DNA of 64,000 bases from Terriglobia bacterium (GTDB lineage Bacteria; Acidobacteriota; Terriglobia; Terriglobales; Acidobacteriaceae), in NCBI GenBank assembly GCA_020072585.1, contig JAIQGL010000001.1:124001-188000 (forward strand). The letters are read 5' to 3'. The notes under the pieces were generated by a model, which ran no database searches, was not told where the DNA came from, and was given only the letters and a program-made list of their open reading frames with translations. The position numbers and the translations under genes were made by a program. Each line of letters opens with the position of its first letter. Positions within the stretch are counted from its first letter, which is position 1. Positions 1 to 64,000 of this stretch are shown here, piece after piece.

Positions 1-114
1 ATGACCCTGGCTGTTGGCGGCGGCCTTGCCGCCGGTTTTTATGCATGGAAGCGAAAACGCGAGGGCAAGGAAGTGATTCCTGATGCCAAAGAGTCGCGCC
101 CCCGCACTGCGTGA
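1..114 (+). CDS. C-terminal tail of a truncated membrane-anchored protein
   Basis: This is the last 37 codons of an open frame that enters from outside the window and ends at TGA 112-114. It encodes a short hydrophobic, glycine/alanine-rich stretch (about residues 2-15) followed by a basic cluster (KRKR) and a hydrophilic tail, which is the pattern of a C-terminal single transmembrane anchor with a cytoplasmic end. An ATG sits at position 1, but nothing shows that it is the real start. No family can be assigned from so little sequence. It converges with the TonB-like gene that ends at 177. Confidence 0.45.
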   Translation: MTLAVGGGLAAGFYAWKRKREGKEVIPDAKESRPRTA

Positions 115-176
115 GCGCTATTGCGGTGCCCACTCCAGCTCAGGCAGAGTTCCTGGACTTCAATCCGCTGTTCGCT

Positions 177-566
177 TCAGTGTGTTTCGGACTGCGGCGC
201 AAAATCGAACTTCACTTCAAGCAGGCTTGTTTTCTCCGCCGTCTCATATTTCCATTTCTTTACCGCGCGGGCCAGGGCATCCACCAGAACGGGGTTTCCA
301 CCCAGTTCCTTGACTTCCTTGACTGTGCCATCTGGCGCAATGGTCACCTGCACTCGTGCTGTACCGCGCATGTTGAGTCTCCGGGCGAGTTCCGGATACT
401 CCGGAGGCTCACCGCTCTTCATTCTGCGGTCGTCAATCGCGAAAGCCGCATGACTCAAAAGTACACAAGCAAGGACGAGTCCAGACACGATACGAACAAG
501 GAGCCGGCCAGGCAGAAACCTTCGACCGGCCCGGCGCTCTTGTACAACTTCTGTTTTGTTAATCAC
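177..566 (-). CDS. TonB-like periplasmic protein (TonB C-terminal domain)
   Basis: This is a 129-residue protein if started at GTG 566. That start has a GAGGGG Shine-Dalgarno about 7 bases upstream, overlapping the stop of the receptor gene (577), so the two are probably translationally coupled. A longer frame runs to 704 but lies inside the receptor. The N terminus has a basic segment and a hydrophobic stretch ending AAFA, consistent with a signal peptide or anchor. The rest resembles the TonB C-terminal fold: PPEYPELARR, then MRGTARVQVTIAPDGTVKEV, then LARAVKKWKY. It lacks the proline-rich spacer of full TonB. It may serve the receptor encoded directly upstream, or be one of the many free TonB-C proteins in this phylum; that role is inferred. 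Confidence 0.75.
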   Translation of the reverse strand: MINKTEVVQERRAGRRFLPGRLLVRIVSGLVLACVLLSHAAFAIDDRRMKSGEPPEYPELARRLNMRGTARVQVTIAPDGTVKEVKELGGNPVLVDALARAVKKWKYETAEKTSLLEVKFDFAPQSETH

Positions 567-576
567 GTCAGGCCCC

Positions 577-3500
577 TCAGAAACTGAATCTCGCTCCGAG
601 CTGGATCTCTCGCTTGGGAAAGTCTGCGGTGAATCCCAGGGGCTGGTTGGGCAGCAACTGGGAGTTTCCGTGCACGTTAAATGGGGCGGCAAAAGCCGGT
701 CCAACCTCGCCGTTCACCCGGGAGTAATTCGTTCTGTTCAGGAGATCGAACGCTTCAGCGGTCAGGTGAATGCTGGCTGTTTCATTGATCCGGAACCGCC
801 GGCTCAAGCGCAGAGAGGTATTGGCATATTCCGGACCAATTCCGGTATTGCGGCCTGCGCCGGGCGGCCGGTCGGCAAAATCCGTGCGATCGCCGTTTAC
901 GTCAGTTCCCGCATAAAGATTGAACGGATGCGGGCTACGGTATTCAACAATGGGCGCCAGTTCAAACCCTTTGAGGATTGGCGATCGGAACGGACTATCG
1001 ATAACGGCGGCTATGACTATTCTGTGCCGCTGGTCAAAGGATGAAAGCGCGCGCTCAGCCGCGGTCTGCACCTGATTGTTGGACCAATAGGTAAAGTCCG
1101 GGGAGTCATCCATGGCTTTGCTGTAGGTGTAGTTGGCCAGCAAGGTGAAGTGGTGGCTGAACCGCTTCTTCAATTCCAGCGTGCCTGCCTGATAGACCGC
1201 GTCGGCCGTTGATGAAAATACGTTGTTGCTGAAGAGTAGAGGATTAGCGAAGCATGGATTGTTGATCGCCACCTGGCACTGCGGATCGGCCCAGTTTTGG
1301 AAAGGCAGGCCGTTGGTCCCGGGGACGTTGGCTGTCACAGGCGCCCCGGACAGTACGTTTACGTCCGTAGAGCGGGCCAGATGGACCGAATGAACGTAGA
1401 TGTAATTGGCGGCAATCGATAAGCCAGGCGCCAGTTCACGCTCAATTCCCAGTGTAGCCTGTTGCGAATAAGGATTGCGGAAATCCGGCGCCGTATTAAA
1501 CGTGATGGCAAATGGCGGCAAGGCGCCGGAGTTGTTCACATTGATGCCGAAGGGCAGCAAATCTGTCGGCGTAATGCAGCCGGGATTGCCCGCAGCCGGT
1601 TGCCCGCACGAAATTTTTCCCTGGGTAAACAATGTCTGGAAGATGGCTGCTGAATTGGCCGCGGGATTTCCCGGAAGACCGTTCAAGGGCACCACGAATG
1701 ATGTGACCTGACGATTGTTGCTCTGACCGCCGTATTGCGCGGAGGACGTATCCACCTGAAGGATGATGGGCGAATAGTAGATTCCATAGCCGCCGCGGAC
1801 CACGGTCTTGTGGTCCTTGAATGGGTCCCAGGCAAAAGACGCACGGGGCGCGAAGTTGTTATAAGACGTGTGAATAAAGGCGCGCTGGTCGATTTCATAG
1901 CGGACGCCCAGATGCAGGCTAAAGTTGGAGCGGAGACTCCAATCGTCTTGCAGATAAACGCTGGTCAGTGGCATCTGAGTGGTTACAGTGGGGTTCCCGA
2001 AGCCCTGGATATAGGCTTGTGGCAGTCCCAGGCTGAACGATTGCATCGCGTTGATCGTGACCGGCCCCGACGTGACCCCGCAGGCGGCCGGCACCTGTAA
2101 GCACGGGCTCAGGATGCCGCCCGGCAGTTCTCCGAAACTGAATTCCCCGCCCATAAAGCCGAAATTCGCGGTCCGGTTGCCGCGCAACATCTCATTGATA
2201 CCCATCTGGAAAATGTGCTTTCCATGGATTGTGTCCAGATTGTCGGCAAACTCGTAATCGCGCTCGGTGGAGATGTTGGGCAGCGTGAGGTTCTGTCCGA
2301 AGTTTCCAAATCCCGCAAGCGCCAGGTTGGGCTCTCCCATGGTATTGGGGATGAGGTTGTATTGGTTGATGTTCCACTGGATCCGGGCTTCATTCAGCGT
2401 GGAGGCGTTGAACGTATGCAGCCATGAGGCTTGCAGCGAATTGGTCCACTGTAGCTCAGAAAAGCCGTTGGAAAAACCGGAGAGAGACTGCACACTCGGG
2501 TCGCTCTCTTCCACATGCGCAACGATGTACCGTAAAGACGTCTGGTTCCGGTCATTGATCTGGTGGTCCAGGCGCACCGATCCCTGGTGCGAAGTAATCG
2601 GAAAGGGCAAAAGGCCGCCATTGGTCTCAAACTGATTCACCAGGAAAGCATTCAAAGAACTCGCCGCCGGGTTGATCGTGAGGATGTTTTGCAGGATGCC
2701 GGCACAGGTGGATGCCGGCATTGCAGGCTGGCCGGTCAGGCAGGGCACGGGTGTTCCGCCTTGCGCCGTCAGGCCGTTGATAATTGCCTGCTGTCCACTT
2801 TGCGGGCCAAAAATGTTGCTGTTGGTGAGCAAAGGAACAGACGCCTGCTTGTTCTGGAGCAAGCCTTCATAGGCGACAAACATAAACGTCCTGTCCTTCT
2901 TCAATGGGAACCCCATGGTTCCGCCAAATTGCTGGCGGCCCAGAGAATTTTTCACCGGCTGTCCCTGGGCAGTGAGTGAGAAGGCCTGGCCCGGAGTGAG
3001 TGCCTGGCTGAAAGCAAACGGGTCACGCGCATCGAGTGCGTCATCGCGGAAGAAGCCATACAGTGACCCGTGAAAAGTGTTTGTCCCGGACTTGGTGACG
3101 ATGTTGATCGATGCGCCATTCGCCCCGCCCAGTACCGCGGAGTAGTTGGCTCGATTGATCTGGAATTCCTGCACCGCGTCCTGGCTCACGTTGGCCATTA
3201 CGAATTGCGAGTAGCCATTGAAGTTCCCGCCATCGACGGTGACAGTGTTGCCTCGCCCATTGCTGCCATAGAGTGAGAGGCCTGACTGAGGCACTTCCCG
3301 CGCACGCAAATCGCGATTGTCCGCGATGGTCAGGGATTCACTCACTCCGGGCATGAGGAGGCTGAAAGAGAGATAGTCCCGGCGGTCAATGGGTAGACCA
3401 TTGATGTATCGCTGGTCCAGAGTGCTGGCCTGGGATGCGCGTTCCACATCCACAACAGGACCTCCAGTGTCCACATCGGCTGTGACTTCCACGTTGCTGG

Positions 3501-3843
3501 CGATGTTCGCCATGTGCATCTGTAGATTGATAATCGTGGTTTCACCCAGAATAACCGTAACGTCCTTTCTGGTTTCCGGCGCGAATCCCTGGCTCTCGAC
3601 TGTCACGCTGTAAACGGCAGGCGGCAGCCCACTGAAGCGATAATGGCCGCTCTCATCGGTCTGAGTGTTGTGCTGGATTCCTTTGGCAGTTTCAATGGCA
3701 ACCACGGGTGCTTTTGCGATCAGAGCCCCTGTAGGATCGGCGACCGTACCGGTAATTTCACCCGAGGTGCCGACTCCCTGACCATAGGCCGACGTTGCAA
3801 GCAGCAGCCCCAGAAGAGCTACTGGCAGATACGCTAACTTCAT
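577..3843 (-). CDS. Oar-like TonB-dependent outer-membrane receptor
   Basis: This is a 1088-residue protein with a signal peptide (hydrophobic core about residues 5-20, cleavage near AYG). A carboxypeptidase-regulatory/CNA-B-like domain follows at about 28-115 (GEITGTVADPTGALIAKAPV, then ESGHYRFSGLPPAVYSVTVESQGF). A plug-like region comes next (GNTVTVDGGNFNGY, NIVTKSGTNTFHG), then a long beta-barrel ending in an aromatic residue (GARFSF), the usual outer-membrane insertion signal. The family is the Oar/TonB-dependent receptor group, which is heavily expanded in Acidobacteriota and usually tied to uptake of large substrates; the substrate cannot be told from sequence. The ATG at 3843 has GGAGA upstream. 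It forms a two-gene unit with the TonB-like gene at 177-566. Confidence 0.9.
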   Translation of the reverse strand: MKLAYLPVALLGLLLATSAYGQGVGTSGEITGTVADPTGALIAKAPVVAIETAKGIQHNTQTDESGHYRFSGLPPAVYSVTVESQGFAPETRKDVTVILGETTIINLQMHMANIASNVEVTADVDTGGPVVDVERASQASTLDQRYINGLPIDRRDYLSFSLLMPGVSESLTIADNRDLRAREVPQSGLSLYGSNGRGNTVTVDGGNFNGYSQFVMANVSQDAVQEFQINRANYSAVLGGANGASINIVTKSGTNTFHGSLYGFFRDDALDARDPFAFSQALTPGQAFSLTAQGQPVKNSLGRQQFGGTMGFPLKKDRTFMFVAYEGLLQNKQASVPLLTNSNIFGPQSGQQAIINGLTAQGGTPVPCLTGQPAMPASTCAGILQNILTINPAASSLNAFLVNQFETNGGLLPFPITSHQGSVRLDHQINDRNQTSLRYIVAHVEESDPSVQSLSGFSNGFSELQWTNSLQASWLHTFNASTLNEARIQWNINQYNLIPNTMGEPNLALAGFGNFGQNLTLPNISTERDYEFADNLDTIHGKHIFQMGINEMLRGNRTANFGFMGGEFSFGELPGGILSPCLQVPAACGVTSGPVTINAMQSFSLGLPQAYIQGFGNPTVTTQMPLTSVYLQDDWSLRSNFSLHLGVRYEIDQRAFIHTSYNNFAPRASFAWDPFKDHKTVVRGGYGIYYSPIILQVDTSSAQYGGQSNNRQVTSFVVPLNGLPGNPAANSAAIFQTLFTQGKISCGQPAAGNPGCITPTDLLPFGINVNNSGALPPFAITFNTAPDFRNPYSQQATLGIERELAPGLSIAANYIYVHSVHLARSTDVNVLSGAPVTANVPGTNGLPFQNWADPQCQVAINNPCFANPLLFSNNVFSSTADAVYQAGTLELKKRFSHHFTLLANYTYSKAMDDSPDFTYWSNNQVQTAAERALSSFDQRHRIVIAAVIDSPFRSPILKGFELAPIVEYRSPHPFNLYAGTDVNGDRTDFADRPPGAGRNTGIGPEYANTSLRLSRRFRINETASIHLTAEAFDLLNRTNYSRVNGEVGPAFAAPFNVHGNSQLLPNQPLGFTADFPKREIQLGARFSF

Positions 3844-4202
3844 GTTGTCTCCTCATACCGCGACAAAACCTCCACATTTTTCTGGACGAACAAGCTCAGG
3901 ATCTGGTCGGGCGTTAGCGCAAAGACTTTTCGCAACAGGATTGGGCACTTGAAATCCTGGATCTTCGGCGCTGGTCTGAGCCGTGAATTAGGCAGAGTAT
4001 GCTGTTGACACTTTCGTCCTGTCCATATTTCTTTGGTAACAGAGACGCCCCTAGTAACGTGCTGAAACTTCAGTAATCAGACGATCACTTCAGTCGCCTA
4101 TGCAATTTTTGGCTGCATTGGTCTAACCCGTCGGGTCCGTTAGGCCCAGGCAGGGATGTGTACTGACTCGAAAATGTTGAATGTTATAAAATTAAGCTAT
4201 TC
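3844..4202. other. Intergenic region between divergent receptor and mqnC genes
   Basis: This stretch of about 360 bases separates two divergent genes and must hold both promoters. The visible candidates are a TTGACA hexamer at 4005-4010 without a convincing -10 partner, and a TATAAA just upstream of mqnC (listed separately). No coding sequence, repeat or structured RNA was recognised. Confidence 0.5.
4163..4190 (+). promoter_or_regulatory. Candidate promoter of mqnC with a leaderless start
   Basis: CTGACT (4163-4168) and TATAAA (4185-4190) are separated by 16 bases. Transcription would begin at about 4197, only some six bases before the ATG at 4203, and no Shine-Dalgarno is present. This suggests a leaderless or nearly leaderless mRNA. 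The -35 match is weak. Confidence 0.4.
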
Positions 4203-5249
4203 ATGTCCCTGACCAAACAACAAGCGCTTGACCTGTTCCGCTCGGACGATCTGATCGGCCTGGGTATGGAAGCCGATTCGCTCCGCCGCAAGCTCCATCC
4301 TGAAGGCGTGGCCACTTACATCATCGATCGCAACATTAATTACACGAATTTCTGCACGGAGTACTGCACTTTTTGCGCTTTCTACGCTCCGGTGAAAGGT
4401 CCCGGTCGCGCCAAGGGCTACGTGCTGGAGATGGAGACGATCTACGAGAAGATCCGCGAGACCGTGGACCTGGGCGGTACCGGCGTGCTCATGCAGGGCG
4501 GCCTGCATCCTGATTTGAAGATCGAGTGGTATGAGGCGATGCTCAGCGGCATCAAGCAGCGCTTTCCGCAGGTCCATCTGCACTGTTTTTCTGCTTCAGA
4601 GATCATCCACTTTGCCGATGTGAGCGGGCTTTCGATTGAAGAAACTATCCAGCGGCTGCGCGATGCCGGCTTGGATTCCATTCCCGGCGGCGGCGCGGAA
4701 ATTCTGGATGATGAAGTCCGTTACAAAATCGCCCGCCTCAAATGCCTGACCGATGACTGGCTCAATGTGCATCGCACCGCGCATAAGCTTGGAATGCGTA
4801 CCACTGCCACCATGATGTTCGGCGTAGGCGAAACGTTTGAGCACCGCATCAACCACTTCCAGCGCGTCTTTGATCTGCAGGAAGAGACCGGCGGATTCAC
4901 TGCGTTTATCCCCTGGAGCTTCCAGCCGGGGAACACCGCTCTGGGCGGACGCCATTGGGAAGAGGCCACGGCGGTGGAATATTTGAAAGTGCTCGCTATC
5001 GCGCGGCTTTATCTTTCGAATTTTGAAAACGTGCAGTCCAGCTGGGTCACGCAGGGTCTGAAAGTCTGCCAGCTTGGCCTGCGTTTCGGCGGCAATGACG
5101 TTGGCTCTGTGATGCTGGAAGAAAACGTTGTACGCTCCGCCGGCGTTGCCAACTGCACTACGGAAGAAGAGCTGCGCCGCATGATTCGCGATGCCGGTTT
5201 CGTTCCCAAGCGGCGCGATACGCTCTACCGGCAGCTGTTTTTGAACTAG
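4203..5249 (+). CDS. mqnC: Dehypoxanthine futalosine cyclase (MqnC), radical SAM
   Basis: This 348-residue radical-SAM enzyme of the futalosine menaquinone pathway closes dehypoxanthine futalosine to cyclic dehypoxanthine futalosine. The cluster-binding cysteines are C51, C55 and C58 (C-x3-C-x2-C, in NYTNFCTEYCTFCAFY). Family landmarks follow: LMQGGLHPDL, SIPGGGAEIL, IPWSFQPGNT and EENVVRSAG. Its length is normal for the family. mqnD lies 2.7 kb downstream on the same strand, separated by unrelated genes. The ATG at 4203 lacks a Shine-Dalgarno but has a TATAAA 12 bases upstream. Confidence 0.93.
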   Translation: MSLTKQQALDLFRSDDLIGLGMEADSLRRKLHPEGVATYIIDRNINYTNFCTEYCTFCAFYAPVKGPGRAKGYVLEMETIYEKIRETVDLGGTGVLMQGGLHPDLKIEWYEAMLSGIKQRFPQVHLHCFSASEIIHFADVSGLSIEETIQRLRDAGLDSIPGGGAEILDDEVRYKIARLKCLTDDWLNVHRTAHKLGMRTTATMMFGVGETFEHRINHFQRVFDLQEETGGFTAFIPWSFQPGNTALGGRHWEEATAVEYLKVLAIARLYLSNFENVQSSWVTQGLKVCQLGLRFGGNDVGSVMLEENVVRSAGVANCTTEEELRRMIRDAGFVPKRRDTLYRQLFLN

Positions 5250-5349
5250 TTTTTTTCTTCAATCCAACTACGCAGTGGTGAGGGGGGCCCTATCACCGCC
5301 AAACTCGGGCGGCGGTGGCCGCCAAAGCGATCCAAGGACGTCACACATC

Positions 5350-5829
5350 ATGCTAGAGCCAAGGAACAACCGCACGATTTGGAGGGAGCACATCGCTGGC
5401 AGTCTCAAGCCACAAGGATTCTTGCCAGGAGCCATCACGCTCGGAGTGGTGATTTTGCTTGCCTGGGTATCGTTGCAAGGTCATGCAGCGCCGCAGGGCA
5501 GAGCCGAATTGCAAGGAAGATGGCAGGCAACCGAAGCTACGTCAAACGGGGAACCGCCACCGCCCGGTATGCTGGAAAAGCTTACACTCGTTTTCAACGG
5601 CGATGCCGTTTCGGTTATGGGAGCCCCTTCAACGCGGTTCACGGTCGATACCAGCTTCACTCCGCCGCATATCGATCTGATGAACAGCCTCCATCAGGTG
5701 GGTATCTACGAGTTGAAGAATGATACGCTCAAGGTCTGCTTTGGGGTCGACGGCGACCGGCCGAAGGGTTTTCATACCGAGAAGGGCACCGATCACACAT
5801 ATATGCTATTAAAGCGCATCAAAAATTAG
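5350..5829 (+). CDS. TIGR03067-type domain protein, membrane-anchored or exported
   Basis: The ATG at 5350 gives 159 residues; the frame is open back to a GTG at 5275, but the extra residues look non-coding. A hydrophobic segment (GAITLGVVILLAWVSL, about residues 26-41) is a signal peptide or anchor. The remainder matches the TIGR03067 pattern known mainly from Planctomycetes and Acidobacteria: ELQGRWQATEATSNGEPPP, then VGIYELKNDTLKVCF, GDRPKGF, and a terminal MLLKR. The biochemical function of the domain is unknown. It stands between mqnC and the glycosyltransferase; no operon link is shown. Confidence 0.7.
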   Translation: MLEPRNNRTIWREHIAGSLKPQGFLPGAITLGVVILLAWVSLQGHAAPQGRAELQGRWQATEATSNGEPPPPGMLEKLTLVFNGDAVSVMGAPSTRFTVDTSFTPPHIDLMNSLHQVGIYELKNDTLKVCFGVDGDRPKGFHTEKGTDHTYMLLKRIKN

Positions 5830-5953
5830 GAGAACTGCAGCGAAAGTCCACGCCAAATCGGCCCGCAAGGTTTTCTAAATACATTCCCCCTTTCTTCGCT
5901 TTATATGATTTACAATCTAACCCTTCGGGCCTTAGCTCTTTGGGAGTCTGTAT

Positions 5954-7582
5954 TTGAACGCCTTTGCCAGTTTCGCGATGTTGCTCTTTGCCGGTTCCCA
6001 GAAGGGGCTGGTTCACTATTTCAAGAGCCAGTTTCTGGACAAGACCTTTCGCGGTCTTTACTCGCCCAATGGGTTTGACCTGGCGCTGCTCATCCCTTAT
6101 TTCATTGTGATGATCATCCTGGCTGGGTATGGTATGCACCGGTATGCGCTGGTTTACATGTATTTCCGGAACCGCAAAAACCGCGCCACGGAGCCTCCGG
6201 CAACGTTCCAGGAACTTCCCCGCGTCACCATTCAGCTTCCCATTTACAACGAGCAGTATGTAATTGATCGTCTGGTGGAATCCATCTGCAAACTGGACTA
6301 TCCGAAGGACAAGCTTGATATTCAGGTGCTGGATGACTCGACCGACGAGACGGTAACGGTGGCGCAGGCAGTTGTTGATCGCTATGCGGCGCTGGGCCAT
6401 CCTATCAGCTACATTCACCGCACCAACCGGGAAGGCTTTAAGGCGGGCGCACTGCAAAACGGCCTGCAGACAGCCAAAGGCGATCTGGTGGCGATCTTTG
6501 ACGCTGACTTTGTTCCTCCGGAAGACTGGCTGATGCGCGTGGTGCACCACTTTACCGATGAGAAGATCGGCATGGTGCAGACGCGCTGGACGCATCTCAA
6601 TCGCAACTACTCATTCCTGACCGAAGTGGAAGCCATCCTGCTGGACGGGCATTTTGTACTGGAGCATGGCGGACGCTCCCGCAGCCAGGTCTTCTTCAAT
6701 TTCAACGGCACCGCCGGCATGTGGCGCCGGCAGGCCATTGCTGAAGCCGGCGGCTGGCAGCACGATACGCTTACGGAAGATACTGACCTTTCCTATCGCG
6801 CCCAGCTCAAAGGCTGGAAGTTTAAATATCTTCAGGATGTTGAGTGCCCCGCGGAGCTGCCGATCGAGATGACCGCGTTCAAGACGCAGCAGGCCCGCTG
6901 GGCCAAGGGCCTGATCCAGACCGGCAAAAAAATTCTGCCTAAAGTATTCAAGAGCGATGTGCCGTTCCGCGTAAAGCTGGAGGCGTTCTATCATCTCAGC
7001 GCCAACCTGAGCTATCCGCTGATGATTGTGCTTTCCACATTGCTCATGCCGGCCATGATTATTCGTTCATTCGGCGGCTGGTTTCAGATGCTGGTGATTG
7101 ACCTGCCGCTGTTCATGGCGTCAACTTTCTCCATCTCAAGTTTTTATCTGGTCTCGCAGAAAGAACTTTTCCCACGGCGCTGGCCGCGTACCTTTCTCTT
7201 TCTACCGTTTCTCATGGCTTTGGGAATCGGCCTCACGCTTACCAACACGCGCGCCGTAATTGAAGCGCTGCTCGGCATCAAGTCGGCCTTCAAGCGCACG
7301 CCCAAGTATGCCGTACAGTCCAAGGCCGATAAGGCCCAGGGGCAGAAATACCGCCGGCGCCTCGGTCTGGTTCCGTGGCTGGAGCTTCTGGTCGGCACAT
7401 ATTTTATTGGCATGTGCACGTATGCTTTTACCAGCGGCAATTATTGGACGATCCCGTTCCTGCTCCTGTTTGTGCTGGGCTATTGGTACACCGGACTGAT
7501 GTCTTTGCTGCAGGGCAGATTTGAGCGCCGCGGTGGCGCGGCACGCGAGCCTCACACTAAGCCATTCCCCGTGGGAGTCTAA
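5954..7582 (+). CDS. Family 2 glycosyltransferase, cellulose-synthase-like
   Basis: This 542-residue membrane glycosyltransferase has two N-terminal membrane segments (near residues 5-15 and 42-60). A GT2 catalytic domain at about 90-320 carries the processive signature D,D,D,QxxRW: DD at 127-128, DAD at 183-185, TEDTD at 274-278 and QQARW at 312-316. Several membrane spans follow (about 335-430, 465-510). No PilZ domain is present. It most resembles the cellulose-synthase/glucomannan-synthase-like proteins common in Acidobacteriota; the sugar donor and product cannot be read from sequence. The start is taken as TTG 5954 with GGGAG about 8 bases upstream; the ATG at 5978 is the alternative. 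A small membrane-protein gene follows after 54 bases. Confidence 0.85.
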   Translation: MNAFASFAMLLFAGSQKGLVHYFKSQFLDKTFRGLYSPNGFDLALLIPYFIVMIILAGYGMHRYALVYMYFRNRKNRATEPPATFQELPRVTIQLPIYNEQYVIDRLVESICKLDYPKDKLDIQVLDDSTDETVTVAQAVVDRYAALGHPISYIHRTNREGFKAGALQNGLQTAKGDLVAIFDADFVPPEDWLMRVVHHFTDEKIGMVQTRWTHLNRNYSFLTEVEAILLDGHFVLEHGGRSRSQVFFNFNGTAGMWRRQAIAEAGGWQHDTLTEDTDLSYRAQLKGWKFKYLQDVECPAELPIEMTAFKTQQARWAKGLIQTGKKILPKVFKSDVPFRVKLEAFYHLSANLSYPLMIVLSTLLMPAMIIRSFGGWFQMLVIDLPLFMASTFSISSFYLVSQKELFPRRWPRTFLFLPFLMALGIGLTLTNTRAVIEALLGIKSAFKRTPKYAVQSKADKAQGQKYRRRLGLVPWLELLVGTYFIGMCTYAFTSGNYWTIPFLLLFVLGYWYTGLMSLLQGRFERRGGAAREPHTKPFPVGV

Positions 7583-7636
7583 GAGCTTTTTGAGAAGTCG
7601 GCGGAAAGCAGCTCTGGTATCCTAGCCGCAACGCTG

Positions 7637-7801
7637 ATGAAGTATTTGTACATACTCCTGGCACTCTCGGTGGTGGCCATTATGGCCGCTGTGGGAGCTC
7701 TGCTGTGGCGCTTACGCTGGCATCTGGGGCGTCCTCATGTGCCGCCACCCAATCCGGCGATTGAGGCCCAGCCAGAGCAGGAACCGGCGGAAAAAACGTA
7801 A
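7637..7801 (+). CDS. Small single-pass membrane protein (54 aa)
   Basis: This short frame encodes MKYLYILLALSVVAIMAAVG, then ALLWRLRW and a proline/glutamate-rich hydrophilic tail ending PAEKT. One transmembrane helix (about residues 3-24) is followed by a basic/aromatic stop-transfer patch and a P/E-rich tail. Codon use is like its neighbours, and it lies 54 bases after the glycosyltransferase on the same strand, so it may be a small accessory subunit. The Shine-Dalgarno is weak. No family is recognised; a chance frame is possible, but the clean TM-plus-tail pattern argues against it. Confidence 0.55.
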   Translation: MKYLYILLALSVVAIMAAVGALLWRLRWHLGRPHVPPPNPAIEAQPEQEPAEKT

Positions 7802-7918
7802 CCGTACTAAGGCTTTTCAGGGAAAATGAATCTGCCGCTGGATGCAGAGATTGATTTTTTAACGCGGCAGACCTCTTGCCGCCCGCACTGAACTCAAGAG
7901 TATTGTAGGATTTCAAGT

Positions 7919-8773
7919 ATGTCATCTTCGTCTGTTTCTGCTTCCGTCCGCGAGATCACGATCGCTCATAGTCCTGACTCTGACGACGCATTCATGTTTT
8001 ATGCCCTGGCCACAAACAAGGTCCGTGTTCCCGGGCTTAAGTTTTCCCATACGCTGACGGACATTGAAACCCTGAACCGCAAGGCCATGGAAGGTTTTTA
8101 TGATGTGAGCGCCATCTCCTTCCACGCCTATCCATACGTGCAGGATAAATACGCGCTCATGCCCTGCGGCGGAAGCGTGGGTGAGCAGTACGGCCCCATG
8201 GTGATTGCACCGCGCATGTTTGGTCTGGAAGAGCTCAAGACCATGCGCGTGGCCGTCCCCGGCACCATGACCACGGCTTACCTTGCGCTCAAACTGTTCG
8301 CGCCTAAAATTGAAACCGCCGTGGTGCCATTTGATCGCATCATCTCAGAAGTCGTCGCCGGCAAGTATGAAGCGGGACTGATTATCCATGAAGGCCAGCT
8401 GACCTACGAACGTTCGGGGCTCAAGCGCATTCTGGATCTGGGCAAGTGGTGGCATGAGCAGACAGGATTGCCGCTGCCTCTGGGTGGAAACGCGATTCGC
8501 CGCGAACTGGGACCGGAGTTGATTGCGCAGGTCACGCAGGCCCTGCGTAACAGCATTCAGTACGCGCTTGACCATCGTGAGCCCGCGCTGGCTTACGCCA
8601 TGCAGTTTGCGCGCGACCTTGACCCGCAGATGGCGGACCGCTTTGTGGGCATGTATGTAAATGATCGCACCATCGATTACGGAGAAGACGGCAAAGAAGC
8701 CGTGGTGAAACTTCTAGACATGGGATACCGTGCCGGTATCATCCCGCACAAGCCGAATGTGGAATTTGTTTGA
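7919..8773 (+). CDS. mqnD: 1,4-dihydroxy-6-naphthoate synthase (MqnD)
   Basis: This 284-residue enzyme cleaves cyclic dehypoxanthine futalosine to 1,4-dihydroxy-6-naphthoate, the step after MqnC in the futalosine menaquinone route. Recognisable family stretches are HSPDSDDAFMFYAL (17-30), DIETLNRKAMEG, AVPGTMTTAYLALKLF, GLIIHEGQLTYERSGL and GKWWHEQTGLPLPLGG. The fold is that of periplasmic-binding-protein-like MqnA/MqnD; the LNRKAMEG and TGLPLPLG stretches favour MqnD over MqnA. The ATG has TAGGA about 8 bases upstream. A convergent terminator lies just after it. Confidence 0.92.
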   Translation: MSSSSVSASVREITIAHSPDSDDAFMFYALATNKVRVPGLKFSHTLTDIETLNRKAMEGFYDVSAISFHAYPYVQDKYALMPCGGSVGEQYGPMVIAPRMFGLEELKTMRVAVPGTMTTAYLALKLFAPKIETAVVPFDRIISEVVAGKYEAGLIIHEGQLTYERSGLKRILDLGKWWHEQTGLPLPLGGNAIRRELGPELIAQVTQALRNSIQYALDHREPALAYAMQFARDLDPQMADRFVGMYVNDRTIDYGEDGKEAVVKLLDMGYRAGIIPHKPNVEFV

Positions 8774-8826
8774 TCTGGTTTTGATTAGCAAACGTTCGTG
8801 GTCCAAAACTTCTTTGTTATAAAAGT

Positions 8827-8857
8827 AAAAAGACGCAGGCTTGGCCTGCGTCTTTTT
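8827..8857. terminator. Bidirectional terminator between mqnD and the RRM gene
   Basis: A 9-bp GC-rich stem (8832-8840 with 8844-8852) with a 3-base loop is flanked by five A on the left (8827-8831) and five T on the right (8853-8857). It can end transcripts from both convergent genes. Confidence 0.9.
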
Positions 8858-8868
8858 GTTTGTAAGAT

Positions 8869-9258
8869 TTAGTATTTGCGGAAGCCGCCTCCGCCGCTGC
8901 CCCCACGACCTCCGCCACCACCGCGATTTCCGCCACGGCCACCGCCGCCACCACCGCCGCGGCCGAACCCGCCACCGCCGCCGCGGCTGAAGCCACCGCC
9001 GCCACCGCCGCCGGTTTTAGGCCGGGCTTCATTCACATTTAATGCGCGCGACCCCAGTTGGTATCCGTTCATCGCGCTGATGGCTTTTTCCGCTTCTTCA
9101 TCATTGGCCATCTCAACAAAACCAAAACCGCGCGGCTGACCGGTATCGCGGTCTTTCAAAACAGTGACATTTTCGACCTGCCCGTAAGCTGCAAAAGCCT
9201 GCCGAAGTTCATCTTCACTGACGTTAAAATCCAGGTTTCCTACATAGATATTCTTCAT
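8869..9258 (-). CDS. Glycine-rich RRM RNA-binding protein
   Basis: This 129-residue protein has a single RNA-recognition motif (about 1-80) carrying RNP-2 IYVGNL (4-9) and RNP-1 RGFGFVEM (43-50), followed by a Gly/Arg-rich tail (about 88-125, runs of G broken by FSR, FGR and NRG). This is the architecture of bacterial/cyanobacterial Rbp cold-inducible RNA-binding proteins. It would bind single-stranded RNA in the cytoplasm. The ATG at 9258 has AAGGAT upstream. The repetitive tail produces a proline-rich open frame on the other strand, which is an artefact. Confidence 0.92.
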   Translation of the reverse strand: MKNIYVGNLDFNVSEDELRQAFAAYGQVENVTVLKDRDTGQPRGFGFVEMANDEEAEKAISAMNGYQLGSRALNVNEARPKTGGGGGGGFSRGGGGGFGRGGGGGGGRGGNRGGGGGRGGSGGGGFRKY

Positions 9259-9464
9259 GCGATCCTTCTTTACTGGAGTGCAGGCGCTTAGCTACGGGCG
9301 ATCATTAGGTTGGTTGACATAAACTAAGACAATCAATCTTACCTGGCCATCCGCGCCTGTGACCCAATAAGCGTACGCCTTGAAGGTGAAAAGATGCAAA
9401 TTCGCTGGGCCCGCGAATTTCCCATACTGAACTGCTTCGCGCAAAAGCGCTGGCACTTTCTGAT

Positions 9465-9495
9465 TTGCGTTTCCCCGCGCGGCCTGGACTATAAT
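9465..9495 (+). promoter_or_regulatory. Candidate promoter of the 9516 gene
   Basis: A perfect TATAAT (9490-9495) has TTGCGT at 9465-9470 as a possible -35 (spacing 19, slightly long). Transcription would start at about 9502, right before the AGGAGG (9503-9508) that serves the ATG at 9516. Confidence 0.5.
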
Positions 9496-9515
9496 TCCCG
9501 GCAGGAGGACTCCCA

Positions 9516-9884
9516 ATGTGGCCTCTAAGTTTTTTCTTATTTTTCGCAACGGCTGCACCCCAGCAGAAACCACTGGACGTGTCCCAGGATTTTCTTCATC
9601 TGAAACTGCCCGTGATGCAGCACCGGCAGTTCAATGCCACGATGGAACGTAAATTGATAGAAGAGAGCCAGCGCAATACCTGTTACACGATGCGTAGCTA
9701 TTTCTTCCGCCGCCAGGATGGACTGGCGCCCGTGCCCGCAGGCATGACCACGTGTACTCCTGCCAGCGTTCTCCAGCAAAGACAAGTGTCCCCCGGGCCG
9801 CCTGTAAGCTTCAAACCTGTTTCTGGCGGACGTGAGAGAGGGCTCCGCGAAACCAAAGCCAGGGAAGCTTCAGGTCCCGAATAA
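9516..9884 (+). CDS. Small exported protein of unknown function
   Basis: This 122-residue protein has a short hydrophobic N terminus (LSFFLFFATAAP, residues 4-15) that looks like a signal peptide. The mature part contains two cysteines in a CYTMRSYFFRR ... TTCTPAS arrangement that could pair, followed by a low-complexity basic tail. The start is strongly supported: AGGAGG lies 7 bases before ATG and a TATAAT lies further upstream. No known domain is recognised. Confidence 0.65.
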   Translation: MWPLSFFLFFATAAPQQKPLDVSQDFLHLKLPVMQHRQFNATMERKLIEESQRNTCYTMRSYFFRRQDGLAPVPAGMTTCTPASVLQQRQVSPGPPVSFKPVSGGRERGLRETKAREASGPE

Positions 9885-9904
9885 CTGCTATAAGCAGCTT
9901 AGAA

Positions 9905-9931
9905 GGCGCGCCACGCGCCGCGTCTTTTTTT
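9905..9931 (+). terminator. Candidate rho-independent terminator after the 9516 gene
   Basis: A stem GGCGCG/CGCGCC (9905-9910 with 9914-9919, 3-base loop) is followed after a short GC spacer by a run of seven T within 9925-9931. The spacer makes it weaker than a textbook terminator. Confidence 0.55.
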
Positions 9932-10158
9932 GTGCGATGAACGACAGCATGTTGTTGCCGTGTTTAGCTTGGGCGAAAAGTCGAAATCTAAGAACCACCT
10001 AATTAACACCTTGCGTGTTCGCGCGGCAACCTTGCGGAATGGGCGGGAATCCATCGCAGAGGGGTTCTCCGGAAAGAGGCCAGCCAGGTTCTAGAACGTA
10101 TTGGGTTCCTTTGTCTGGGATGCGGATTGCAGCGGCTATGCAAGCGTCCAGGTGACAC

Positions 10159-12177
10159 ATGCTCCAGGAAAAGTGGTTTCGTACTCTCATCCTCAATATC
10201 TCCGATATTGTTGGTCTGGTTGATGCCGAGGGAATTCTGCGCTTTGTAAACCCGCGCATTGAAACATTGCTTGGGTACAGGCCCGACGATGTGATGGGGA
10301 GCAACGTCTTCGACTTCGTCCATGCTGAAGACCTTCGGCGCGCCGCGCTTGAATATTCCGAGATCATTCAGCAACCAGGGGAAAGTGTTCCCTCAGTGAT
10401 GCGGATTCGCGACGCGACTGGAGCGTGGATACCTTTTGAGATCATTTCCAACAATCAGTTGGACGATCCTGAGATTATGGGCATAATTTTTACAGCACGC
10501 GACGTTCGTTACCGCGAGGAGATTGAAGAAGCCATCCGCTCGGCCAACGTGGATGTGCGCGAACGCATGGAAGAGCGGACGACCGAACTCGCTAGACGCA
10601 ACGCCTCTTTGCGCATTGAAAACCAGGCCCGCCTGCATACCGAACAGCAACTTCAGGAGGCAATCTCTCTGCTGAACGCTACGCTTGACGCGACTGCTGA
10701 CGGCATCCTGGTGGTCTCCACGGAAGACAAGGTCCGCAGTTATAACGGCAGGTTTCTGGAGATGTGGGGCGTAGATGGCATAGCAACCGGCCAACCCGAC
10801 GAAGGTCTGCTGGCCCAGGTAGTGCCACAGCTGCAAAACGGCGCTGAGTTCCTGGTCAAAGTGAAGGATCTCTACTCCAGACCTGAAGCCACCAGCTTTG
10901 ACGTACTCCACCTGAAAGACGGACGCATCTTTGAACGTTACTCCCAGCCGCAATGCATTGGCGAACGCGTGGTGGGGCGCGTCTGGAGTTTTCGTGACGT
11001 TACTCAGGCCCGGCATCTGGAGCAGGAGCTGCGTCAATCGCAAAAGATGGAAGCTGTAGGCCGGCTCGCCGGCGGAGTGGCGCACGATTTCAACAATCTC
11101 CTGATGCTGATTTCAGGGTATCTCAGCCAGCTCGCCGATAATGCCGCGCTGGCCCCAGACCACAGGAGCGTGGTTGAACAGCTTCTGGCAACCACAAAGC
11201 GCGGCGCAGCGCTGACCCGGCAACTGCTTGCCTTCAGCCGCAAAGACCAGACTGCTCCAATCGTTGCCGACCTTAACGCCATCGTCCTGAACATGGAAGG
11301 GTTGCTGCGGCGTCTTCTTTTCGATTCGACCCGCCTCAAGATCTCGCTCTCCAGCGATCCTCTATACGTTTTTCTTGACGTGAATCAGGCAGAGCTCGCC
11401 ATCATGAACCTGGCCGTCAATGCCCAGGACGCTATGCCCGGTGGCGGAACGCTCTCCATCAGCACCTTGAATGAGGCGCTTACCGTCACAGAACCAGGCG
11501 GTGAAACATCGGTGAGAGATTATGCCGTGCTTGAAGTGACCGATACCGGCCACGGAATGACGCCGGACATTCAGGCGCACATCTTCGAACCATTCTTCAC
11601 TACCAAGGAGCCAGGTAAAGGCACGGGGCTTGGCCTGGCCACCGTGTATGGGATTGTGCAACGCGCTGGAGGGCAGATCAGAATCAGCAGCCGTCCGGAA
11701 CAGGGCACCAGCTTCCGCGTGTATCTGCAGCAGACTGCCGTGGCGCCGGGAGCAAAGAACGCCGTTCCGGAAAAGATGCCGGCTCCTCACGGGCATGAGA
11801 CGATCCTGCTGGCCGAAGATGAAGCCGGAATTCGGGCCATGACTCGCGCCTACCTGGAAGGACTCGGCTACCGGGTGCTGGAAGCCGCCAACGGCACTGA
11901 AGCTATAACACTCTCCAAGGAGTATCGCGGAGCCATTGACCTGGTGCTGACGGACGTGATGATGCCCGGCGTGCGTGGCGATGAGGTAGTTAAAGCCATT
12001 CGTCAGGACCGATCCGGGATCCAGGCCATTTTCATATCCGGATTTGCCGAGGGACCCAGCATTGACCGTTCTCTGGAAATCCTGGAAAAGCCCTTCGAGT
12101 TTCCTGATCTGGCCCATCGCATACGAACGCTGCTGGACCTTCGTACGGCAGGGAGCGCTGGCAGCGCCGCGGATTAG
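10159..12177 (+). CDS. Hybrid PAS sensor histidine kinase with C-terminal receiver
   Basis: This 672-residue cytoplasmic kinase has no transmembrane segment. Order: PAS domain (about 5-115), a coiled-coil linker (about 118-170, rich in E/R/Q), a second PAS-like domain (about 172-285), HisKA with the phospho-acceptor H309 in GGVAHDFNNLL, HATPase_c (N-box about 417-421, DTGHG 462-466, GKGTGLGL about 487-494), and a receiver domain with phospho-acceptor D599 in LTDVMMPG. The HDFNNLL H-box is typical of the HisKA group often linked to hybrid kinases without HAMP. The ATG has AGGTGA upstream. No partner response regulator is directly adjacent; phosphate flow may be internal. The signal is unknown. 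Confidence 0.9.
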   Translation: MLQEKWFRTLILNISDIVGLVDAEGILRFVNPRIETLLGYRPDDVMGSNVFDFVHAEDLRRAALEYSEIIQQPGESVPSVMRIRDATGAWIPFEIISNNQLDDPEIMGIIFTARDVRYREEIEEAIRSANVDVRERMEERTTELARRNASLRIENQARLHTEQQLQEAISLLNATLDATADGILVVSTEDKVRSYNGRFLEMWGVDGIATGQPDEGLLAQVVPQLQNGAEFLVKVKDLYSRPEATSFDVLHLKDGRIFERYSQPQCIGERVVGRVWSFRDVTQARHLEQELRQSQKMEAVGRLAGGVAHDFNNLLMLISGYLSQLADNAALAPDHRSVVEQLLATTKRGAALTRQLLAFSRKDQTAPIVADLNAIVLNMEGLLRRLLFDSTRLKISLSSDPLYVFLDVNQAELAIMNLAVNAQDAMPGGGTLSISTLNEALTVTEPGGETSVRDYAVLEVTDTGHGMTPDIQAHIFEPFFTTKEPGKGTGLGLATVYGIVQRAGGQIRISSRPEQGTSFRVYLQQTAVAPGAKNAVPEKMPAPHGHETILLAEDEAGIRAMTRAYLEGLGYRVLEAANGTEAITLSKEYRGAIDLVLTDVMMPGVRGDEVVKAIRQDRSGIQAIFISGFAEGPSIDRSLEILEKPFEFPDLAHRIRTLLDLRTAGSAGSAAD

Positions 12178-12238
12178 CATGAAACGTTGGCGGATCTGAT
12201 GGGCCGTGGTTCGATAGCTGTTCAGGAGTGCGCCGCGC

Positions 12239-12706
12239 CTACGACGGGCGGCACTCCATCTGTATATACATCTGGTCTTCACCGGTCCGAAGAAAGCCCA
12301 GGCGTTCATAAAGCCGCAGGGCTGGATTGGTTTTCAGGACCTGTAGTTTCAGCGGCACGCGGTTATGCTTGCATTGCTGAATCAAATCGCGGAGCAGCTC
12401 GCCGCCGATCCCTCGTCCACGATGTTCCGCAAGCAGGGAGACGTCAACCAGCAGAGCAGAATTTTTCTCCCGCAGAACCATCAGCCTGCCGATAGGCTGT
12501 CCATTCTGCTCCACGATCTGGTGCTCAGCCTGCCCGTACGTGGATTCATACCAGCGCTGCTGTGCCGTGAATTGCATGCGAAAAAACATTTCCTGCTGCG
12601 CCGCCGGCCAGCCAAACGCGGCTATTTCATGCAGGCGCGTGCTGGAATAGAGATGGAAGAGAAAGTCCTGGTCTTCCGGGCGGGATGGTCGCAGAGAGAT
12701 TGTCAT
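12239..12706 (-). CDS. GNAT family N-acetyltransferase
   Basis: This is a 155-residue protein from the ATG at 12706; a longer form from ATG 12724 is possible. It has the GNAT fold signature: motif A RGRGIGGELL (acetyl-CoA pyrophosphate loop) and the C-terminal NPALRLYERLGF of motif B. It presumably acetylates an amine with acetyl-CoA; the substrate is unknown. It lies on the strand opposite to its neighbours, convergent with the hybrid kinase and divergent from the PhoB-like gene. Confidence 0.85.
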   Translation of the reverse strand: MTISLRPSRPEDQDFLFHLYSSTRLHEIAAFGWPAAQQEMFFRMQFTAQQRWYESTYGQAEHQIVEQNGQPIGRLMVLREKNSALLVDVSLLAEHRGRGIGGELLRDLIQQCKHNRVPLKLQVLKTNPALRLYERLGFLRTGEDQMYIQMECRPS

Positions 12707-12814
12707 GGTCAAGACCCAATGCATTCTAGCCTAGTGACAAAAAGTGACGCCAACAGCGCGCGTGCTTCACGGTTGAATTCTTGTCCTGTAGCGCCTGAAT
12801 TTCGCCTTCCAGTT

Positions 12815-12844
12815 TTCATACTCCCTTAACATTCACCTTGTAAT
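12815..12844 (+). promoter_or_regulatory. Candidate promoter of the phoB-like gene
   Basis: TTCATA (12815-12820) and TGTAAT (12839-12844) are spaced by 18 bases. The predicted start at about 12851 lies about 4 bases before the ATG (12855), and no Shine-Dalgarno is present, suggesting leaderless translation. Confidence 0.4.
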
Positions 12845-12854
12845 CTGAACCATT

Positions 12855-13631
12855 ATGGGCGCACTCAATAAAACGTTGCCCGGAGCGGACCAGCCCGCAC
12901 AGGAAACGTCCGCTACGGAAACCGCGGTCAATGGTAAACAGAAAATTTTCGTGGTTGAGGATGATACTGACATCGCGCGCCTCGTGCGCCATCATCTTGA
13001 GGCAGCCGGATACCGCGTGCGCAGCTATTCCAGCACGCATACCGTGCTTGCTGACGCGCTCAAAGAACGTCCAGCGTTAATGCTGCTGGACATCATGGTC
13101 CCCGGCGGAGATGGAATCGACCTCTGCCGCCAGGTGCGGCAATCAGGGCAGACGTTGGGCGGGACACCAATCGTCTTTTTAACGGCGCGCAGCAGTGAAT
13201 CCGATCGCATCAGGGGGCTGGAAACCGGCGCTGACGACTACATCACCAAACCCTTCAGTCCGCGTGAACTGGTGGCGCGTGTAAAAGCCGTGCTGCGCCG
13301 CTGTGAAACGCCGCTGGCGCCCAGCGTGATTCGCGCAGGCGATTTGGAAATTGACGCCATGGCCATGACCCTCACGGTTCGCGGCGCTGCCATCACCGCC
13401 ACGGCAACAGAGTTCCGGCTTTTGCATTATCTTGCGCAGCACGCCGGGCGGGTATTCACGCGCGACCAGATACTGGATGCCGTGTGGCGGGAAACCACTT
13501 TCGTCAGCCCTCGCTCCGTGGACGTATACGTGAGAAAGCTACGATCCAAGATAGAAGCTGATCCTGAGCATCCCCGCTATTTGCGCACCGTCCGCGGCGC
13601 GGGATACCGGTTTGAAGCTCCAAAAAAGTGA
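12855..13631 (+). CDS. phoB: OmpR/PhoB-type response regulator
   Basis: This 258-residue protein has an unusual 28-residue polar N-terminal extension, then a receiver domain (about 30-145: acidic pair VVEDDTD, phospho-acceptor D79 in LLDIMVPGGDG, conserved K in DDYITKPFSP) and a winged-helix DNA-binding domain (about 160-255, with EFRLLHYL, VDVYVRKLRSKI, RTVRGAGYRF). The PhoB assignment rests on the two PhoU-like genes immediately downstream; the domain pair alone would fit any OmpR-family regulator. No PhoR kinase or Pst transporter lies in the window. Start codon choice is uncertain because no Shine-Dalgarno precedes it. Confidence 0.75.
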   Translation: MGALNKTLPGADQPAQETSATETAVNGKQKIFVVEDDTDIARLVRHHLEAAGYRVRSYSSTHTVLADALKERPALMLLDIMVPGGDGIDLCRQVRQSGQTLGGTPIVFLTARSSESDRIRGLETGADDYITKPFSPRELVARVKAVLRRCETPLAPSVIRAGDLEIDAMAMTLTVRGAAITATATEFRLLHYLAQHAGRVFTRDQILDAVWRETTFVSPRSVDVYVRKLRSKIEADPEHPRYLRTVRGAGYRFEAPKK

Positions 13632-13775
13632 ATCTCCCGCCCGGTATCTCTCATCTATAGAGCTGAAAAAACGGTTCCCTTTGCAACTTCGCGGATCTTT
13701 CTTTTGGTCTTCATTCTGTGTTAACCAGTGGGTGGTATGTTCGTCTAACAGAGTATGCAACAGCAAAGGTGTTTC

Positions 13776-14444
13776 ATGGCGAATCAGGCGGTAAACGCGC
13801 AACCTGTGGAAAATAAAATCAACAGCCTCCTGGTTTCCATGGGTCTTAAGGTGGATGAGGCCGTAAGCCAGGCGATCATGGCGCTGCTGCGCCCGAACTC
13901 GCATATGGTTGCGGGCGTGATGGAAAGCGCGGTGGCCATTCAAGAGCTGGAACTCACCCTTGATCAGGCAGTCTTCTCCGCTGTGGAGCAGGGCGATTTG
14001 CTGGCATCGGGAGAGCGCGCCACCTTATTGGTCAACATCAGCAAAGATCTGGCCCGTCTGGGCAAGCTGGCAGCTAACCTTGGACGCAAAGTCACGGAAG
14101 TGGGAAAACATCACGAGCACGAAGACTTTTCCCGGCTTCAACCCCTGGCCATTGCAGTCTCTCATCTGTGCCGCCAGACCCTGCGCTCGCTCACATGGCT
14201 GGATCCGGTTCTGGCACGCAATGCCGCCGCGGGCGGCGCCACCGTGGACGCCTATCGCGACTACGTGCTACGCGGGTTGAAGCAGCAGGAGTCCCTCATC
14301 ACTGACGAGCAGGACTTGCATCTTATTTTTGCTTCACGCTGCCTGGAGCAGATCGCGGACCATGCCCACCATCTGGCAGAGAACCTGGTACGCTTTCTGG
14401 AGCAGACTCCGGAACCGGAGAAGAGCCGTAGCATGGCCTGCTAA
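13776..14444 (+). CDS. PhoU-like protein 1
   Basis: This is a 222-residue, mostly helical protein. The ATG at 13776 has AAAGGTG about 6 bases upstream; an upstream in-frame ATG at 13755 lacks this. Its pattern resembles PhoU helical bundles: ESAVAIQELELTLDQAVF in the first half, and CLEQIADHAHHLAENLV near the C terminus in place of the standard ExxGDxxxxIAE metal motif. It probably takes part in phosphate-dependent control of PhoB signalling, like its neighbour. It is more divergent from canonical PhoU than the next gene. Confidence 0.7.
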   Translation: MANQAVNAQPVENKINSLLVSMGLKVDEAVSQAIMALLRPNSHMVAGVMESAVAIQELELTLDQAVFSAVEQGDLLASGERATLLVNISKDLARLGKLAANLGRKVTEVGKHHEHEDFSRLQPLAIAVSHLCRQTLRSLTWLDPVLARNAAAGGATVDAYRDYVLRGLKQQESLITDEQDLHLIFASRCLEQIADHAHHLAENLVRFLEQTPEPEKSRSMAC

Positions 14445-14626
14445 AGGGGTGGGCATTCTCACTCCTGCTGGGTTTTGCACAGGATTCACCGCTTTTTAAC
14501 TCTCCTTTCACAATCCTGCTTTATAACCTGGATTAGACGGCGCAAATGTAAATTCCAAGCCGCTCTTCCATCCAGGGCCGATCTTACCAATCGATGAGGC
14601 GCGGCGGACAAGGTAAGCAGCAGTCA

Positions 14627-15364
14627 ATGACTTCCCACGCAGTACTTCTTCCTCTTGAATCTTCATCGCAATCCCATCTGGTTGACCTGACCATGAGTGC
14701 CTGTTCCGTGACTAAAGATGAGGTGAGTCACGCCATTGATGCACTGATCAACGGCTCAACCCTGGCGCTTCTGGCCGTCCGCAAATGCGAAGAGCGGCTT
14801 GATGGCATGGACCGCGAGATGGACGAAGAACTCTCCACGGTCATCACGCGGGTGACGCCGCCCCAGGCGCGTGAGTTGCTGGCGTGCATGAAGCTGATGC
14901 TGGATCTTGAACGCATTGGTGACCTGGTTGCCAGCTTTGCCGAGCGCTCCGCAATCGTGCGCAACCGGATTGACATGGATGATGTTGAGCAGTTGACCAA
15001 GATGGGGTGCCTGCTGGAGAACATGTTGGCCACCATGCTCAAAGCATTTGCCGCGCGCAATATCGAGCAGGCCATTCATGTGCTGCGGACCGATTCTGAA
15101 ATCGACCGCTTGCGTAACCTCATCATGGTGCGGCACACGGAAAATGCCGAAGGCCTGAAAGGGCCGGAGAGCCTGCATGTGCTTGCCATGGCCAACGCTC
15201 TGGAGCGTGCCGGCGACCACATCAAGAACATGGCGGAGGAGCTCTGCCATCTGGCCACCGGACATACCATGCGCCACGTAATTCGCGCCAAAGACAAGCC
15301 AATTGAACAGCTCTTTCTGGACTGGCTGGCTAAGCAGAACTCTCCATCGCAGCAGACTGAATAA
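14627..15364 (+). CDS. phoU: PhoU-type phosphate signalling protein 2
   Basis: This is a 245-residue protein from ATG 14627 (an in-frame ATG at 14594 would add 11 residues; neither has a strong ribosome site). Two PhoU repeats each carry the iron/metal-binding helix motif: LERIGDLVASFAE in the first half and LERAGDHIKNMAEEL in the second. PhoU proteins couple the Pst transporter to the PhoR/PhoB system. It lies 182 bases after the first PhoU-like gene and downstream of the PhoB-like regulator, so the three probably form one functional block. Confidence 0.85.
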   Translation: MTSHAVLLPLESSSQSHLVDLTMSACSVTKDEVSHAIDALINGSTLALLAVRKCEERLDGMDREMDEELSTVITRVTPPQARELLACMKLMLDLERIGDLVASFAERSAIVRNRIDMDDVEQLTKMGCLLENMLATMLKAFAARNIEQAIHVLRTDSEIDRLRNLIMVRHTENAEGLKGPESLHVLAMANALERAGDHIKNMAEELCHLATGHTMRHVIRAKDKPIEQLFLDWLAKQNSPSQQTE

Positions 15365-15526
15365 GGGCCTAAGGGAGAGCCCCAGAAAAAGATTGTTCCA
15401 GCGGTTTAGAGCGCAGCGACAAAAACTAACGAAAATCCAGCAGTTTCCAACCCCGAACAATTGGCATCCCACTATACGGGTGGGGTGCGTTTTTAAAAAC
15501 ATGCCGGCCCAAAGGAGAGCTGAAAA

Positions 15527-15799
15527 ATGCGTTTGGCAGACAATCTCCGTAAAGCTGAAGAAAAAAGCGCCATGACCATTCGGCGGGGTGTGGAACGTGC
15601 TCGCGAAGAGTGGGCTGATGTTGAACGCCGAATTCGACAGCGCATGCGGATCTATCCGCAAAAACAGCGGACCATGGCTTCTGCAATACCCAGTGGACAA
15701 CTAAATCCAGAGTACGATGTGCCTGATAGCCCGCGGAATTCGAACGGACAGCGCAAGCCCATCATCTCCATTCATGGTAAGGACCTCAACGACACATAA
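15527..15799 (+). CDS. Small charged protein of unknown function (90 aa)
   Basis: The ATG is preceded by AAAGGAG about 10 bases upstream. The first half is a highly charged predicted helix (RKAEEKSAMTIRRGVERARE); the second half is proline-rich and polar. No domain is recognised. It ends just before a strong terminator at 15830, which supports a real short transcription unit. Confidence 0.6.
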   Translation: MRLADNLRKAEEKSAMTIRRGVERAREEWADVERRIRQRMRIYPQKQRTMASAIPSGQLNPEYDVPDSPRNSNGQRKPIISIHGKDLNDT

Positions 15800-15829
15800 C
15801 GATATAAGCTGTATAAGGACTCAAACTAC

Positions 15830-15866
15830 AAGGCCGGCAAAATTTGACAAAGCTTGCCGGCCTTTT
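15830..15866 (+). terminator. Rho-independent terminator
   Basis: An 11-base stem AAGGCCGGCAA (15830-15840) pairs with TTGCCGGCCTT (15854-15864) and continues into T residues. It ends the 15527-15799 unit. Confidence 0.85.
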
Positions 15867-15960
15867 GATTTTGTAACGGTATGGTATTGGGGTTGTTTCA
15901 CCGTTCGGCCCGGGAGTATCATGTCTAATCGCTGATCTATATGTCCTGGAAGGTGGATAT

Positions 15961-16707
15961 ATGCTGAACTACCTCAGAAAATCAGGTCTTTTTCTTGCGA
16001 TAGCTGCGCTGTTTTATATCCTTTCAGGATGTGGAGGGGGCATGAAGACAGTTCCTCCCATGACCAGCACAGCAACTCTCAGAGTGGTGCAGGGGAACGC
16101 TGACGCCCAGACCGTGAATGTGGTGCTGGATGGAACAGTGATGAGCAGCAATGTGCCGTATCTCTCATCTACCAGTTATCTTTCGGTACCCGCCGGTGTG
16201 GTACAGCTTGACGTGCAGGTGCCACCGCCCAATGTTTCACCGGTACATAATGTCAGCGTAGACTTGGCCGCTAATTCCCATAACACATTCATCATGGATG
16301 GCTGTTGTTCCTTTAGTCATTCAAGCATTCTGCTTATGGATGACATGGCGCCGTCGCCAAGCGGAGGGGTGAAACTCCGCATTGTTGACGCCGCTCTCTC
16401 TTCTACGGCGCTGGATTTCTTCGTGCTGCCTTCCGGTTCGACTCCCAGTGGCGCTCCAACCGTCTCCGCCATGGCCTTTAACAATGCTTCCAGTTATCTG
16501 GCGCTTACGCCGGGGACATACGACATTTTTGTTACCGCCACCCCGCCATCTCCCGGCCCACCGGGACCCACGCTGTTTCATACCGGCCCGATCATCCTAT
16601 CCGCCAACCAGAACCGTACCGTAGCGGTGCTGAATCTGTGTTCGCCCGGCTCTTGTGACATGACCGGACACACGCTGACTTCGGTTACGCTGGCAGACCT
16701 GAACTAA
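15961..16707 (+). CDS. DUF4397-domain lipoprotein
   Basis: This is a 248-residue lipoprotein. The signal peptide ends in the lipobox LSGC (cysteine at residue 24), followed by a short Gly tract. Two DUF4397-like beta-sandwich halves are visible (about 38-125, TLRVVQGNADAQTVNVVLDG; about 138-225, VKLRIVDAALSSTALDFFVL). DUF4397 proteins are surface or periplasmic and of unknown function. AAGGTGG lies 6 bases before the ATG. It is followed by the convergent hspR gene. Confidence 0.85.
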   Translation: MLNYLRKSGLFLAIAALFYILSGCGGGMKTVPPMTSTATLRVVQGNADAQTVNVVLDGTVMSSNVPYLSSTSYLSVPAGVVQLDVQVPPPNVSPVHNVSVDLAANSHNTFIMDGCCSFSHSSILLMDDMAPSPSGGVKLRIVDAALSSTALDFFVLPSGSTPSGAPTVSAMAFNNASSYLALTPGTYDIFVTATPPSPGPPGPTLFHTGPIILSANQNRTVAVLNLCSPGSCDMTGHTLTSVTLADLN

Positions 16708-16796
16708 AAGAAACGGGTAGCAGATGCTGACACCCATTTGTCATGTGTCGTACCTGCTCCCAGATTTTTTTCCGTTCTTAGCAGGCTTTCTTCCTG

Positions 16797-17204
16797 CTAG
16801 ATCTTCTTTTTGTCTTTAGCCATCATATTGATGGTGGGCTTACGCAAGGGGACGATGGCGCCCCTGCTCGGATCGGCCTGGGCGTGGCTGGCACGGAATG
16901 AAACTTCATCCTGTACAAAGCGGACAAAGTCCTGCATCTTCCGGTTCATCTCTTCCATGCGTTCGCGCATCTGCAAAATAATGGCGATGCCGGCGATGTT
17001 CACACCCAGGTCACGGGCAAGATTGAGGATGAATTCAAGCCGCTGTAAATCCTCTTCCGTGTAAAGGCGCGTGTTACCGTCCGTGCGTGAGGGCTTGAGC
17101 AGCCCTTCGCGCTCGTATAGGCGGAGCGTCTGCGGATGGATGCCGTACATCTCCGCCACGGAGGAGATCATGTAAGCGCCCTTGGATTTGCGTTTAGCGG
17201 TCAT
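16797..17204 (-). CDS. hspR: HspR-type MerR-family heat-shock repressor
   Basis: This 135-residue MerR-type winged-helix protein has MISSVAEMYGIHPQTLRLYEREGLLKP as its helix-turn-helix region (about 12-38), NTRLYTEEDLQRLEFI as the wing and following helix, then a coiled-coil region (about 75-105) and a lysine-rich end. HspR proteins repress dnaK operons at HAIR sites and use DnaK as co-repressor. Its place downstream of dnaJ and dnaK on the same strand fits this role, and a HAIR-like site overlaps the dnaK promoter at 22530-22550. A palindromic REP unit starts 16 bases upstream of its ATG and no Shine-Dalgarno is visible, so its native 5' context has probably been altered. Confidence 0.88.
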   Translation of the reverse strand: MTAKRKSKGAYMISSVAEMYGIHPQTLRLYEREGLLKPSRTDGNTRLYTEEDLQRLEFILNLARDLGVNIAGIAIILQMRERMEEMNRKMQDFVRFVQDEVSFRASHAQADPSRGAIVPLRKPTINMMAKDKKKI

Positions 17205-17219
17205 AAAAGATTTCTACTG

Positions 17220-17249
17220 CGTAGAGACGCGGCACTGCCGCGTCTCACA
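17220..17249 (+). repeat. REP palindrome, family 1, left copy
   Basis: This 30-base unit contains the hairpin GAGACGCGGCA/TGCCGCGTCTC at 17224-17246. It is an exact reverse complement of 17807-17836. It lies 15 bases upstream of the hspR ATG, so an hspR transcript starting upstream would carry this hairpin in its leader. Confidence 0.9.
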
Positions 17250-17251
17250 GT

Positions 17252-17794
17252 TTACGCTATATAAAATACGTCCTTACACCAATTGGCGGGATTGTCCCGA
17301 ATATATTCCCGGACCGCCTTCAACGAATTCTTTCCCCGAATGATTCGATCATGAAACCGCGGTTGCCACTCGAATTCCACGTTCTTTGCTACGCACCATC
17401 GTGTAACTGCGGACTTGAATGAGCCCACTACCGCTCCCAGAGAATTGACCTTGGGACGAACGTCATTCAGCTCCGCAACCCGCTTGAATTTCTCCCGCTT
17501 TCGCAGCTCCGGCAGCCGATCTGGGCCGCCGATGATCACGATAGCGTGCATATGGTTCGGCATGACCACAAATTCATCAACATCTACGTGCTGGTGATGT
17601 TGCGGAACTTCTTTCCAGCAAGCGTCGACGTATTCACCGATGGGTGAAAGATTCACGGTTGCATTCGCCACCTGGCCGAAATGAGGCTTTCTCCCCTGCG
17701 TACAGATCGTGACAAAATACCAGCCCGGCAGCGTGTAATCCCAACCGGGTTTACGCGCGGATTCAATCCTGTACTTCTCACGAAATAGTGTCAT
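17252..17794 (-). CDS. REP-associated tyrosine transposase 1 (Y1/HUH)
   Basis: This 180-residue protein belongs to the Y1/HUH transposase superfamily (RAYT, also called TnpA-REP). The HxH motif is H81 and H83 (VVMPNHMHAIVIIG), and the catalytic tyrosine is probably Y164 (KAVREYIRDNPANW). The N-terminal GWYFVTICTQGR is typical of the family. It would nick single-stranded DNA at REP hairpins; RAYTs are usually single-copy and domesticated rather than freely mobile. Its ATG overlaps the last codon of the broken GNAT frame (ATGA), and its stop is 2 bases from the left palindrome. Confidence 0.92.
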   Translation of the reverse strand: MTLFREKYRIESARKPGWDYTLPGWYFVTICTQGRKPHFGQVANATVNLSPIGEYVDACWKEVPQHHQHVDVDEFVVMPNHMHAIVIIGGPDRLPELRKREKFKRVAELNDVRPKVNSLGAVVGSFKSAVTRWCVAKNVEFEWQPRFHDRIIRGKNSLKAVREYIRDNPANWCKDVFYIA

Positions 17795-18345
17795 CGTGGA
17801 TTTGAGTGTGAGACGCGGCAGTGCCGCGTCTCTACGTCGGCAGCATAAATACAGTGATCATATCCGCGCCAGAAAATAACTTTTTCGCACGTCATCCCGA
17901 TCTTCTCCGCCACACGGCACGAGCCCAGGTTCTCCGGACGCACGAGCGCGATGACCCGCTCCGTGCCCAGGCTCGAAAAAGCATATTCCAGGCAACTTTG
18001 GGCCGCCTCGGTGGCATATCCCCTGCCCCACAGATCGCGGCGGACATGCTATCCCATCTCAAATTCGAAGTTGCCCTCTATCTCCCGGACATAGCAACCG
18101 CAATCGCCGATCAGTTCGTCTGAGTGCTTCGGCAACATTGCCCACAGGCCAAAGCCCGAGTCAGCGTATCGCGCCAGGTTGCGCTGGATCCAACTCTCCA
18201 CCTCTGCTCGATCAAATGGCGCCGGATAATATTGCATTGCCACCGGATCGCCGAGCACTGCCAGCAGCGCATCCGCGTCATCCAGAGTGAACTCCCGCAG
18301 ACGCAGGCGCTCGGTCTCCAAATCAAAGCTCACACCTTGCTCCAC
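17791..18345 (-). pseudogene. GNAT acetyltransferase broken by an amber codon
   Basis: From ATG 18345 the frame reads a GNAT N-terminal half (ETERLRLREFTLDDADALL, SGFGLWAMLPK, ELIGDCGCYV) and stops at TAG 18049-18051 after NFEFEMG. The same frame continues without another stop and encodes the missing half: HVRRDLWGRGYATEAAQSC, then GTERVIALVRPENLGS and CRVAEKIGM. A tryptophan or tyrosine codon is expected at the TAG, so one base change explains the break. Without the TAG the protein would be 184 residues, normal for the family. Its last residues come from the REP palindrome and its TGA overlaps the RAYT start. The ATG lies inside the 3' end of dnaJ (16-base overlap). A sequencing error is the main alternative. 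Confidence 0.8.
17807..17836 (-). repeat. REP palindrome, family 1, right copy
   Basis: This exact inverted copy of 17220-17249 has its hairpin core at 17810-17832. It encodes the last residues of the GNAT pseudogene frame read on the minus strand. Confidence 0.9.
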
Positions 18346-19529
18346 AGCTCCGCCCGCGCATCTTCAGGATGCAGCTTCTGCAACTCCTGCCATAGCTCCC
18401 GCGCCTTCATGTCAAGGGCTTCCGGGACCACGACTTTGATTTCAACGATCTCATCGCCGCGCTTGTCTTCGCGCGTTGCAGACGGCACGCCTTTTTCGCG
18501 CAGCCGCAGCTTTTGTCCGCTCTGCGTTCCTGGTGGAATTTTCAATTGCGACCGCCCATCGATGGTCGGCACTTCAATCTTTGCTCCCAGCGCGGATTCC
18601 CATGCTGCCACCGGCACAGTCACATAAATGTCATCGCCCTCGCGGCGAAACACTGGGTGCTCACCCACGCGGATAGTAATGTAGAGGTCGCCGGCCTGCC
18701 CGCCCAATGTTCCAGCGTTGCCCTTGCCGGCCAGGCGTATGCGCTGTCCGTCGCGTGTGCCTGCCTTTACGCGCATCTCCAGCGGCTCTGTGCGCTCCAC
18801 CGCGCCATCTCCATGGCATACCGGGCAGGCGGGTTGCACTTTGCCGCTGCCGTGGCAGCGCGGGCAGGTCACATTGAACTTCATGCCGCCGCCCGACTGG
18901 GTAATGTGTCCGCTGCCATTGCACTGCGTGCACGTGGAAGGAGTCCCTACCACGCCGCTGCCATGGCAGTTGGCGCAGGTATCAAGCCGCGTCACGTTCA
19001 GGCGCATGACCGCGCCGCGGATCGCGTCCCAGAAAGTGACGTTGACCTGGTATTCAAGATCGGAGCCGCGCTCCGGTTCGGTTTCAACGGCTGCGCCGCC
19101 ACGCCCGCCAAACATGTTGGCAAAAATGTCGCGGAAGCCGCCCGCACCCTGCTTGCCACCGGCGCCGCCAAGGTCGGAAAAATCAAATCCGCTAAAGTCG
19201 AAGCCCTGTGCTCCGGCGCTGCGCGGTCCTCCTCTGCCAAAGCCAGACCCGGCGCCGCCTCCGCGCGAGTAGGCTTCTGCAGCCGCAGGATCAATGTTGT
19301 CTGAGTAAAAGCCCAGCTGATCGTAGATTTTGCGCTTCTTGGGATCGCTCAGGACGTCATTCGCCTCAGAAATTTCCTTGAACTTTTCTTCGGCTTTCTT
19401 GTCGTTGGGATTAACGTCAGGATGGTATTTTCTGGCGAGCTTGCGGAAAGCCTTGCGGATATCATCCGCCGAGGCGGTCTTCTTCACGCCTAACAAGCCG
19501 TAATAGTCTTTTTGCTGTGTGCTCGCCAT
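18330..19529 (-). CDS. dnaJ: Chaperone DnaJ (Hsp40)
   Basis: This 399-residue co-chaperone stimulates DnaK ATPase and delivers substrates. The J domain (about 8-75) contains HPD at 36-38. A Gly/Phe-rich linker follows (about 85-150), then a zinc-binding domain with four C-x2-C-x-G-x-G repeats ([32 protein letters not shown]), then the C-terminal substrate-binding domains (about 235-385). It is in the same orientation as dnaK and hspR; the NTF2-like and small genes lie between it and dnaK. A 26-base copy of its start region sits about 105 bases upstream. Confidence 0.95.
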
Positions 19530-19638
19530 GTTTGCTTTGTTCGGGTTCCCTCGCTACGCTCGGGATTTCGTCTGCGGGCTCTCGCAAAGCTTACGCCCGC
19601 AAACCGACTCAACTTTTTGCTGTGTACTCGCCATGTTT
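19508..19638. repeat. Duplicated dnaJ start region
   Basis: Bases 19508-19533 (covering the dnaJ ATG and first codons) recur at 19613-19638 with one mismatch in 26. The upstream copy starts an ATG frame with the same first six codons that soon runs out. The duplication lies in the leader of dnaJ. Its origin (slippage, recombination) and any regulatory role are unknown. Confidence 0.8.
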
Positions 19639-19654
19639 TGCTAATTGCCGATTG

Positions 19655-20155
19655 CTACTTGCTTGTTTCCGGCGCCTTCGTCGCCTGCCACGCTACCACC
19701 TGCCATTTGCCGTGGCGCTTTAAAAATGTTCCTGTATTGCGAAAATAAGTCGTGGGCTTGTCCTTCTCCACATTGTGACCGATCAGCCGGAAGTTTACGA
19801 CTGCCATGTTGTCATAGGCGTGGACCGTGAAGTCATCAGCCTCAAATGTAGCTTCCGGCGTGCTGGTGGCACGAACATCGATATTCTTTAGAATATCGGC
19901 CTTGGTCACGGTCAAGCCGGTGGCGCGCGTATAGATCACATCGTCAGCAAAAAACTCCTGAAAAACCTTAGGATCGTTCTTCGGGACATTGGCCAGAAAA
20001 TCGCGCACCAGTTGCGTTACCTGCTGGACGGTGGCTGAGTCTTGCGGGTTGGCAGCGGGCTTTTGTGCCTGCGCGTTGCTTTGGGCAAGGGCCATCATGG
20101 GTAACAGAGCTGCAACAGCAAACATCCGCAGCCCCCGACGTCGGTTGTATCTCAT
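19655..20155 (-). CDS. Exported NTF2-like/DUF4440-type protein
   Basis: This 166-residue protein has a signal peptide (MFAVAALLPMMALAQ, cleavage around residues 25-30) and an NTF2/SnoaL-like fold: QLVRDFLANVPKNDP, FFADDVIYTRATG, NMAVVNFRLIGHN, and GTFLKRHGKWQVVAWQATK near the end. Such proteins are often small ligand-binding or steroid-isomerase-like folds; no catalytic residues can be named. It lies between the dnaK-linked small gene and dnaJ on the same strand, but a secreted protein there is not an obvious chaperone partner. Confidence 0.8.
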   Translation of the reverse strand: MRYNRRRGLRMFAVAALLPMMALAQSNAQAQKPAANPQDSATVQQVTQLVRDFLANVPKNDPKVFQEFFADDVIYTRATGLTVTKADILKNIDVRATSTPEATFEADDFTVHAYDNMAVVNFRLIGHNVEKDKPTTYFRNTGTFLKRHGKWQVVAWQATKAPETSK

Positions 20156-20285
20156 CTGCTCTCCAACTTAGCAATTAGCAGCTAGCCATTGGCAACTAGC
20201 TGTTGCTTGTTTTAAGTCTGTAACTTATTTCTGTTCAGATTCAAAAATGAATTTGCTGTGGCCAATTGCCATTTGCTAATTGCTT
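20156..20285. repeat. AT-rich, self-similar AGCAATT/GGCAATT-type spacer
   Basis: The spacer between the NTF2-like and small genes carries several variants of one short word: TTAGCAATTAGCAGCTAGCC, TTGGCAACTAGCTG, GGCCAATTGCCATTTGC. Related words occur at 19640-19670 and at 58570-58605. They look like short imperfect direct and inverted copies of one motif. No coding capacity is seen. Confidence 0.5.
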
Positions 20286-20288
20286 TCC

Positions 20289-20456
20289 CTACGCCGCGCC
20301 CACTTCCTGAATCAGGAATTTTGCTTCAGGTTCGTTGAGCATGGCACTATCCACGAATTGCTGCGCCGCTTCCAGGGTGTAAAGTCCGGGCATGGCGATC
20401 CAGTTGATCACCTGGCTCCAGCCTTCCGCCACCTTCACTACCAGATATCTTTTCAA
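20289..20456 (-). CDS. Small protein of unknown function next to dnaK (55 aa)
   Basis: The frame opens at an ATG (20474), but GAGGAG lies 5 bases before a TTG at 20456 followed by AAAAGATAT, so the TTG is the better start (MKRYLVVKVAEGWSQVINWI). The product is a compact mixed alpha/beta peptide with LYTLEAAQQFVDSAMLNEPE in the second half. No family is recognised. It lies about 75 bases after the dnaK stop, behind a stable hairpin, and probably shares the dnaK transcript. Confidence 0.6.
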   Translation of the reverse strand: MKRYLVVKVAEGWSQVINWIAMPGLYTLEAAQQFVDSAMLNEPEAKFLIQEVGAA

Positions 20457-20480
20457 AGTATCTCCTCGTCGCATAAGCTG

Positions 20481-20502
20481 AAGGCGGCTGAAGCGCCGCC
20501 TT
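20481..20502. other. Intercistronic hairpin after dnaK
   Basis: AAGGCGGC (20481-20488) pairs with GCCGCCTT (20495-20502) around a 6-base loop. No T tract follows on either strand, so it is more likely an mRNA-stabilising or processing structure between dnaK and the small downstream gene than a terminator. Confidence 0.6.
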
Positions 20503-20531
20503 CGCCAGTGCCTTTTAAGGTGTTGGAGAAC

Positions 20532-22457
20532 TTATTTTTTGTCCTCCACGTCCACGTACTCTGCGTCAATCACGCCTTCATCTTTCTTCTCGCTTGCGCC
20601 ATTCGTTGAAGCGCCTGCGTGCGGGCCTGCTCCAGGCGCGCCTTCCGGGGGCGGCTGCTGGGCTTTGTACATGGCCTCCGCCAGCTTGTGGGAAGCCTGT
20701 GTAAGCTTCTCGCGGGCTGAGTTCATGGCTGCCGCATCCGCGCCTTCCAGCGCTTTCTTGGCGTCCGCCACGGCCGACTCAACTTGACCCTTGTCATCGG
20801 CTGCGATCTTGTCGCCATTTTCTTTCAGCATCTTCTCAACCTGATAGACCATGCTGTCAAGCTGGTTGCGGGCCTCGATCTCCTCACGCTTGGCCTTGTC
20901 TTCTGAAGCATGCGCTTCGGCTTCCTTGGCCATACGCTCCACTTCTTCCTTGCTTAGTCCGGAAGAGGACGTGATCTGGATCTTCTGCTCCTTGTTCGTG
21001 GCCTTGTCTTTCGCGGTCACGTTCAGGATTCCGTTGGCGTCGATATCAAACGTCACCTCAATCTGGGGCACGCCACGCGGGGCCGGCGGAAGGCCGGTCA
21101 GGTGGAATTTGCCCAGAGTGCGGTTGTCCTTTGCCAGCGGACGCTCGCCCTGCAACACATGGACCTCAACCGAAGGCTGGCTATCTGCCGCCGTGGAGAA
21201 GGTCTCAGTCTTCTTGGTCGGAATCGTGGTGTTACGCGGGATCATCTGCGTAGCCACGCCGCCCAGTGTTTCAATCGCCAGCGTCAGAGGCGTCACGTCA
21301 AGCAAGAGCAGGTCTTTCACGTCGCCTGCCAGCACGCCTGCCTGAACCGCCGCGCCAATCGCAACCACTTCGTCAGGATTCACGCCTTTGTGCGGTTCTT
21401 TGCCAAACAGCTCTTTCGCCAGTTGCTGGATGCGCGGCATGCGCGTCTGTCCACCCACCAGGACCACTTCATCAATCTTGCTGGCGTCAACGCCGGCATC
21501 TTTCATGGCCTGTTTGCACGGCGCGATGGAGCGCTGAATAATGTCATCCACCATCTGCTCCAGCTTGGTGCGCGTCAGCTTTTTCACCAGGTGCTTTGGA
21601 CCGGTTGCGTCCGCGGTGATAAACGGCAGATTGATTTCGCTCTCCATGGTGGTGGAAAGCTCGATCTTTGCCTTCTCCGCCGCGTCGCGCAGACGCTGCA
21701 ACGCCATCTCATTGCCCTTGGCGCGCAGATCAAGGCTTTCATCTTTCTTGAACTCATCTACCAGCCAGTCCACAATGCGCTGGTCAATATTGTCGCCGCC
21801 CAGATGCGTATCACCGTTGGTGGATTTCACCTGGACCACATCCCCGCCTACTTCCAGGATGGAAATATCAAACGTGCCGCCGCCAAAATCATAGACGGCG
21901 ATGATTTCATCCTTCTTCTTGTCCAGACCATACGCCAGAGCCGCCGCCGTGGGCTCATTGACGATGCGCTTCACATCAAGACCGGCAATCTTGCCGGCAT
22001 CTTTCGTCGCCTGGCGCTGCGCGTCATTAAAATAGGCCGGCACCGTGATCACGGCTTCGGTCACTGACTGGCCAAGATAGTCTTCCGCCGCTTTTTTGAG
22101 CTTCTGCAGGATCATGGCTGAAACCTGCGGTGGCGTGTATTCCTGCCCCTGCGCTACCACGGCAACATGGTCGCCCTGGCGCACAACCTTATAGGGGACC
22201 ATTTTCATTTCTTCATTCACTTCGTCAAAACGGCGTCCCATGAACCGCTTGATGGAGTACACGGTATTTTCCGGATTGGTAATGGCCTGCCGCTTGGCCA
22301 CCTGGCCCACCAGACGCTCGCCGGATTTGGTGAATCCAACCACGGATGGTGTGGTGCGGCCGCCTTCTTCATTGGCGATAACTTTCGGTTCGCCACCTTC
22401 CATCACGGCTACCACTGAGTTCGTGGTTCCGAGATCAATTCCAATAATCTTTCCCAT
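20532..22457 (-). CDS. dnaK: Chaperone DnaK (Hsp70)
   Basis: This is a 641-residue Hsp70. The N-terminal ATPase domain begins [20 protein letters not shown] and contains the phosphate-2 motif [16 protein letters not shown] and [11 protein letters not shown]. The substrate-binding domain follows ([26 protein letters not shown]), with a helical lid and a charged tail ending [13 protein letters not shown]. Length and motifs are standard. GGAGG lies about 9 bases before the ATG. A strong sigma-70-type promoter with an overlapping HAIR-like operator lies at 22521-22550. grpE is not in the window. Confidence 0.97.
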
Positions 22458-22520
22458 GGCTTTCAGCCTCCCTGCTTATAAGTGCTTCAAAATCAGTGCA
22501 TACCGCATCACAACAGAACC

Positions 22521-22549
22521 ATTATGATATGTGAGTCACTTACTGTCAA
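22521..22549 (-). promoter_or_regulatory. dnaK promoter
   Basis: Read on the minus strand: TTGACA (complement of 22544-22549), 17 bases, CATAAT (complement of 22521-22526). This is a near-consensus vegetative promoter about 60 bases upstream of the dnaK ATG. Confidence 0.8.
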
Positions 22550-22550
22550 G
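22530..22550 (-). promoter_or_regulatory. HAIR-like HspR operator overlapping the dnaK -35 box
   Basis: The minus strand reads CTTGACA-N7-ACTCACA. The known HAIR consensus is CTTGAGT-N7-ACTCAAG, so each half matches at 5 of 7 positions with exact spacing. The first half-site includes the -35 TTGACA, so a bound HspR would block RNA polymerase. hspR lies 5 kb downstream on the same strand. Confidence 0.7.
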
Positions 22551-22711
22551 CCATTAGATGAGGCCAAGATACAGGAGGTTGCGAATAAAAGGCAGGCTGA
22601 AAAGTGCTGATAAAAAAAGGCGGATTTTAGGGTCAGCGGCCCAGAACCCACAGTCCTTAGAAAATTTATATGCTGGCCAGTTAGGCTGGAGTGCCTTCCC
22701 GCCGCCGACTT

Positions 22712-23185
22712 TTAAGCCGCAGGGCCTATTGATTTTGCGCGACTATCGTCTTTTGTGGCGTTCATCCCAACCTGCGGATACCGTGGCAGCACCTCACGCA
22801 ATGCCCACTCAATGCGGTCCACCGAATCATTGATGAGCTGTAGTTGCATCGCGTCCAGCCCCGTGCGCTGCTGGCCGCCCAGAAACTTGATTACCTGGAG
22901 CGCATTGCGGATGTGATGATTGAGCTCAGCGATAGTCTTCATCCGCGCGCGGACCAGCTCACGTCCGGCCTTTGCTTCTCTCACCATCTGGTAAAACAGC
23001 CCGCCTGCAAACAATCCAGTCAAGCCATTGCTGATGATGAGCATTTGAGATCTGGGAAGGCCTTCTTGGACTAATACATGGTCCAGGATAAAGCCCAGTG
23101 CGGCAACGATGATGGCGACCACGAATGAGAACAGGCCGCTACTACGAAACCACGGCGATTCAACCGGAAGATTCTTCGTTTTCAC
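22712..23185 (-). CDS. Membrane protein with an orphan phosphoacceptor (DHp) domain
   Basis: This 157-residue protein has two transmembrane helices (about 18-36 and 47-66), followed by a basic helix and ELNHHIRNALQVIKFLGG (about 87-104). The latter is the H-box of the HisKA_2/HWE kind, with H90 as the likely phospho-acceptor. The second helix of a dimerisation domain follows (LINDSVDRIEWALREVLP), but no ATP-binding domain exists; the protein ends soon after. It could be a truncated kinase or a membrane-tethered phosphotransfer or dimerisation partner. No kinase is adjacent. Confidence 0.7.
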   Translation of the reverse strand: MKTKNLPVESPWFRSSGLFSFVVAIIVAALGFILDHVLVQEGLPRSQMLIISNGLTGLFAGGLFYQMVREAKAGRELVRARMKTIAELNHHIRNALQVIKFLGGQQRTGLDAMQLQLINDSVDRIEWALREVLPRYPQVGMNATKDDSRAKSIGPAA

Positions 23186-23270
23186 AGCGGATCAATTTTA
23201 GAACAACCGGCGGCCGGATGGCACAAGCAATCAACCTCTTAACCAATCTTTGCGATCACGCCAGTCGCGG

Positions 23271-25145
23271 TTATTCCACTGTCACGGACTTGGCCAGGTT
23301 GCGCGGCTGGTCTACGTCGCATCCGCGGCGTACCGCAATGTGATAGGCCAGCAATTGCAGCGGCACAACTTCCAGGATGGGCAGAAGCAGCTCTGGCGCG
23401 TGCGGCACGTAAAGCACGTGGTCAACGGATTCTTTGATCTCCTCGTCGCCCTCCGTGGCCACGGCAATCACGATTCCCGAACGTGCCTTTACCTCTTTCA
23501 CGTTCGACATCGTTTTTTCATAGCGCAGCACCGAATGCGGATCGTTGACGTCCTTTGTGGCCACCATTACTACGGGCAGGTTTTCATCGATCAGCGCGTT
23601 GGGACCATGCTTCATCTCGCCCGCAGGATAGCCTTCAGCGTGGATATAGGAAATTTCCTTGAGCTTAAGCGCGCCTTCCAGCGCGATGGGATAGTGAATG
23701 CCGCGGCCGAGAAAAAGGAAATCCTGCACACGGTAATACTGTTTGGCCAGCTCTTCGCACTCATGATCATGGCCCAGCAATGATTCCAGCTTTTGCGGAA
23801 TTCTCAACAGCTCATCGATGTACTTCTTGGCTTCCTCGGTTGACGTTGCGCCGCGCAGCTCGCCCAGGTACAGCGCCAGCAGGAACAGTGCGGTCAATTG
23901 CGCCGTGAACGCCTTGGTGGAGGCCACGCCGATCTCCGGCCCGGCATGCGTGTACACAGTCCCTTCGGATTCACGCGCGATCATTGCGCCCACCACGTTG
24001 CAGATGGCCATTGTCTTGGAGCCTTTGGCCTTGGCTTCACGCTGCGCCGCGATTGTGTCAGCAGTCTCGCCGGACTGCGTGATCAGCAGGGTGATTTCCT
24101 TGTCTGAGGTGATGGGGTCGCGATAGCGCCATTCGCTGGCATAGTCCACTTCCACGGGAATGCGCGCCAGCCGTTCGATCATGAATTTGCCGGCCAGGGC
24201 GGCATGCCAGCTGGTGCCACAGGCGGCAATGTTGATCTTCTGCACCTTGCGCAGCTCGTCTGCCGTGATCTGCATCTCTTCCAGAAACACCTTGCCGGAG
24301 TCCTGTGAGACGCGGCCCAGCGTGGTATCGCGGACGGCGCGCGGCTGCTCATAAATTTCCTTGAGCATAAAGTGCTTGAAGCCGCCCTTTTCCGCCATGA
24401 TCGGGTCCCAGGTCACGTGCTGTACTTCGCGCACCACCGGCTTACCGTCAAAGTCCATGACTTGCACGCCGGAAGGTGTTATCACCGCTGCGTCGCCATC
24501 ATTCAGAAAGAACAGGTCGCGCGTATGCGGCAGAAGCGCGGGCACGTCAGACGCAACAAAGTATTCGTTGTCTCCCAGTCCGATCACCACCGGCGGCCCG
24601 TTGCGCGCGGCCACAATCTTGTTGGGCTCATCTTCTGAGAGAACGCCCAGCGCAAAAACTCCGGTAAGCTGCTTCACCGTCTTGCGGACCGCCTCTTCCA
24701 GGTTGGGGAGGTGTCCATTGGCCTTGTGATGGAGTGCGCTTTCAATCAGGTGCGCGATCACTTCCGTATCCGTCTCAGTGGAAAACTTGTGCCCTTCTTC
24801 AATCAGCTTTTTCTTGAGCGGCAGGTAATTTTCCACGATCCCGTTGTGCACCACAACGATTTTGCCGGTGCAGTCGCGGTGCGGATGCGCGTTCTCTTCC
24901 GTGGGACGGCCGTGCGTGGCCCAGCGCGTGTGGCCAATGCCATAGGTGCCGTCCAGCGGCTTGAGCCGCAGCACCTCTTCCAGGTTGCGCAGCTTGCCCT
25001 CGGCCCGGCGCAGCTGCATGCCGCCGCCGTTGCCGGCCACCGCTATGCCGGCGGAGTCATAGCCGCGATACTCGAGCTTCCGCAATCCCTCAATAATCAC
25101 CGGGACAACGCGCTTTTTGCCTACATACCCAACAATTCCGCACAT
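23271..25145 (-). CDS. glmS: Glutamine-fructose-6-phosphate aminotransferase
   Basis: This 624-residue enzyme makes glucosamine-6-phosphate from fructose-6-phosphate and glutamine, the entry to UDP-GlcNAc and peptidoglycan. The N-terminal nucleophile C2 (MCGIVGYVG) starts the glutaminase domain ([24 protein letters not shown]). Two SIS domains follow ([53 protein letters not shown]). It ends in the conserved [15 protein letters not shown] lies 8 bases before the ATG. No glmS ribozyme was recognised in the leader. Its length is standard. Confidence 0.97.
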
Positions 25146-25553
25146 AATTGAAAATCCTGTCGACTTTGTTTCCGCCTATTGCAAATTGAATGGCAGATTT
25201 AATTTTCGGGCAAAATGCCCTGCTTACCCCGCGCCATCCTGAGCGACCCTGAGGGAGTGCAAACGACTGCAAGAGGAGTCGATAGGACCTGTTATTTCTG
25301 CGTCCCTTACAGCCGGGGATTTGCCTGGGAACGGCTTTGATTACCCCTGAATAATGCAAGTCAATTGCCATACTGCAACAATTTGACTCCAGGGTTTCCT
25401 GGTGGATTCATTTGATTCTACTCTCTGAACCCCTTATCTCTTCAGTTACTTGAGTGTTCCCCCCAGGGCGGGACGGAGTTAGGGGTGAAAACTTTTGCGC
25501 TTTTGGTGAAAAGAGGAGGCTCTCTTCCATTCCAGCCGCTCTTCTGCCAATGC
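25146..25553. other. Intergenic region upstream of glmS with a repeat
   Basis: About 400 bases lack a convincing gene. They hold the glmS leader and one copy of an intergenic repeat (25236-25293) that shares ATCCTGAGCG, GAGTCGA and AGGACCTGTT with a second copy at 25910-25944. The rest shows no recognised structure. Confidence 0.5.
25236..25293 (+). repeat. Intergenic repeat copy (ATCCTGAGCG ... AGGACCTGTT)
   Basis: This copy shares its two ends with 25910-25944 but has a longer centre containing the inverted words CGACT and AGTCG. It looks like a dispersed REP-type unit. Confidence 0.55.
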
Positions 25554-25799
25554 CTAGGGCTCAAGCCGGTATGAGAACTCTTCAATCACCGGATTGGTCA
25601 GCACCTCTTTGGCGATGCGCTCAACCTCGGCCGTGGCGGCTGCTTTGTCCAGGCCGCCTTCCAGGTTCAGTTCAAAGAACTTCCCCTGGCGGACCGCGTC
25701 CACGCCTTTGTAGCCCATCTTCTTGAGTGCGCCGTGAATGGTTTTGCCCTGAGGATCAAGGACGGTGGTCTTCAACATGACTGTGACGTAGGCCTTCAT
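25554..25799 (-). CDS. purS: Phosphoribosylformylglycinamidine synthase subunit PurS
   Basis: This 81-residue protein (MKAYVTVMLKTTVLDPQGKT ... FSYRLEP) is PurS, the small dimeric subunit that links PurL and PurQ in the purine pathway and helps channel ammonia. DPQGKTIHGALKKMGYKGVDAV and GKFFELNLEG are family landmarks. The open frame extends far upstream, but that part is non-coding. No Shine-Dalgarno precedes the ATG (25799), while a TATAAT lies 12 bases upstream on the minus strand, so the mRNA may be leaderless. purQ and purL are not in the window. Confidence 0.92.
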   Translation of the reverse strand: MKAYVTVMLKTTVLDPQGKTIHGALKKMGYKGVDAVRQGKFFELNLEGGLDKAAATAEVERIAKEVLTNPVIEEFSYRLEP

Positions 25800-25811
25800 G
25801 GTGTGCATTTG

Positions 25812-25817
25812 ATTATA
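25812..25817 (-). promoter_or_regulatory. Candidate -10 element of purS
   Basis: A perfect TATAAT on the minus strand ends 12 bases before the purS ATG. The expected -35 position has no good match. Transcription would begin within about 6 bases of the start codon. Confidence 0.4.
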
Positions 25818-25909
25818 AGCTGAGCCGCTTCGCGGCGTGAGCGAAGCCGGGGTCCCCGGCACGCGCGGGGTTCGCGTGTTGGGGTGAGAAGCGGGAGCCC
25901 GCAGGCGAA

Positions 25910-25944
25910 ATCCTGAGCGAGCGCAGCGAGTCGAAGGACCTGTT
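25910..25944 (+). repeat. Intergenic repeat copy (ATCCTGAGCG ... AGGACCTGTT)
   Basis: This is a compact copy of the unit seen at 25236-25293, with GAGCGAGCGCAGCGAGTCGA in the middle. Confidence 0.55.
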
Positions 25945-26111
25945 GCTGAGCCTCTGTCATCCTGACCGACTCCTAGCGACGACCAACGGGAGGAGTGAGG
26001 GGGAGCGGAAGGATCCCGAGATATTTCCCTTGCCCATGCCGCCTCAGGGAGTTCTTCCCAGGCATTTTTGTGCTCCCCGGTGTCTTGCCGTTCCATGCCA
26101 AATTCGGGGCA

Positions 26112-26142
26112 GAAAAAGTCCCGGCCTTTATGGCCGGGGAAT
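26112..26142 (-). terminator. Terminator of the 26155-27264 operon
   Basis: On the minus strand CCCCGGCC and GGCCGGGA pair around ATAAA and are followed by CTTTTTC. It lies just after the stop codon at 26155. Confidence 0.85.
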
Positions 26143-26154
26143 TGGATAGTCGCT

Positions 26155-26508
26155 TTAGCGCCGGCGCGCCTTTGCTTTCGCCTTAGCCTGACGAAGAATG
26201 TCCTCTGGCTTTTTGCGCGAGTCTTCCCACTTCTGCCGCCGACGGTCATAGCGGAAGGCGTTATGCATCTCGCGGTCGCCCGCCGATGCCAGTGCATTGT
26301 AATTGGCATTGGCCCGCACGGACTCTAGTGTGACCTGCGCGCCGTACACATATTCAAGCCGCAACAGCTTGAGCCGTCCTGCTTCCTCCAGCCCGGCCAC
26401 AGCATTATCAAAGGCGTGGTTCATCTCCAGCAGGGCAAGATACATCGGATAGGTCCGGTGCACGGTTCGGTGTCGCCTGTCTGGGCGCTGTCTTGCTGCG
26501 GTCTTCAT
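26155..26508 (-). CDS. Basic helical protein of unknown function
   Basis: This 117-residue protein has a very basic N terminus (MKTAARQRPDRRHRTVHRTY), a central helix-rich part (ALLEMNHAFDNAVAGLEEAG, LLRLEYVYGAQVTLESVRAN) and a lysine/arginine-rich tail. The ATG overlaps the stop of the preceding gene by 4 bases (ATGA), which supports translational coupling. No family is recognised. It is the last gene of an operon headed by a small HTH protein; nucleic-acid binding is possible from its charge but not shown. Confidence 0.65.
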   Translation of the reverse strand: MKTAARQRPDRRHRTVHRTYPMYLALLEMNHAFDNAVAGLEEAGRLKLLRLEYVYGAQVTLESVRANANYNALASAGDREMHNAFRYDRRRQKWEDSRKKPEDILRQAKAKAKARRR

Positions 26509-26900
26509 CGCTGCGCTCCCTTCCTGCCCCGCAGGCGGACAAAGCGCGCGGCCTCCTGGTCTTCGCGTCCGGCAAAGAGCTGGAGCAGGTCGCGGTTAGC
26601 CAGGGAGCGAAGCTCTTCCGTGCGGTTGCGGTAATCGTGCAGGCACTCCTGGGGGAAGATGCCCGGTTTGTGCAGGCGGTCCTGCCATTGCAGGCGATCA
26701 AACGCGGCAAGCGCCACGCCAAAGCCGCGGTTCAGGTGGCGCAAGGTCTCAAGCAAATGGGATTTTAGTTGTGGGTCCGTTGCTTGCGGGTCTTTTATTT
26801 GTTGGTCAGGTATTTGTTGGTCAGGGTGCCCCGTATGTTTCATTTGCTGGCGCTGAGGTTGCGCCAAAGGATTGGAGCGTATAGCTTTATGAACAGCCAT
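26505..26900 (-). CDS. Hydrophilic protein of unknown function, coupled to next gene
   Basis: The start is set at ATG 26900, which has AAGGAGG 6 bases upstream; the frame opens slightly earlier. The 131-residue product has a Gln/Asp-rich linker with repeated short words (PDQQIPDQQIKDPQATDPQ, about 24-44) and a helical part (LLETLRHLNRGFGVALAAFD; LRSLANRDLLQLFAGREDQE). No family is recognised. It lies between the HTH gene and the 26155 gene, overlapping the latter by 4 bases. Confidence 0.65.
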   Translation of the reverse strand: MAVHKAIRSNPLAQPQRQQMKHTGHPDQQIPDQQIKDPQATDPQLKSHLLETLRHLNRGFGVALAAFDRLQWQDRLHKPGIFPQECLHDYRNRTEELRSLANRDLLQLFAGREDQEAARFVRLRGRKGAQR

Positions 26901-26979
26901 GGTTGCCTCCTTCAAGGCGACTACGGTTAGGGCGCGTTCGGTGTACTAGCACCGGGCGCTGCCCGTTAAGGTTGTGGTT

Positions 26980-27264
26980 TTACTTCTTCTTTTTCGTTTT
27001 GCGAGACTTGTGTGGCACAGCCGCCCCCGGCTGTGCGCCTTTCTTCTCCCTAAGCTTTTGGTAACGAGTCTTTCTGCCGTTGGCAATTTTTGGCAGCAGC
27101 TTGCGGACGCGTTCGACTTCCTCCTCGGTCCACATGTGGACAATCCGCTTTCCAACCTGGATGATCTCAGGAGCTGGAACTTTACCGACCGCTACATAGT
27201 GAGCCAGCGTGTCGAGGTGAATGCCGAGCTTTCGTGCCGCTTGCGTTGTTGAGAGCCTGACCAT
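26980..27264 (-). CDS. Small MerR/excisionase-type HTH protein
   Basis: This 94-residue protein begins MVRLSTTQAARKLGIHLDTL, then HYVAVGKVPAPEIIQVGKRI and a helix WTEEEVERVRKLLPKIA: the winged HTH pattern of excisionase/MerR-like DNA-binding domains. A lysine-rich tail ends KKKK. It probably heads an operon with the two genes downstream. A 15-base perfect palindrome lies just upstream of its ATG and overlaps the predicted -10 box, which suggests autoregulation. It is also next to the RAYT2 unit, but no integrase is present, so an excisionase role is not supported. Confidence 0.75.
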   Translation of the reverse strand: MVRLSTTQAARKLGIHLDTLAHYVAVGKVPAPEIIQVGKRIVHMWTEEEVERVRKLLPKIANGRKTRYQKLREKKGAQPGAAVPHKSRKTKKKK

Positions 27265-27266
27265 TC

Positions 27267-27301
27267 TCCGATATCATCGGATATACGTTTGCCTTTGTCA
27301 A
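27267..27301 (-). promoter_or_regulatory. Promoter with overlapping palindromic operator
   Basis: On the minus strand TTGACA (complement of 27296-27301) is 17 bases from GATGAT (complement of 27273-27278). The -10 lies inside the perfect palindrome TCCGAT-ATC-ATCGGA (27267-27281). The palindrome ends 3 bases before the HTH gene start, an arrangement typical of a self-repressing regulator. Confidence 0.65.
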
Positions 27302-27392
27302 GTACTTTTGAGCTTTGAGCCCTCTTGATTTTCCAAAATCAATCGCGCAACAGTTGCGGAAGACGTAAATGTTGGATGCCACGATGCCCAGA

Positions 27393-27458
27393 TTCGTATC
27401 AGGGCACGGGCTTCAGCCGTGCCGTAAGGAAGCAAAAAGATCCGGCTTTAGCCGCTGG
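27393..27458 (-). repeat. REP unit, family 2, left copy
   Basis: It contains the hairpin GGCACGGGCTTCAGCCGTGCC and, after a spacer, the second palindrome CCGGCTTTAGCCGCTGG (27442-27458). The TAA stop of RAYT 2 is formed by the GGCTAAAGCC word of this unit. Confidence 0.85.
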
Positions 27459-27924
27459 CCTTTTTCTTTTTACGCAGATAAGCGGAGCAATAAGGATAGT
27501 CTTCAGCCCGTGTCGCCAGCCCCGCCTTCACTGGATTGTTATCAATATAGTCTTTATGCGCGTCAAAGCTATTTCTATCAGTCACGCGTACCTCGGAAAA
27601 GCCGCGCTGCCAGATTTCTCCAATCAGTCCCAGCTCTTTCTTGCGTCGAAACGAATAGCCGCCCTTGATGAGCTGGACGGCCCGCTCGATGCTGGTATCA
27701 CCGTCCACGCTGAGTAGGACGTGAAAATGGTCTGGCATTACGACGAACTCGTGCACCTTGAATTTGCCCGCGAGAGTGTAGGTGCGAAGCACGTCGATAA
27801 GAAGTTCCGCCGCGCGTTGTGTCTGCAGTAACTGTTTGCCTTGAATAGTACGCGATGACACAAAGAACGTGCGGACACCCGCGACAATTGCTTGCCGTAA
27901 AGAGTTTCGTACAGGCTTGGCCAT
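27448..27924 (-). CDS. REP-associated tyrosine transposase 2 (Y1/HUH)
   Basis: The open frame reaches 28125, but homology to the family begins at the ATG at 27924, giving 158 residues. HxH is H66 and H68 (VVMPDHFHVLL), and the catalytic tyrosine is probably Y126 (DAHKDYIDNNPVKAGL). WQRGFSEVRVTDRNSF is a typical lead-in to the tyrosine helix. It is shorter than and clearly different from RAYT 1, closer to the group with the DHFH motif and NNPVKAGL. Its start and stop are set by the flanking repeats, so it probably acts on them. Confidence 0.9.
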   Translation of the reverse strand: MAKPVRNSLRQAIVAGVRTFFVSSRTIQGKQLLQTQRAAELLIDVLRTYTLAGKFKVHEFVVMPDHFHVLLSVDGDTSIERAVQLIKGGYSFRRKKELGLIGEIWQRGFSEVRVTDRNSFDAHKDYIDNNPVKAGLATRAEDYPYCSAYLRKKKKASG

Positions 27925-27926
27925 AG

Positions 27927-27995
27927 CACAGGGGCTAAAGCCCATCATTCTACTACTACGAGACGGCACGACTGAAGCTCGTGCCCTGATACGAA
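27927..27995 (+). repeat. REP unit, family 2, right copy
   Basis: It begins with CAGGGGCTAAAGCCC and ends with the hairpin GGCACGACTGAAGCTCGTGCC plus CTGATACGAA. It is an inverted copy of 27393-27458, in the same orientation as the solo copy at 60308-60370. Confidence 0.85.
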
Positions 27996-28314
27996 CCGAA
28001 TGGCACTTTTCGCTTTGCTCCCGCTCGAAAAGCCATACTTCCTCGGGTGAGATCACGTAACAGGGCATGAGTTTACTCATGCCGTCTAACGCATGAAAAA
28101 GAAAAATTCCTTGCACTGCAGGCACTCGCGCAGCGCAGCGGAAGCGATAAAAACTCCAGGCTTATAGCAGTTTTAGTGCTAGCGTAAACCTTTCTGACTT
28201 CGTCATCCCGACGTCCGTTAAGCGAGCGCGCGCTTTCATCAGCGCGCGAGTAGGACGGAGGGACCTTGTGCTTGCCTTAAAAAGTTTACGTTATCTATAA
28301 AACCGCTCCCAGCC
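27996..28314. other. Intergenic region between RAYT 2 and the P-type ATPase
   Basis: It contains a candidate small inverted-repeat element at 28181-28292 and otherwise no supported gene. Confidence 0.5.
28181..28292. repeat. Possible MITE/REP-like element (about 110 bp)
   Basis: It is bounded by CGTAAAC (28183-28189) and GTTTACG (28284-28290) with partly matching flanks. The centre carries a strong palindrome of GCGCGCG arms around TTTCATCA, plus the words GTCATCCCGAC and GAGGGACCTTGT related to the repeats at 25.2 and 25.9 kb. Only one copy is seen, so its mobile nature is a guess. Confidence 0.4.
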
Positions 28315-30222
28315 TCAACCTCCACTATCATCACTAAGTTCGCGGTGTGGGAATACCATGCGCAACGCGTTCAGCACGGCGGCCACGTCAATCACTTCCT
28401 GCGTCACAGCTCCTGCCACCGGAGGCAGATAACCCGCGGCCGCGAGCAGCATTCCGATCATGCTTGCCGCCATGCCGCCTACCGCGCTCTGCATGGCAAT
28501 CCTGCGCATGCGTCGGCCAATATGGATGAGTTCATCAACCTTACTGAGAGAAGTTTCCAGCACCACGGCATCCGCGGCTTCTGCTGTAATGTCACTGTTT
28601 TGGCCAAAAGCCACGCCGACGGTGGCGGCCTGCATGGCCGGAGCATCGTTGATGCCGTCGCCCACAAACATGGTCTTTGCCAGCTTTGATTCCGACTTCA
28701 CGACTGCCACTTTATCTTCCGGGCTCTGGCTGGCAAGCACATCAGAGATGCCGACCTCGCCGGCCAGGTAGCGGACCTCGGCTTCCCGGTCTCCAGAGAG
28801 CAGGAGTACGCGGTTCACGCGGTGCCGCGGACCCAGGTGAGTGACAAACGACCGGCTCTCTTCGCGCGGCGCGTCGCGGAAGCGCAGAGTGGCTGCGTAG
28901 CTGCCATCCACAAGCAGAATGCACTCCATTCCCGCCGAGGGTGGTGGAAGCTTTGCGGCGATTGCATCGCCGAGCGTCATGCTCCTCTTTCTTCCAGTGA
29001 TCTGGATATGACGGCCATCAATGGTCCCTTCCAGCCCCAAACCCGGCTTCTCGCCGATTTCTGACACTGCCGCCAGCGCGATCCCTTCATGCTCCGCGGC
29101 TTCACGGATGGTCTTGGCCAGCGGGTGCTTTGAATACTGCTCCAGGCTGGCGGCCATTTGCAGGATTCGCTCCCGAGTCTGGCCAGACGCGCAGAGGACA
29201 TCTGTTAATGCCGGCCGGCCGTAGGTGAGGGTCCCGGTTTTGTCCAGGATGATGGTCCGGCAGGTATCGATCCGCTCCAGCATGGACGGGTCTTTAATAA
29301 TGATGCCGCGGCTCGCGGCGACGGAGATGGCGCCGATAATCGCAATGGGGATCGCCAGCAGCAGGGGACATGGTGTGGCAATTACCAGGACGGCGAGAAA
29401 ACGAGTTGGATCGCCACCCAGAATCCATCCGATTCCGGCCACTCCCAGCGCAACCACTGTGTACCAGGAGCCCAGGCGGTCAGCGATGCGGCGCAGTTGC
29501 GGCCGATTGGTCTCCGCTTCGCGCATCACACGCATGATTTTTGCATAGCGCGAATCGGCGGGCAGGCTTGAGACGGAGATGGTCAGAACGGTTTCCCCGT
29601 TCAGCGAGCCAGAGAGCACGCTGGCCCCGTTGACCTTCTGGATCAGGAAAGGCTCCCCTGTCAGGTATGACTCGTCCATGGATCCGCTGCCTGCAACAAC
29701 CACACCGTCAGCCGGGCAGACTTCATGGGGAAACACCACGAGCTGTTCGCCAATCTGGATCTCGGAAACGTCAATGTTCAACAGCTGCTCACCCTGCCTT
29801 CGATGTGCAATCCGCGGCATTCTTCTCGCCAACGCTCCCAGCACAGACGAGGCCCGCTGCGTGGCGTACTCTTCCAGCGCCGTGCCTCCTGACAACATCA
29901 ACACAACAATGGAACCAGCCAGATATTCACCCAGCACCAAAGACGTGACAATGGAGATCCCGGCGAGCAGGTCAGCTCCAAAGTCGCCGGTAAGGGCTTT
30001 TCGCGTGAGATCAAATACCAGTGGCCCGCCGCCTGCCGCCAGCACCGCGATCAGGGTCCAGCGGCACTGGTTGAACGGCAGATGCAGCAGATAACGGGTG
30101 ATCAGATAGGCCGCAATCCCCAGCAGGGCGAATAGGGCAATCGCGGTTGTCAGGGTGAAGAACTGGCGTCTGGGAGTTGCCGGTTGAGCAACTGGCTGCG
30201 AAGCGGAGGAACGCGCAGACAT
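28315..30222 (-). CDS. Heavy-metal P1B-type ATPase lacking a metal-binding N-domain
   Basis: This 635-residue P-type ATPase has an N-terminal membrane bundle starting at about residue 20 and no CxxC heavy-metal domain. TGEPFLIQK marks the actuator domain; the membrane metal motif is TPCP (VLVIATPCPLLLAIP) where Cu/Zn pumps have CPC or CPH. The phosphorylation site is DKTGTLT, the HP motif is SKHPLAKT and the hinge is GDGINDAPAM. The last helices carry TQEVIDVAAVLNALRM. The TPC motif occurs in less-studied P1B subgroups, so the metal cannot be named. It is preceded by a 67-residue gene 6 bases upstream and is divergent from the rubrerythrin-VIT1 gene. Confidence 0.88.
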   Translation of the reverse strand: MSARSSASQPVAQPATPRRQFFTLTTAIALFALLGIAAYLITRYLLHLPFNQCRWTLIAVLAAGGGPLVFDLTRKALTGDFGADLLAGISIVTSLVLGEYLAGSIVVLMLSGGTALEEYATQRASSVLGALARRMPRIAHRRQGEQLLNIDVSEIQIGEQLVVFPHEVCPADGVVVAGSGSMDESYLTGEPFLIQKVNGASVLSGSLNGETVLTISVSSLPADSRYAKIMRVMREAETNRPQLRRIADRLGSWYTVVALGVAGIGWILGGDPTRFLAVLVIATPCPLLLAIPIAIIGAISVAASRGIIIKDPSMLERIDTCRTIILDKTGTLTYGRPALTDVLCASGQTRERILQMAASLEQYSKHPLAKTIREAAEHEGIALAAVSEIGEKPGLGLEGTIDGRHIQITGRKRSMTLGDAIAAKLPPPSAGMECILLVDGSYAATLRFRDAPREESRSFVTHLGPRHRVNRVLLLSGDREAEVRYLAGEVGISDVLASQSPEDKVAVVKSESKLAKTMFVGDGINDAPAMQAATVGVAFGQNSDITAEAADAVVLETSLSKVDELIHIGRRMRRIAMQSAVGGMAASMIGMLLAAAGYLPPVAGAVTQEVIDVAAVLNALRMVFPHRELSDDSGG

Positions 30223-30228
30223 TGGCGG

Positions 30229-30432
30229 CTAAAACATTCCACCCGTATTGATATTCAGTTGGGCCAGGGCCAGCTCCAGTTTCGTGATGGCCTCCTGTAA
30301 TTCGGGATGTTTCTCCAGACCAAATTTTTCGCTTAGGGCTATCAGCAATCGATAAGCGCCGGCAACGTGGTGGGCTGGCTCTTGTGAGGATGGCTGGTCA
30401 TTTTGTGGCCCTGTTTTGGGTTCCGGTTCCAT
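30229..30432 (-). CDS. Small protein of unknown function upstream of the P-type ATPase
   Basis: This is a 67-residue protein from ATG 30432, which has GAGGAG 7 bases upstream (the frame opens at 30447). It has a disordered proline/glutamine-rich N terminus and a helical C-terminal half (YRLLIALSEKFGLEKHPELQ, ITKLELALAQLNINTG). Its stop lies 6 bases before the ATPase start, which itself has no Shine-Dalgarno, so translation is probably coupled. No family is recognised and no metal-binding cysteines are present. Confidence 0.65.
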   Translation of the reverse strand: MEPEPKTGPQNDQPSSQEPAHHVAGAYRLLIALSEKFGLEKHPELQEAITKLELALAQLNINTGGMF

Positions 30433-30706
30433 CGTTATTCTCCTCAAGTCTCAAGGCGCTTGTCATTTCGAATAGAGAAATCCCGAATCGCAATGATGGC
30501 GCCACAGTCGCATCCCTGGGTCTTTTCCGCAGGAACACGGCTGATGAGACTGATCTTATGCTGATTGCGCTCCCATTTCCAGAATAAGGCGGTTGAGGCT
30601 GTGCGGCACGGTCCCGCGCCGGTTCCGGCGCAAACTCATCCTCAATACAGTAAAATGCCTTTTACGTCAGCGCGTCTCGCGCAACCCCTGCAACCCTGGA
30701 ACCTTA
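30433..30706. other. Divergent intergenic region (metal ATPase / MbfA-like)
   Basis: About 270 bases lie between two outward-reading genes that are both plausibly metal-related. No clear palindromic Fur- or MntR-like box was recognised. The frame leading into the MbfA gene is open by chance upstream of the chosen start. Confidence 0.4.
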
Positions 30707-31657
30707 ATGCGCAGCTTTGAGAGCCTTTCAGAACAGGAAGTACTTGCCCTGGCAATTTCGCTGGAGGAAGAAGACGAACGTGTTTACAGCGATTTTGTCG
30801 AGAGCTTTCGCAAAGATTTTCCTGCCACGTCGGCCATGTTTGACGTCATGCGGGAAGAGGAATCCACGCACCGGCGCAGGCTGATCGAGCTGTATCGCAG
30901 CAAGTTTGGCGAGCACATACCGCTGGTCCGGCGCGGCGACGTACGAGGTCTGGTCAGCCGCAAGGCCATCTGGCTGTCTCAGCCGTTGCGTCCGGAAGCC
31001 GCGCGCCGGCAGGCAGCCACGCTGGAAGTGGAGACCCGCATCTTCTATGAGAAGGCGGCGTCCCGCACGCAAGATGCAAGTATCCGGCAGCTGCTGAACG
31101 ACCTGGCGCAGGCAGAGCGGGCGCATGAGCACAAGGCGGAAGAGCTGGACAAACTGGATGCCGGGACCCGTGGCGAAGAAGATGTAGCCAGCCGCAGGCT
31201 CTTCGTTCTCCAGATTGTGCAGCCGGGGCTGGCCGGGCTGATGGATGGGTCGGTATCAACGCTGGCGCCGGTCTTTGCCGCCGCATTTGCCAGGCATGAA
31301 TCGCACTTTGCGTTTCTGGTGGGCCTGGCGGCTTCTCTTGGCGCCGGCATCAGCATGGGGTTTGCCGAAGCCCTTTCCGATGACGGCAGTCTCACCGGGC
31401 GCGGACATCCCTGGGTGCGTGGTCTGGTTTGCGGACTGATGACGATGCTGGGCGGAATCGGGCATACGCTTCCATTTCTGATTCCGTCGTTCCAGATTGC
31501 AACCATCATCGCTGTAATTGTGGTGATCGCCGAACTGGGTGCGATTGCCTGGGTACGCCACCGCTACATGGAGTCGCCCTGGGTATCCGCCACATTGCAG
31601 GTCGTGCTGGGCGGAGCGCTGGTTTTTATTGCCGGAGTGCTGATTGGAAGTTCGTAA
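30707..31657 (+). CDS. Rubrerythrin-VIT1 fusion (MbfA-like ferritin/iron exporter)
   Basis: This is a 316-residue protein from ATG 30707 (the open frame extends upstream, but the family begins at about [20 protein letters not shown]). The N-terminal half is a ferritin-like four-helix domain with carboxylate ligands in [35 protein letters not shown] and [13 protein letters not shown]. The C-terminal half is a VIT1-type membrane domain ([29 protein letters not shown], then three to four helices). Such fusions, called MbfA in rhizobia, bind iron and export it, protecting against iron and peroxide stress. It is divergent from the metal ATPase operon and convergent with the sigma-54 regulator. Confidence 0.85.
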
Positions 31658-31690
31658 ACATTTCCTGGAAAACTTCGTTTAGGCCGGTTT

Positions 31691-33058
31691 CTACTTTTGC
31701 GTCTCCATGGCCCAGCCATCTTTCTTCATCTCCGTACGCAGCCAGCGTTGCAGGCTGGTGCGCAGGGAGGTGGCAAGATCACCAAACTGGATTCCGTATT
31801 GCCCGCCTCTGTTGGTCCATGTGACCCGGCCAGGAAATTCTGCTGCACCTTCGCTGCTGCTGCCGGGCACGGAAAAAACCAGGGCGACCGGCGCGCCGGA
31901 CTTCAATGGCCTGTCAGTTTTAGTTCCTGCTCCGCCCGCGCTGATGTTCAAAAGGACAGCATCAAATTGCTCGCCGGCATATTTCATCTTGATGGGCAGC
32001 TCAAGCTGGGCGCGGTAATAGCGCTGCTGGCTCATGCTCAGCGTGCCGGAGGAGTCCTCCAGACCGGCCTCGCGATAGGCTTTCAGCTTGCGAATCAATG
32101 TGCGCCGGGAAATACCCAGAGCTCCAGCCGCCTTGCCCTGGTTGCCGTTGCTTTCTTCCAGCGCCTGAAAAATCGCCTGTTTCTCCATCTGGTCCAGGTC
32201 CGTCCCCACGGGAGCGCGCCTGCTGGCGACGGAATCCGGAAAACACAGGTCTGCGGCAGTGATTTCTAAATGCGCGTCCTTTGCCTGCAACACAGCGCCA
32301 AACACAACATTCTTCAATTCGCGCACATTGCCTGGCCACTGATAGCAGAGCAGCGCGTCAATGGCGTCCTGGCTGAAGCGGGATTCAGGATAGTGCTGAT
32401 GCAGGACCTGCTCGGCAATGCCCAGCACCTCTTCCGGGCGCTCGCGCAGTGGCGGGACCTCAAGCTTGAACTGTGCCAGGCGATGATAGAGGTCACTGCG
32501 AAAGCGGCCTGCGCGTACCAGATCTTCAAGATTATGGTTGGTGGCCGCAACCACGCGCACATCCACGCTGACTTTCTTGTTGCCGCCCAGCCGGAAATAA
32601 GGCACGCCGTCCAGTACGCGCAGCAACTTCACCTGGATCTTCAGGTCCAGGTCGCCGATTTCATCAAGAAAGAGCGTGCCTTTGTTGGCCATCTCGAAAT
32701 ACCCGGGTTTCATGGCGTCAGCGCCACTGAACGCGCCTTTTTCGTATCCAAAAAGTTCGCTCTCTACCAGGTGCTCAGGGATGGCCGCGCAGTTCACATC
32801 AATAAAGGGACTGTTGCAGCGCAAGGAATGGGCGTGAATGGCGTGAGCAATCATTTCCTTGCCGGAACCCGTGTCGCCTACAATCAGCACCGCTGCCGGA
32901 TGGCGCGCAACTTTCTCCGCAAGTTTCATCACCCGTTGCAGAGAAGCGCTCCGGACGATCGGCTCGCTCTGGTCGCTCTTTGCCGGACCGCTGTTGGACA
33001 ACGCATCGTCGTCTGGAGACACGTGCGTTGTTGGGGCGGTTTTAGGTGGGTAATGCAT
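31691..33058 (-). CDS. Sigma-54-dependent activator with C-terminal PilZ domain
   Basis: This is a 455-residue protein from ATG 33058 (the frame opens at a GTG at 33121). About 35 disordered residues precede a full sigma-54-interaction AAA+ domain: Walker A GDTGSGKE (61-68), ELFGYEKGAFSGAD with a GAFSGA variant of the sigma-54 loop, Walker B LFLDEIGDL and the arginine region. A Fis-type HTH (GNQGKAAGALGISRRTLIRK) follows at about 310-340, then a PilZ-like domain (about 360-450) with NISAGGAG matching the NxSxxG motif. The usual RxxxR is represented only by RYYR. No receiver, GAF or PAS sensor is present, so PilZ may be the regulatory input. Confidence 0.85.
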   Translation of the reverse strand: MHYPPKTAPTTHVSPDDDALSNSGPAKSDQSEPIVRSASLQRVMKLAEKVARHPAAVLIVGDTGSGKEMIAHAIHAHSLRCNSPFIDVNCAAIPEHLVESELFGYEKGAFSGADAMKPGYFEMANKGTLFLDEIGDLDLKIQVKLLRVLDGVPYFRLGGNKKVSVDVRVVAATNHNLEDLVRAGRFRSDLYHRLAQFKLEVPPLRERPEEVLGIAEQVLHQHYPESRFSQDAIDALLCYQWPGNVRELKNVVFGAVLQAKDAHLEITAADLCFPDSVASRRAPVGTDLDQMEKQAIFQALEESNGNQGKAAGALGISRRTLIRKLKAYREAGLEDSSGTLSMSQQRYYRAQLELPIKMKYAGEQFDAVLLNISAGGAGTKTDRPLKSGAPVALVFSVPGSSSEGAAEFPGRVTWTNRGGQYGIQFGDLATSLRTSLQRWLRTEMKKDGWAMETQK

Positions 33059-33262
33059 CGATTTTGGGTTTAATAATGTAGCAATTTTGATTCCTAAGGC
33101 AATAGGGGAAATCCAGCACACAATTACCTAAGTCTGGGCAGAACAAAATAAAGCCGGACGGGAGAGCATCCCGGCCTGCATGGTCCGCTCGTGTCTGTAC
33201 AGGCTGCGCAAATCGGCATACACTTTCCAGTTTTGAGAAATTCAAATACCTGAGGCAAAACT

Positions 33263-35377
33263 ATGTTTTGGAGAAAAGCTTTACCGTGCATTGTCCTGGG
33301 ATTGGCCACCGCTGTTGCGCAGACGGGTGCTTCCGGGAAGAAAGCCACCAAAGGGCTGGCCGCGCCAGCGGTCCAGAAAGCCGCAGAAACAGCCGCGGCT
33401 TCCGGCGAAAAGGTCGTTCTGCGGCCAAAGTCTTATGATCTAGGAGCCATGGACAAGAGCGTGGACCCGTGCGAAGACTTCTATCAATACTCTTGCGGGA
33501 CCTGGCGCAAGAACAACCCCATTCCCGCAGATCAGTCACGCTGGGGCCGCTTCAATGAGCTGGCCGATTATAACCGCCAGTTCCTGCACAATATTCTGGA
33601 GAAAGCTTCCGCCAACGATCCCAAGCGCACGCCGGTACAGCAGAAAATCGGCGACATGTATGAGTCCTGCATGGATGAAGCCACGGTCAACAAGAAAGGC
33701 AGCACGCCGTTGAAGCCTGAACTTGACCGCATCAATGCCATCTCCAACAAGGACCAACTGGTTGAGGCGATTGCCTATCTGCATTCTCTTGGCGTGCCGG
33801 CTGTATTTGGCTTTGGAGCCACTCCTGATCTCCACAACGCCAGCATGCTGATCGCAAATATAGGTCAGGGCGGACTGGGTCTGCCGGATCGCGATTATTA
33901 CTTTGAGGCCGACCCCAAATCCCAGGAGACCCGGGAAAAATATCTGGACCACATGGCGAAGATGTTCGTTCTTCTTGGCGACGACGAGGCTGCGGCCAAA
34001 AAAGAGGCGCAGGTGGTCATGGACATCGAAACCAAGCTGGCGGACGCCGCCTTTAAGCGCGTGATGATGCGTGATCCCAAGAACCGTGACCACAAGATGA
34101 AGGTCGCGGAGTTGGCGGCCCTGGCCCCCAACTTCCGCTTCGAACGCTTCTTCGCCGCAACCGGCGCACCTGCATTTGCTGAAGTCAACGTTGTTCCGCC
34201 GGACTTTTTCCAGAAGGTCAACGGAGTGGTGGACTCGGTTTCAGTGAGTGACTGGAAAACATATTTACGCTGGCACACGGTAAGAAGCGCGGCACAAACG
34301 CTCTCTGAACCGTTTGTAAAAGAAAATTTCAGCTTCTACGGCCAGTATCTGAACGGCCAGAAAGAAATGCAGCCGCGCTGGAAGCGGTGCGTCCAGGCAA
34401 CGGATGGTCTGCTGGGTGAAGCGCTGGGCAAGCCTTACGTCGATGAGACATTTGGCGCAGAAGGCAAACAGCGCATGCTCAAGATGGTGAATGCGTTGGA
34501 AGATGCTCTTGGCCAGGACATCCAGGGATTGGAGTGGATGACTCCTGAAACCAAGAAGCAGGCGGAAGTGAAACTCAAAGCCATTACCAACAAGATCGGC
34601 TACCCTGACACGTGGCGCGACTATAGCTCGGTAAAAATCGTGCGCGGTGATTTCCTTGGCAACGCACACAGGGCGCGGGCGTTTGAGATCAAGCGTAACC
34701 TTAATAAGATCGGCAAACCGCTGGACAAAAAAGAATGGGGCATGACGCCGCCAACCGTAAATGCTTACTACAGCCCGTCAAACAACGACATTAACTTCCC
34801 GGCCGGCATTTTGCAGCCGCCCTTCTTTGATAAGGATGTGGATGACGCGGTGAATTTTGGCGGCATCGGCGTTGTTATCGGCCATGAGCTCACGCACGGT
34901 TTTGACGACCAGGGCAGCAAATTCGATGCTCAGGGGAATCTCTCGAACTGGTGGACGAAAGCCGACCGTGACGAATTTGAGAAGCGCACCACCTGCGTCG
35001 CCGATGAGTACAGTTCGTTTGTTGCCGTGGACGATGTCCACCTCAATGGGCGGCTTACTCTGGGTGAAAATACCGCGGACAACGGTGGATTGCGCATCGC
35101 CCTGGCGGCCCTGCACAATGCCATGGCTAAAGATCCAAAAGCTGCTCAGGAGAAGGACGGGTTTACGCCCGACCAGCGCTTCTTCCTGGGCTTTGCCCAG
35201 GTGTGGTGCCAGAACTCCACGCCGGAAAGCTCGCGGTTGCTGGCCAAAACTGATCCACATTCACCCGGCCAGTACCGCGTGAACGGCACGTTACAGAACA
35301 GCGCAGAATTCGCCAAGGCATTTGGCTGCAAGGCCGGCCAGAAAATGGTCAGCGCCAACGCCTGCCGCGTCTGGTAA
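33263..35377 (+). CDS. Secreted M13-family zinc metallopeptidase (neprilysin/PepO-like)
   Basis: This 704-residue protein has a signal peptide (MFWRKALPCIVLGLATAVAQ). M13 N-terminal domain landmarks are DPCEDFYQYSCGTWRKNNPI and DRDYYF. The catalytic zinc site is HELTH at 541-545 (VVIGHELTHGFDDQG), with E602 of GENTADNGG as third ligand. The end is standard for the family (SPGQYRVNGTLQNSAEFAKAFGC and a terminal CRVW). It would cleave oligopeptides in the periplasm or outside the cell. A terminator follows at 35404. It stands alone, divergent from the sigma-54 regulator. Confidence 0.95.
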   Translation: MFWRKALPCIVLGLATAVAQTGASGKKATKGLAAPAVQKAAETAAASGEKVVLRPKSYDLGAMDKSVDPCEDFYQYSCGTWRKNNPIPADQSRWGRFNELADYNRQFLHNILEKASANDPKRTPVQQKIGDMYESCMDEATVNKKGSTPLKPELDRINAISNKDQLVEAIAYLHSLGVPAVFGFGATPDLHNASMLIANIGQGGLGLPDRDYYFEADPKSQETREKYLDHMAKMFVLLGDDEAAAKKEAQVVMDIETKLADAAFKRVMMRDPKNRDHKMKVAELAALAPNFRFERFFAATGAPAFAEVNVVPPDFFQKVNGVVDSVSVSDWKTYLRWHTVRSAAQTLSEPFVKENFSFYGQYLNGQKEMQPRWKRCVQATDGLLGEALGKPYVDETFGAEGKQRMLKMVNALEDALGQDIQGLEWMTPETKKQAEVKLKAITNKIGYPDTWRDYSSVKIVRGDFLGNAHRARAFEIKRNLNKIGKPLDKKEWGMTPPTVNAYYSPSNNDINFPAGILQPPFFDKDVDDAVNFGGIGVVIGHELTHGFDDQGSKFDAQGNLSNWWTKADRDEFEKRTTCVADEYSSFVAVDDVHLNGRLTLGENTADNGGLRIALAALHNAMAKDPKAAQEKDGFTPDQRFFLGFAQVWCQNSTPESSRLLAKTDPHSPGQYRVNGTLQNSAEFAKAFGCKAGQKMVSANACRVW

Positions 35378-35403
35378 ACGCTTCGCACTGATCTAACCCT
35401 TCA

Positions 35404-35437
35404 CTGCCGCATTGTTCCTGATGCGGCAGTTTTTTTT
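35404..35437 (+). terminator. Terminator of the M13 peptidase gene
   Basis: CTGCCGCAT (35404-35412) pairs with ATGCGGCAG (35421-35429) and is followed by eight T. Confidence 0.92.
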
Positions 35438-35631
35438 GTGTGGTTTCGTCCCGCGTGACCAGTTCGTTCCCAAGACGTCGAACAGCCTGGTTATTCAAGC
35501 GCCGCACGGAAAGCCCGCAGGTTCCTGGAGCCCGATGCTGACAAAGTCCATCTAACCCGGTGCTGGGCAACGCTGGGAAGGATTTCGTAGAGCACAGGTT
35601 CCCGTCCCTGGCGGGACGGGTTTAAAAACTC

Positions 35632-36801
35632 CTACATTGCCCGCAGTGCTGGCGCTACGGGACGACGCGCCGCGCGCAGAGCAGGGAAGAAGCCGCCCAG
35701 AATCCCCATCAATAGGGCAAAAATAATTCCCAGCCCCAACAGACCAGGCGTTATGCGGAACGCAAAGGCCAGATGGGAAAACGTCTGCCAGTTCATGGCG
35801 CCCGTGGTGAGGCCATTGAGTGGTAACACGGCCACTGAACCCAGCAGCCCGCCCACCAGGGAAATAAGCAGGGCCTCAATCATGAATGAGAACACCACAC
35901 TGCCGGCGCCAAAACCGAGCGCGCGCAGAGTCGCGATTTCGCGAGAGCGTTCCGCCACGGCGGAATACATGGTATTCAACGCGCCAAACACGGCTCCGAT
36001 TCCCATGACGAACGCAACAATCCCGCCGAGTACAACGATCAGCGTGGTTAATGTTCGCGACTGCTTGGCGTAGTACTCAATCTCCGGGCTCACGTCGACG
36101 GTGAGGCGCGGGTCGGCAGTGGCTGCGTCCTTGAACTGCTGTAGCGAATTTGCGGAGTCCAGATGCACGGTGAGCGATTGGTAAATATTTTCCGGCCGGT
36201 GATAAATCTGGTTCAGCACGCGGGCATCGCACCAAACCTCGGAGTCAAAGGCTGAACCGCCGGCGTCAAACACGCCCACCACGCGCCATGTCCCTCCGCC
36301 AAACTTCACGGAATCGCCAATGTTGAGCCCGGCATAAGTTTTATCAACGTTGCGTCCAACTACCAGCTCAGCTAGGCCGGGCTGGAAGAAACGTCCCTGC
36401 ACCATCTTGATCTTGCTGCGTACGTCCAGCGCGCGCGGAGAGACGCCACGCACCTGTACGTTGGCGTCAGTGCCCGTGGAGAGCAAAGGAAAGGGCGCGA
36501 TCACCACTACTTCCGGAGTAACCAGCGGGCCGGTGCTTGCGTGGGCCACGCCGGGAAACTCTTCCATGATCTTGACCTGGTCCAGAGAAATGCTGCTGTC
36601 CATCTCTGAGGTTGAGCCCGCGCGGCGGACCATGGCATTGTCCGTGGACCCTGAAGAAACCAGAGTCGCCTTGAAGCCGAAAGCAAGTGACAGCATGGCG
36701 ATGAACACGCCAACGGTGCCGGCAATGCCGAGCACGGCAACCACGGCGGAGGTCCAGCGCTCTTTTACGCTGCGCAGGTTGTAAACAACAGGAATCGCCA
36801 T
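35632..36801 (-). CDS. ABC transporter permease 2 (MacB/FtsX fold)
   Basis: This is a 389-residue protein from ATG 36801, one base after the TGA of the preceding permease and with GGAGAG 8 bases upstream; the long N-terminal extension of the frame is spurious. There is one N-terminal transmembrane helix (about 18-40), a periplasmic MacB-PCD-like domain (about 45-255), and three C-terminal helices with the FtsX signature AVAERSREIATLRALGF. It is the last gene of a four-gene efflux operon. Confidence 0.88.
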   Translation of the reverse strand: MAIPVVYNLRSVKERWTSAVVAVLGIAGTVGVFIAMLSLAFGFKATLVSSGSTDNAMVRRAGSTSEMDSSISLDQVKIMEEFPGVAHASTGPLVTPEVVVIAPFPLLSTGTDANVQVRGVSPRALDVRSKIKMVQGRFFQPGLAELVVGRNVDKTYAGLNIGDSVKFGGGTWRVVGVFDAGGSAFDSEVWCDARVLNQIYHRPENIYQSLTVHLDSANSLQQFKDAATADPRLTVDVSPEIEYYAKQSRTLTTLIVVLGGIVAFVMGIGAVFGALNTMYSAVAERSREIATLRALGFGAGSVVFSFMIEALLISLVGGLLGSVAVLPLNGLTTGAMNWQTFSHLAFAFRITPGLLGLGIIFALLMGILGGFFPALRAARRPVAPALRAM

Positions 36802-36802
36802 T

Positions 36803-37945
36803 TCAAACTCTCCGTAGCGCGTCCACAACGCGCAACCGCATGGCCCCGACGGCCGGTATGATGCCGCTGGCCGCACCCACCAATAGCGTGACTCCCAATC
36901 CTGCAAGGATCGCCTCTCCGGGCAGGAAGAAGAAGGGCAAAAGCCCTCGTGTGGGATCGCCGCCCAGGGTAAAAAGTTTGGCCAGGCCCAAACCAAGGCA
37001 CCCGCCAATGAGCGCAATCAGCAGTGACTCGCAAATCACGAAGAGCAGAACAAAACGGTCTGAATAGCCCACGGCCTTCAGCACCGCAAGCTCGCCCGTC
37101 CTTTCACGCACCGCGATGGCCATGGTATTGCCGGTAACCAGCAGCAGCGTGAAGAAGACGACTCCGCCGATGGACATGATCAGGAACTGGATATTGCCGA
37201 ACTGCTTGACCCATCCCGCGGCGAAGGCTTTTTCAGTGTCCGTGTGCGTCTCAAAAGGTGAATTGGCGAAGCCTTCATCAATGGCCTTGGAGACGCGCAG
37301 TGAATCGTCCGGGTGCTCTACCTTTACCGTGTACCAGCCCACGTGGCTCTTGTACTGCGCTGGAACCTGTTCGTCCAGACGCTTCCACTGGAACCAGAAC
37401 TGGGTTTCATCATCAGCCTGTCGCGTGCCGTGATAAATGCCGTCAAGATTGAACTCCCAGACACCGCCCAGAAACGTGCCTTTGATCGGAATGCGGTCGC
37501 CTACCTTCCAGCCAAACCGTTTGGCTGTGGCAGCGCCGGCAATGGCCCCCTGGCGGTCTTTTACAAAGTTTTGCCACTGCTCTTCAGGAATGTCGAATTC
37601 GGGGTAGACCCTGCGCTGGTTGTCCACGTCAATGGCGAATTGAGGGAAGAAGTTTTTTTCATCCTGATAGACGCCGCCAAACCAGTTGGCATAAGTGAGC
37701 TCCTTCACGCCGGGAATGCGCCGGATCTTGTCAGCATAAGCAAGCGGAAGAGGCTGGATGATCGATGTGCGGTTGATTACCACAAGCCGGTCAGCTCCGG
37801 CAATATCAATGCCGCCGCTGAAAGCGCCGCGCACCACGGCCAGTACGCCGAACAGAAACAGTGCCACGGCAAAAGACCCGATCGTGAGGACGAAGCGCAT
37901 CTTTTTGCGGAACAAATTCGCGCGAATGAGTCCAAGAAATTTCAT
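36803..37945 (-). CDS. ABC transporter permease 1 (MacB/FtsX fold)
   Basis: This 380-residue protein starts MKFLGLIRANLFRKKMRFVL, with one helix, a periplasmic domain (about 45-255) and three C-terminal helices holding AVRERTGELAVLKAVGYS. It pairs with the next permease. Its ATG overlaps the ATPase stop by 4 bases. Two FtsX-type permeases, one MacB-like ATPase and a membrane-fusion protein form a MacAB-like tripartite exporter; the outer-membrane channel is not in the window. Confidence 0.88.
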   Translation of the reverse strand: MKFLGLIRANLFRKKMRFVLTIGSFAVALFLFGVLAVVRGAFSGGIDIAGADRLVVINRTSIIQPLPLAYADKIRRIPGVKELTYANWFGGVYQDEKNFFPQFAIDVDNQRRVYPEFDIPEEQWQNFVKDRQGAIAGAATAKRFGWKVGDRIPIKGTFLGGVWEFNLDGIYHGTRQADDETQFWFQWKRLDEQVPAQYKSHVGWYTVKVEHPDDSLRVSKAIDEGFANSPFETHTDTEKAFAAGWVKQFGNIQFLIMSIGGVVFFTLLLVTGNTMAIAVRERTGELAVLKAVGYSDRFVLLFVICESLLIALIGGCLGLGLAKLFTLGGDPTRGLLPFFFLPGEAILAGLGVTLLVGAASGIIPAVGAMRLRVVDALRRV

Positions 37946-38682
37946 CGCACACCTCCGCTGGCAACCGGTTGAAGACGTCCGGCTTCCACCAGCACGCCCT
38001 TTTCCAGGTGCAAAGTCACGTCAGCGCGGGCCGCCACCACGGGATCATGGGTGACCATGAGTACCGTCTTTTTATGGTCTTTCACCAGGCGCAGCAGCAG
38101 TTCCATGATCTCGTCAGCGCTCTTGCGGTCCAGATCACCGGTGGGTTCATCGCAAAGCAGGAACGTTGGGTCTGAAACAATGGCGCGCGCAATGGTCACG
38201 CGCTGCTCCTGGCCGCCGGAGAGCTGGCGCGGAAAGTGGTGCATGCGGTCGCTCAGCCCTACAACTCCCAGCGCTGTTTCCACGTGTTGGCGGCGCTGCG
38301 CCTTGGAAAGGCTCGTCAGCAATAACGGCAACTCGACATTCTGGAATGCAGTGAGTACGGGAATCAGGTTGTACATCTGGAAAATGAAGCCAACGTGGCG
38401 CGCGCGCCATTGCGTTAACCGGCTGCGCGACATGTGCGTGATCTCGTCGCCCGCAACCGTGATGCTCCCCGCCGATGGTACGTCCAGCCCGCCCAGCAAA
38501 TTCAGCAGCGTGGTTTTTCCTGAACCGCTGGGGCCCATGAATGCCACGAACTCACCCTGCTCAACGTCAAGGTTCAAGGCTTGCAGCACCTGAATCTGCT
38601 CGCCGCCGCGGGAGTAGGTCTTGCCCAACCCGCGCGCCTTAATCAGGCTATTTGAACCGCCGCCTCCGTCCACACGAACCAT
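37942..38682 (-). CDS. ABC transporter ATPase (MacB/LolD type)
   Basis: This 246-residue protein has Walker A GPSGSGKTT (about 51-59), the Q loop FIFQMYNLIPVLTA, signature QLSGGQEQRVTIARAI, Walker B FLLCDEPTGDLD and the H loop VTHDP. The YNLIPVLTAFQNVELPL stretch is typical of the MacB/LolD group. It energises the two permeases encoded directly downstream. Confidence 0.93.
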   Translation of the reverse strand: MVRVDGGGGSNSLIKARGLGKTYSRGGEQIQVLQALNLDVEQGEFVAFMGPSGSGKTTLLNLLGGLDVPSAGSITVAGDEITHMSRSRLTQWRARHVGFIFQMYNLIPVLTAFQNVELPLLLTSLSKAQRRQHVETALGVVGLSDRMHHFPRQLSGGQEQRVTIARAIVSDPTFLLCDEPTGDLDRKSADEIMELLLRLVKDHKKTVLMVTHDPVVAARADVTLHLEKGVLVEAGRLQPVASGGVR

Positions 38683-38723
38683 CTGTATGCCCTCCTGCTG
38701 CCTGGCTGCTACTGTTTGATTCT

Positions 38724-39962
38724 TTACTGTTTAACTTCCACTGCTTGCCCTTCGTGCAATTTTTCCGCGCCGCGGACGACCAGCTTGTCGCCGGGAGCCA
38801 GACCGGCCATGATCTCAACATCGCCGCCCCGCTCCGCGCCCAGACTCACCGCCCGGCGTTCCAGCTTGTCATTCAATACGAGATAGACAATCTGTTTCCC
38901 GCCATCGTTATGCACCGCCGCCTTAGGTACCAGGGCCTTGGCCTCACTGCCGGATTTTTTGCCCGAAGATGGAGGGACGACGCCAAGGAATGCCACCTTC
39001 ACGCCCATGTCGGGCAGGATCGTGCTGTCGAGCTTGTCAAATGAGATGCGCACCTTGACCGTGGCCTTTTGCCGGTCCGCCGTGGGAATCACCGTGCGGA
39101 CTTTTGACGGAAGCTCGCGGTCAGGATAGGCGTCCAGCGTCGCACTCACGCGCTGTCCCGTTTGCACGCGTGCGATGTAAGACTCATTGACATCGACCTC
39201 GATCTCCAGCGAGTTCATGTCGACCAGCGTGGCGATCCCGGTTCGGGTAAATCCGCCGCCGGCGGAAATCGGCGAGACCATCTCGCCGCGTTGCGCGTCT
39301 TTTGAAACCACGATTCCGTCAAACGGCGCGCGCACAGTGCAATTGTCCACATCCTGCTGCGATATGCCGATTCTTGCGTCAGCCGCGCGGACCTGCTCTT
39401 TGGTGAGCGCAATCTTGGAGTGCAGGCTGTCCGCCGTGGTTTTTGCGGTATCAAGCGCCTGTGGGCTGATCACTCCAGCGGTGTTCAGACCCTGTGCGCG
39501 TTTGAGTTCGCGGTCTGCATTGGCGGATTGCACCTGAAGATCCGAGAGCGCCGCGGCGGTGGCATCGCGGTCTGTTTTGGCCGAGGTGAGAGCGGCGTTG
39601 GGCTGCGAGCAATCCAGGGTCGCCAGCACTTGTCCTGCTTTTACGTGCAGGCCTTCTTCGGCATAAATCTGCTCCACGCGGCCTGTAACTTTTGCGGCAA
39701 CAGTGGCGCGGCGGCGCGGTGTAACGTAGCCGCTGGCATTCAGAAGAGCTTCAGCTTTGGCGCCGCTGGCAGGGCGGGCCGCGGCAACCTCCACGACCGG
39801 CTTCTGAGTTCGGAAGGCAAGCAGCAGGCTGCCGATCAGCAGCAGCGCTCCCAGCGTGGCCGCAAACAATCCCAGGCGTTTGCCCGTCTTTGTGACCCGG
39901 CGGGAGCCGTCATCAATCCGCAACGAACTCAAGTCATGCCGGGGAGGCGGTGTGGTACTCAT
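38724..39962 (-). CDS. Periplasmic membrane-fusion (adaptor) protein of the MacAB-like exporter
   Basis: This 412-residue protein has a cytoplasmic N terminus and one transmembrane helix (about 29-48). The biotinyl-lipoyl-like halves surround an alpha-hairpin coiled coil (about 70-225; VTGRVEQIYAEEGLHVKAGQ and CTVRAPFDGIVVSKDAQRGE), followed by beta-barrel and membrane-proximal domains. It belongs to the HlyD/RND-type adaptor family. It is the first gene of the operon. A 13-base palindrome lies about 150 bases upstream of its ATG. Confidence 0.9.
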   Translation of the reverse strand: MSTTPPPRHDLSSLRIDDGSRRVTKTGKRLGLFAATLGALLLIGSLLLAFRTQKPVVEVAAARPASGAKAEALLNASGYVTPRRRATVAAKVTGRVEQIYAEEGLHVKAGQVLATLDCSQPNAALTSAKTDRDATAAALSDLQVQSANADRELKRAQGLNTAGVISPQALDTAKTTADSLHSKIALTKEQVRAADARIGISQQDVDNCTVRAPFDGIVVSKDAQRGEMVSPISAGGGFTRTGIATLVDMNSLEIEVDVNESYIARVQTGQRVSATLDAYPDRELPSKVRTVIPTADRQKATVKVRISFDKLDSTILPDMGVKVAFLGVVPPSSGKKSGSEAKALVPKAAVHNDGGKQIVYLVLNDKLERRAVSLGAERGGDVEIMAGLAPGDKLVVRGAEKLHEGQAVEVKQ

Positions 39963-40112
39963 AGGGGACGTATGAATCCTTATTTTATTTCGGCCGTTCT
40001 TTCAAACGACGCCTGGAATTGAGTGACCTCTGCTCCCAAGTACCGCACACTGGATAAGAACGCCTCCACAGATAGCGCTCACAATGACGGAGCAGGACTT
40101 TACTTTTCTTAA

Positions 40113-40125
40113 TGATAACGTATCA
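40113..40125. promoter_or_regulatory. Palindrome upstream of the efflux operon
   Basis: TGATA-ACG-TATCA is a perfect 13-base palindrome between the efflux operon and the next gene. It could be an operator, but no adjacent regulator supports this. Confidence 0.3.
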
Positions 40126-40141
40126 GCCCGCGCGATGCTTA

Positions 40142-43057
40142 TCAGTTCTTGCTTTTCTTGTGTTCGCGCAGCAAAGCATTTCGTCCCTTGCTTAAATCGC
40201 GAGCGTCGCGTTCCGCAGGATAGGGGCGGCCTTCTCCTATGAGCCCATTCCACAGAATCAGGTTGAAGCTTTCCGAATCAAGTTTGTCTTCCGCGCTGAA
40301 ATCAAAGCCTTTGGTTTTCTCCGCCCAATACGTGGCACTGTGGGCTGGAACGGAGACTGTACTGGTTTTTTCGCTTGATGTTGGAGCGGGGAGGGGTAGC
40401 TTGGTTGTCCGCAGAACAGAGGGCACGCGAGCGGTATAAGTCCAATCCGTCTGGTGCGTGGAAAAGACCTCCGCCATCGGCGGTTGCAAAGCATCATTCA
40501 GGCCCAGCGCCTTCATTCCCAGAATTTCTTCCATGGTGCGCATCAGGGTAACGGTATTGAAGCGTTTGGAAATCAGCGCGTGCTGCTTTACATATGGCCC
40601 CACGATAAAGGCCACACTTCGGTGCGCATCCACATGGTCAGGACCATTTTGCGCGTCGTCTTCAACCACGAAAACGAGCGTGTCTTTTGCATACCTGCTG
40701 TTCGCTATTTTCTCTACCAGCAGGCCCAGGGCGTAATCGTTGTCGGCAATCTCGGTTTCCACGGTGTTCACGCCGTCGATGGCTTCATTAAACAAACCCA
40801 GGTGATCGTGGGGCAGGCGCACCAGTTCCAGGCCAGGCAGATTACCGCTGGCAACGTAGCCGTCAAACTCGCGCTCCCACTCCTTGAACCGCCAGTAGTC
40901 AGGGAAGCGTTGGTCAAAACCGCGAAAGTACGGATCGGTAACTGGCTGCAAAGGTGCTTTGGTTGCCACGGCCACGCGGGTGCCGCTGGTGGCGGGATTG
41001 TGCAGCAGGGGAACCGGCGGATCAGAACCAGGAATATTGCTGTAGTGGCTGAGGTCAATGAAGAAGCCATAGTTGCGGACAGTGAGGCCGGAGCGCAAGG
41101 CCGCATCCCAGAGGTAGCCCGCGCCGCTTTCATCTTCTGGACTGTCAGGAGCGGCCACATCAGCGTGGCCGGGCAACTGGTTCTCCGCATCGTCGATTTT
41201 TTCTGTGTTGCGGTCGTGGGGGGATTCCGCGCCTAGATTGATGTTGCGGTTCATGCCTTCCACGTCATAGGTCATGCCGCGCGAGGCGTAGTTGATCGGT
41301 ACGGTTTTTTCCACCACGTCCGTGGTGCGCGCGGCCGTGCTCCAGTTCCATCCCACGCCGCTGACCTCGCCGCTGTCAAAAAAATTATCGAGCGTGACAA
41401 AGCGCCGCGCCAGTTCATGATGGTTGGGCGTGATGGCGTCAGGAAACAGGGTGAGGGAGGGATCGCCGTTGCCTTTTTCCAGATCACCCAGCACCTGGTC
41501 ATAGGACCTGTTCTCTTTCACGATGTAGATCACATGCCTGATCCGCTGCCGCAGAAATTCAAAGAGCCGGCGGCTTTTAGCGTCCTGCGTGGGCGCGGAG
41601 AAATGATTGTTCCGCGCCACTTGCCGCGTCAGGTCATGTAGCTCTGCGGCGTCAGGCCGCGGAACAACGGAAAAGCCGCCTTTTTCAAGCTGGAGAATAT
41701 ACTGGCTGGCCGCGGCGCAAGGGCGATCATCAGAAACCGTGGTATAGGTTTTGCGGCACGCTCCAGGATTTGGGCCCGGATTGGATTTGCCGTTGACCAC
41801 GTAGAGCGTTCCGCCGCTTTTGCTGACGCTCACAGATGTTGGATACCAACCCGTTGGAATCATGCCTATGACCCGGCTGTCATCCGGGTCTTTATCCAGT
41901 GCGATCACAGCCACGGAATTTGTGCCGCCGTTGGTCACATAGAGTGTCTTCTCGTCGGGCGACAGCGCAAGACTGTTGGGATTGCTTCCCTTGAAATTTC
42001 CACGATTGGCAAAAATGCCGGTAGGGGCCGTGCTCTTGATCTCCGTCACGATTTTGTCTTTTGTGGTATCCACGATGACGACCGAGTCACTGTTGTCGGC
42101 CACGGAAAAAAGCAAAGTGCCGGCTCGGTTGACGATCATCTTGCCCGGCTGGCCGTGCGTCTTGATCCTGCTGCTGACCGTGAGCTCGGCCTTTACATCC
42201 AGTACGACAATCTCGCGGTCACGCAAGCTGGAGACATAGGCTTTGTTATTTCCGGCAAAGACAATTCCATAAGGATATTCGCCGCCCGGCACTCCCTTCT
42301 GCGCGGGATTGATTTTCCCCGGACGCAGATCAAGCTCGGTAATCACCTTCTTGGTTTCCGCGTCGATCAAAGAGACCGAATCATTTTGATAGTTGGCGGC
42401 GAGCAGCAGCTTGCCGTTTGGACTCACTGCCAGGCCTGCCACCATCGGTTTTACCAGAGCAATCTTGGTTTCCATGCGGTCCGGAGCGCCAAGGCCGGTT
42501 TTGTGTCCCAATGCAATGGGTGTGCCGGATTCAATCCAATGATCATCATTGCGCGCAAAGACATGAACGTTGTCGTCCTGTCCGCCGCTCACGTAGAACT
42601 GCTTGCCGTCAGGGTTCCATGCCAGTCCCGCAAAAGCGTTGGGAACGCGCAACGCTTGCAGTTTGACCGGCGATGGCTGGCGAATATCAAAAACAAAAAC
42701 ATATTCGCTGGTTTGGGCAATGATCGCTTTGGCCCTGGCGTCATTGTTGCGGTTGTAGCCGCTGGTAAGAATAAGCAGCGTGCCGCCATCGGGGCTGACT
42801 GCGGTTGCAACCGGGTGGTCCACGGTGAATTGTGGGAGATCAGGCAAATCCGGGTTCAGCGGCTGGAAGGTGGATCCCCGTGCCGCCGTGGGAGTGATCT
42901 GCATCCCGGTCGGCAAGTCTTCCGCAACTGGTCCTGTTTTCTTTTGCTCCCCCTGGGCTGATACCGCCAACCATGCAGACAGGGAAACGCATGCCAGCGC
43001 ATAAACAAAGCGGCTGGCAATGGGGCTTCGAAGTCGGGCGCAAAATGGACGGTTCAC
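40142..43057 (-). CDS. Secreted YncE-type beta-propeller fused to a phosphoesterase
   Basis: This is a protein of about 971 residues if started at GTG 43057 (GGAA upstream; the open frame begins at TTG 43096). The signal peptide is FVYALACVSLSAWLAVSAQG. The N-terminal half is a seven-bladed-type propeller with YVTN-like repeats (ATAVSPDGGTLLILTSGYNR, GLAVSPNGKLLLAANYQNDS, LALSPDEKTLYVTNGGTNSV). The C-terminal half belongs to the alkaline-phosphatase/phospholipase-C-like phosphoesterase group (IRHVIYIVKENRSYDQVLGD, TLDNFFDSGEVSGVGWNWST, FVVEDDAQNGPDHVDAHRS). It probably hydrolyses phosphoesters outside the cytoplasm. The nuclease gene directly precedes it. Confidence 0.88.
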   Translation of the reverse strand: MNRPFCARLRSPIASRFVYALACVSLSAWLAVSAQGEQKKTGPVAEDLPTGMQITPTAARGSTFQPLNPDLPDLPQFTVDHPVATAVSPDGGTLLILTSGYNRNNDARAKAIIAQTSEYVFVFDIRQPSPVKLQALRVPNAFAGLAWNPDGKQFYVSGGQDDNVHVFARNDDHWIESGTPIALGHKTGLGAPDRMETKIALVKPMVAGLAVSPNGKLLLAANYQNDSVSLIDAETKKVITELDLRPGKINPAQKGVPGGEYPYGIVFAGNNKAYVSSLRDREIVVLDVKAELTVSSRIKTHGQPGKMIVNRAGTLLFSVADNSDSVVIVDTTKDKIVTEIKSTAPTGIFANRGNFKGSNPNSLALSPDEKTLYVTNGGTNSVAVIALDKDPDDSRVIGMIPTGWYPTSVSVSKSGGTLYVVNGKSNPGPNPGACRKTYTTVSDDRPCAAASQYILQLEKGGFSVVPRPDAAELHDLTRQVARNNHFSAPTQDAKSRRLFEFLRQRIRHVIYIVKENRSYDQVLGDLEKGNGDPSLTLFPDAITPNHHELARRFVTLDNFFDSGEVSGVGWNWSTAARTTDVVEKTVPINYASRGMTYDVEGMNRNINLGAESPHDRNTEKIDDAENQLPGHADVAAPDSPEDESGAGYLWDAALRSGLTVRNYGFFIDLSHYSNIPGSDPPVPLLHNPATSGTRVAVATKAPLQPVTDPYFRGFDQRFPDYWRFKEWEREFDGYVASGNLPGLELVRLPHDHLGLFNEAIDGVNTVETEIADNDYALGLLVEKIANSRYAKDTLVFVVEDDAQNGPDHVDAHRSVAFIVGPYVKQHALISKRFNTVTLMRTMEEILGMKALGLNDALQPPMAEVFSTHQTDWTYTARVPSVLRTTKLPLPAPTSSEKTSTVSVPAHSATYWAEKTKGFDFSAEDKLDSESFNLILWNGLIGEGRPYPAERDARDLSKGRNALLREHKKSKN

Positions 43058-43098
43058 TTGAGTTCCGTGGTGCTTTCCGCCGTGCTTTCTAAACAACG

Positions 43099-43941
43099 CT
43101 ACTGAGCCGTGGCTGTCTGTGTTTTCCCCAGCGTCTCATTCAGCAGGGCCGCGAGCCGCAACCCGGCGAGAGCAAGCTTTTCATTCACCAGTTCAATGTT
43201 GGCCTGGTAGTACGCCTCGTCGACTGCCGTGGGTCTGGGGTCAACAAGACGCCGTGCCTGAAGATGAGATTCATTGGCCCAGTCCACGGCAGTCCCGCCC
43301 GGATGCTTCTCCAGGTGCTTCTGCTCGATCAAGGTGTTCAACCGGCCAACGTATTCTTCTTCCGTATTGCCGGTGTGTTCAAGCAGCAGGGAGTCCCAGG
43401 TCCAGTGCAGATTGCAGTCGTAGTCGCCGCATTTGGGCGCGCCGAAGACCGGCAGTTTAATGTCATTGCCGCCGCGGGCCTCATCGATTGCGTGCAGCGG
43501 CTGGTGGAGATCGGCCACAAAGTGGACGAGCCATTTCAACGCTTCCAGTCGGTCTTTGGGCGAAGCGTTTTCGTCCGCCAGAATTTTTTGAAAGATTTCA
43601 ATGCGGTCTACGACGCAGTTGTGATGGTCCGTAAGCGCATCTTTGTGTTTGTCCTGCGGGCGGAAACAGTCACGCTCCCGGGAAAAGCCAGGAGCATCTT
43701 TTGGGATATCGACAAAGTGCCAGTTATAGCTCTCGTCGTGCTCTTTTCGCACCGCGTCCGCCCAGCTTGCAATGGATGCCAGACTGTCATTGCCCAGCAG
43801 AAGTTGAAGGTTCTTCTTCGTTGCCGGCGACAGGCGCGATGTAGCGATGTCAGCCACGATGGCATGGCCCTTTGGCCCCCAGGCCGAAAGCTGCGTGGAG
43901 ATGAATGCCGCCAGAAGCAGGAGAGTGATAATTTTTTTCAC
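43099..43941 (-). CDS. Secreted S1/P1-type nuclease
   Basis: From GTG 43941 the product is 280 residues (MKKIITLLLLAAFISTQLSA as signal peptide); GTG 43956 is an alternative and the frame is open to 44028. Mature tryptophan W21 (AWGPKGHAIVADIA) is the N-terminal zinc ligand of the S1/P1 family. Further ligands lie in ASWADAVRKEHDESYNWHFVD and LKWLVHFVADLHQPLHA, with NLHWTWDSLLLEH at the C side. These trinuclear-zinc enzymes cut single-stranded DNA/RNA and 3'-nucleotides. It lies a few bases upstream of the phosphoesterase gene, so the pair may scavenge phosphate or nucleosides. Confidence 0.9.
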   Translation of the reverse strand: MKKIITLLLLAAFISTQLSAWGPKGHAIVADIATSRLSPATKKNLQLLLGNDSLASIASWADAVRKEHDESYNWHFVDIPKDAPGFSRERDCFRPQDKHKDALTDHHNCVVDRIEIFQKILADENASPKDRLEALKWLVHFVADLHQPLHAIDEARGGNDIKLPVFGAPKCGDYDCNLHWTWDSLLLEHTGNTEEEYVGRLNTLIEQKHLEKHPGGTAVDWANESHLQARRLVDPRPTAVDEAYYQANIELVNEKLALAGLRLAALLNETLGKTQTATAQ

Positions 43942-44153
43942 GACACCTCGGACCACCAAAACCTTGGGACCACTAAAACGCGGGATGCTAAAAGACGAAA
44001 CGTTCCCCCTTCGGACAAGCCGGCACACCGATGATCAAAAAAATTCCCGATGATTGTAGCCACGCGCTCCATGGCACGCAATCAGGAACGACATCTCGCG
44101 AAAGTAATTTTGCCGGAAATTAACAATGCGGCATTGCGTTTGGAAACAGGATG

Positions 44154-44181
44154 AAAAAACGCGGCAGCCGAAGCTGCCGCG
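44154..44181 (-). terminator. Terminator with a UUCG tetraloop after the second receptor
   Basis: On the minus strand a 9-bp stem CGCGGCAGC/GCTGCCGCG closes a TTCG loop and is followed by six T (complement of 44154-44159). UUCG loops make very stable hairpins. Confidence 0.92.
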
Positions 44182-44210
44182 GGTGAAGTTTTTAGAATTT
44201 CTGTCTGCGA

Positions 44211-47200
44211 CTAGAACTTGACCCTTACACCCAGCTGAAGCTGTCTGGGTGAGTAGGAGAAGTTGCTGTTGGCGCTGTTGGGAACGCCGAAGCCCGCGCT
44301 GTTGAAGTTCAGGCAAGGCGACGCCGCCAGGGTGCCGCAAGCGGTGGCGTTGGTTCCAACCGTATAGCCGGTGGTGGTTACGCCGGTGACATTGGTGTGG
44401 TTCGCCAGGTTGAATGCGTCAGCCAGGAGTTCCACGCTGTATTTCTCCTGGAACTTGACGGTCTTGGAGAGGCGCAGGTCCTGCACGTAGGTGCTGGGGA
44501 AACGGAATGTGTTGCGTCCGATTGCATCGATACGGAAAGCGCCACCAGAACCGTTCACGCCGCCGCCGCCCGGTACGCCGCCGGGAGCATTGCCGCTGGT
44601 GCTGAGTGAGAAGGGCAGGCCGGTCTGGAACTGGAAGATCGGCGCCAGTGTCCAGTCATTGGTGATATAGCCAAGCCATCCAGTCTTCTTCCATGGCGAG
44701 GTGGCCACGGCATTTACGACGAAGCGATGGCGCACGTCATAGATGGAGTTGCCATAGTCAGCCTGGAGGTTGTTCGGGGAAAACAGGTCATTGGTGTCTG
44801 AGAACGTGCTCTCGTTTTGTCCAAAGTCCAGAGCGTGCGCCCAGGTGTAATTGACGCCGAACTGGATGTTGTGGCTCATGCGATGGTTCAGTTGCACGGC
44901 CAGGGCCTGGTAGTTGCTGTTGGAGCCGCTGAAGATCGCTGTTTCCGCGCCGAATGCGGACGTGAGACGCGAACTGAACAGGGCCGTGGTATAGGTGGGG
45001 CCCTTGGCGGCCAACGGCCCGCCATTCACCGTGTATGTGATATTTGCGGTGCTGGCCTTGATGTTGGTGTCAACAAAGTTCGGCAGCTCGCGGCCCAGGC
45101 TTCCCAGGTAGCTGACGGAGAGCACTGTGCCCCAGCCCAGATCGCGCTCCACCACCAGGTCCATCTGGTGGATCTGCGGGTTCTGGAAGTTAGGAGCGAA
45201 GAAGGTAACGTTCGGCGTGATCGAAAGCGAAGTCCCGGTCAGGATGGTCGGGAACAAAGGTGAGGTGGTTGATGCGCTGAAGCTGAACGTGCGCTGTGCA
45301 GTCGTCAACCCCGTATTCGTGAGGGCATTGAAGATCGTGGAGTTGATGATGCGGCCGTAATAGATTCCGTATCCGCCGCGGACCACTGTTTTACCGTTGC
45401 CGGTAAGATCATAGGCAAATCCGAGCCGTGGACCGAAATTATTTTTGTCCTGTGGCATCTGGGCTGTTTGCGGCAGCAGCGGGTTCACGAGGGTAGAGAA
45501 AGGATCCGGCAGGACTTCCCGCTCATACCGAATACCGAACGAGAGGCTCAGGCGGGGCATGATCTTCCAATCATCGGCCGCGAAAAGGGAAAATTCATTG
45601 GTGTCAAACTCGAAGCCGATTGGACCGAAAGCCTGGCTGAAGTTGTTGTAGCAGGGAATGGGCAGTGATGCCGGAGGCGGCGAGGTGCAGCCGCGGGGGA
45701 CCAGTACATCGCGGATGTAACTATCGACGCTGCCATAGCTGTAGCTGCCGAACTGCGTGCGCAGGTTCTGCGAATTGTCATGCACGCGGCGGAAATCCAT
45801 GCCGAACTTAAAGCTGTGTTTGCCCGTTGTCCAGTTCACGGTATCGGCAATCTGGTGCTGGCTTTCATCCGGGAACGCAGGCCGCTGAAGGAAGGTGGGA
45901 ACGCCGAAGGTAAAGCCGTTGGTGATGGAAATCTGCGGCGGCAGCCCGAGCGGATTCGTAAACGTCGGGGCGTGTACGAGCCGGCTGTCTTCGTAGGGCG
46001 TGGGCTGCTGGGCGAACTCATATTCAAAGTCGCGGCCATACTGGTAGCGCAATTCGTTGCCTACTGAAGGTGAGAAGAATGTATTCAGCTTGGCAATGCC
46101 CCACGTGTCTTTCACAAAGTCGTCGCCAAAGCTGCGCGTTCCAAAGGTGTTCGTGGCCTGGGTCTGGATGCCGGCCGGCGATGCCCAGCGCATGCGATTG
46201 AAGGTAAACGATGCGCGGTTCTTCGAGTTGATGTTCCAATCAACCTTGGGGAAGATGATGAACTGTTCGCCTTCACGCGGAGTAGGTCCCAGCATGCTGA
46301 CCAGACCATTGAACTCATTGCTGTACAAAGTCTGGGCCTGAGCGGTCGTTACACCGAGTTTGGATACTAGCAGGTTGGTGGTTGCGGTGGACGGTGTTGC
46401 CGCGCCAAAAAAAATCGTTGCATTGTTCGGAATTGCAGTGCCGGGGAAGTTGCGCTTGTACCAGTCAAAGGTCAGGTTCCAGAACAACTTGTCCTTAATG
46501 GCAGGACCACCGATGCCGAAGCCGGACATTTTGCGCCAGTCAGTGGGCTTATAGGGAACAGGGGTGAAGGAGGCAGGACCGGTCGGGACATTCAGCTTGG
46601 TAAACGGGTTGATGGCGCCCCAGACGTTATCACGATCGTAAAAAAACGCTTCGCCATGGATCGAGTTGGTGCCGCTCTTGGTTACGGTGTTCACCACGCC
46701 CCCGGCGGAGCGTCCGTATTCAGCCGAATAATTTGAGGTATTGACCTGAAATTCTTCAATGGCCGTTTTGGGGGTCGAATATCCTGCGCGAGTGCGGCCG
46801 CGTTCTTCTGAGAAAAACGCCTGATTGTTATCAGCTCCGTCTACCGTATTGTTGTTCAGCAAAGTGCTGGTGCCGCGGAAACTTAGCAAACCGAAGCCGC
46901 TGGAGTTGGCCACCACGCCCGGGGTAAGGACCGCGAAGCTGGACCAACGTCCGCCATTGATCGGCAGGTTTGAAATTGCCGTTTGGTTCAACGTGGGAGC
47001 AAAGTCCGCAGACGTTGTATTGATCTGGGGCGCTTCCGCTGTTACGTCCACGGTCTCAGTGCTGCTGCCGATAGCCAGGCGGGGCGACAAGTCAGTTACG
47101 CTTCCAACCTGCACAACCACCTGCTCCGCCTTGTAAGGAGCAAAGCCTTGTTCACTGACGTTGACCGTATACGAACCGGGCTGCAGTTTGTTCACGCGGA

Positions 47201-47420
47201 AGTAGCCCGAACCATCTGTTGTTGTCGTGGTTTCTGCGTTCGTGCCGTTGTTCCGCACGACTACTTTCGCGTTCGCGACCACAGCGCCGTTCGTGTCATA
47301 AACAGTTCCGCCGATGGCGCCATCAGTGGTGGACTGTGCGTAGAGCAGCGCGCCGCAGCTCGCGACGAGGAACGCAACTGCGACTAGCCGTTGAATTGAA
47401 CTCCAAAAGCGTAACGTCAT
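44211..47420 (-). CDS. Oar-like TonB-dependent outer-membrane receptor 2
   Basis: This is a 1069-residue protein from ATG 47420, which has AGGAGAG upstream; the frame is open back to 47543. The signal peptide ends near ASCGALLYAQ. The N-terminal carboxypeptidase-regulatory domain reads GGTVYDTNGAVVANAKVVVR and GSYTVNVSEQGFAPYKAEQV. A plug-like part carries GNTNTVDGADNNQ-type and NTVTKSGTNSIHGEAF sequences, and the barrel ends RQLQLGVRVKF with terminal aromatic F. It differs enough from the first receptor to be a separate paralogue. No TonB partner is adjacent. Its ligand is unknown. Confidence 0.92.
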   Translation of the reverse strand: MTLRFWSSIQRLVAVAFLVASCGALLYAQSTTDGAIGGTVYDTNGAVVANAKVVVRNNGTNAETTTTTDGSGYFRVNKLQPGSYTVNVSEQGFAPYKAEQVVVQVGSVTDLSPRLAIGSSTETVDVTAEAPQINTTSADFAPTLNQTAISNLPINGGRWSSFAVLTPGVVANSSGFGLLSFRGTSTLLNNNTVDGADNNQAFFSEERGRTRAGYSTPKTAIEEFQVNTSNYSAEYGRSAGGVVNTVTKSGTNSIHGEAFFYDRDNVWGAINPFTKLNVPTGPASFTPVPYKPTDWRKMSGFGIGGPAIKDKLFWNLTFDWYKRNFPGTAIPNNATIFFGAATPSTATTNLLVSKLGVTTAQAQTLYSNEFNGLVSMLGPTPREGEQFIIFPKVDWNINSKNRASFTFNRMRWASPAGIQTQATNTFGTRSFGDDFVKDTWGIAKLNTFFSPSVGNELRYQYGRDFEYEFAQQPTPYEDSRLVHAPTFTNPLGLPPQISITNGFTFGVPTFLQRPAFPDESQHQIADTVNWTTGKHSFKFGMDFRRVHDNSQNLRTQFGSYSYGSVDSYIRDVLVPRGCTSPPPASLPIPCYNNFSQAFGPIGFEFDTNEFSLFAADDWKIMPRLSLSFGIRYEREVLPDPFSTLVNPLLPQTAQMPQDKNNFGPRLGFAYDLTGNGKTVVRGGYGIYYGRIINSTIFNALTNTGLTTAQRTFSFSASTTSPLFPTILTGTSLSITPNVTFFAPNFQNPQIHQMDLVVERDLGWGTVLSVSYLGSLGRELPNFVDTNIKASTANITYTVNGGPLAAKGPTYTTALFSSRLTSAFGAETAIFSGSNSNYQALAVQLNHRMSHNIQFGVNYTWAHALDFGQNESTFSDTNDLFSPNNLQADYGNSIYDVRHRFVVNAVATSPWKKTGWLGYITNDWTLAPIFQFQTGLPFSLSTSGNAPGGVPGGGGVNGSGGAFRIDAIGRNTFRFPSTYVQDLRLSKTVKFQEKYSVELLADAFNLANHTNVTGVTTTGYTVGTNATACGTLAASPCLNFNSAGFGVPNSANSNFSYSPRQLQLGVRVKF

Positions 47421-47731
47421 TACTTTCTCTCCTGTGAGGGACTTCACCTGGCGAGGTACCGGGAAACCTAGGGCACCCATCATAACCATCAAAGTAGGAA
47501 ATGCAACCCAGAAATAGGACCTTGCATCACGTTTCGTGATCAATCCTATCCAACAATTATTACGTTTTCATTAAAGACCCTCCAAAAATTTGTGGAACTC
47601 CTGTGGATGGCTGTGTAAAAGGCCGACGGGCTATAAAACAGATATGGAATTTGGTAATTTGCATGGTTTAGACGGCATCAAAATGACAGAAATTGGCGTG
47701 TTGCGCCATTACCCTGATGTAGGCTACCTTC
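47421..47731. other. Intergenic region upstream of receptor 2
   Basis: About 310 bases lie between divergent genes. The segment is A+T-richer than its surroundings and must contain promoters for both sides; a TATAAA at 47632-47637 on the plus strand is the only -10-like word noted. No gene is supported, although a 35-codon frame exists at 47644-47751. Confidence 0.4.
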
Positions 47732-48040
47732 ATGAGGAAAGTCCAACCTAATGACGGGGTGTCTCCGTTGACCTGGACCGAAACTTTTAATTGCGATATC
47801 TGTGGCAAGCAGAAAGGCAGCGTGGACCACTGGTGGCTGGCCTGGAGCGAGCCCTACAGTCCTCATCCCGAGGCCCCAGAACGCCATATGTTCAAAATCT
47901 ACCCTTGGGAAAACATGATGGCGCACGATGCTTCAGCAAAACATCTTTGCGGCCAGGCGTGTCTGCAAAAGCTGGTGGATCGGTGGCTCAACATCGAGAT
48001 GGGCACAGCCCATGCCGCCGCGCAGCACTCCAGCAAATAA
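47732..48040 (+). CDS. Small protein with two CxxC/CxxxC motifs
   Basis: This 102-residue protein has FNCDICGKQKG (CxxC, about residues 21-24) and HLCGQACLQKLVDRWL (CxxxC, about 73-77), a spacing suggestive of one zinc site. The middle is rich in Trp and Pro (DHWWLAWSEPYSPHPEAPER). No named family is recognised. It is convergent with hfq. The ATG has a weak ribosome-binding sequence. Confidence 0.6.
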   Translation: MRKVQPNDGVSPLTWTETFNCDICGKQKGSVDHWWLAWSEPYSPHPEAPERHMFKIYPWENMMAHDASAKHLCGQACLQKLVDRWLNIEMGTAHAAAQHSSK

Positions 48041-48252
48041 GCTGGTGCGTCAGAATTTCATGGAACGACAAGAAGACGCCGGCCGGTAAGAATGCTTGTT
48101 GTTGTGTGGCGGAAAAGCCTGACTCATGGGCATGAGAGCAAAATTTTTCACACAAAGAGTCTCTTCCAGCAAAAATTTAATTTGATATCGCAAATATTTG
48201 CAATTGAGCAGGGAATGGCCGAAGGCGCCAGCAAGAGACGGCGGGGAAAGCT

Positions 48253-48513
48253 TTATTCCACGGCCCTTGGGCCAGGGCTGTCTGTCTGGCACAGTTCTGT
48301 GCAGCGCTTGTTCTTGCAGCAGACCAGCAGAGCGGATACTGAGTGCTTGAAGATAAGTTGTTCCTGGGTATTCGTCTCAAGCACGATGGAGTACTTGTCA
48401 AACGAGCGCACATTTCCTGAAACCTTTGCGCCATTCAGAAGATGGACAGTGATGTGCTTCCCGCCCGCAAGCGCGATGTTTAAAAACGATTCCTGAACAT
48501 TGATTACAGACAT
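48253..48513 (-). CDS. hfq: Hfq-like RNA chaperone
   Basis: From ATG 48513 the product is 86 residues; the open frame is longer upstream without family similarity. The Sm fold is clear: Sm1 ESFLNIALAGGKHITVHLLN followed by GAKVSGNVRSFDKYSIVLET, and Sm2 QEQLIFKHSVSALL, matching the Hfq signatures QxxFLN, NGxKLxGxIxxFDxF and (Y/F)KHAIS. The FKH triad of the proximal RNA-binding face is kept; FDKY replaces FDxF. The tail is cysteine-rich (VCCKNKRCTELC), unusual for Hfq. It is divergent from oxyR and has no adjacent miaA or hflX. The Shine-Dalgarno is weak. Confidence 0.78.
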   Translation of the reverse strand: MSVINVQESFLNIALAGGKHITVHLLNGAKVSGNVRSFDKYSIVLETNTQEQLIFKHSVSALLVCCKNKRCTELCQTDSPGPRAVE

Positions 48514-48620
48514 GATTCGAATGGTGGCCCAAGGTGCTACCCGACTGCCGCGCGCCTTTGCCGGAGCCCTGGAAGGCATATACCAACGACCCTCAAAATA
48601 GTGGTGATTCGTCCATCTGT

Positions 48621-48635
48621 CCAATATATAATTGG
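48621..48635. promoter_or_regulatory. Palindrome between hfq and oxyR
   Basis: CCAAT-ATATA-ATTGG is a perfect-armed inverted repeat 24 bases upstream of the oxyR ATG. It has the size and A+T-rich centre of a LysR-type binding site and also includes TATA-type -10 words. It could be the OxyR autoregulatory site. Confidence 0.5.
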
Positions 48636-48658
48636 ACTGTGTTTAATAGGATTTGACT

Positions 48659-49543
48659 ATGGAAGTCCATCAGCTGCGATATTTCTGCGCCGTCTCTGAG
48701 ACGGGAAGTTTCACGCGCGCTGCTGAAAGAGAGCAGGTAGCACAGCCCTCATTGTCACAGCAGATCATGAAACTGGAAGAGGAACTGGGCGTCCGGTTAT
48801 TTGACCGGCTGGGCCGCACTGTCCGGCTTACTGGCTTTGGCCAGGTCTTTCTGCCGCGGGCGCGCGCGATCCTGGGCGAACTGAAGGCCGCCAAGGATGA
48901 AGTAGCGGAGCGGCAATCCGCAGTCTCCGGGCCGGTAAGCATTGGCGTGATTCCCACCATCGCTCCCTATTTTTTGCCGCTGCCCATGGCATTGTTTTCC
49001 CGCAAATATCCGCAGGCCACCATGACAGTGGCAGAAGACGTTACGGCAAGACTGATGGACCGTTTACGCGCGGGGCAGATAGATCTTGCCATTACGGCAA
49101 TGCCCATGCGCGGCCATGACGTGGAAACCTTCAACCTGCACACCGAACGGCTTTTCGCCATTCTGCCGCGGGCGCATCGACTGGCAAAAAAGCACAAGGT
49201 CATGCTCAAGGACCTGCGTGACCAGCCGTTTCTTCTTTTACGTGAAGACCACTGCTTTCGCGATACCGCCATTGAGGTCTGCAAGCGCGCTCGCGTGACG
49301 CCCCGCGTAGTGTTTGAAAGCGGCCAGTTCAGCAGCATTCTGGCGATGGTTGGCGCCGGGCTGGGTATCTCCATTGTTCCGGAGATGGCAATCGAGCAGC
49401 GGCCTGACTGCATTTTTGTCTCTCTTGGTGATGACCGGGCGGCACGGACGATTGGCGTGGTCACCCTCAAAGGGCGCTACCTCAGCCGCGTCCAGCGGGC
49501 CTTTCTGGCCCACCTGCAAACCTTTGCGCAAAAAGACGTTTAA
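48659..49543 (+). CDS. oxyR: OxyR-type LysR-family peroxide sensor
   Basis: This is a 294-residue protein from ATG 48659 (TAGGA 8 bases upstream; an in-frame TTG lies 6 bases earlier). The LysR N-terminal HTH is MEVHQLRYFCAVSETGSFTR followed by AAEREQVAQPSLSQQIMKLE. In the effector domain EDHCFRDTAIEVC places cysteines at exactly 199 and 208, the numbers of the redox pair in Escherichia coli OxyR, with the same HCxRDxA context. It therefore probably senses hydrogen peroxide. Its targets are not evident; the divergent neighbour is hfq. A palindrome precedes it. Confidence 0.9.
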   Translation: MEVHQLRYFCAVSETGSFTRAAEREQVAQPSLSQQIMKLEEELGVRLFDRLGRTVRLTGFGQVFLPRARAILGELKAAKDEVAERQSAVSGPVSIGVIPTIAPYFLPLPMALFSRKYPQATMTVAEDVTARLMDRLRAGQIDLAITAMPMRGHDVETFNLHTERLFAILPRAHRLAKKHKVMLKDLRDQPFLLLREDHCFRDTAIEVCKRARVTPRVVFESGQFSSILAMVGAGLGISIVPEMAIEQRPDCIFVSLGDDRAARTIGVVTLKGRYLSRVQRAFLAHLQTFAQKDV

Positions 49544-49579
49544 TGGCGCACCTTCTGCTCCCTGGCAACAAGTAGCGTC

Positions 49580-50479
49580 ATGCTTGCGGTTGCGGATAGC
49601 ATAAAAGCCGTGCGGAACTTCCAGGTCCTGTTTGACGATGCCGAGCCTTCCCTCATCGATCACGCCGGTTATGCGCCCTATGGAAAGCTGTCTTTTCCAC
49701 CAGCACACGGCGAGCGCCCGTGGACTTTCGCGAACTTTGTTCAGTCCATTGACGGCATTGCTTCATTCAAGGGTGCTCATGCCGCAGGTTCAGACATTTC
49801 ACAATCAGCGGAAGACCGCTGGCTCATGGACCTGCTGCGCGCCCACGCTGACGCCATCATCATGGGCGTTAACACGCTCGTGGAAGAAACCCTCAGCTCA
49901 CCACACCTGAACGACGGCCGCGGGCCGGTGTACCGCATTGAAGAAGAATTGCTGCGCGTCCTGCGAACCAAGCTGGGGCGCAAGCGGGAGAAGGTCATCT
50001 TTGTGACTGCTTCCGGCAGTGTGGACCCCAACGCATACCGTGTTTTCGATGGCGACCTGATGGATGCACTCGTCCTCACCACCAATCCCGGCGCCGCGCG
50101 CCTGCAATCCAGGAGCGCCAGCGTCAAGGTAATCATTGCCGGAGAGGACAAGACAATCAACCTGCCGCTGGCGATGAGGATGCTTCGGGAAGAGTTGGGA
50201 ATCGAGCATCTGCTGTGCGAGGGCGGTCCCACTTTTTATGGAAGCATGTCACGGGCAGGAATGATTGACGAGAAGTTTGTAACCGTTTCACCGGTTGAAA
50301 TTGGACTGCTGGTTCCGCCGGAGCAGGGACCTTCACCGGCGGCGCAGGTCAAACAGCTCAACGTGCGTCCCACCACATTCATGTATCCCGGTTTTACCAA
50401 AGAGAACGCTCCGTGGTGGCGATGGATGAGCTGCCGCCGCGCGGGCAACCATCAGTTCAATCGGTATCGACGGAAATAA
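49580..50479 (+). CDS. RibD C-terminal/dihydrofolate-reductase-fold protein
   Basis: This 299-residue protein resembles the reductase half of RibD: RPWTFANFVQSIDGIASFKG, HADAIIMGVNTLVEE, VIFVTASGSVDPNA, and LLCEGGPTFYGSMSRAGMID. The deaminase half is absent. The family uses NAD(P)H to reduce pyrimidine or pterin-like substrates; with no riboflavin genes nearby the substrate is uncertain. The last 20 residues are basic and may come from frame run-on. It begins 36 bases after oxyR on the same strand and may be cotranscribed. Confidence 0.8.
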   Translation: MLAVADSIKAVRNFQVLFDDAEPSLIDHAGYAPYGKLSFPPAHGERPWTFANFVQSIDGIASFKGAHAAGSDISQSAEDRWLMDLLRAHADAIIMGVNTLVEETLSSPHLNDGRGPVYRIEEELLRVLRTKLGRKREKVIFVTASGSVDPNAYRVFDGDLMDALVLTTNPGAARLQSRSASVKVIIAGEDKTINLPLAMRMLREELGIEHLLCEGGPTFYGSMSRAGMIDEKFVTVSPVEIGLLVPPEQGPSPAAQVKQLNVRPTTFMYPGFTKENAPWWRWMSCRRAGNHQFNRYRRK

Positions 50480-50507
50480 TCTTCGCCGCACCATGGCTCG
50501 CGGACGG

Positions 50508-51089
50508 CTATTTTCTACCTGCCGCTTCCACGCTGCGCGTAGGGTCGGCGCCTTTCCAGGTCACATCCGCTGTTGGTCCGTAACTTGAGGGCACAGGTTT
50601 GCCCAGAAGCCGCAGATACACGCTGAGCTGCGTGCGATGATGCGCTGTATGCAGCACGCGCCGCCAGAAGACCCAGATGCGCTGGCGCTGTACATCAAAG
50701 AACGGAACAACTTCCAGCCACCATTGTTGATCGCGGTGTGCCATGCGCTCCAGGCGCGGACGGCACAGCTCTTCATTCCGGCGGCTGAAACCGCCGGGCG
50801 TGAGCTCCTGCGGCAAAAGGCCCGCGGGCTCGGGCTCACCGCCCAATCCGATGAACTCGGCAAAGAAGCGCCGCTCAGAAAGAAGCTGGTGCTTCATCAC
50901 GTCAAGCACGGTGCTGGAGCGGTCCGCCGGCTTGAACGCCATATCTTCCGCGGAGAACTGCCGCCACAAGCTGACCACCTTGTTCGTCTCGCTGGCGTAG
51001 GTATCCAGCAGATGTTGAAACACAGGATCTTTGGAGCGCGGCACCACCGCCTCAGGAATTGCGGTGTATTCGTATTGCATGGGCATCAT
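50508..51089 (-). CDS. DinB-family four-helix protein
   Basis: This is a 193-residue protein from ATG 51089 (GAGG just upstream; the frame is open to 51179). DinB/YfiT-type features are helix 1 ETNKVVSLWRQFSAEDMAFK, then VLDVMKHQLLSERRFFAEFI and the later histidine pair in VLHTAHHRTQLSVYLRLLG, which would complete the three-histidine metal site. Such proteins include thiol-dependent S-transferases and DNA-damage-induced proteins; the role here is unknown. It is convergent with the RibD-C gene. Confidence 0.85.
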   Translation of the reverse strand: MMPMQYEYTAIPEAVVPRSKDPVFQHLLDTYASETNKVVSLWRQFSAEDMAFKPADRSSTVLDVMKHQLLSERRFFAEFIGLGGEPEPAGLLPQELTPGGFSRRNEELCRPRLERMAHRDQQWWLEVVPFFDVQRQRIWVFWRRVLHTAHHRTQLSVYLRLLGKPVPSSYGPTADVTWKGADPTRSVEAAGRK

Positions 51090-51309
51090 GGCCTCACAGG
51101 TATGAGAGCTCGTCAGGGGCCCTGCGCTCTCCGCCTGGAATTCTACGCCCTTGCAGCCTTGCCCTGGCAGTGGAAGCACTTATGGATTTCCTGCCGGACC
51201 TATCCATCTGGCGAGCTAGCCATTTGGACAGGTACTAAACAAAAATTCAGAAACCCGGCCCAAGAGCCTGTAATCTACTTGGGATCGCCGTTTTTGATTG
51301 GAGTAGCTC

Positions 51310-53229
51310 TTGGCCGCACAGACTGAAGCAAAGAAGACAGACCCAACAACAGATACAAAGAAGAAGAAATCCGCAGCGCAGCATCTTAAGTCGGTATGGC
51401 CAATGATCTGGGAGTTGGTGCGTCCGCGTCGCGGACTGTTGGCCCTGAGCTTTCTGCTCCTGCTGGTCGGCCGGCTTTGCGGCCTGGTATTGCCGGCCGC
51501 GCCAAAATATTTGTTAGACGACGTGATTGGCAAGCATCGCGCGGACCTGCTCCTGCCGCTGGTTTTGTGGGTTTTGGGTGCGACGCTGATTCAGGGATTG
51601 ACGTCGTTTTCACTTACGCAGCTTCTTTCAAAAGAAGGGCAGCGTTTGATTTCCGAACTCCGGAAACGGGTGCAGACACACGTGGGACGCCTCTCCCTGA
51701 ATTATTACGACGCGAACAAGACCGGCGCGCTGGTTTCGCGCATCATGAGCGACGTGGAGGGTATACGCAACCTGATCGGCACCGGCCTCGTTGAGTTTTG
51801 TGGTGGCATCTTTACTGCCGTCTTGTCGCTGGGGTTCCTGCTGAAATACAACGCCCAGATGACTGGGATCGCCATTGGTTTCCTGGTAGTTCTGATGGTG
51901 GCGCTCAGCCGGGCATTCAAAACAATTCGTCCGATATTCCGCGAGCGCGCCAAGATCAACGCCGAGGTCACCGGACGGCTCACCGAGTCGCTGGGTGGTG
52001 TGCGCGTGGTAAAGGGCTATCACGCGGAAGAGCGCGAATCGAACGTCTTCAGCCGCGGCGTGCAGCGCCTGCTGGACAACGTCTTGAAGTCGCTGACCGC
52101 TACCTCCCTTATGGGGCTGACCTCTACAGTGGTGCTGGGAGTGGTGAGTGCCATCATCATGTTTATAGGCGCGCGCCAGATTCTTGCCGGTAACATGACG
52201 CCGGGCGAACTGTTCAGCTATACCATGTTCATGGGCTTTCTGATTGCGCCGGTGGCGCAAATGGCCAGCATCGGCACGCAGATCACTGAGGCGCTTGCGG
52301 GGCTGGACCGCACGCGCGAAGTGCTGGCGGAGGGCCGCGAAGACCAGGACCCGGACCGCACCATTGTGCTGCCCACGATCGTGGGAAAGATTCAGTTTGA
52401 CAATGTCAATTTTTCTTATGAAGCGGGCAAGCCCGTGTTGGAGGAGATCAGCTTCGACTCGCAGCCGGGAACTGTGACTGCGCTGGTGGGATCGTCCGGC
52501 TCGGGCAAGTCGACGATCATCGGTTTGACTGCGGCGTTTTATAAACCCACCTCGGGCCGTGTCCTGATCGATGGGACTGATCTGAGCAAGGTCCGCCTGG
52601 ATTCCTATCGCAGTCATCTGGGCGTGGTTTTGCAGGACTCGTTTCTGTTTGACGGTTCTATCCGCGAGAACATTGCATTCTCCCATCCGGGTGCGACAGA
52701 AGAGGAGATTTTGCAGGCCTGCCGCATCGCCCGCGTGGACGAATTCGCGGAGCGTTTTGCCGATAAGTACGACACTATCATCGGCGAGCGTGGGGTAAAG
52801 CTTTCCGGTGGGCAGCGCCAGCGCGTCTCCATTGCGCGCGCCGTGCTGGCTGATCCGAAAATCCTGATTCTGGATGAAGCCACATCGAGCCTGGATTCAG
52901 AGTCTGAGGCCTACATCCAGCAGGGCCTGAAATACTTGATGCAGGGCCGCACCACGTTTGTGATCGCGCACCGGCTCTCCACCATCCGCCAGGCCGATCA
53001 GATTCTAGTGGTGGAAGCAGGCAAGATCGTGGAGCAGGGCAGACACGCCGAGTTGCTGGCGCTTCAGGGCCGTTATTACGATCTGTACACGCGCCAGCAC
53101 GGCCTGGAAGAGAACCTGTTCCTGGCGCCGGGCGAAGGCGACAAGATCGAAGAGAAAGCCGGAGGCGCACGCGGTGGGAGCGCTGCCGTGCCCGATGCCG
53201 TCAGCCTGATTCGGGGGCAGGGGTTTTAG
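51310..53229 (+). CDS. ABC exporter, fused permease-ATPase (MsbA/LmrA type)
   Basis: This is a 639-residue protein from TTG 51310 with GGAG 7 bases upstream. A lysine-rich N terminus is followed by six transmembrane helices (about 40-330) and a nucleotide-binding domain: Walker A GSSGSGKSTI, Q-loop VLQDSFLF, signature KLSGGQRQRVSIARA, Walker B KILILDEATSSLD and the H loop AHRLSTI. It would act as a homodimeric exporter of lipids or drugs. The C-terminal 40 residues are a Gly/Glu-rich extension. No partner gene is adjacent. Confidence 0.92.
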   Translation: MAAQTEAKKTDPTTDTKKKKSAAQHLKSVWPMIWELVRPRRGLLALSFLLLLVGRLCGLVLPAAPKYLLDDVIGKHRADLLLPLVLWVLGATLIQGLTSFSLTQLLSKEGQRLISELRKRVQTHVGRLSLNYYDANKTGALVSRIMSDVEGIRNLIGTGLVEFCGGIFTAVLSLGFLLKYNAQMTGIAIGFLVVLMVALSRAFKTIRPIFRERAKINAEVTGRLTESLGGVRVVKGYHAEERESNVFSRGVQRLLDNVLKSLTATSLMGLTSTVVLGVVSAIIMFIGARQILAGNMTPGELFSYTMFMGFLIAPVAQMASIGTQITEALAGLDRTREVLAEGREDQDPDRTIVLPTIVGKIQFDNVNFSYEAGKPVLEEISFDSQPGTVTALVGSSGSGKSTIIGLTAAFYKPTSGRVLIDGTDLSKVRLDSYRSHLGVVLQDSFLFDGSIRENIAFSHPGATEEEILQACRIARVDEFAERFADKYDTIIGERGVKLSGGQRQRVSIARAVLADPKILILDEATSSLDSESEAYIQQGLKYLMQGRTTFVIAHRLSTIRQADQILVVEAGKIVEQGRHAELLALQGRYYDLYTRQHGLEENLFLAPGEGDKIEEKAGGARGGSAAVPDAVSLIRGQGF

Positions 53230-53230
53230 G

Positions 53231-53270
53231 GATCGGGTGATCGGGAGATCGCGCGTGATCCGGTGATCGG
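53231..53270 (+). repeat. Imperfect tandem GATCGGGT-type repeat
   Basis: Five imperfect copies of an 8-base word built on GATCGG/GTGATC follow one another right after the ABC exporter stop codon. A pair of inverted CACGAAGG-type words lies just downstream (53291-53357). Confidence 0.6.
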
Positions 53271-53360
53271 AACAGTTTCTAACTTACAAAGGGCACGAAG
53301 GAACACAAAGGAGAGAGTAGAATTCTCCACCTTGGTGACCTTCGTGTCCTTCGTGGTGAA

Positions 53361-54371
53361 ATGATGAAATTAAATTCCGTAAAAGCTGTATTTGTCTTGC
53401 TGTCCGCTCTACCTGCGTTGGCCCAGAACCCGGCAGCTCCCAAGCCCATTGACCTGCTCAAGCAAAAACTGGAGCAGATTTCCGCCAGTGTGAGCGCTGA
53501 CTGGGGCATTTATATCAAGTCGCTCGATACAGGCGAAGAGATCGCCATCAACGCCGACAAGGTCATGGACACGATGTCGGCCATCAAGATTCCGCTGCTG
53601 GTGGATGTGTACCGCCAGGTGGATGCCGGCAAGATCAACACAACCGACCGCTTCGCGATGAAGACCGCGGACAAGCGTTTTGGCACCGGCGTGCTGCGGA
53701 CGCTTGATTCCGGTCTGAACCTGAGCTTCCGCGATGCGCTGGAGCTCATGATCATTCAGAGTGACAACTCCGGTACCGACATGGCGTTTGCCCGCGCCGG
53801 CGGCCCGGCGCACGTCACACAGACCATGCACGAACTGGGGCTCAATTCCATCACCGCCACCGGCACGTCCTTTGACTGGTTTCGCGCGCTGGCGGAGGCA
53901 GGAGATCCGTCGTACTCGAAGCTCTCGCCGGAAGAGCTCTTCACCAAAGGCTTCCCTGACAAGCTGACCGACGCCCAAGTGGAGCGCTTCCACTTTGAAG
54001 GCAAGCACCCGTACGGGCTTTCCAGCGCGCGGGACATGGGCAAGCTGCTGGAGATGATGGCCACGAACAAAGCCGCCAGCGAGAAATCCTGCAAAGAGAT
54101 GCTGCGCATCATGGGCCGGCAGCAGTTCCGCACGCGCATCCCGCGCTTCCTGCTGGACGACGCCAATATCCCGCACAAGACCGGCGACTTTCCGCCTTAC
54201 ATCGCCAACGACGTGGGGCTAATTCAGACGCCATCAGCGCGAGTGGTGGTGGTGTTTTTCTCGGCGCACCATCGCGGCTTTTACAGCGAATTGGAAGACG
54301 CGATTGGAAGGATGAGCGAGCAGGTATGGGGGTATTTCAATTATCGGGAGCACAAGCCAGCCGTGAATTGA
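53361..54371 (+). CDS. Class A beta-lactamase-like serine hydrolase
   Basis: This 336-residue protein has a signal peptide (VFVLLSALPALAQ, cleavage near residue 22). The serine-beta-lactamase motifs are in order and well spaced: S73-A-I-K76 (SxxK), S134-D-N136 and K273-T-G275, fitting class A or a related DD-peptidase. The Glu of the omega loop (ExxLN) is not clear; the corresponding region FHFEGKHPYGLSSARDMGKL is longer than usual. Without it, efficient deacylation of penicillins would be doubtful. It starts at ATG 53361 (ATG 53364 is the alternative). Confidence 0.85.
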   Translation: MMKLNSVKAVFVLLSALPALAQNPAAPKPIDLLKQKLEQISASVSADWGIYIKSLDTGEEIAINADKVMDTMSAIKIPLLVDVYRQVDAGKINTTDRFAMKTADKRFGTGVLRTLDSGLNLSFRDALELMIIQSDNSGTDMAFARAGGPAHVTQTMHELGLNSITATGTSFDWFRALAEAGDPSYSKLSPEELFTKGFPDKLTDAQVERFHFEGKHPYGLSSARDMGKLLEMMATNKAASEKSCKEMLRIMGRQQFRTRIPRFLLDDANIPHKTGDFPPYIANDVGLIQTPSARVVVVFFSAHHRGFYSELEDAIGRMSEQVWGYFNYREHKPAVN

Positions 54372-54459
54372 TTCTGGCGGCCGCCGGCCTACGTGAGCGA
54401 GAAACTCATAGCGGAAAACCCGTGATCTGAAAAGCCGCACGGCAGGACGACGAGATGCT

Positions 54460-55035
54460 TTATCCCGTCTGTTTTTTGGGGACGAGATAAGCGCCGTAGT
54501 AGTATTCGCGGCAAAAAGGACAGATCGTGTGGGTTACATCCCGCCGGGGGTGCTCTACATAAGCCGGAATCCAGTCCCAGGTCTCTGGCTCATCCATACG
54601 GAGTGTGCGGCGGCAATTGGCGCACATGTGGATCAGACCAAGCTGGCAGCGGTAACGGGCATCATTCGGTTCGCAGACCGCTCGCGTGTGAGGATGCACA
54701 ATCACCAGCGAATTCATGACCACAAAACCGCAGCCCGGCCGCAGCGGATAGACCTGCATCCGGTAAACGCGAAAGGCCTGCGCGGAAGAGCACTCGTAGT
54801 CAAGTGACTGCATGCGTCCCAGGGCGCGGGCCCGCTGGAAGATCTCTTTATAAATCAGGCGCAGGTCGTCAGGCACGAACTGAAGAAAGGGCTTGTGCAG
54901 TATCGAGGCCGCCAGTGCGTTTGGTCCTTCATTTTCCAGGGCAAACCGGTCCCATGCTGAGTTGCAGTAGCAGATATCGAGCGACTCAGTCAGGGCAAAA
55001 CACGCATGCGGACTGCTTTCCACGGCCGCCGGCAT
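54460..55035 (-). CDS. PAS-like domain protein with a zinc-ribbon end
   Basis: This is a 191-residue protein from ATG 55035; the frame is open to 55149 and the start is uncertain. The first two-thirds look like a PAS fold (FALTESLDICYCNSAWDRFA, FLQFVPDDLRLIYKEIFQRA, YECSSAQAFRVYRMQVYPLR). The end has two CxxC pairs (HMCANCRRTL and HTICPFCREY) typical of a zinc ribbon. It could be a cytoplasmic sensor or adaptor. Its output partner is not adjacent and no DNA-binding domain is recognised. Confidence 0.65.
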   Translation of the reverse strand: MPAAVESSPHACFALTESLDICYCNSAWDRFALENEGPNALAASILHKPFLQFVPDDLRLIYKEIFQRARALGRMQSLDYECSSAQAFRVYRMQVYPLRPGCGFVVMNSLVIVHPHTRAVCEPNDARYRCQLGLIHMCANCRRTLRMDEPETWDWIPAYVEHPRRDVTHTICPFCREYYYGAYLVPKKQTG

Positions 55036-55314
55036 TTTGTCAGGCAGCTTTGCCGGAGTAACACCTGTGTACACGTTTGCAATCTTATAGGAAGGCGCGG
55101 ATTTAAGGACGTGACTTCTGTCACAGGGGGCGGCGCCTCTGTGCCGCACCTACGGCGCTTGTAAGTTCTTTGAATACACTTACCCAGGGCTCACGCTCCT
55201 GGGCTCAATAATTCCGCCCTTTCGGGCTGGATCAGACGGGAGAGATAGATCCTTAAAATCGCACCCTTCGCAAAAAACAAAGGCGCGAAGGATGGGGCAC
55301 GCCGTCGGTTTTAA
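55036..55314. other. Repeat-rich spacer at the edge of the Lamassu-like island
   Basis: It contains palindromes: CCCAGGGCTCACGCTCCTGGG (around 55182), a CCGCCCTTTCGGGC word and a CCTTCGC ... GCGAAGG hairpin near 55267-55291. The first two resemble dispersed intergenic elements. The last could end the minus-strand ATPase transcript, although no T tract is present. Confidence 0.5.
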
Positions 55315-57030
55315 TCACACTTGAAGCGGTTTCAGTGAAGCTTGTAAAACTTTGTTTTGAAATGGCTCGATTTCCGCCTTTACGGATTGATAATCTGCCT
55401 TCCGCAAGACATTGAATTTTTCGGTCAGCTCAATTCTTGTCCCGCTAAAGTCCACACCCAAGTCGTCAACAATTCCGAGCAACAATTGGGACTGGTTTGG
55501 CCGTTGATCTCTCATCAGTTCCAGCATGGCTCTCAGATTGTTTTTGTCTTGTTCCTGTTGTTGAGGAGAGTCGATCACAATTGGACAGAACGCCGCTTCT
55601 GAATACTTGTAAGCCGTATGTAGAATCGCAAAAAAATACGCAAGCAATGCACGAGGCTTGGCGCTGCCCATTTTCGCAAGGTCAGCCGTAACAGCTTTGT
55701 ACGCTTCCGGGCCGACGTTGCTGACATGTAGCTTCGTCAAGAAAGATTGCAGGTGATTCGCATAGTAGCCGATGATCTCCTTTTTTCTCGCTTTGTCATC
55801 AAGAGACTTCAATTCCTTTGATATTTCATTTTGCTTAAGCAAGTATTTCGCCAACTCTTCATTTTCTTCGGCAATCGTTTTGTCGAATTCTGCTGCTGCT
55901 TCTCTCCTACCTACATTCAGCGTCACGGTTCTCAGAGTAACTTCCTCTTTCTTGGTGTTCAGTAGGTCTGAGATGATCGCTGCGGAGGCGGCATTCTCTT
56001 TGAATTGCTCACGCGCTTTTGCGATCTTCGTTTCAGTCTTCGCTATTTCACTTTCCATGTCAGCAAGGAATTCTGAGAGTTGATCTTGATCTTTCGCCAG
56101 CTCAAAACGCTCAACGAACGAATTGGCGTATTCCTGCCCGCAACTTGGACATTCGACGTACGCTGCTGAGTCTACTGCCAGTTCGTAATCGGCCTGCAAC
56201 TCAGACAAAGCCGATTGAACTACCTGTCGTTGATTCAGAAGTTGATTTCGGTATTCCCCAAGCTCAGACAGCTGAGACTTCAATTCATTTTCAGCTTTTA
56301 GAAGTGCTTGAGCCTCATGCACCAGCTTGTCGATCTCCGCTTCGAATGCGTGCGTATCGACATCGAACTCGGAATTTGAGAACTGAGTTCTAAGACGCGA
56401 CAGAACGCCTTTAATCACCTTCACTCTAGCCTCGATTTCAGCTATTGTGGTTTTCAGCGCAGCGCGTTTCGTTGAAAGCTCATAAAATCTATTCGGCCGA
56501 ATTCCTGTGTGATATTCGGCCATGTTCTTCTTGTAGTCTTTGATGTAGCCCAGATTCGCAAACCCAGCCCAGCTAGAGTCCCAGCTCTTGTCTTGATCGA
56601 TGTAAAACGGCAAAAAGAAAAAAGCAGGAGGAGGCGGTGTAATCTTGACGTTCGTTTTAGTGATTAGCGAAATGTGAAAATTCACCAGGTTGGCTAGGTA
56701 TGGCCCCACCTCTCTGCTGACTGACGTGAATGTGTACAGTAACGCGCCGTTCTCATCGAAGACGGCATACGCTTGAAGGTGGCGGAAAAAATGGAGAATC
56801 ACACCTGCGACTTCCACCTTGAGCAGAGAGAACACACCTGCGCTTTTCCATTCGGGAGAGACTTTGGCGGGATCAGCACCTAGTGTTTGGAAAACCGACT
56901 TTATGATCGATGATTTGCCCGTCTCATTGCTGCCCGTGAGGACCGTCGCTTGCGGGTGAAACGTTATTTTTCTGGCCTTCTGTTCCTTTTCCGATAGGAG
57001 CAGCAGTTCGTGCAGCTTGAAGTGGTTCAC
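55315..57030 (-). CDS. Rad50/SMC-like ATPase of a Lamassu-like module (LmuB-like)
   Basis: This is a 571-residue protein from GTG 57030 (AAAGGAAG just upstream). The N-terminal Walker A is GSNETGKS (33-40). Long coiled-coil arms (about 185-290 and 310-420) surround a zinc-hook-like CPSCGQ (C294, C297). The C-terminal ATPase half has AKMGSAKPRALLAYFFAILH in place of the ABC signature and a Walker B-like FCPIVIDSP at about D487, where the catalytic Glu expected after Asp is absent. FFLPFYIDQDKSWDSSW is a distinctive patch. This agrees with the SMC-type ATPase of Lamassu/ABC-3C-like phage-defence modules. It lies 41 bases after the DUF4297 gene. Base use is more A+T-rich than neighbours. Confidence 0.72.
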   Translation of the reverse strand: MNHFKLHELLLLSEKEQKARKITFHPQATVLTGSNETGKSSIIKSVFQTLGADPAKVSPEWKSAGVFSLLKVEVAGVILHFFRHLQAYAVFDENGALLYTFTSVSREVGPYLANLVNFHISLITKTNVKITPPPPAFFFLPFYIDQDKSWDSSWAGFANLGYIKDYKKNMAEYHTGIRPNRFYELSTKRAALKTTIAEIEARVKVIKGVLSRLRTQFSNSEFDVDTHAFEAEIDKLVHEAQALLKAENELKSQLSELGEYRNQLLNQRQVVQSALSELQADYELAVDSAAYVECPSCGQEYANSFVERFELAKDQDQLSEFLADMESEIAKTETKIAKAREQFKENAASAAIISDLLNTKKEEVTLRTVTLNVGRREAAAEFDKTIAEENEELAKYLLKQNEISKELKSLDDKARKKEIIGYYANHLQSFLTKLHVSNVGPEAYKAVTADLAKMGSAKPRALLAYFFAILHTAYKYSEAAFCPIVIDSPQQQEQDKNNLRAMLELMRDQRPNQSQLLLGIVDDLGVDFSGTRIELTEKFNVLRKADYQSVKAEIEPFQNKVLQASLKPLQV

Positions 57031-57071
57031 GCTTCCTTTGCCTGTCCTTCCGAATGCTCCGGATTAGTTGT

Positions 57072-58189
57072 CTAAATGTTCCCTGTTTCATGAAAACTGA
57101 TCATCGCCAGAACGAGGATGTAATCCTCTGGGAATTGAATAATATCAAAGCCGGTCACTTTCAGATCTTCTAACACCAGTTTTGAGAGCTCGTAAACTGA
57201 AGACGTCGTCGCCTGTTCTGCCAATCTGGCGGTTGTCTTTGCTACACGCGAGTGCATTTCTGAGATTATGGTGCTCTGCTTGTTCGTTCGATCAACTTGA
57301 ACTTGACGGAACGCGAAACGCATTTTCACTCTGACTCCGATGGGCAAGCCTGCACCTTCCATGTCAGACTCAATCTTCTCGAGAGTTTTCTTGGGGTTAC
57401 TGATCGCGCCCGTACGCTCGAGAATTTTTTGAAAATCCGCTCTGGAAATTCCTTTCAACTTGGCCAACTCACTAAAGTCGGATGCTTGGACGATCGTGTC
57501 GTTTTTAATCCTAATCTCACCGATGAGCAACCTGTAAATTGTGGGAACGGGCATCAGATGGTCAGGGAGAATCTCATCGAGGAAATCAACAAGCTTGCCT
57601 CTTGCGTGCTCAGAGTGTTTCTCAATGTGTAAATCTGCAATGTCAAGAAATAGCACTCCATTGAGCTCAGGAGTGCCTGAGAGTGACAGCTCTTTTTCAA
57701 GAGCTTTCTCGATTTTCTCTCGATCATCAGGGTGAATCGCGACATAAGCGATGGACTTTTTCGCTGTAGTTGATTGTTTGCCGTCCGTAAGTGCTATGGC
57801 AAAGGGTGCATTAGAAACAACGGCAAGCCGCTTTGCATCTGCTTTGAATTTGAGTTTGTTGCTATACAGCTTTCCAAGAATCGAGTTCTTCGGCCCCGCT
57901 TTGCCTTTTTGCCGCTTGATCAACGCGCCTGTTGTCCACGACGTTTTGCCTTTACCATACAGCGTCTTGACCTGGTAGAACTTTGCAGTTTTCGGGTCAG
58001 ATGGAGCATCAAAAACGACCACGTCTTCGTGCATGTCCAGGATAAGTAAGTAGTCATCAGTTTAGCGAGATGGAGCTTTAAAAGCAGGACGAGGCTCCAG
58101 TCCTTCTGATATTCGAATCGATCAGACGCGAGCGGGCCGGAGGTCTCGCGCGGAGGCTCGTTGACAAAGAGGTCTTCTAGATCGCCCAT
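57072..58189 (-). pseudogene. DUF4297/Cap4-type nuclease effector (LmuA-like), frame-shifted
   Basis: The main frame (57072-58034) opens at MHEDVVVFDAPSDPKTAKFY and contains the nuclease core ED ... QVKT of the PD-(D/E)xK fold, then a long helical region. The conserved N terminus is in another frame: ATG 58189 encodes NEPPRETSGPLASDRFEYQK and LVLLLKLH, the usual DUF4297 start, while TDDYLLILD leading into MHED is in the main frame, separated by a TAA at 58062-58064. A one-base loss near 58055-58066 explains this. Joined, the protein would be about 372 residues. Either the gene is inactive, a shortened form is made from ATG 58034, or the frame change is programmed (no slippery heptamer is evident). 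Confidence 0.7.
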
Positions 58190-58833
58190 GCTTTCTTAGG
58201 ATCAGATAATACATCGGAAAGCGACAAGGGAAGGAGATTGCGTCCTGTCGCCCGGTTTATGAGAAAGGTTCAGCATTGGCTAGGCCCAGGGTGAGGGTCT
58301 CGAGAGAATTCCCTGATGCGGCGTGGTGGCGCATATGGTGTCGGTGTTCTTCGACTCCCCATCAGTCCCCGCTCCCCTTCGCAAGCTCAGGGTCCAGGGT
58401 CCCTCGGGGTCGCTCCCAATGACAGGGGTAGAGGGGCATCTTAACGCCTCCGGCGTTGAGGAGCGAAAGGAATTGTATTGGAATAGGGGCATCGTCCTCT
58501 TTCGCTATTGATTCGATAAAGAGAATCCGCTAAAGTGTCGCAGCGCCGAGATGCGCAAGGTCTTTGACAACTAGCAATCAGCACTTAGCCAATCAGCAGT
58601 CAGCCAAACCGGGAGTCTTTGCGACCCCTCTGCTGATTGGGATTGGGATTGGGATTGGGTCACCCTTGGGTCACCCAAGCGTCTCCCAAGGGACACGCAA
58701 GGGCCACGCAGGCGTCACGCAAGCGTCGAATTTGTAGAAGTGTCTTTGTTTGCAACAAAAGCTGGAAAAATACCGGGGTGGGGGTCTGGGTAGATTGCCA
58801 AAATCGCCGGAAATGCCAAAATTGAGGGGCGGT
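58190..58833. other. Non-coding region with tandem and inverted repeats
   Basis: About 640 bases separate the Lamassu-like module from the CCA-adding enzyme. It contains GC-rich intergenic words around 58375-58470 (CCCTCGGGGTCGCTCCC and neighbours), AGCAAT/TTAGCC-type words at 58570-58605 similar to those near 20.2 kb, and the tandem array at 58635-58676. No gene is supported; short open frames are broken and biased to repeats. Confidence 0.55.
58635..58676 (+). repeat. Tandem GATTGG array and doubled 11-mer
   Basis: GATTGG occurs four times in tandem (58635-58658) and runs into two direct copies of TTGGGTCACCC (58655-58665 and 58666-58676). Further degenerate CACGCAAG words follow to about 58735. 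Confidence 0.85.
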
Positions 58834-60192
58834 TTAATCGAGCTCGCTTGCTTTCTGCTGTACCAACGCCAGCGCTTCTTCCTTCGAGGTGATGGCCCCC
58901 TCCAACTGCGCGTCTTCCACGGCGGTGAGCCATTCTTTGAACTTCGGTCCTGGCTGATAGCCGGCCCGGATCAGATCGGCGCCGGTGACTAGAGGCACGG
59001 GGCGGATCTGTTCTGCGGGGAGTATGTGGAATTTTTCTTTCGCAAACTCATACAAGCTAAGATCGCGATGGCTGCTCATGCAGTCCAGACGGTGCAGATC
59101 GAGATGCTCTTCAAACTTCGGCAGACGAAAGAAGCGCTTCAGCGTGGATGCCTTCATGCGCGCGACATCGCCAAAGCGCATGTGGTTGGCGACCAATGAC
59201 AAGACCTGTCCGGTGTCGTCATTGGAGAGACGAAAGCGGTGGCAGATCTCTTCCGCCATCTTTGTGCCAACTTCCGCATGCTGGTCAAAGCGGATGCGGT
59301 CCGGCGCCACGCGGAACGTTGGCGGCTTGCCGACATCATGCAGAAGTGCGCCCAGAGCCAGGGTTTTGGAGCAGCCCGCAGGCAGGCCCTCCAGCAGCAT
59401 GAGCGTGTGGATCCACACATCGCCTTCGGGATGATATTGCGGCGGCTGCTCCACGCCCTGCATCTTCTTGATCTCCGGCAGCACCTGCTCCAGCAGGTTT
59501 GTCTGGTCCAACAGTTCGAAGGCGCGACGGGCGCGGCCCTCGGTGAGCATTTTGAGGATTTCATCGCGGACGCGCTCACGGCTCACCTGATGAATTTGCG
59601 GTGCGAGTTCGCGGATGGCGGCGAAGGTCTGGCCGTCAATGGCGTAGCCAAAGCGGGCAGCGAAGCGCACGGCACGGAGCATGCGCAGCTTGTCTTCCGC
59701 GAATCGCTGGTGCGGTTCTCCGATGGCGCGGATCAGGCCTTGCTGCAGATCTTCGCGGCCTCCGACGTAGTCGAGCACTTGGGCGTTATCGGGATCAAGC
59801 AGCAGTCCATTGATAGTGAAGTCGCGGCGCTGCACGTCCAGGCGTGCGTCCTTGGAAAACTGCACTTCGTCAGGATGGCGGCCATCAGAGTAAGCGCCGT
59901 CACTGCGGAAGGTAGCGACCTCAATCGCGTAGTTATCGCGCTCACCTTCAGGCGTATCGCGGCGAACGGGGACGAGTACCACGCCGAATTGAGCGCCCAC
60001 GGCATAGGTTTGCGGAAAGATGCGGATGACTTCACGCGGCGTGGCGGAGGTGGCAATGTCATAGTCGCCGGGTTCGCGGCCCAGGAGCAGATCGCGCACG
60101 CAGCCGCCGACGAGATAGGCGGAGTGGGAGTGTTCACGCAGGGTGCGCGCGATGCGCGTGGCTGCAAGCGCTTTTTTCGAGGTAAGGTTCAT
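58834..60192 (-). CDS. CCA tRNA nucleotidyltransferase / poly(A) polymerase family, HD domain
   Basis: This is a 452-residue protein from ATG 60192 (a TTG at 60216 also opens the frame). The class II nucleotidyltransferase head has YLVGGCVRDLLLGREPGDYD (GGxxRD and DxD metal ligands) and QRRDFTINGLLLD, followed by the neck/body region RFAEDKLRMLRAVRFAARFG. An HD phosphohydrolase domain follows with ALLHDVGKPPTF. It would add or repair the CCA end of tRNA; the HD domain gives phosphatase or phosphodiesterase activity in related enzymes. It is divergent from tsaD. Confidence 0.9.
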   Translation of the reverse strand: MNLTSKKALAATRIARTLREHSHSAYLVGGCVRDLLLGREPGDYDIATSATPREVIRIFPQTYAVGAQFGVVLVPVRRDTPEGERDNYAIEVATFRSDGAYSDGRHPDEVQFSKDARLDVQRRDFTINGLLLDPDNAQVLDYVGGREDLQQGLIRAIGEPHQRFAEDKLRMLRAVRFAARFGYAIDGQTFAAIRELAPQIHQVSRERVRDEILKMLTEGRARRAFELLDQTNLLEQVLPEIKKMQGVEQPPQYHPEGDVWIHTLMLLEGLPAGCSKTLALGALLHDVGKPPTFRVAPDRIRFDQHAEVGTKMAEEICHRFRLSNDDTGQVLSLVANHMRFGDVARMKASTLKRFFRLPKFEEHLDLHRLDCMSSHRDLSLYEFAKEKFHILPAEQIRPVPLVTGADLIRAGYQPGPKFKEWLTAVEDAQLEGAITSKEEALALVQQKASELD

Positions 60193-60307
60193 GTATTTCT
60201 GTCGCTGGCGCTCCAAACCGCTAATATTCCCTTCCCTAACGTGAGACCCTAGTGCTCCAGTAGCGGCGGGCTCGGCGCATGCTCAGCCTCGCTCTTAGTC
60301 TCTGTAG

Positions 60308-60370
60308 CAGGGGCTAAAGCACCCGGGTTTATTGCCCACTGAACGGCACGGCTCAGCCATGCCCTGATAC
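60308..60370 (+). repeat. Solo REP unit, family 2
   Basis: It begins CAGGGGCTAAAGC and ends with the hairpin GGCACGGCTCAGCCATGCC and CTGATAC. This is the same bipartite unit that flanks RAYT 2 at 27.4-28.0 kb, here without a transposase, in the divergent spacer between the CCA enzyme and tsaD. Confidence 0.8.
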
Positions 60371-60421
60371 CTTCACAGGCCAAAGCCAACAAAGAGCCAC
60401 AAATCCAATAATATTAGATAT

Positions 60422-61558
60422 ATGTCTGAGAGTTACATTCTGGGGATTGAGACTTCCTGTGACGAAACGGCGGCTGCGGTGGTCGGCAACGGTGAGCGTC
60501 TGCTTTCAAATGTGGTGTCGTCACAGATCGCCACGCACCAGCCGTATGGCGGCGTGGTGCCGGAGCTGGCTTCTCGGGAGCATCTGCGTGCAATTGTACC
60601 GGTGGTCCGTGAAGCGCTTAGGGCAGCGGGCAAGAGCTATGAGTCGATTGACGCCATTGCCGTAACGCAAGGGCCAGGATTGGCCGGGGCACTGCTCGTC
60701 GGCATCAGTTATGCCAAGGCGCTGGCATTTTCGCTGGAGAAGCCGCTGATCACCGTGAACCATCTGGAAGGGCATATCCATGCGGTGCTGCTGGAAGAGA
60801 AACAGAAAGGCAACTTCCAGATTGATTTTCCGCTGCTGGCGCTGGTGGTTTCCGGCGGACATACGCACTTGTTTCTGGCGGAGCAGCGCGGGCACGGCTG
60901 GAGCTATACCAACATCGGACGCACACGTGACGACGCCGCGGGTGAGGCCTATGACAAAGTCGCCAAGCTGCTGGGGCTTGGATATCCGGGAGGGCCGGTC
61001 ATCGACGCTCTGGCGCGCCATGGCAATCCGCGCGCGGTAAAGTTTGGTCCGTCACAGATCAAACACAACAACCGAGGCACACCGAAAGCCGAACGGACGC
61101 CCTATGACTTTTCCTTCAGCGGAATCAAAACGGCGGTGCTGCGTTATGTAGAGCTCGAAGGGATGAGAGAGTCAATCCATGCAAGGCAGCAGGCGTTGGC
61201 TGGAATAGGTAAGCCGGCGGCCGAAAATATTTTGGCGCATTGCGATAAGAAAACGCTGGACCTGGTGGCATCATTTCAGCGGGCGGTTGTGGAAGACCTG
61301 GTGGGTAAGACGTTGGAAGCTGCGGAAGAGCGCGAAGCACGGACCCTGTTTGTGACCGGAGGCGTGGCAGCCAACAGCGAACTGCGGGAACGCTTCACGT
61401 TGGAAGCCGCCAAGGCGGGGCTGCCCGTGTATTTTCCTTCGCGAAAGCTTTCCACTGACAATGCTGCCATGATCGCTGCAGCAGCTTTTCCCAAGCTGCA
61501 GGCGAAGGATTTTGCCGGAGCAGACTTCTCCGCGGAGGCAACGTTGGTGTTGCGCTGA
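60422..61558 (+). CDS. tsaD: tRNA N6-threonylcarbamoyladenosine transferase TsaD
   Basis: This 378-residue enzyme catalyses the last step of t6A37 formation in ANN-decoding tRNAs, with TsaB and TsaE. ASKHA fold: GIETSCDETAAAVV (8-21), QPYGGVVPELASREH, and the metal-binding histidines H114 and H118 (NHLEGHIHA). VVSGGHTHLFL and a C-terminal VTGGVAANSELRERF follow. An insertion of about 20 residues (RQQALAGIGKPAAENILAHC) is visible before the last third. The ATG has no Shine-Dalgarno, but a TAATAT lies 7 bases upstream, consistent with a leaderless mRNA. Confidence 0.95.
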   Translation: MSESYILGIETSCDETAAAVVGNGERLLSNVVSSQIATHQPYGGVVPELASREHLRAIVPVVREALRAAGKSYESIDAIAVTQGPGLAGALLVGISYAKALAFSLEKPLITVNHLEGHIHAVLLEEKQKGNFQIDFPLLALVVSGGHTHLFLAEQRGHGWSYTNIGRTRDDAAGEAYDKVAKLLGLGYPGGPVIDALARHGNPRAVKFGPSQIKHNNRGTPKAERTPYDFSFSGIKTAVLRYVELEGMRESIHARQQALAGIGKPAAENILAHCDKKTLDLVASFQRAVVEDLVGKTLEAAEEREARTLFVTGGVAANSELRERFTLEAAKAGLPVYFPSRKLSTDNAAMIAAAAFPKLQAKDFAGADFSAEATLVLR

Positions 61559-61703
61559 CCGGGTTAGATGGAGGGTGGCGGAAAAAAGCCTGCCAGTGCC
61601 TGCTTGAGCGGTGCTCTGAAGGTTACGTCTTTATGATCACGGGGGTGGCGCCCGTCTGCTGCTCGTCGCCAGCCGCGAACCCCGGGTGAACCAACGCTTG
61701 TGA

Positions 61704-63938
61704 TCAATGGTGATCGTCGTCATGATTGTCGTCAGAATTATTGTCTGATGGCCGCACTCCAATTTTGGTAACGAAGCCGTCACTTTCACCTGCCAGTCTG
61801 CGCTGAAAAACCTTTCGAGTGGTGGGGAAGTTGGACGAAGAAGTTATGCCAGCAACGTATGCGTTGCTTTGAGGGTCAACATCGATCGCGAACCCGGCAT
61901 CGTCGCCACTCCCGCCCAGGAAGGAAGAAAATAAGGCCCTTGTGCCGTGCTTTGAAAGGCGCACGACAAACGCATCCATGCCGCCGCCCAAGGTCTTTTG
62001 CAAGGCATTCGCAGTGCTTGGGAAGTTGGAGGACTGAGTGGATCCGGTGATGAATGCGTGTCCCGAAGGGTCAACACTGATGGCATTCCCAACGTCTTCG
62101 CTATTTCCACCCAGCAATGTTGAGTACTCAAGAGCAGTCCCGAAACGGTTTAATTTTGTGACGAAAACATCTAAGTCACCGCCGCCGAATGTCGTTTGAA
62201 AAGCGCCTGGAGTTGTGGGGAAAGGATGATTGACAAAAGACCCTGTTTCGCCCGTTACATAGGCATTGCCAGCGCCGTCCACAGCGATTCCATTGCCAAG
62301 ATCCCGGCCGTCGCTTTCCAGGTAGGTGGAATAAATCACGGATCCCCCGTCTTTGCTGAACTTCGTGACAAAGGCGTGGGCGGCCAGTTCATTTCCGAGA
62401 CGTACACTTTGAAAGGCCCCGGGAGTGATAGGAAATCCCGAGGGAGACTGAGTCACTCCAGTCACATAGGCGTGGCCATGAGAGTCCACAGTAAGGTGGC
62501 CTCCGAAATCGTCAAAATTACCGCCCAGAAATGTGGAGTACAGCAGCGCCGTGGCGTCCTCATTCAACTTTGTGACAAAAATCTTGATTCCTCCTCCGCC
62601 GAAATTCGGCCGAAACGAACCGGGCGTTGTCGGGAAATCCCCCGAGAAGGTATCGCCTGCAACAAAAGCGCGGCCACGCTTGTCCAGAGCGATCGAATTG
62701 GCGGCGTCGAGATCACTCCCGCCCAGATACGTTGAATAGACAAGTGATTGGCCATTGGCGCTGATCCTGGTGACGAATGCATCAAAGCTTCCGCCTGATT
62801 TGCCGGTTTGAACGACTCCATGGGTTGCAGGAAAGTCGATTGAGGCAGTCGCGCCCGCAACATAAGCTTCGCCAAACTTGTTGACTGCGATTGCAGATCC
62901 TTGATCGGTGGCGCTGCCGCCCAGGAATGTCGAGTAGATGAGAAATTTCCCGTCCTTGCTCAGTTTCGTGACAAAGGCGTCACCGCTTCCGGCGTCGTTC
63001 TTCTGGACCGCTTTCGCCGTGACGGGAAAGTCAGCGGAAGCCGTGAATCCGGTGATATATGCGTTACCTTGTGCATCCGCTGCCACCCCCACAGCAAAAT
63101 CGCCCGCACTGCCACCCAGGTAGGTAGAATAAACAAGCTCGGGATCGATTACCAAAGGCTTGCTGGTGTCATAGGGGGCTATTTCAAAGCCGATTGTCCT
63201 ATCGTTCCTGATCAGAAAGTTGCCTGAGACGTTGAGTCTTTTGCCATGTGCGATCTGGTAGATCTTAGGGCGGCGTTGAAGCAATACACCGTTAGCGGTG
63301 GATAGAACGAGGCTACCATTGGCATCCATTGCGATTCCCGCCGCAGGCCCTAACTCCAGGGCGATTTGTGCCGGATCCGCACCCGGTGCAACAACAAGAT
63401 CATACTCAAGCTCGTGATCCGTGGCGTAGAAGACCAGATCTATACCCGGATATAAGCCCTGATACTTGACCCGCGCATAGGTCGGTATGCCAGTGCGCCA
63501 CTTGCCGGGGTCATTGCCAATGAAGTAATTGCTTTTCCCCGGCAGTTGAGCCAGGCCGGATAAACGAGCCCTGGAATTTGCTCCTGCAAATCGCATGCTC
63601 ACTACGTCATAGTTGAGCGAATGGGCGCGTGTTCTTTGTGGCCACTGATCGGGAGCGGGAGTGGGACGATTCGCGGTCACCAACACGACCTCGCTGGAAG
63701 TCAGGAAGAGCGTGCGGTTGCCGCGATGGGACAAGAACTGAACTTCTTCCTTGGCTTGGCCAAGATTCGGCTCAAAGCTCCAAGGGAGTGTGATCTGTCG
63801 CATTGTTGAGGCAGAAAGGAGATTTTGTGCTGTCGATTCCTCCGGTTGTCCGGAGGCGCTTGATCCTGCCGAACCTTGATTCACAAACAGGAACAAAATA
63901 AAAAAGAAAGAGAGATGGTTACCATGTGGCAGGCGCAT
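61704..63938 (-). CDS. Secreted SBBP-repeat beta-propeller protein
   Basis: This 744-residue protein has a signal peptide (HLSFFFILFLFVNQGSAG). The N-terminal domain (about 50-270) contains FEPNLGQAKEEVQFLSHRGN and KSNYFIGNDPGKWRTGIPTY. About nine SBBP-type repeats follow, each with a YSTYLGG unit and a G.AYVTG.T.S.DFPTT unit. It ends in an Asp/His/Asn-rich tail (SDDNHDDDHH), which may bind metal ions or act as a linker. This architecture is common in Acidobacteriota and Planctomycetes; its function is unknown, probably surface or extracellular binding. TTAGGAG lies 8 bases before the ATG. Confidence 0.9.
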   Translation of the reverse strand: MRLPHGNHLSFFFILFLFVNQGSAGSSASGQPEESTAQNLLSASTMRQITLPWSFEPNLGQAKEEVQFLSHRGNRTLFLTSSEVVLVTANRPTPAPDQWPQRTRAHSLNYDVVSMRFAGANSRARLSGLAQLPGKSNYFIGNDPGKWRTGIPTYARVKYQGLYPGIDLVFYATDHELEYDLVVAPGADPAQIALELGPAAGIAMDANGSLVLSTANGVLLQRRPKIYQIAHGKRLNVSGNFLIRNDRTIGFEIAPYDTSKPLVIDPELVYSTYLGGSAGDFAVGVAADAQGNAYITGFTASADFPVTAKAVQKNDAGSGDAFVTKLSKDGKFLIYSTFLGGSATDQGSAIAVNKFGEAYVAGATASIDFPATHGVVQTGKSGGSFDAFVTRISANGQSLVYSTYLGGSDLDAANSIALDKRGRAFVAGDTFSGDFPTTPGSFRPNFGGGGIKIFVTKLNEDATALLYSTFLGGNFDDFGGHLTVDSHGHAYVTGVTQSPSGFPITPGAFQSVRLGNELAAHAFVTKFSKDGGSVIYSTYLESDGRDLGNGIAVDGAGNAYVTGETGSFVNHPFPTTPGAFQTTFGGGDLDVFVTKLNRFGTALEYSTLLGGNSEDVGNAISVDPSGHAFITGSTQSSNFPSTANALQKTLGGGMDAFVVRLSKHGTRALFSSFLGGSGDDAGFAIDVDPQSNAYVAGITSSSNFPTTRKVFQRRLAGESDGFVTKIGVRPSDNNSDDNHDDDHH

Positions 63939-64000
63939 CGTACATACTCCTAAGTCGTGAGAGTTGCCCTTCAGAAGTGATGTAGTGCTCTGAACCGAAG

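What the first reader, a model, noticed from the sequence alone, without database searches (positions are those of the whole stretch)
55315..58189. Lamassu-like defence module in A+T-richer DNA
A DUF4297/Cap4-type nuclease gene is followed after 41 bases by a Rad50/SMC-like ATPase with Walker A, coiled coils and a CxxC hook. This pairing is the core of Lamassu (LmuA/LmuB). Base composition and codon use are visibly unlike the GC-rich surroundings, and the module is edged by repeat-rich spacers, suggesting transfer. The ATPase lacks an obvious Glu after its Walker B Asp and has GSAKPRA in place of a standard ABC signature, so it may represent a divergent subgroup.
Basis: partly seen in the sequence, partly recalled or inferred. 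Interest (0 to 1): 0.75.

Follow-up and report, generated by a model that had tools for sequence, protein, structure and literature searches.

The report
Ordinary two-gene Lamassu, nuclease frame broken
This is a standard two-gene bacterial anti-phage defence system of the known Lamassu type I kind, probably acquired from outside, whose nuclease gene is interrupted by a frame break in this assembly, so it is probably not working here and is not a new kind of system.

Summary
ORF 55315-57030 (-) is a full-length LmuB: PADLOC PDLC00249, 631 bits over positions 3-563 of 565. Its AlphaFold model's best PDB match is the LmuAB-DNA complex 9ux7 (Foldseek E 5e-24). The gene 41 bases upstream is a Cap4/DUF4297 LmuA (PF14130, PDLC00238), split over two reading frames. 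The pair is fixed in relatives: 79 of the 80 LmuB loci kept from genome contigs have LmuA directly upstream; the exception starts at a contig edge. The features called divergent are the family norm: the residue after the Walker B Asp is S, A, T or N, never Glu, in 89 of 89 LmuB, and G-[SN]-x-x-[PS]-R occurs in 86 of 89. A 2023 review already describes loss of that Glu in Lamassu. G+C of 47% against 56%, no match in 60 relatives and a match in only 2 of 396 phylum genomes (this one included) support transfer. The repeat-rich spacers belong to the site: a sister species has them around a BrnTA pair instead. Verdict: new member of a known kind, probably inactive as assembled.

The parts
55315..57030 (-). 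lmuB: SMC/Rad50-like ATPase, 571 aa, Walker A GSNETGKSS, coiled coils with CPSCG hook, signature GSAKPRA, Walker B VIDSP
   Evidence: PADLOC PDLC00249 LmuB E 5.5e-190; solved LmuB 9ux7_A by sequence E 5.3e-15; AlphaFold pLDDT 88.7, Foldseek best 9ux7_A E 5.1e-24
57072..58034 (-). lmuA, main reading frame: Cap4/DUF4297 nuclease core with D...QxK and the C-terminal helical part
   Evidence: PF14130 83.5 bits over cut-off 26.2; PDLC00238 LmuA E 3.2e-65; AlphaFold pLDDT 89.0
57920..58189 (-). ORF that opens with the N-terminal ~43 residues of lmuA in a different frame; the frame break lies near 58050-58065
   Evidence: PDLC00238: residues 3-43 match profile 4-44, E 4.4e-11; profile positions 4-42 and 44-359 in two frames; 1 TAA inside the hit
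58190..58833 (.). repeat-rich spacer between cca and the module; 58273-58812 is shared with the sister species G006, so it belongs to the site
   Evidence: 46 other matches in the genome; 78.7% identity to L119
55139..55296 (.). left spacer shared with G006; left limit of the exchanged segment (its first bases overlap the start of ORF 54460-55149)
   Evidence: 88.7% to L119 over 159 columns; 13 other matches of window 55050-55330 in the genome

Best explanation
A laterally acquired two-gene (type I) Lamassu defence system with a Cap4-nuclease effector. In an intact copy, LmuB (a Rad50/SMC-like dimer with ATP-binding heads and a zinc-hook-type tip) is the DNA sensor and holds LmuA inactive. On binding foreign or aberrant DNA it frees LmuA, which oligomerises and cuts DNA, aborting the infection. 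Here lmuA is split by a frame break between its N-terminal ~43 residues and the catalytic core, so as assembled the system most likely does not work: a recently broken copy or an assembly error. Shown here: family, gene order, co-conservation, foreign composition and patchy distribution, frame break. Inferred from published Lamassu work: sensing, sequestration, oligomerisation, abortive cleavage.
For: LmuB and LmuA profiles; PDB sequence and fold matches to LmuB of the LmuAB-DNA complex 9ux7; LmuA upstream in 79 of the 80 genome-contig loci kept out of 222 found; LmuA D4, Q21 and K23 invariant in 35 sequences; 84 of 86 relatives carry an LmuA open frame reaching the N-terminus, the other two begin at contig ends; no match in the 60 other relatives, a match in 2 of 396 phylum genomes including this one; G+C and GC3. 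Mechanism: PMC10586767, sections 9 and 10 read; PMC12409362, passages on two-gene type I and on the LmuA homo-tetramer.
Against: LmuA's predicted fold has no PDB match at E <= 0.001; the best, a HerA-DUF4297 chain, has E 0.051, and no Lamassu LmuA chain came up by sequence. No function was tested. The closest LmuB is only 38-39% identical. In one search at most three candidates per listed genome were scored, so misses are possible. A sequencing error in lmuA cannot be excluded.
Confidence: 0.94

Rival explanations
1. The lmuA frame break is a sequencing or assembly error and the system is intact and active in the living cell.
For: The residues conserved in relatives are present across the two frames; the two frames abut almost without loss (profile 42/44); lmuB is fully open.
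Against: No reads available. Five of six neighbouring genes scanned match Pfam families in a single frame, and the sixth, without a Pfam match, aligns in one frame with its G006 homologue, so the assembly is not generally error-ridden here.
Confidence: 0.4
2. The two lmuA frames are joined by programmed frameshifting, or the main frame is used alone from its ATG at 58034, giving a shortened effector.
For: The main frame has an ATG at 58034 and keeps the invariant D, Q and K.
Against: All 84 relatives that are not cut by a contig end have one continuous frame; near-invariant E, G, R and Q of the N-terminus would be missing from the shortened product; no slippery heptamer recognised by eye (recalled motif, no tool test).
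Confidence: 0.04
3. Not Lamassu but another ATPase plus Cap4 nuclease pair (HerA-DUF4297 or PtuA-type).
For: Weak PADLOC matches of the window's LmuB to PtuA and JetC and of L012's LmuA to HamA; the best Foldseek hit of LmuA is HerA-DUF4297.
Against: Best LmuB profile 631 bits against 35 bits for the best listed profile of another name (25 of 38 families listed); all 11 families hit by the LmuA main frame are named LmuA or LmuB; the best fold match of the ATPase is LmuB.
Confidence: 0.02

Closest known systems
Lamassu type I (two-gene LmuAB; solved LmuAB-DNA complex 9ux7/9ux8)
   Same: Two genes, effector upstream, LmuB of about 560-570 aa; full-length sequence and fold match of LmuB. The solved LmuB also has Asp-Ser at Walker B (alignment).
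   Different: LmuB 18% identical in the Foldseek alignment; no chain of 9ux7 other than LmuB came up with our LmuA profiles; lmuA frame is broken here. That 9ux7 is a type I system is inferred from its title and from the type I paper cited, which is not held.
Lamassu type II / DdmABC (LmuACB; 9hqu, 9hqx, 9uxh, 9nyg)
   Same: LmuB fold; Cap4 nuclease effector in Vibrio DdmA (PMC12409362 passages).
   Different: No middle gene LmuC/DdmB here: 41 bases between the two genes. The review gives Gln for the Walker B Glu; here it is Ser.
HerA-DUF4297 and Cap4 of CBASS
   Same: Cap4/DUF4297 nuclease domain in LmuA (weak fold match).
   Different: Partner is an SMC-like ATPase, not HerA; the genes beside the pair are cca and an ORF without Pfam match, no cyclase.

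Membership tests
Lamassu | SMC/Rad50-like LmuB with Walker A, coiled coil and C-terminal ATPase half | tested here: met
   PDLC00249 631 bits, positions 3-563 of 565; fold match 9ux7_A
Lamassu | LmuA effector gene directly beside LmuB, co-conserved in other genomes | tested here: met
   79 of 80 genome-contig loci, exception at a contig edge
Lamassu | LmuA effector domain (here Cap4/DUF4297) with its conserved residues | tested here: met
   PF14130 over cut-off; D4, Q21, K23 invariant in 35 sequences. That these are the catalytic residues is recalled PD-(D/E)xK knowledge
Lamassu type I | two genes, no LmuC between them | tested here: met
   41-base gap; two-gene definition from PMC12409362 passages
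Lamassu | Walker B without the catalytic Glu | tested here: met
   VIDSP here; S 60, A 16, T 12, N 1 in 89 LmuB. The review states Glu to Gln in general, so the replacing residue differs from that statement
Lamassu | effector gene in one open reading frame | tested here: not met
   lmuA frame interrupted in this assembly. This lowers the claim of a working Lamassu, not of the kinship
Lamassu | anti-phage or anti-plasmid activity | not testable with these tools
   G-[SN]-x-x-[PS]-R in 86 of 89, D-[SATN]-P in 89 of 89; G455 invariant, S456, P459, R460 at least 90% in 39 LmuB

The most novel reading that the evidence does not exclude
The cca to Beta-lactamase2 interval of this genus is a small exchange slot whose dispersed-repeat spacers let defence and toxin-antitoxin cargo be swapped by recombination: Lamassu in this species, a BrnTA pair at the same place in others.
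Probability: 0.15. Interest if true: 0.35.

Novelty: new member of a known kind. Interest (0 to 1): 0.13.

Why it matters
It adds a long-branched, probably transferred member to a well-described defence family and corrects the idea that its motifs mark a new subgroup. For LmuB of this kind the sample shows a residue other than Glu after the Walker B Asp throughout, which fits the published idea of slow or absent ATP hydrolysis and one-way activation.

Tried and rejected
Divergent-subgroup reading: rejected by motif counts over 89 LmuB, the window's own included. The contig scan used a seed pattern that itself demands S, A or T after the Asp, so the 20 loci found without that pattern were counted apart: none has Glu. 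A first script missed the Walker B motif in two split or short ORFs and the signature in 13; the recount with looser bounds is, where the signature form is missing in 3 (L004, L055, L011). The hook pattern was missing in 3 of 89: L009, and L007 and L084 whose best ORF is only part of a split gene.

Single-sequence scans of genome and viral contigs found no relative; the profile scan did. NCBIfam gave nothing above cut-off. LmuA against the PDB by sequence gave no clear relative: best 8zue Anti-bacteriophage protein A, E 0.0063. Tree: quick method, 86 LmuB; L001 and L003 (copies of the window), L007, L068 and L084 dropped beforehand; the window branch is long and its place unsure; it does not fall beside the Acidobacteriota row L061 or the phylum mate L004. 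Defence-island idea: of 11 neighbours scanned with PADLOC, 10 had no match and an ABC transporter matched two ATPase models, taken as a cross-match; the rest of the window was only listed. A guess that ORF 17252-17794 is a repeat-associated transposase had no Pfam support. I first took the G002 interval to be empty; its ORF list and Pfam show a BrnTA pair there. Papers PMC12663957 and 10.1038/s41594-025-01677-4 are not held; they are known to me only through citations in passages of PMC12799240, PMC12904381 and PMC12409362. No literature search was made for the slot idea.

Full report
Observation. On the minus strand the window carries a 571-codon ATPase gene (55315-57030) and, 41 bases upstream of it, a Cap4/DUF4297 nuclease gene. 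The nuclease is split: an N-terminal piece starting at 58189 and the main frame 57072-58034 match LmuA profile positions 4-42 and 44-359 in different frames, and the genome search counts one TAA inside the hit. The residues conserved in relatives are there: E, G, R and Q of the N-terminus in the first piece, D4, Q21 and K23 in the second.

Identity. PADLOC names both genes: LmuB PDLC00249 at 631 bits over almost all of the profile, LmuA PDLC00238 at 219 and 41 bits for the two pieces. Pfam gives PF14130 above its cut-off for the main frame. phmmer finds the solved LmuB 9ux7 at E 5.3e-15, and profiles find it at E 3e-42 and 2e-40. The AlphaFold model of LmuB (pLDDT 88.7, 39-row alignment) has as its first PDB match the LmuAB-DNA complex 9ux7_A (E 5.1e-24, TM-score 0.53, rmsd 37.7), followed by LmuB of the LmuACB complexes 9hqx, 9uxh and 9hqu. 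I did not examine why the TM-score is not higher; a different bend of the coiled coils is a guess. The LmuA model (pLDDT 89.0) has only weak matches, the best being HerA-DUF4297 (E 0.051).

Co-conservation. A profile scan of genome contigs found 222 LmuB relatives; the best 80 were kept. In 79 of the 80 an LmuA open frame lies upstream on the same strand; in the other, L068, LmuB begins at the contig edge. Plasmid and phage records add six pairs among seven fetched (L005-L009 and L011; L010 lies at the start of its record), and the phylum mate L004 another. Of 86 relatives with LmuA, 84 have one open frame reaching profile position 25 or less; in L022 and L090 the frame begins 81 and 149 bases from a contig end. 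Among these 87 copies the frame break is peculiar to the window.

The motifs are not divergent. In 89 LmuB including the window's, the residue after the Walker B Asp is S 60, A 16, T 12, N 1. As one scan seed demanded S, A or T, the 20 loci found without it were checked apart: none has Glu. G-[SN]-x-x-[PS]-R is in 86 of 89; G455 is invariant and S456, P459 and R460 are at least 90% conserved in 39 LmuB. A 2023 review (PMC10586767, sections 9 and 10 read) says that LmuB generally has Gln in place of the Walker B Glu and may hydrolyse ATP poorly, that many but not all LmuB have a CPxCG-type hook, and that LmuC is missing in some systems. The residue here (Ser) is thus not the Gln of that statement, but the solved LmuB of 9ux7 also has Asp-Ser. 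A 2025 review (PMC12409362, passages) calls the original two-gene systems Lamassu type I and reports in an addendum that activation frees LmuA, which forms a homo-tetramer.

Origin. G+C is 0.473 against a window mean of 0.561 (sd 0.021), and GC3 is low. LmuB gave no match in the 60 other relatives searched, and the LmuB family matched in 2 of 396 genomes drawn from the phylum, this one included, with at most three candidates scored in each genome listed. The nearest LmuB are 38-39% identical, in Bacillota and Bacteroidota. Transfer is well supported; the donor is not identifiable. No call names the window's organism.

The site. The spacers are not module edges. The sister species G006 (L119) keeps both, 78.7% and 88.7% identical, around 1.2 kb that carries BrnT and BrnA in place of the 3.0 kb with Lamassu (window about 55297-58272). 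Regions beyond cca were taken from seven of the eight sister genomes of the genus. Where both cca and the Beta-lactamase2 gene were seen, the interval holds Lamassu here, BrnTA in G006, a BrnA and a split BrnT in G002 (L123), and two other genes in G007 (L120). The 1.2 kb of G006 matches G002 at 77.7% over 543 columns and does not match the window. Against a simple slot: only G006 of the seven shares the spacers; G001 and G008 (L121, L122) have other genes after cca and no Beta-lactamase2 in the stretch read; L118 and L124 end 0.2 and 1.3 kb past cca. The right spacer has 46 further matches in the genome.

Mechanism and verdict. By family knowledge LmuB senses aberrant DNA and releases LmuA, whose Cap4 domain then cuts DNA and aborts infection. 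None of this was tested here. With lmuA interrupted, the copy is most likely inactive unless the break is a sequence error.

Noticed in passing
window 58190-58833 and 55050-55330: Intergenic repeats: the right spacer has 46 other matches in this genome (72-100% identity, the highest ones short), the left 13 others; a dispersed repeat family.
   Followed up: partly
L119:2387-2915: In sister species G006 the same slot between the same spacers holds a BrnT/BrnA toxin-antitoxin pair (PF04365, PF14384).
   Followed up: yes
L123:1523-2089: In sister species G002 a BrnA gene and a BrnT gene that appears split over two frames lie between cca and Beta-lactamase2.
   Followed up: partly
L093:151-1113: A TIR-domain gene (PF13676) lies about 0.4 kb from another copy of the repeat; ten repeat loci were looked at by eye and only this gene was scanned.
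   Followed up: partly
window 54460-55149: A 229-aa protein without Pfam or PADLOC match, conserved at 71% identity in G006 beside the slot.
   Followed up: no
L122:3161-4393: HEPN/RES-domain gene (PF18870, PF08808) near cca in G008; 4483-4610 just after it matches the G006 slot at 70% over 128 columns.
   Followed up: no
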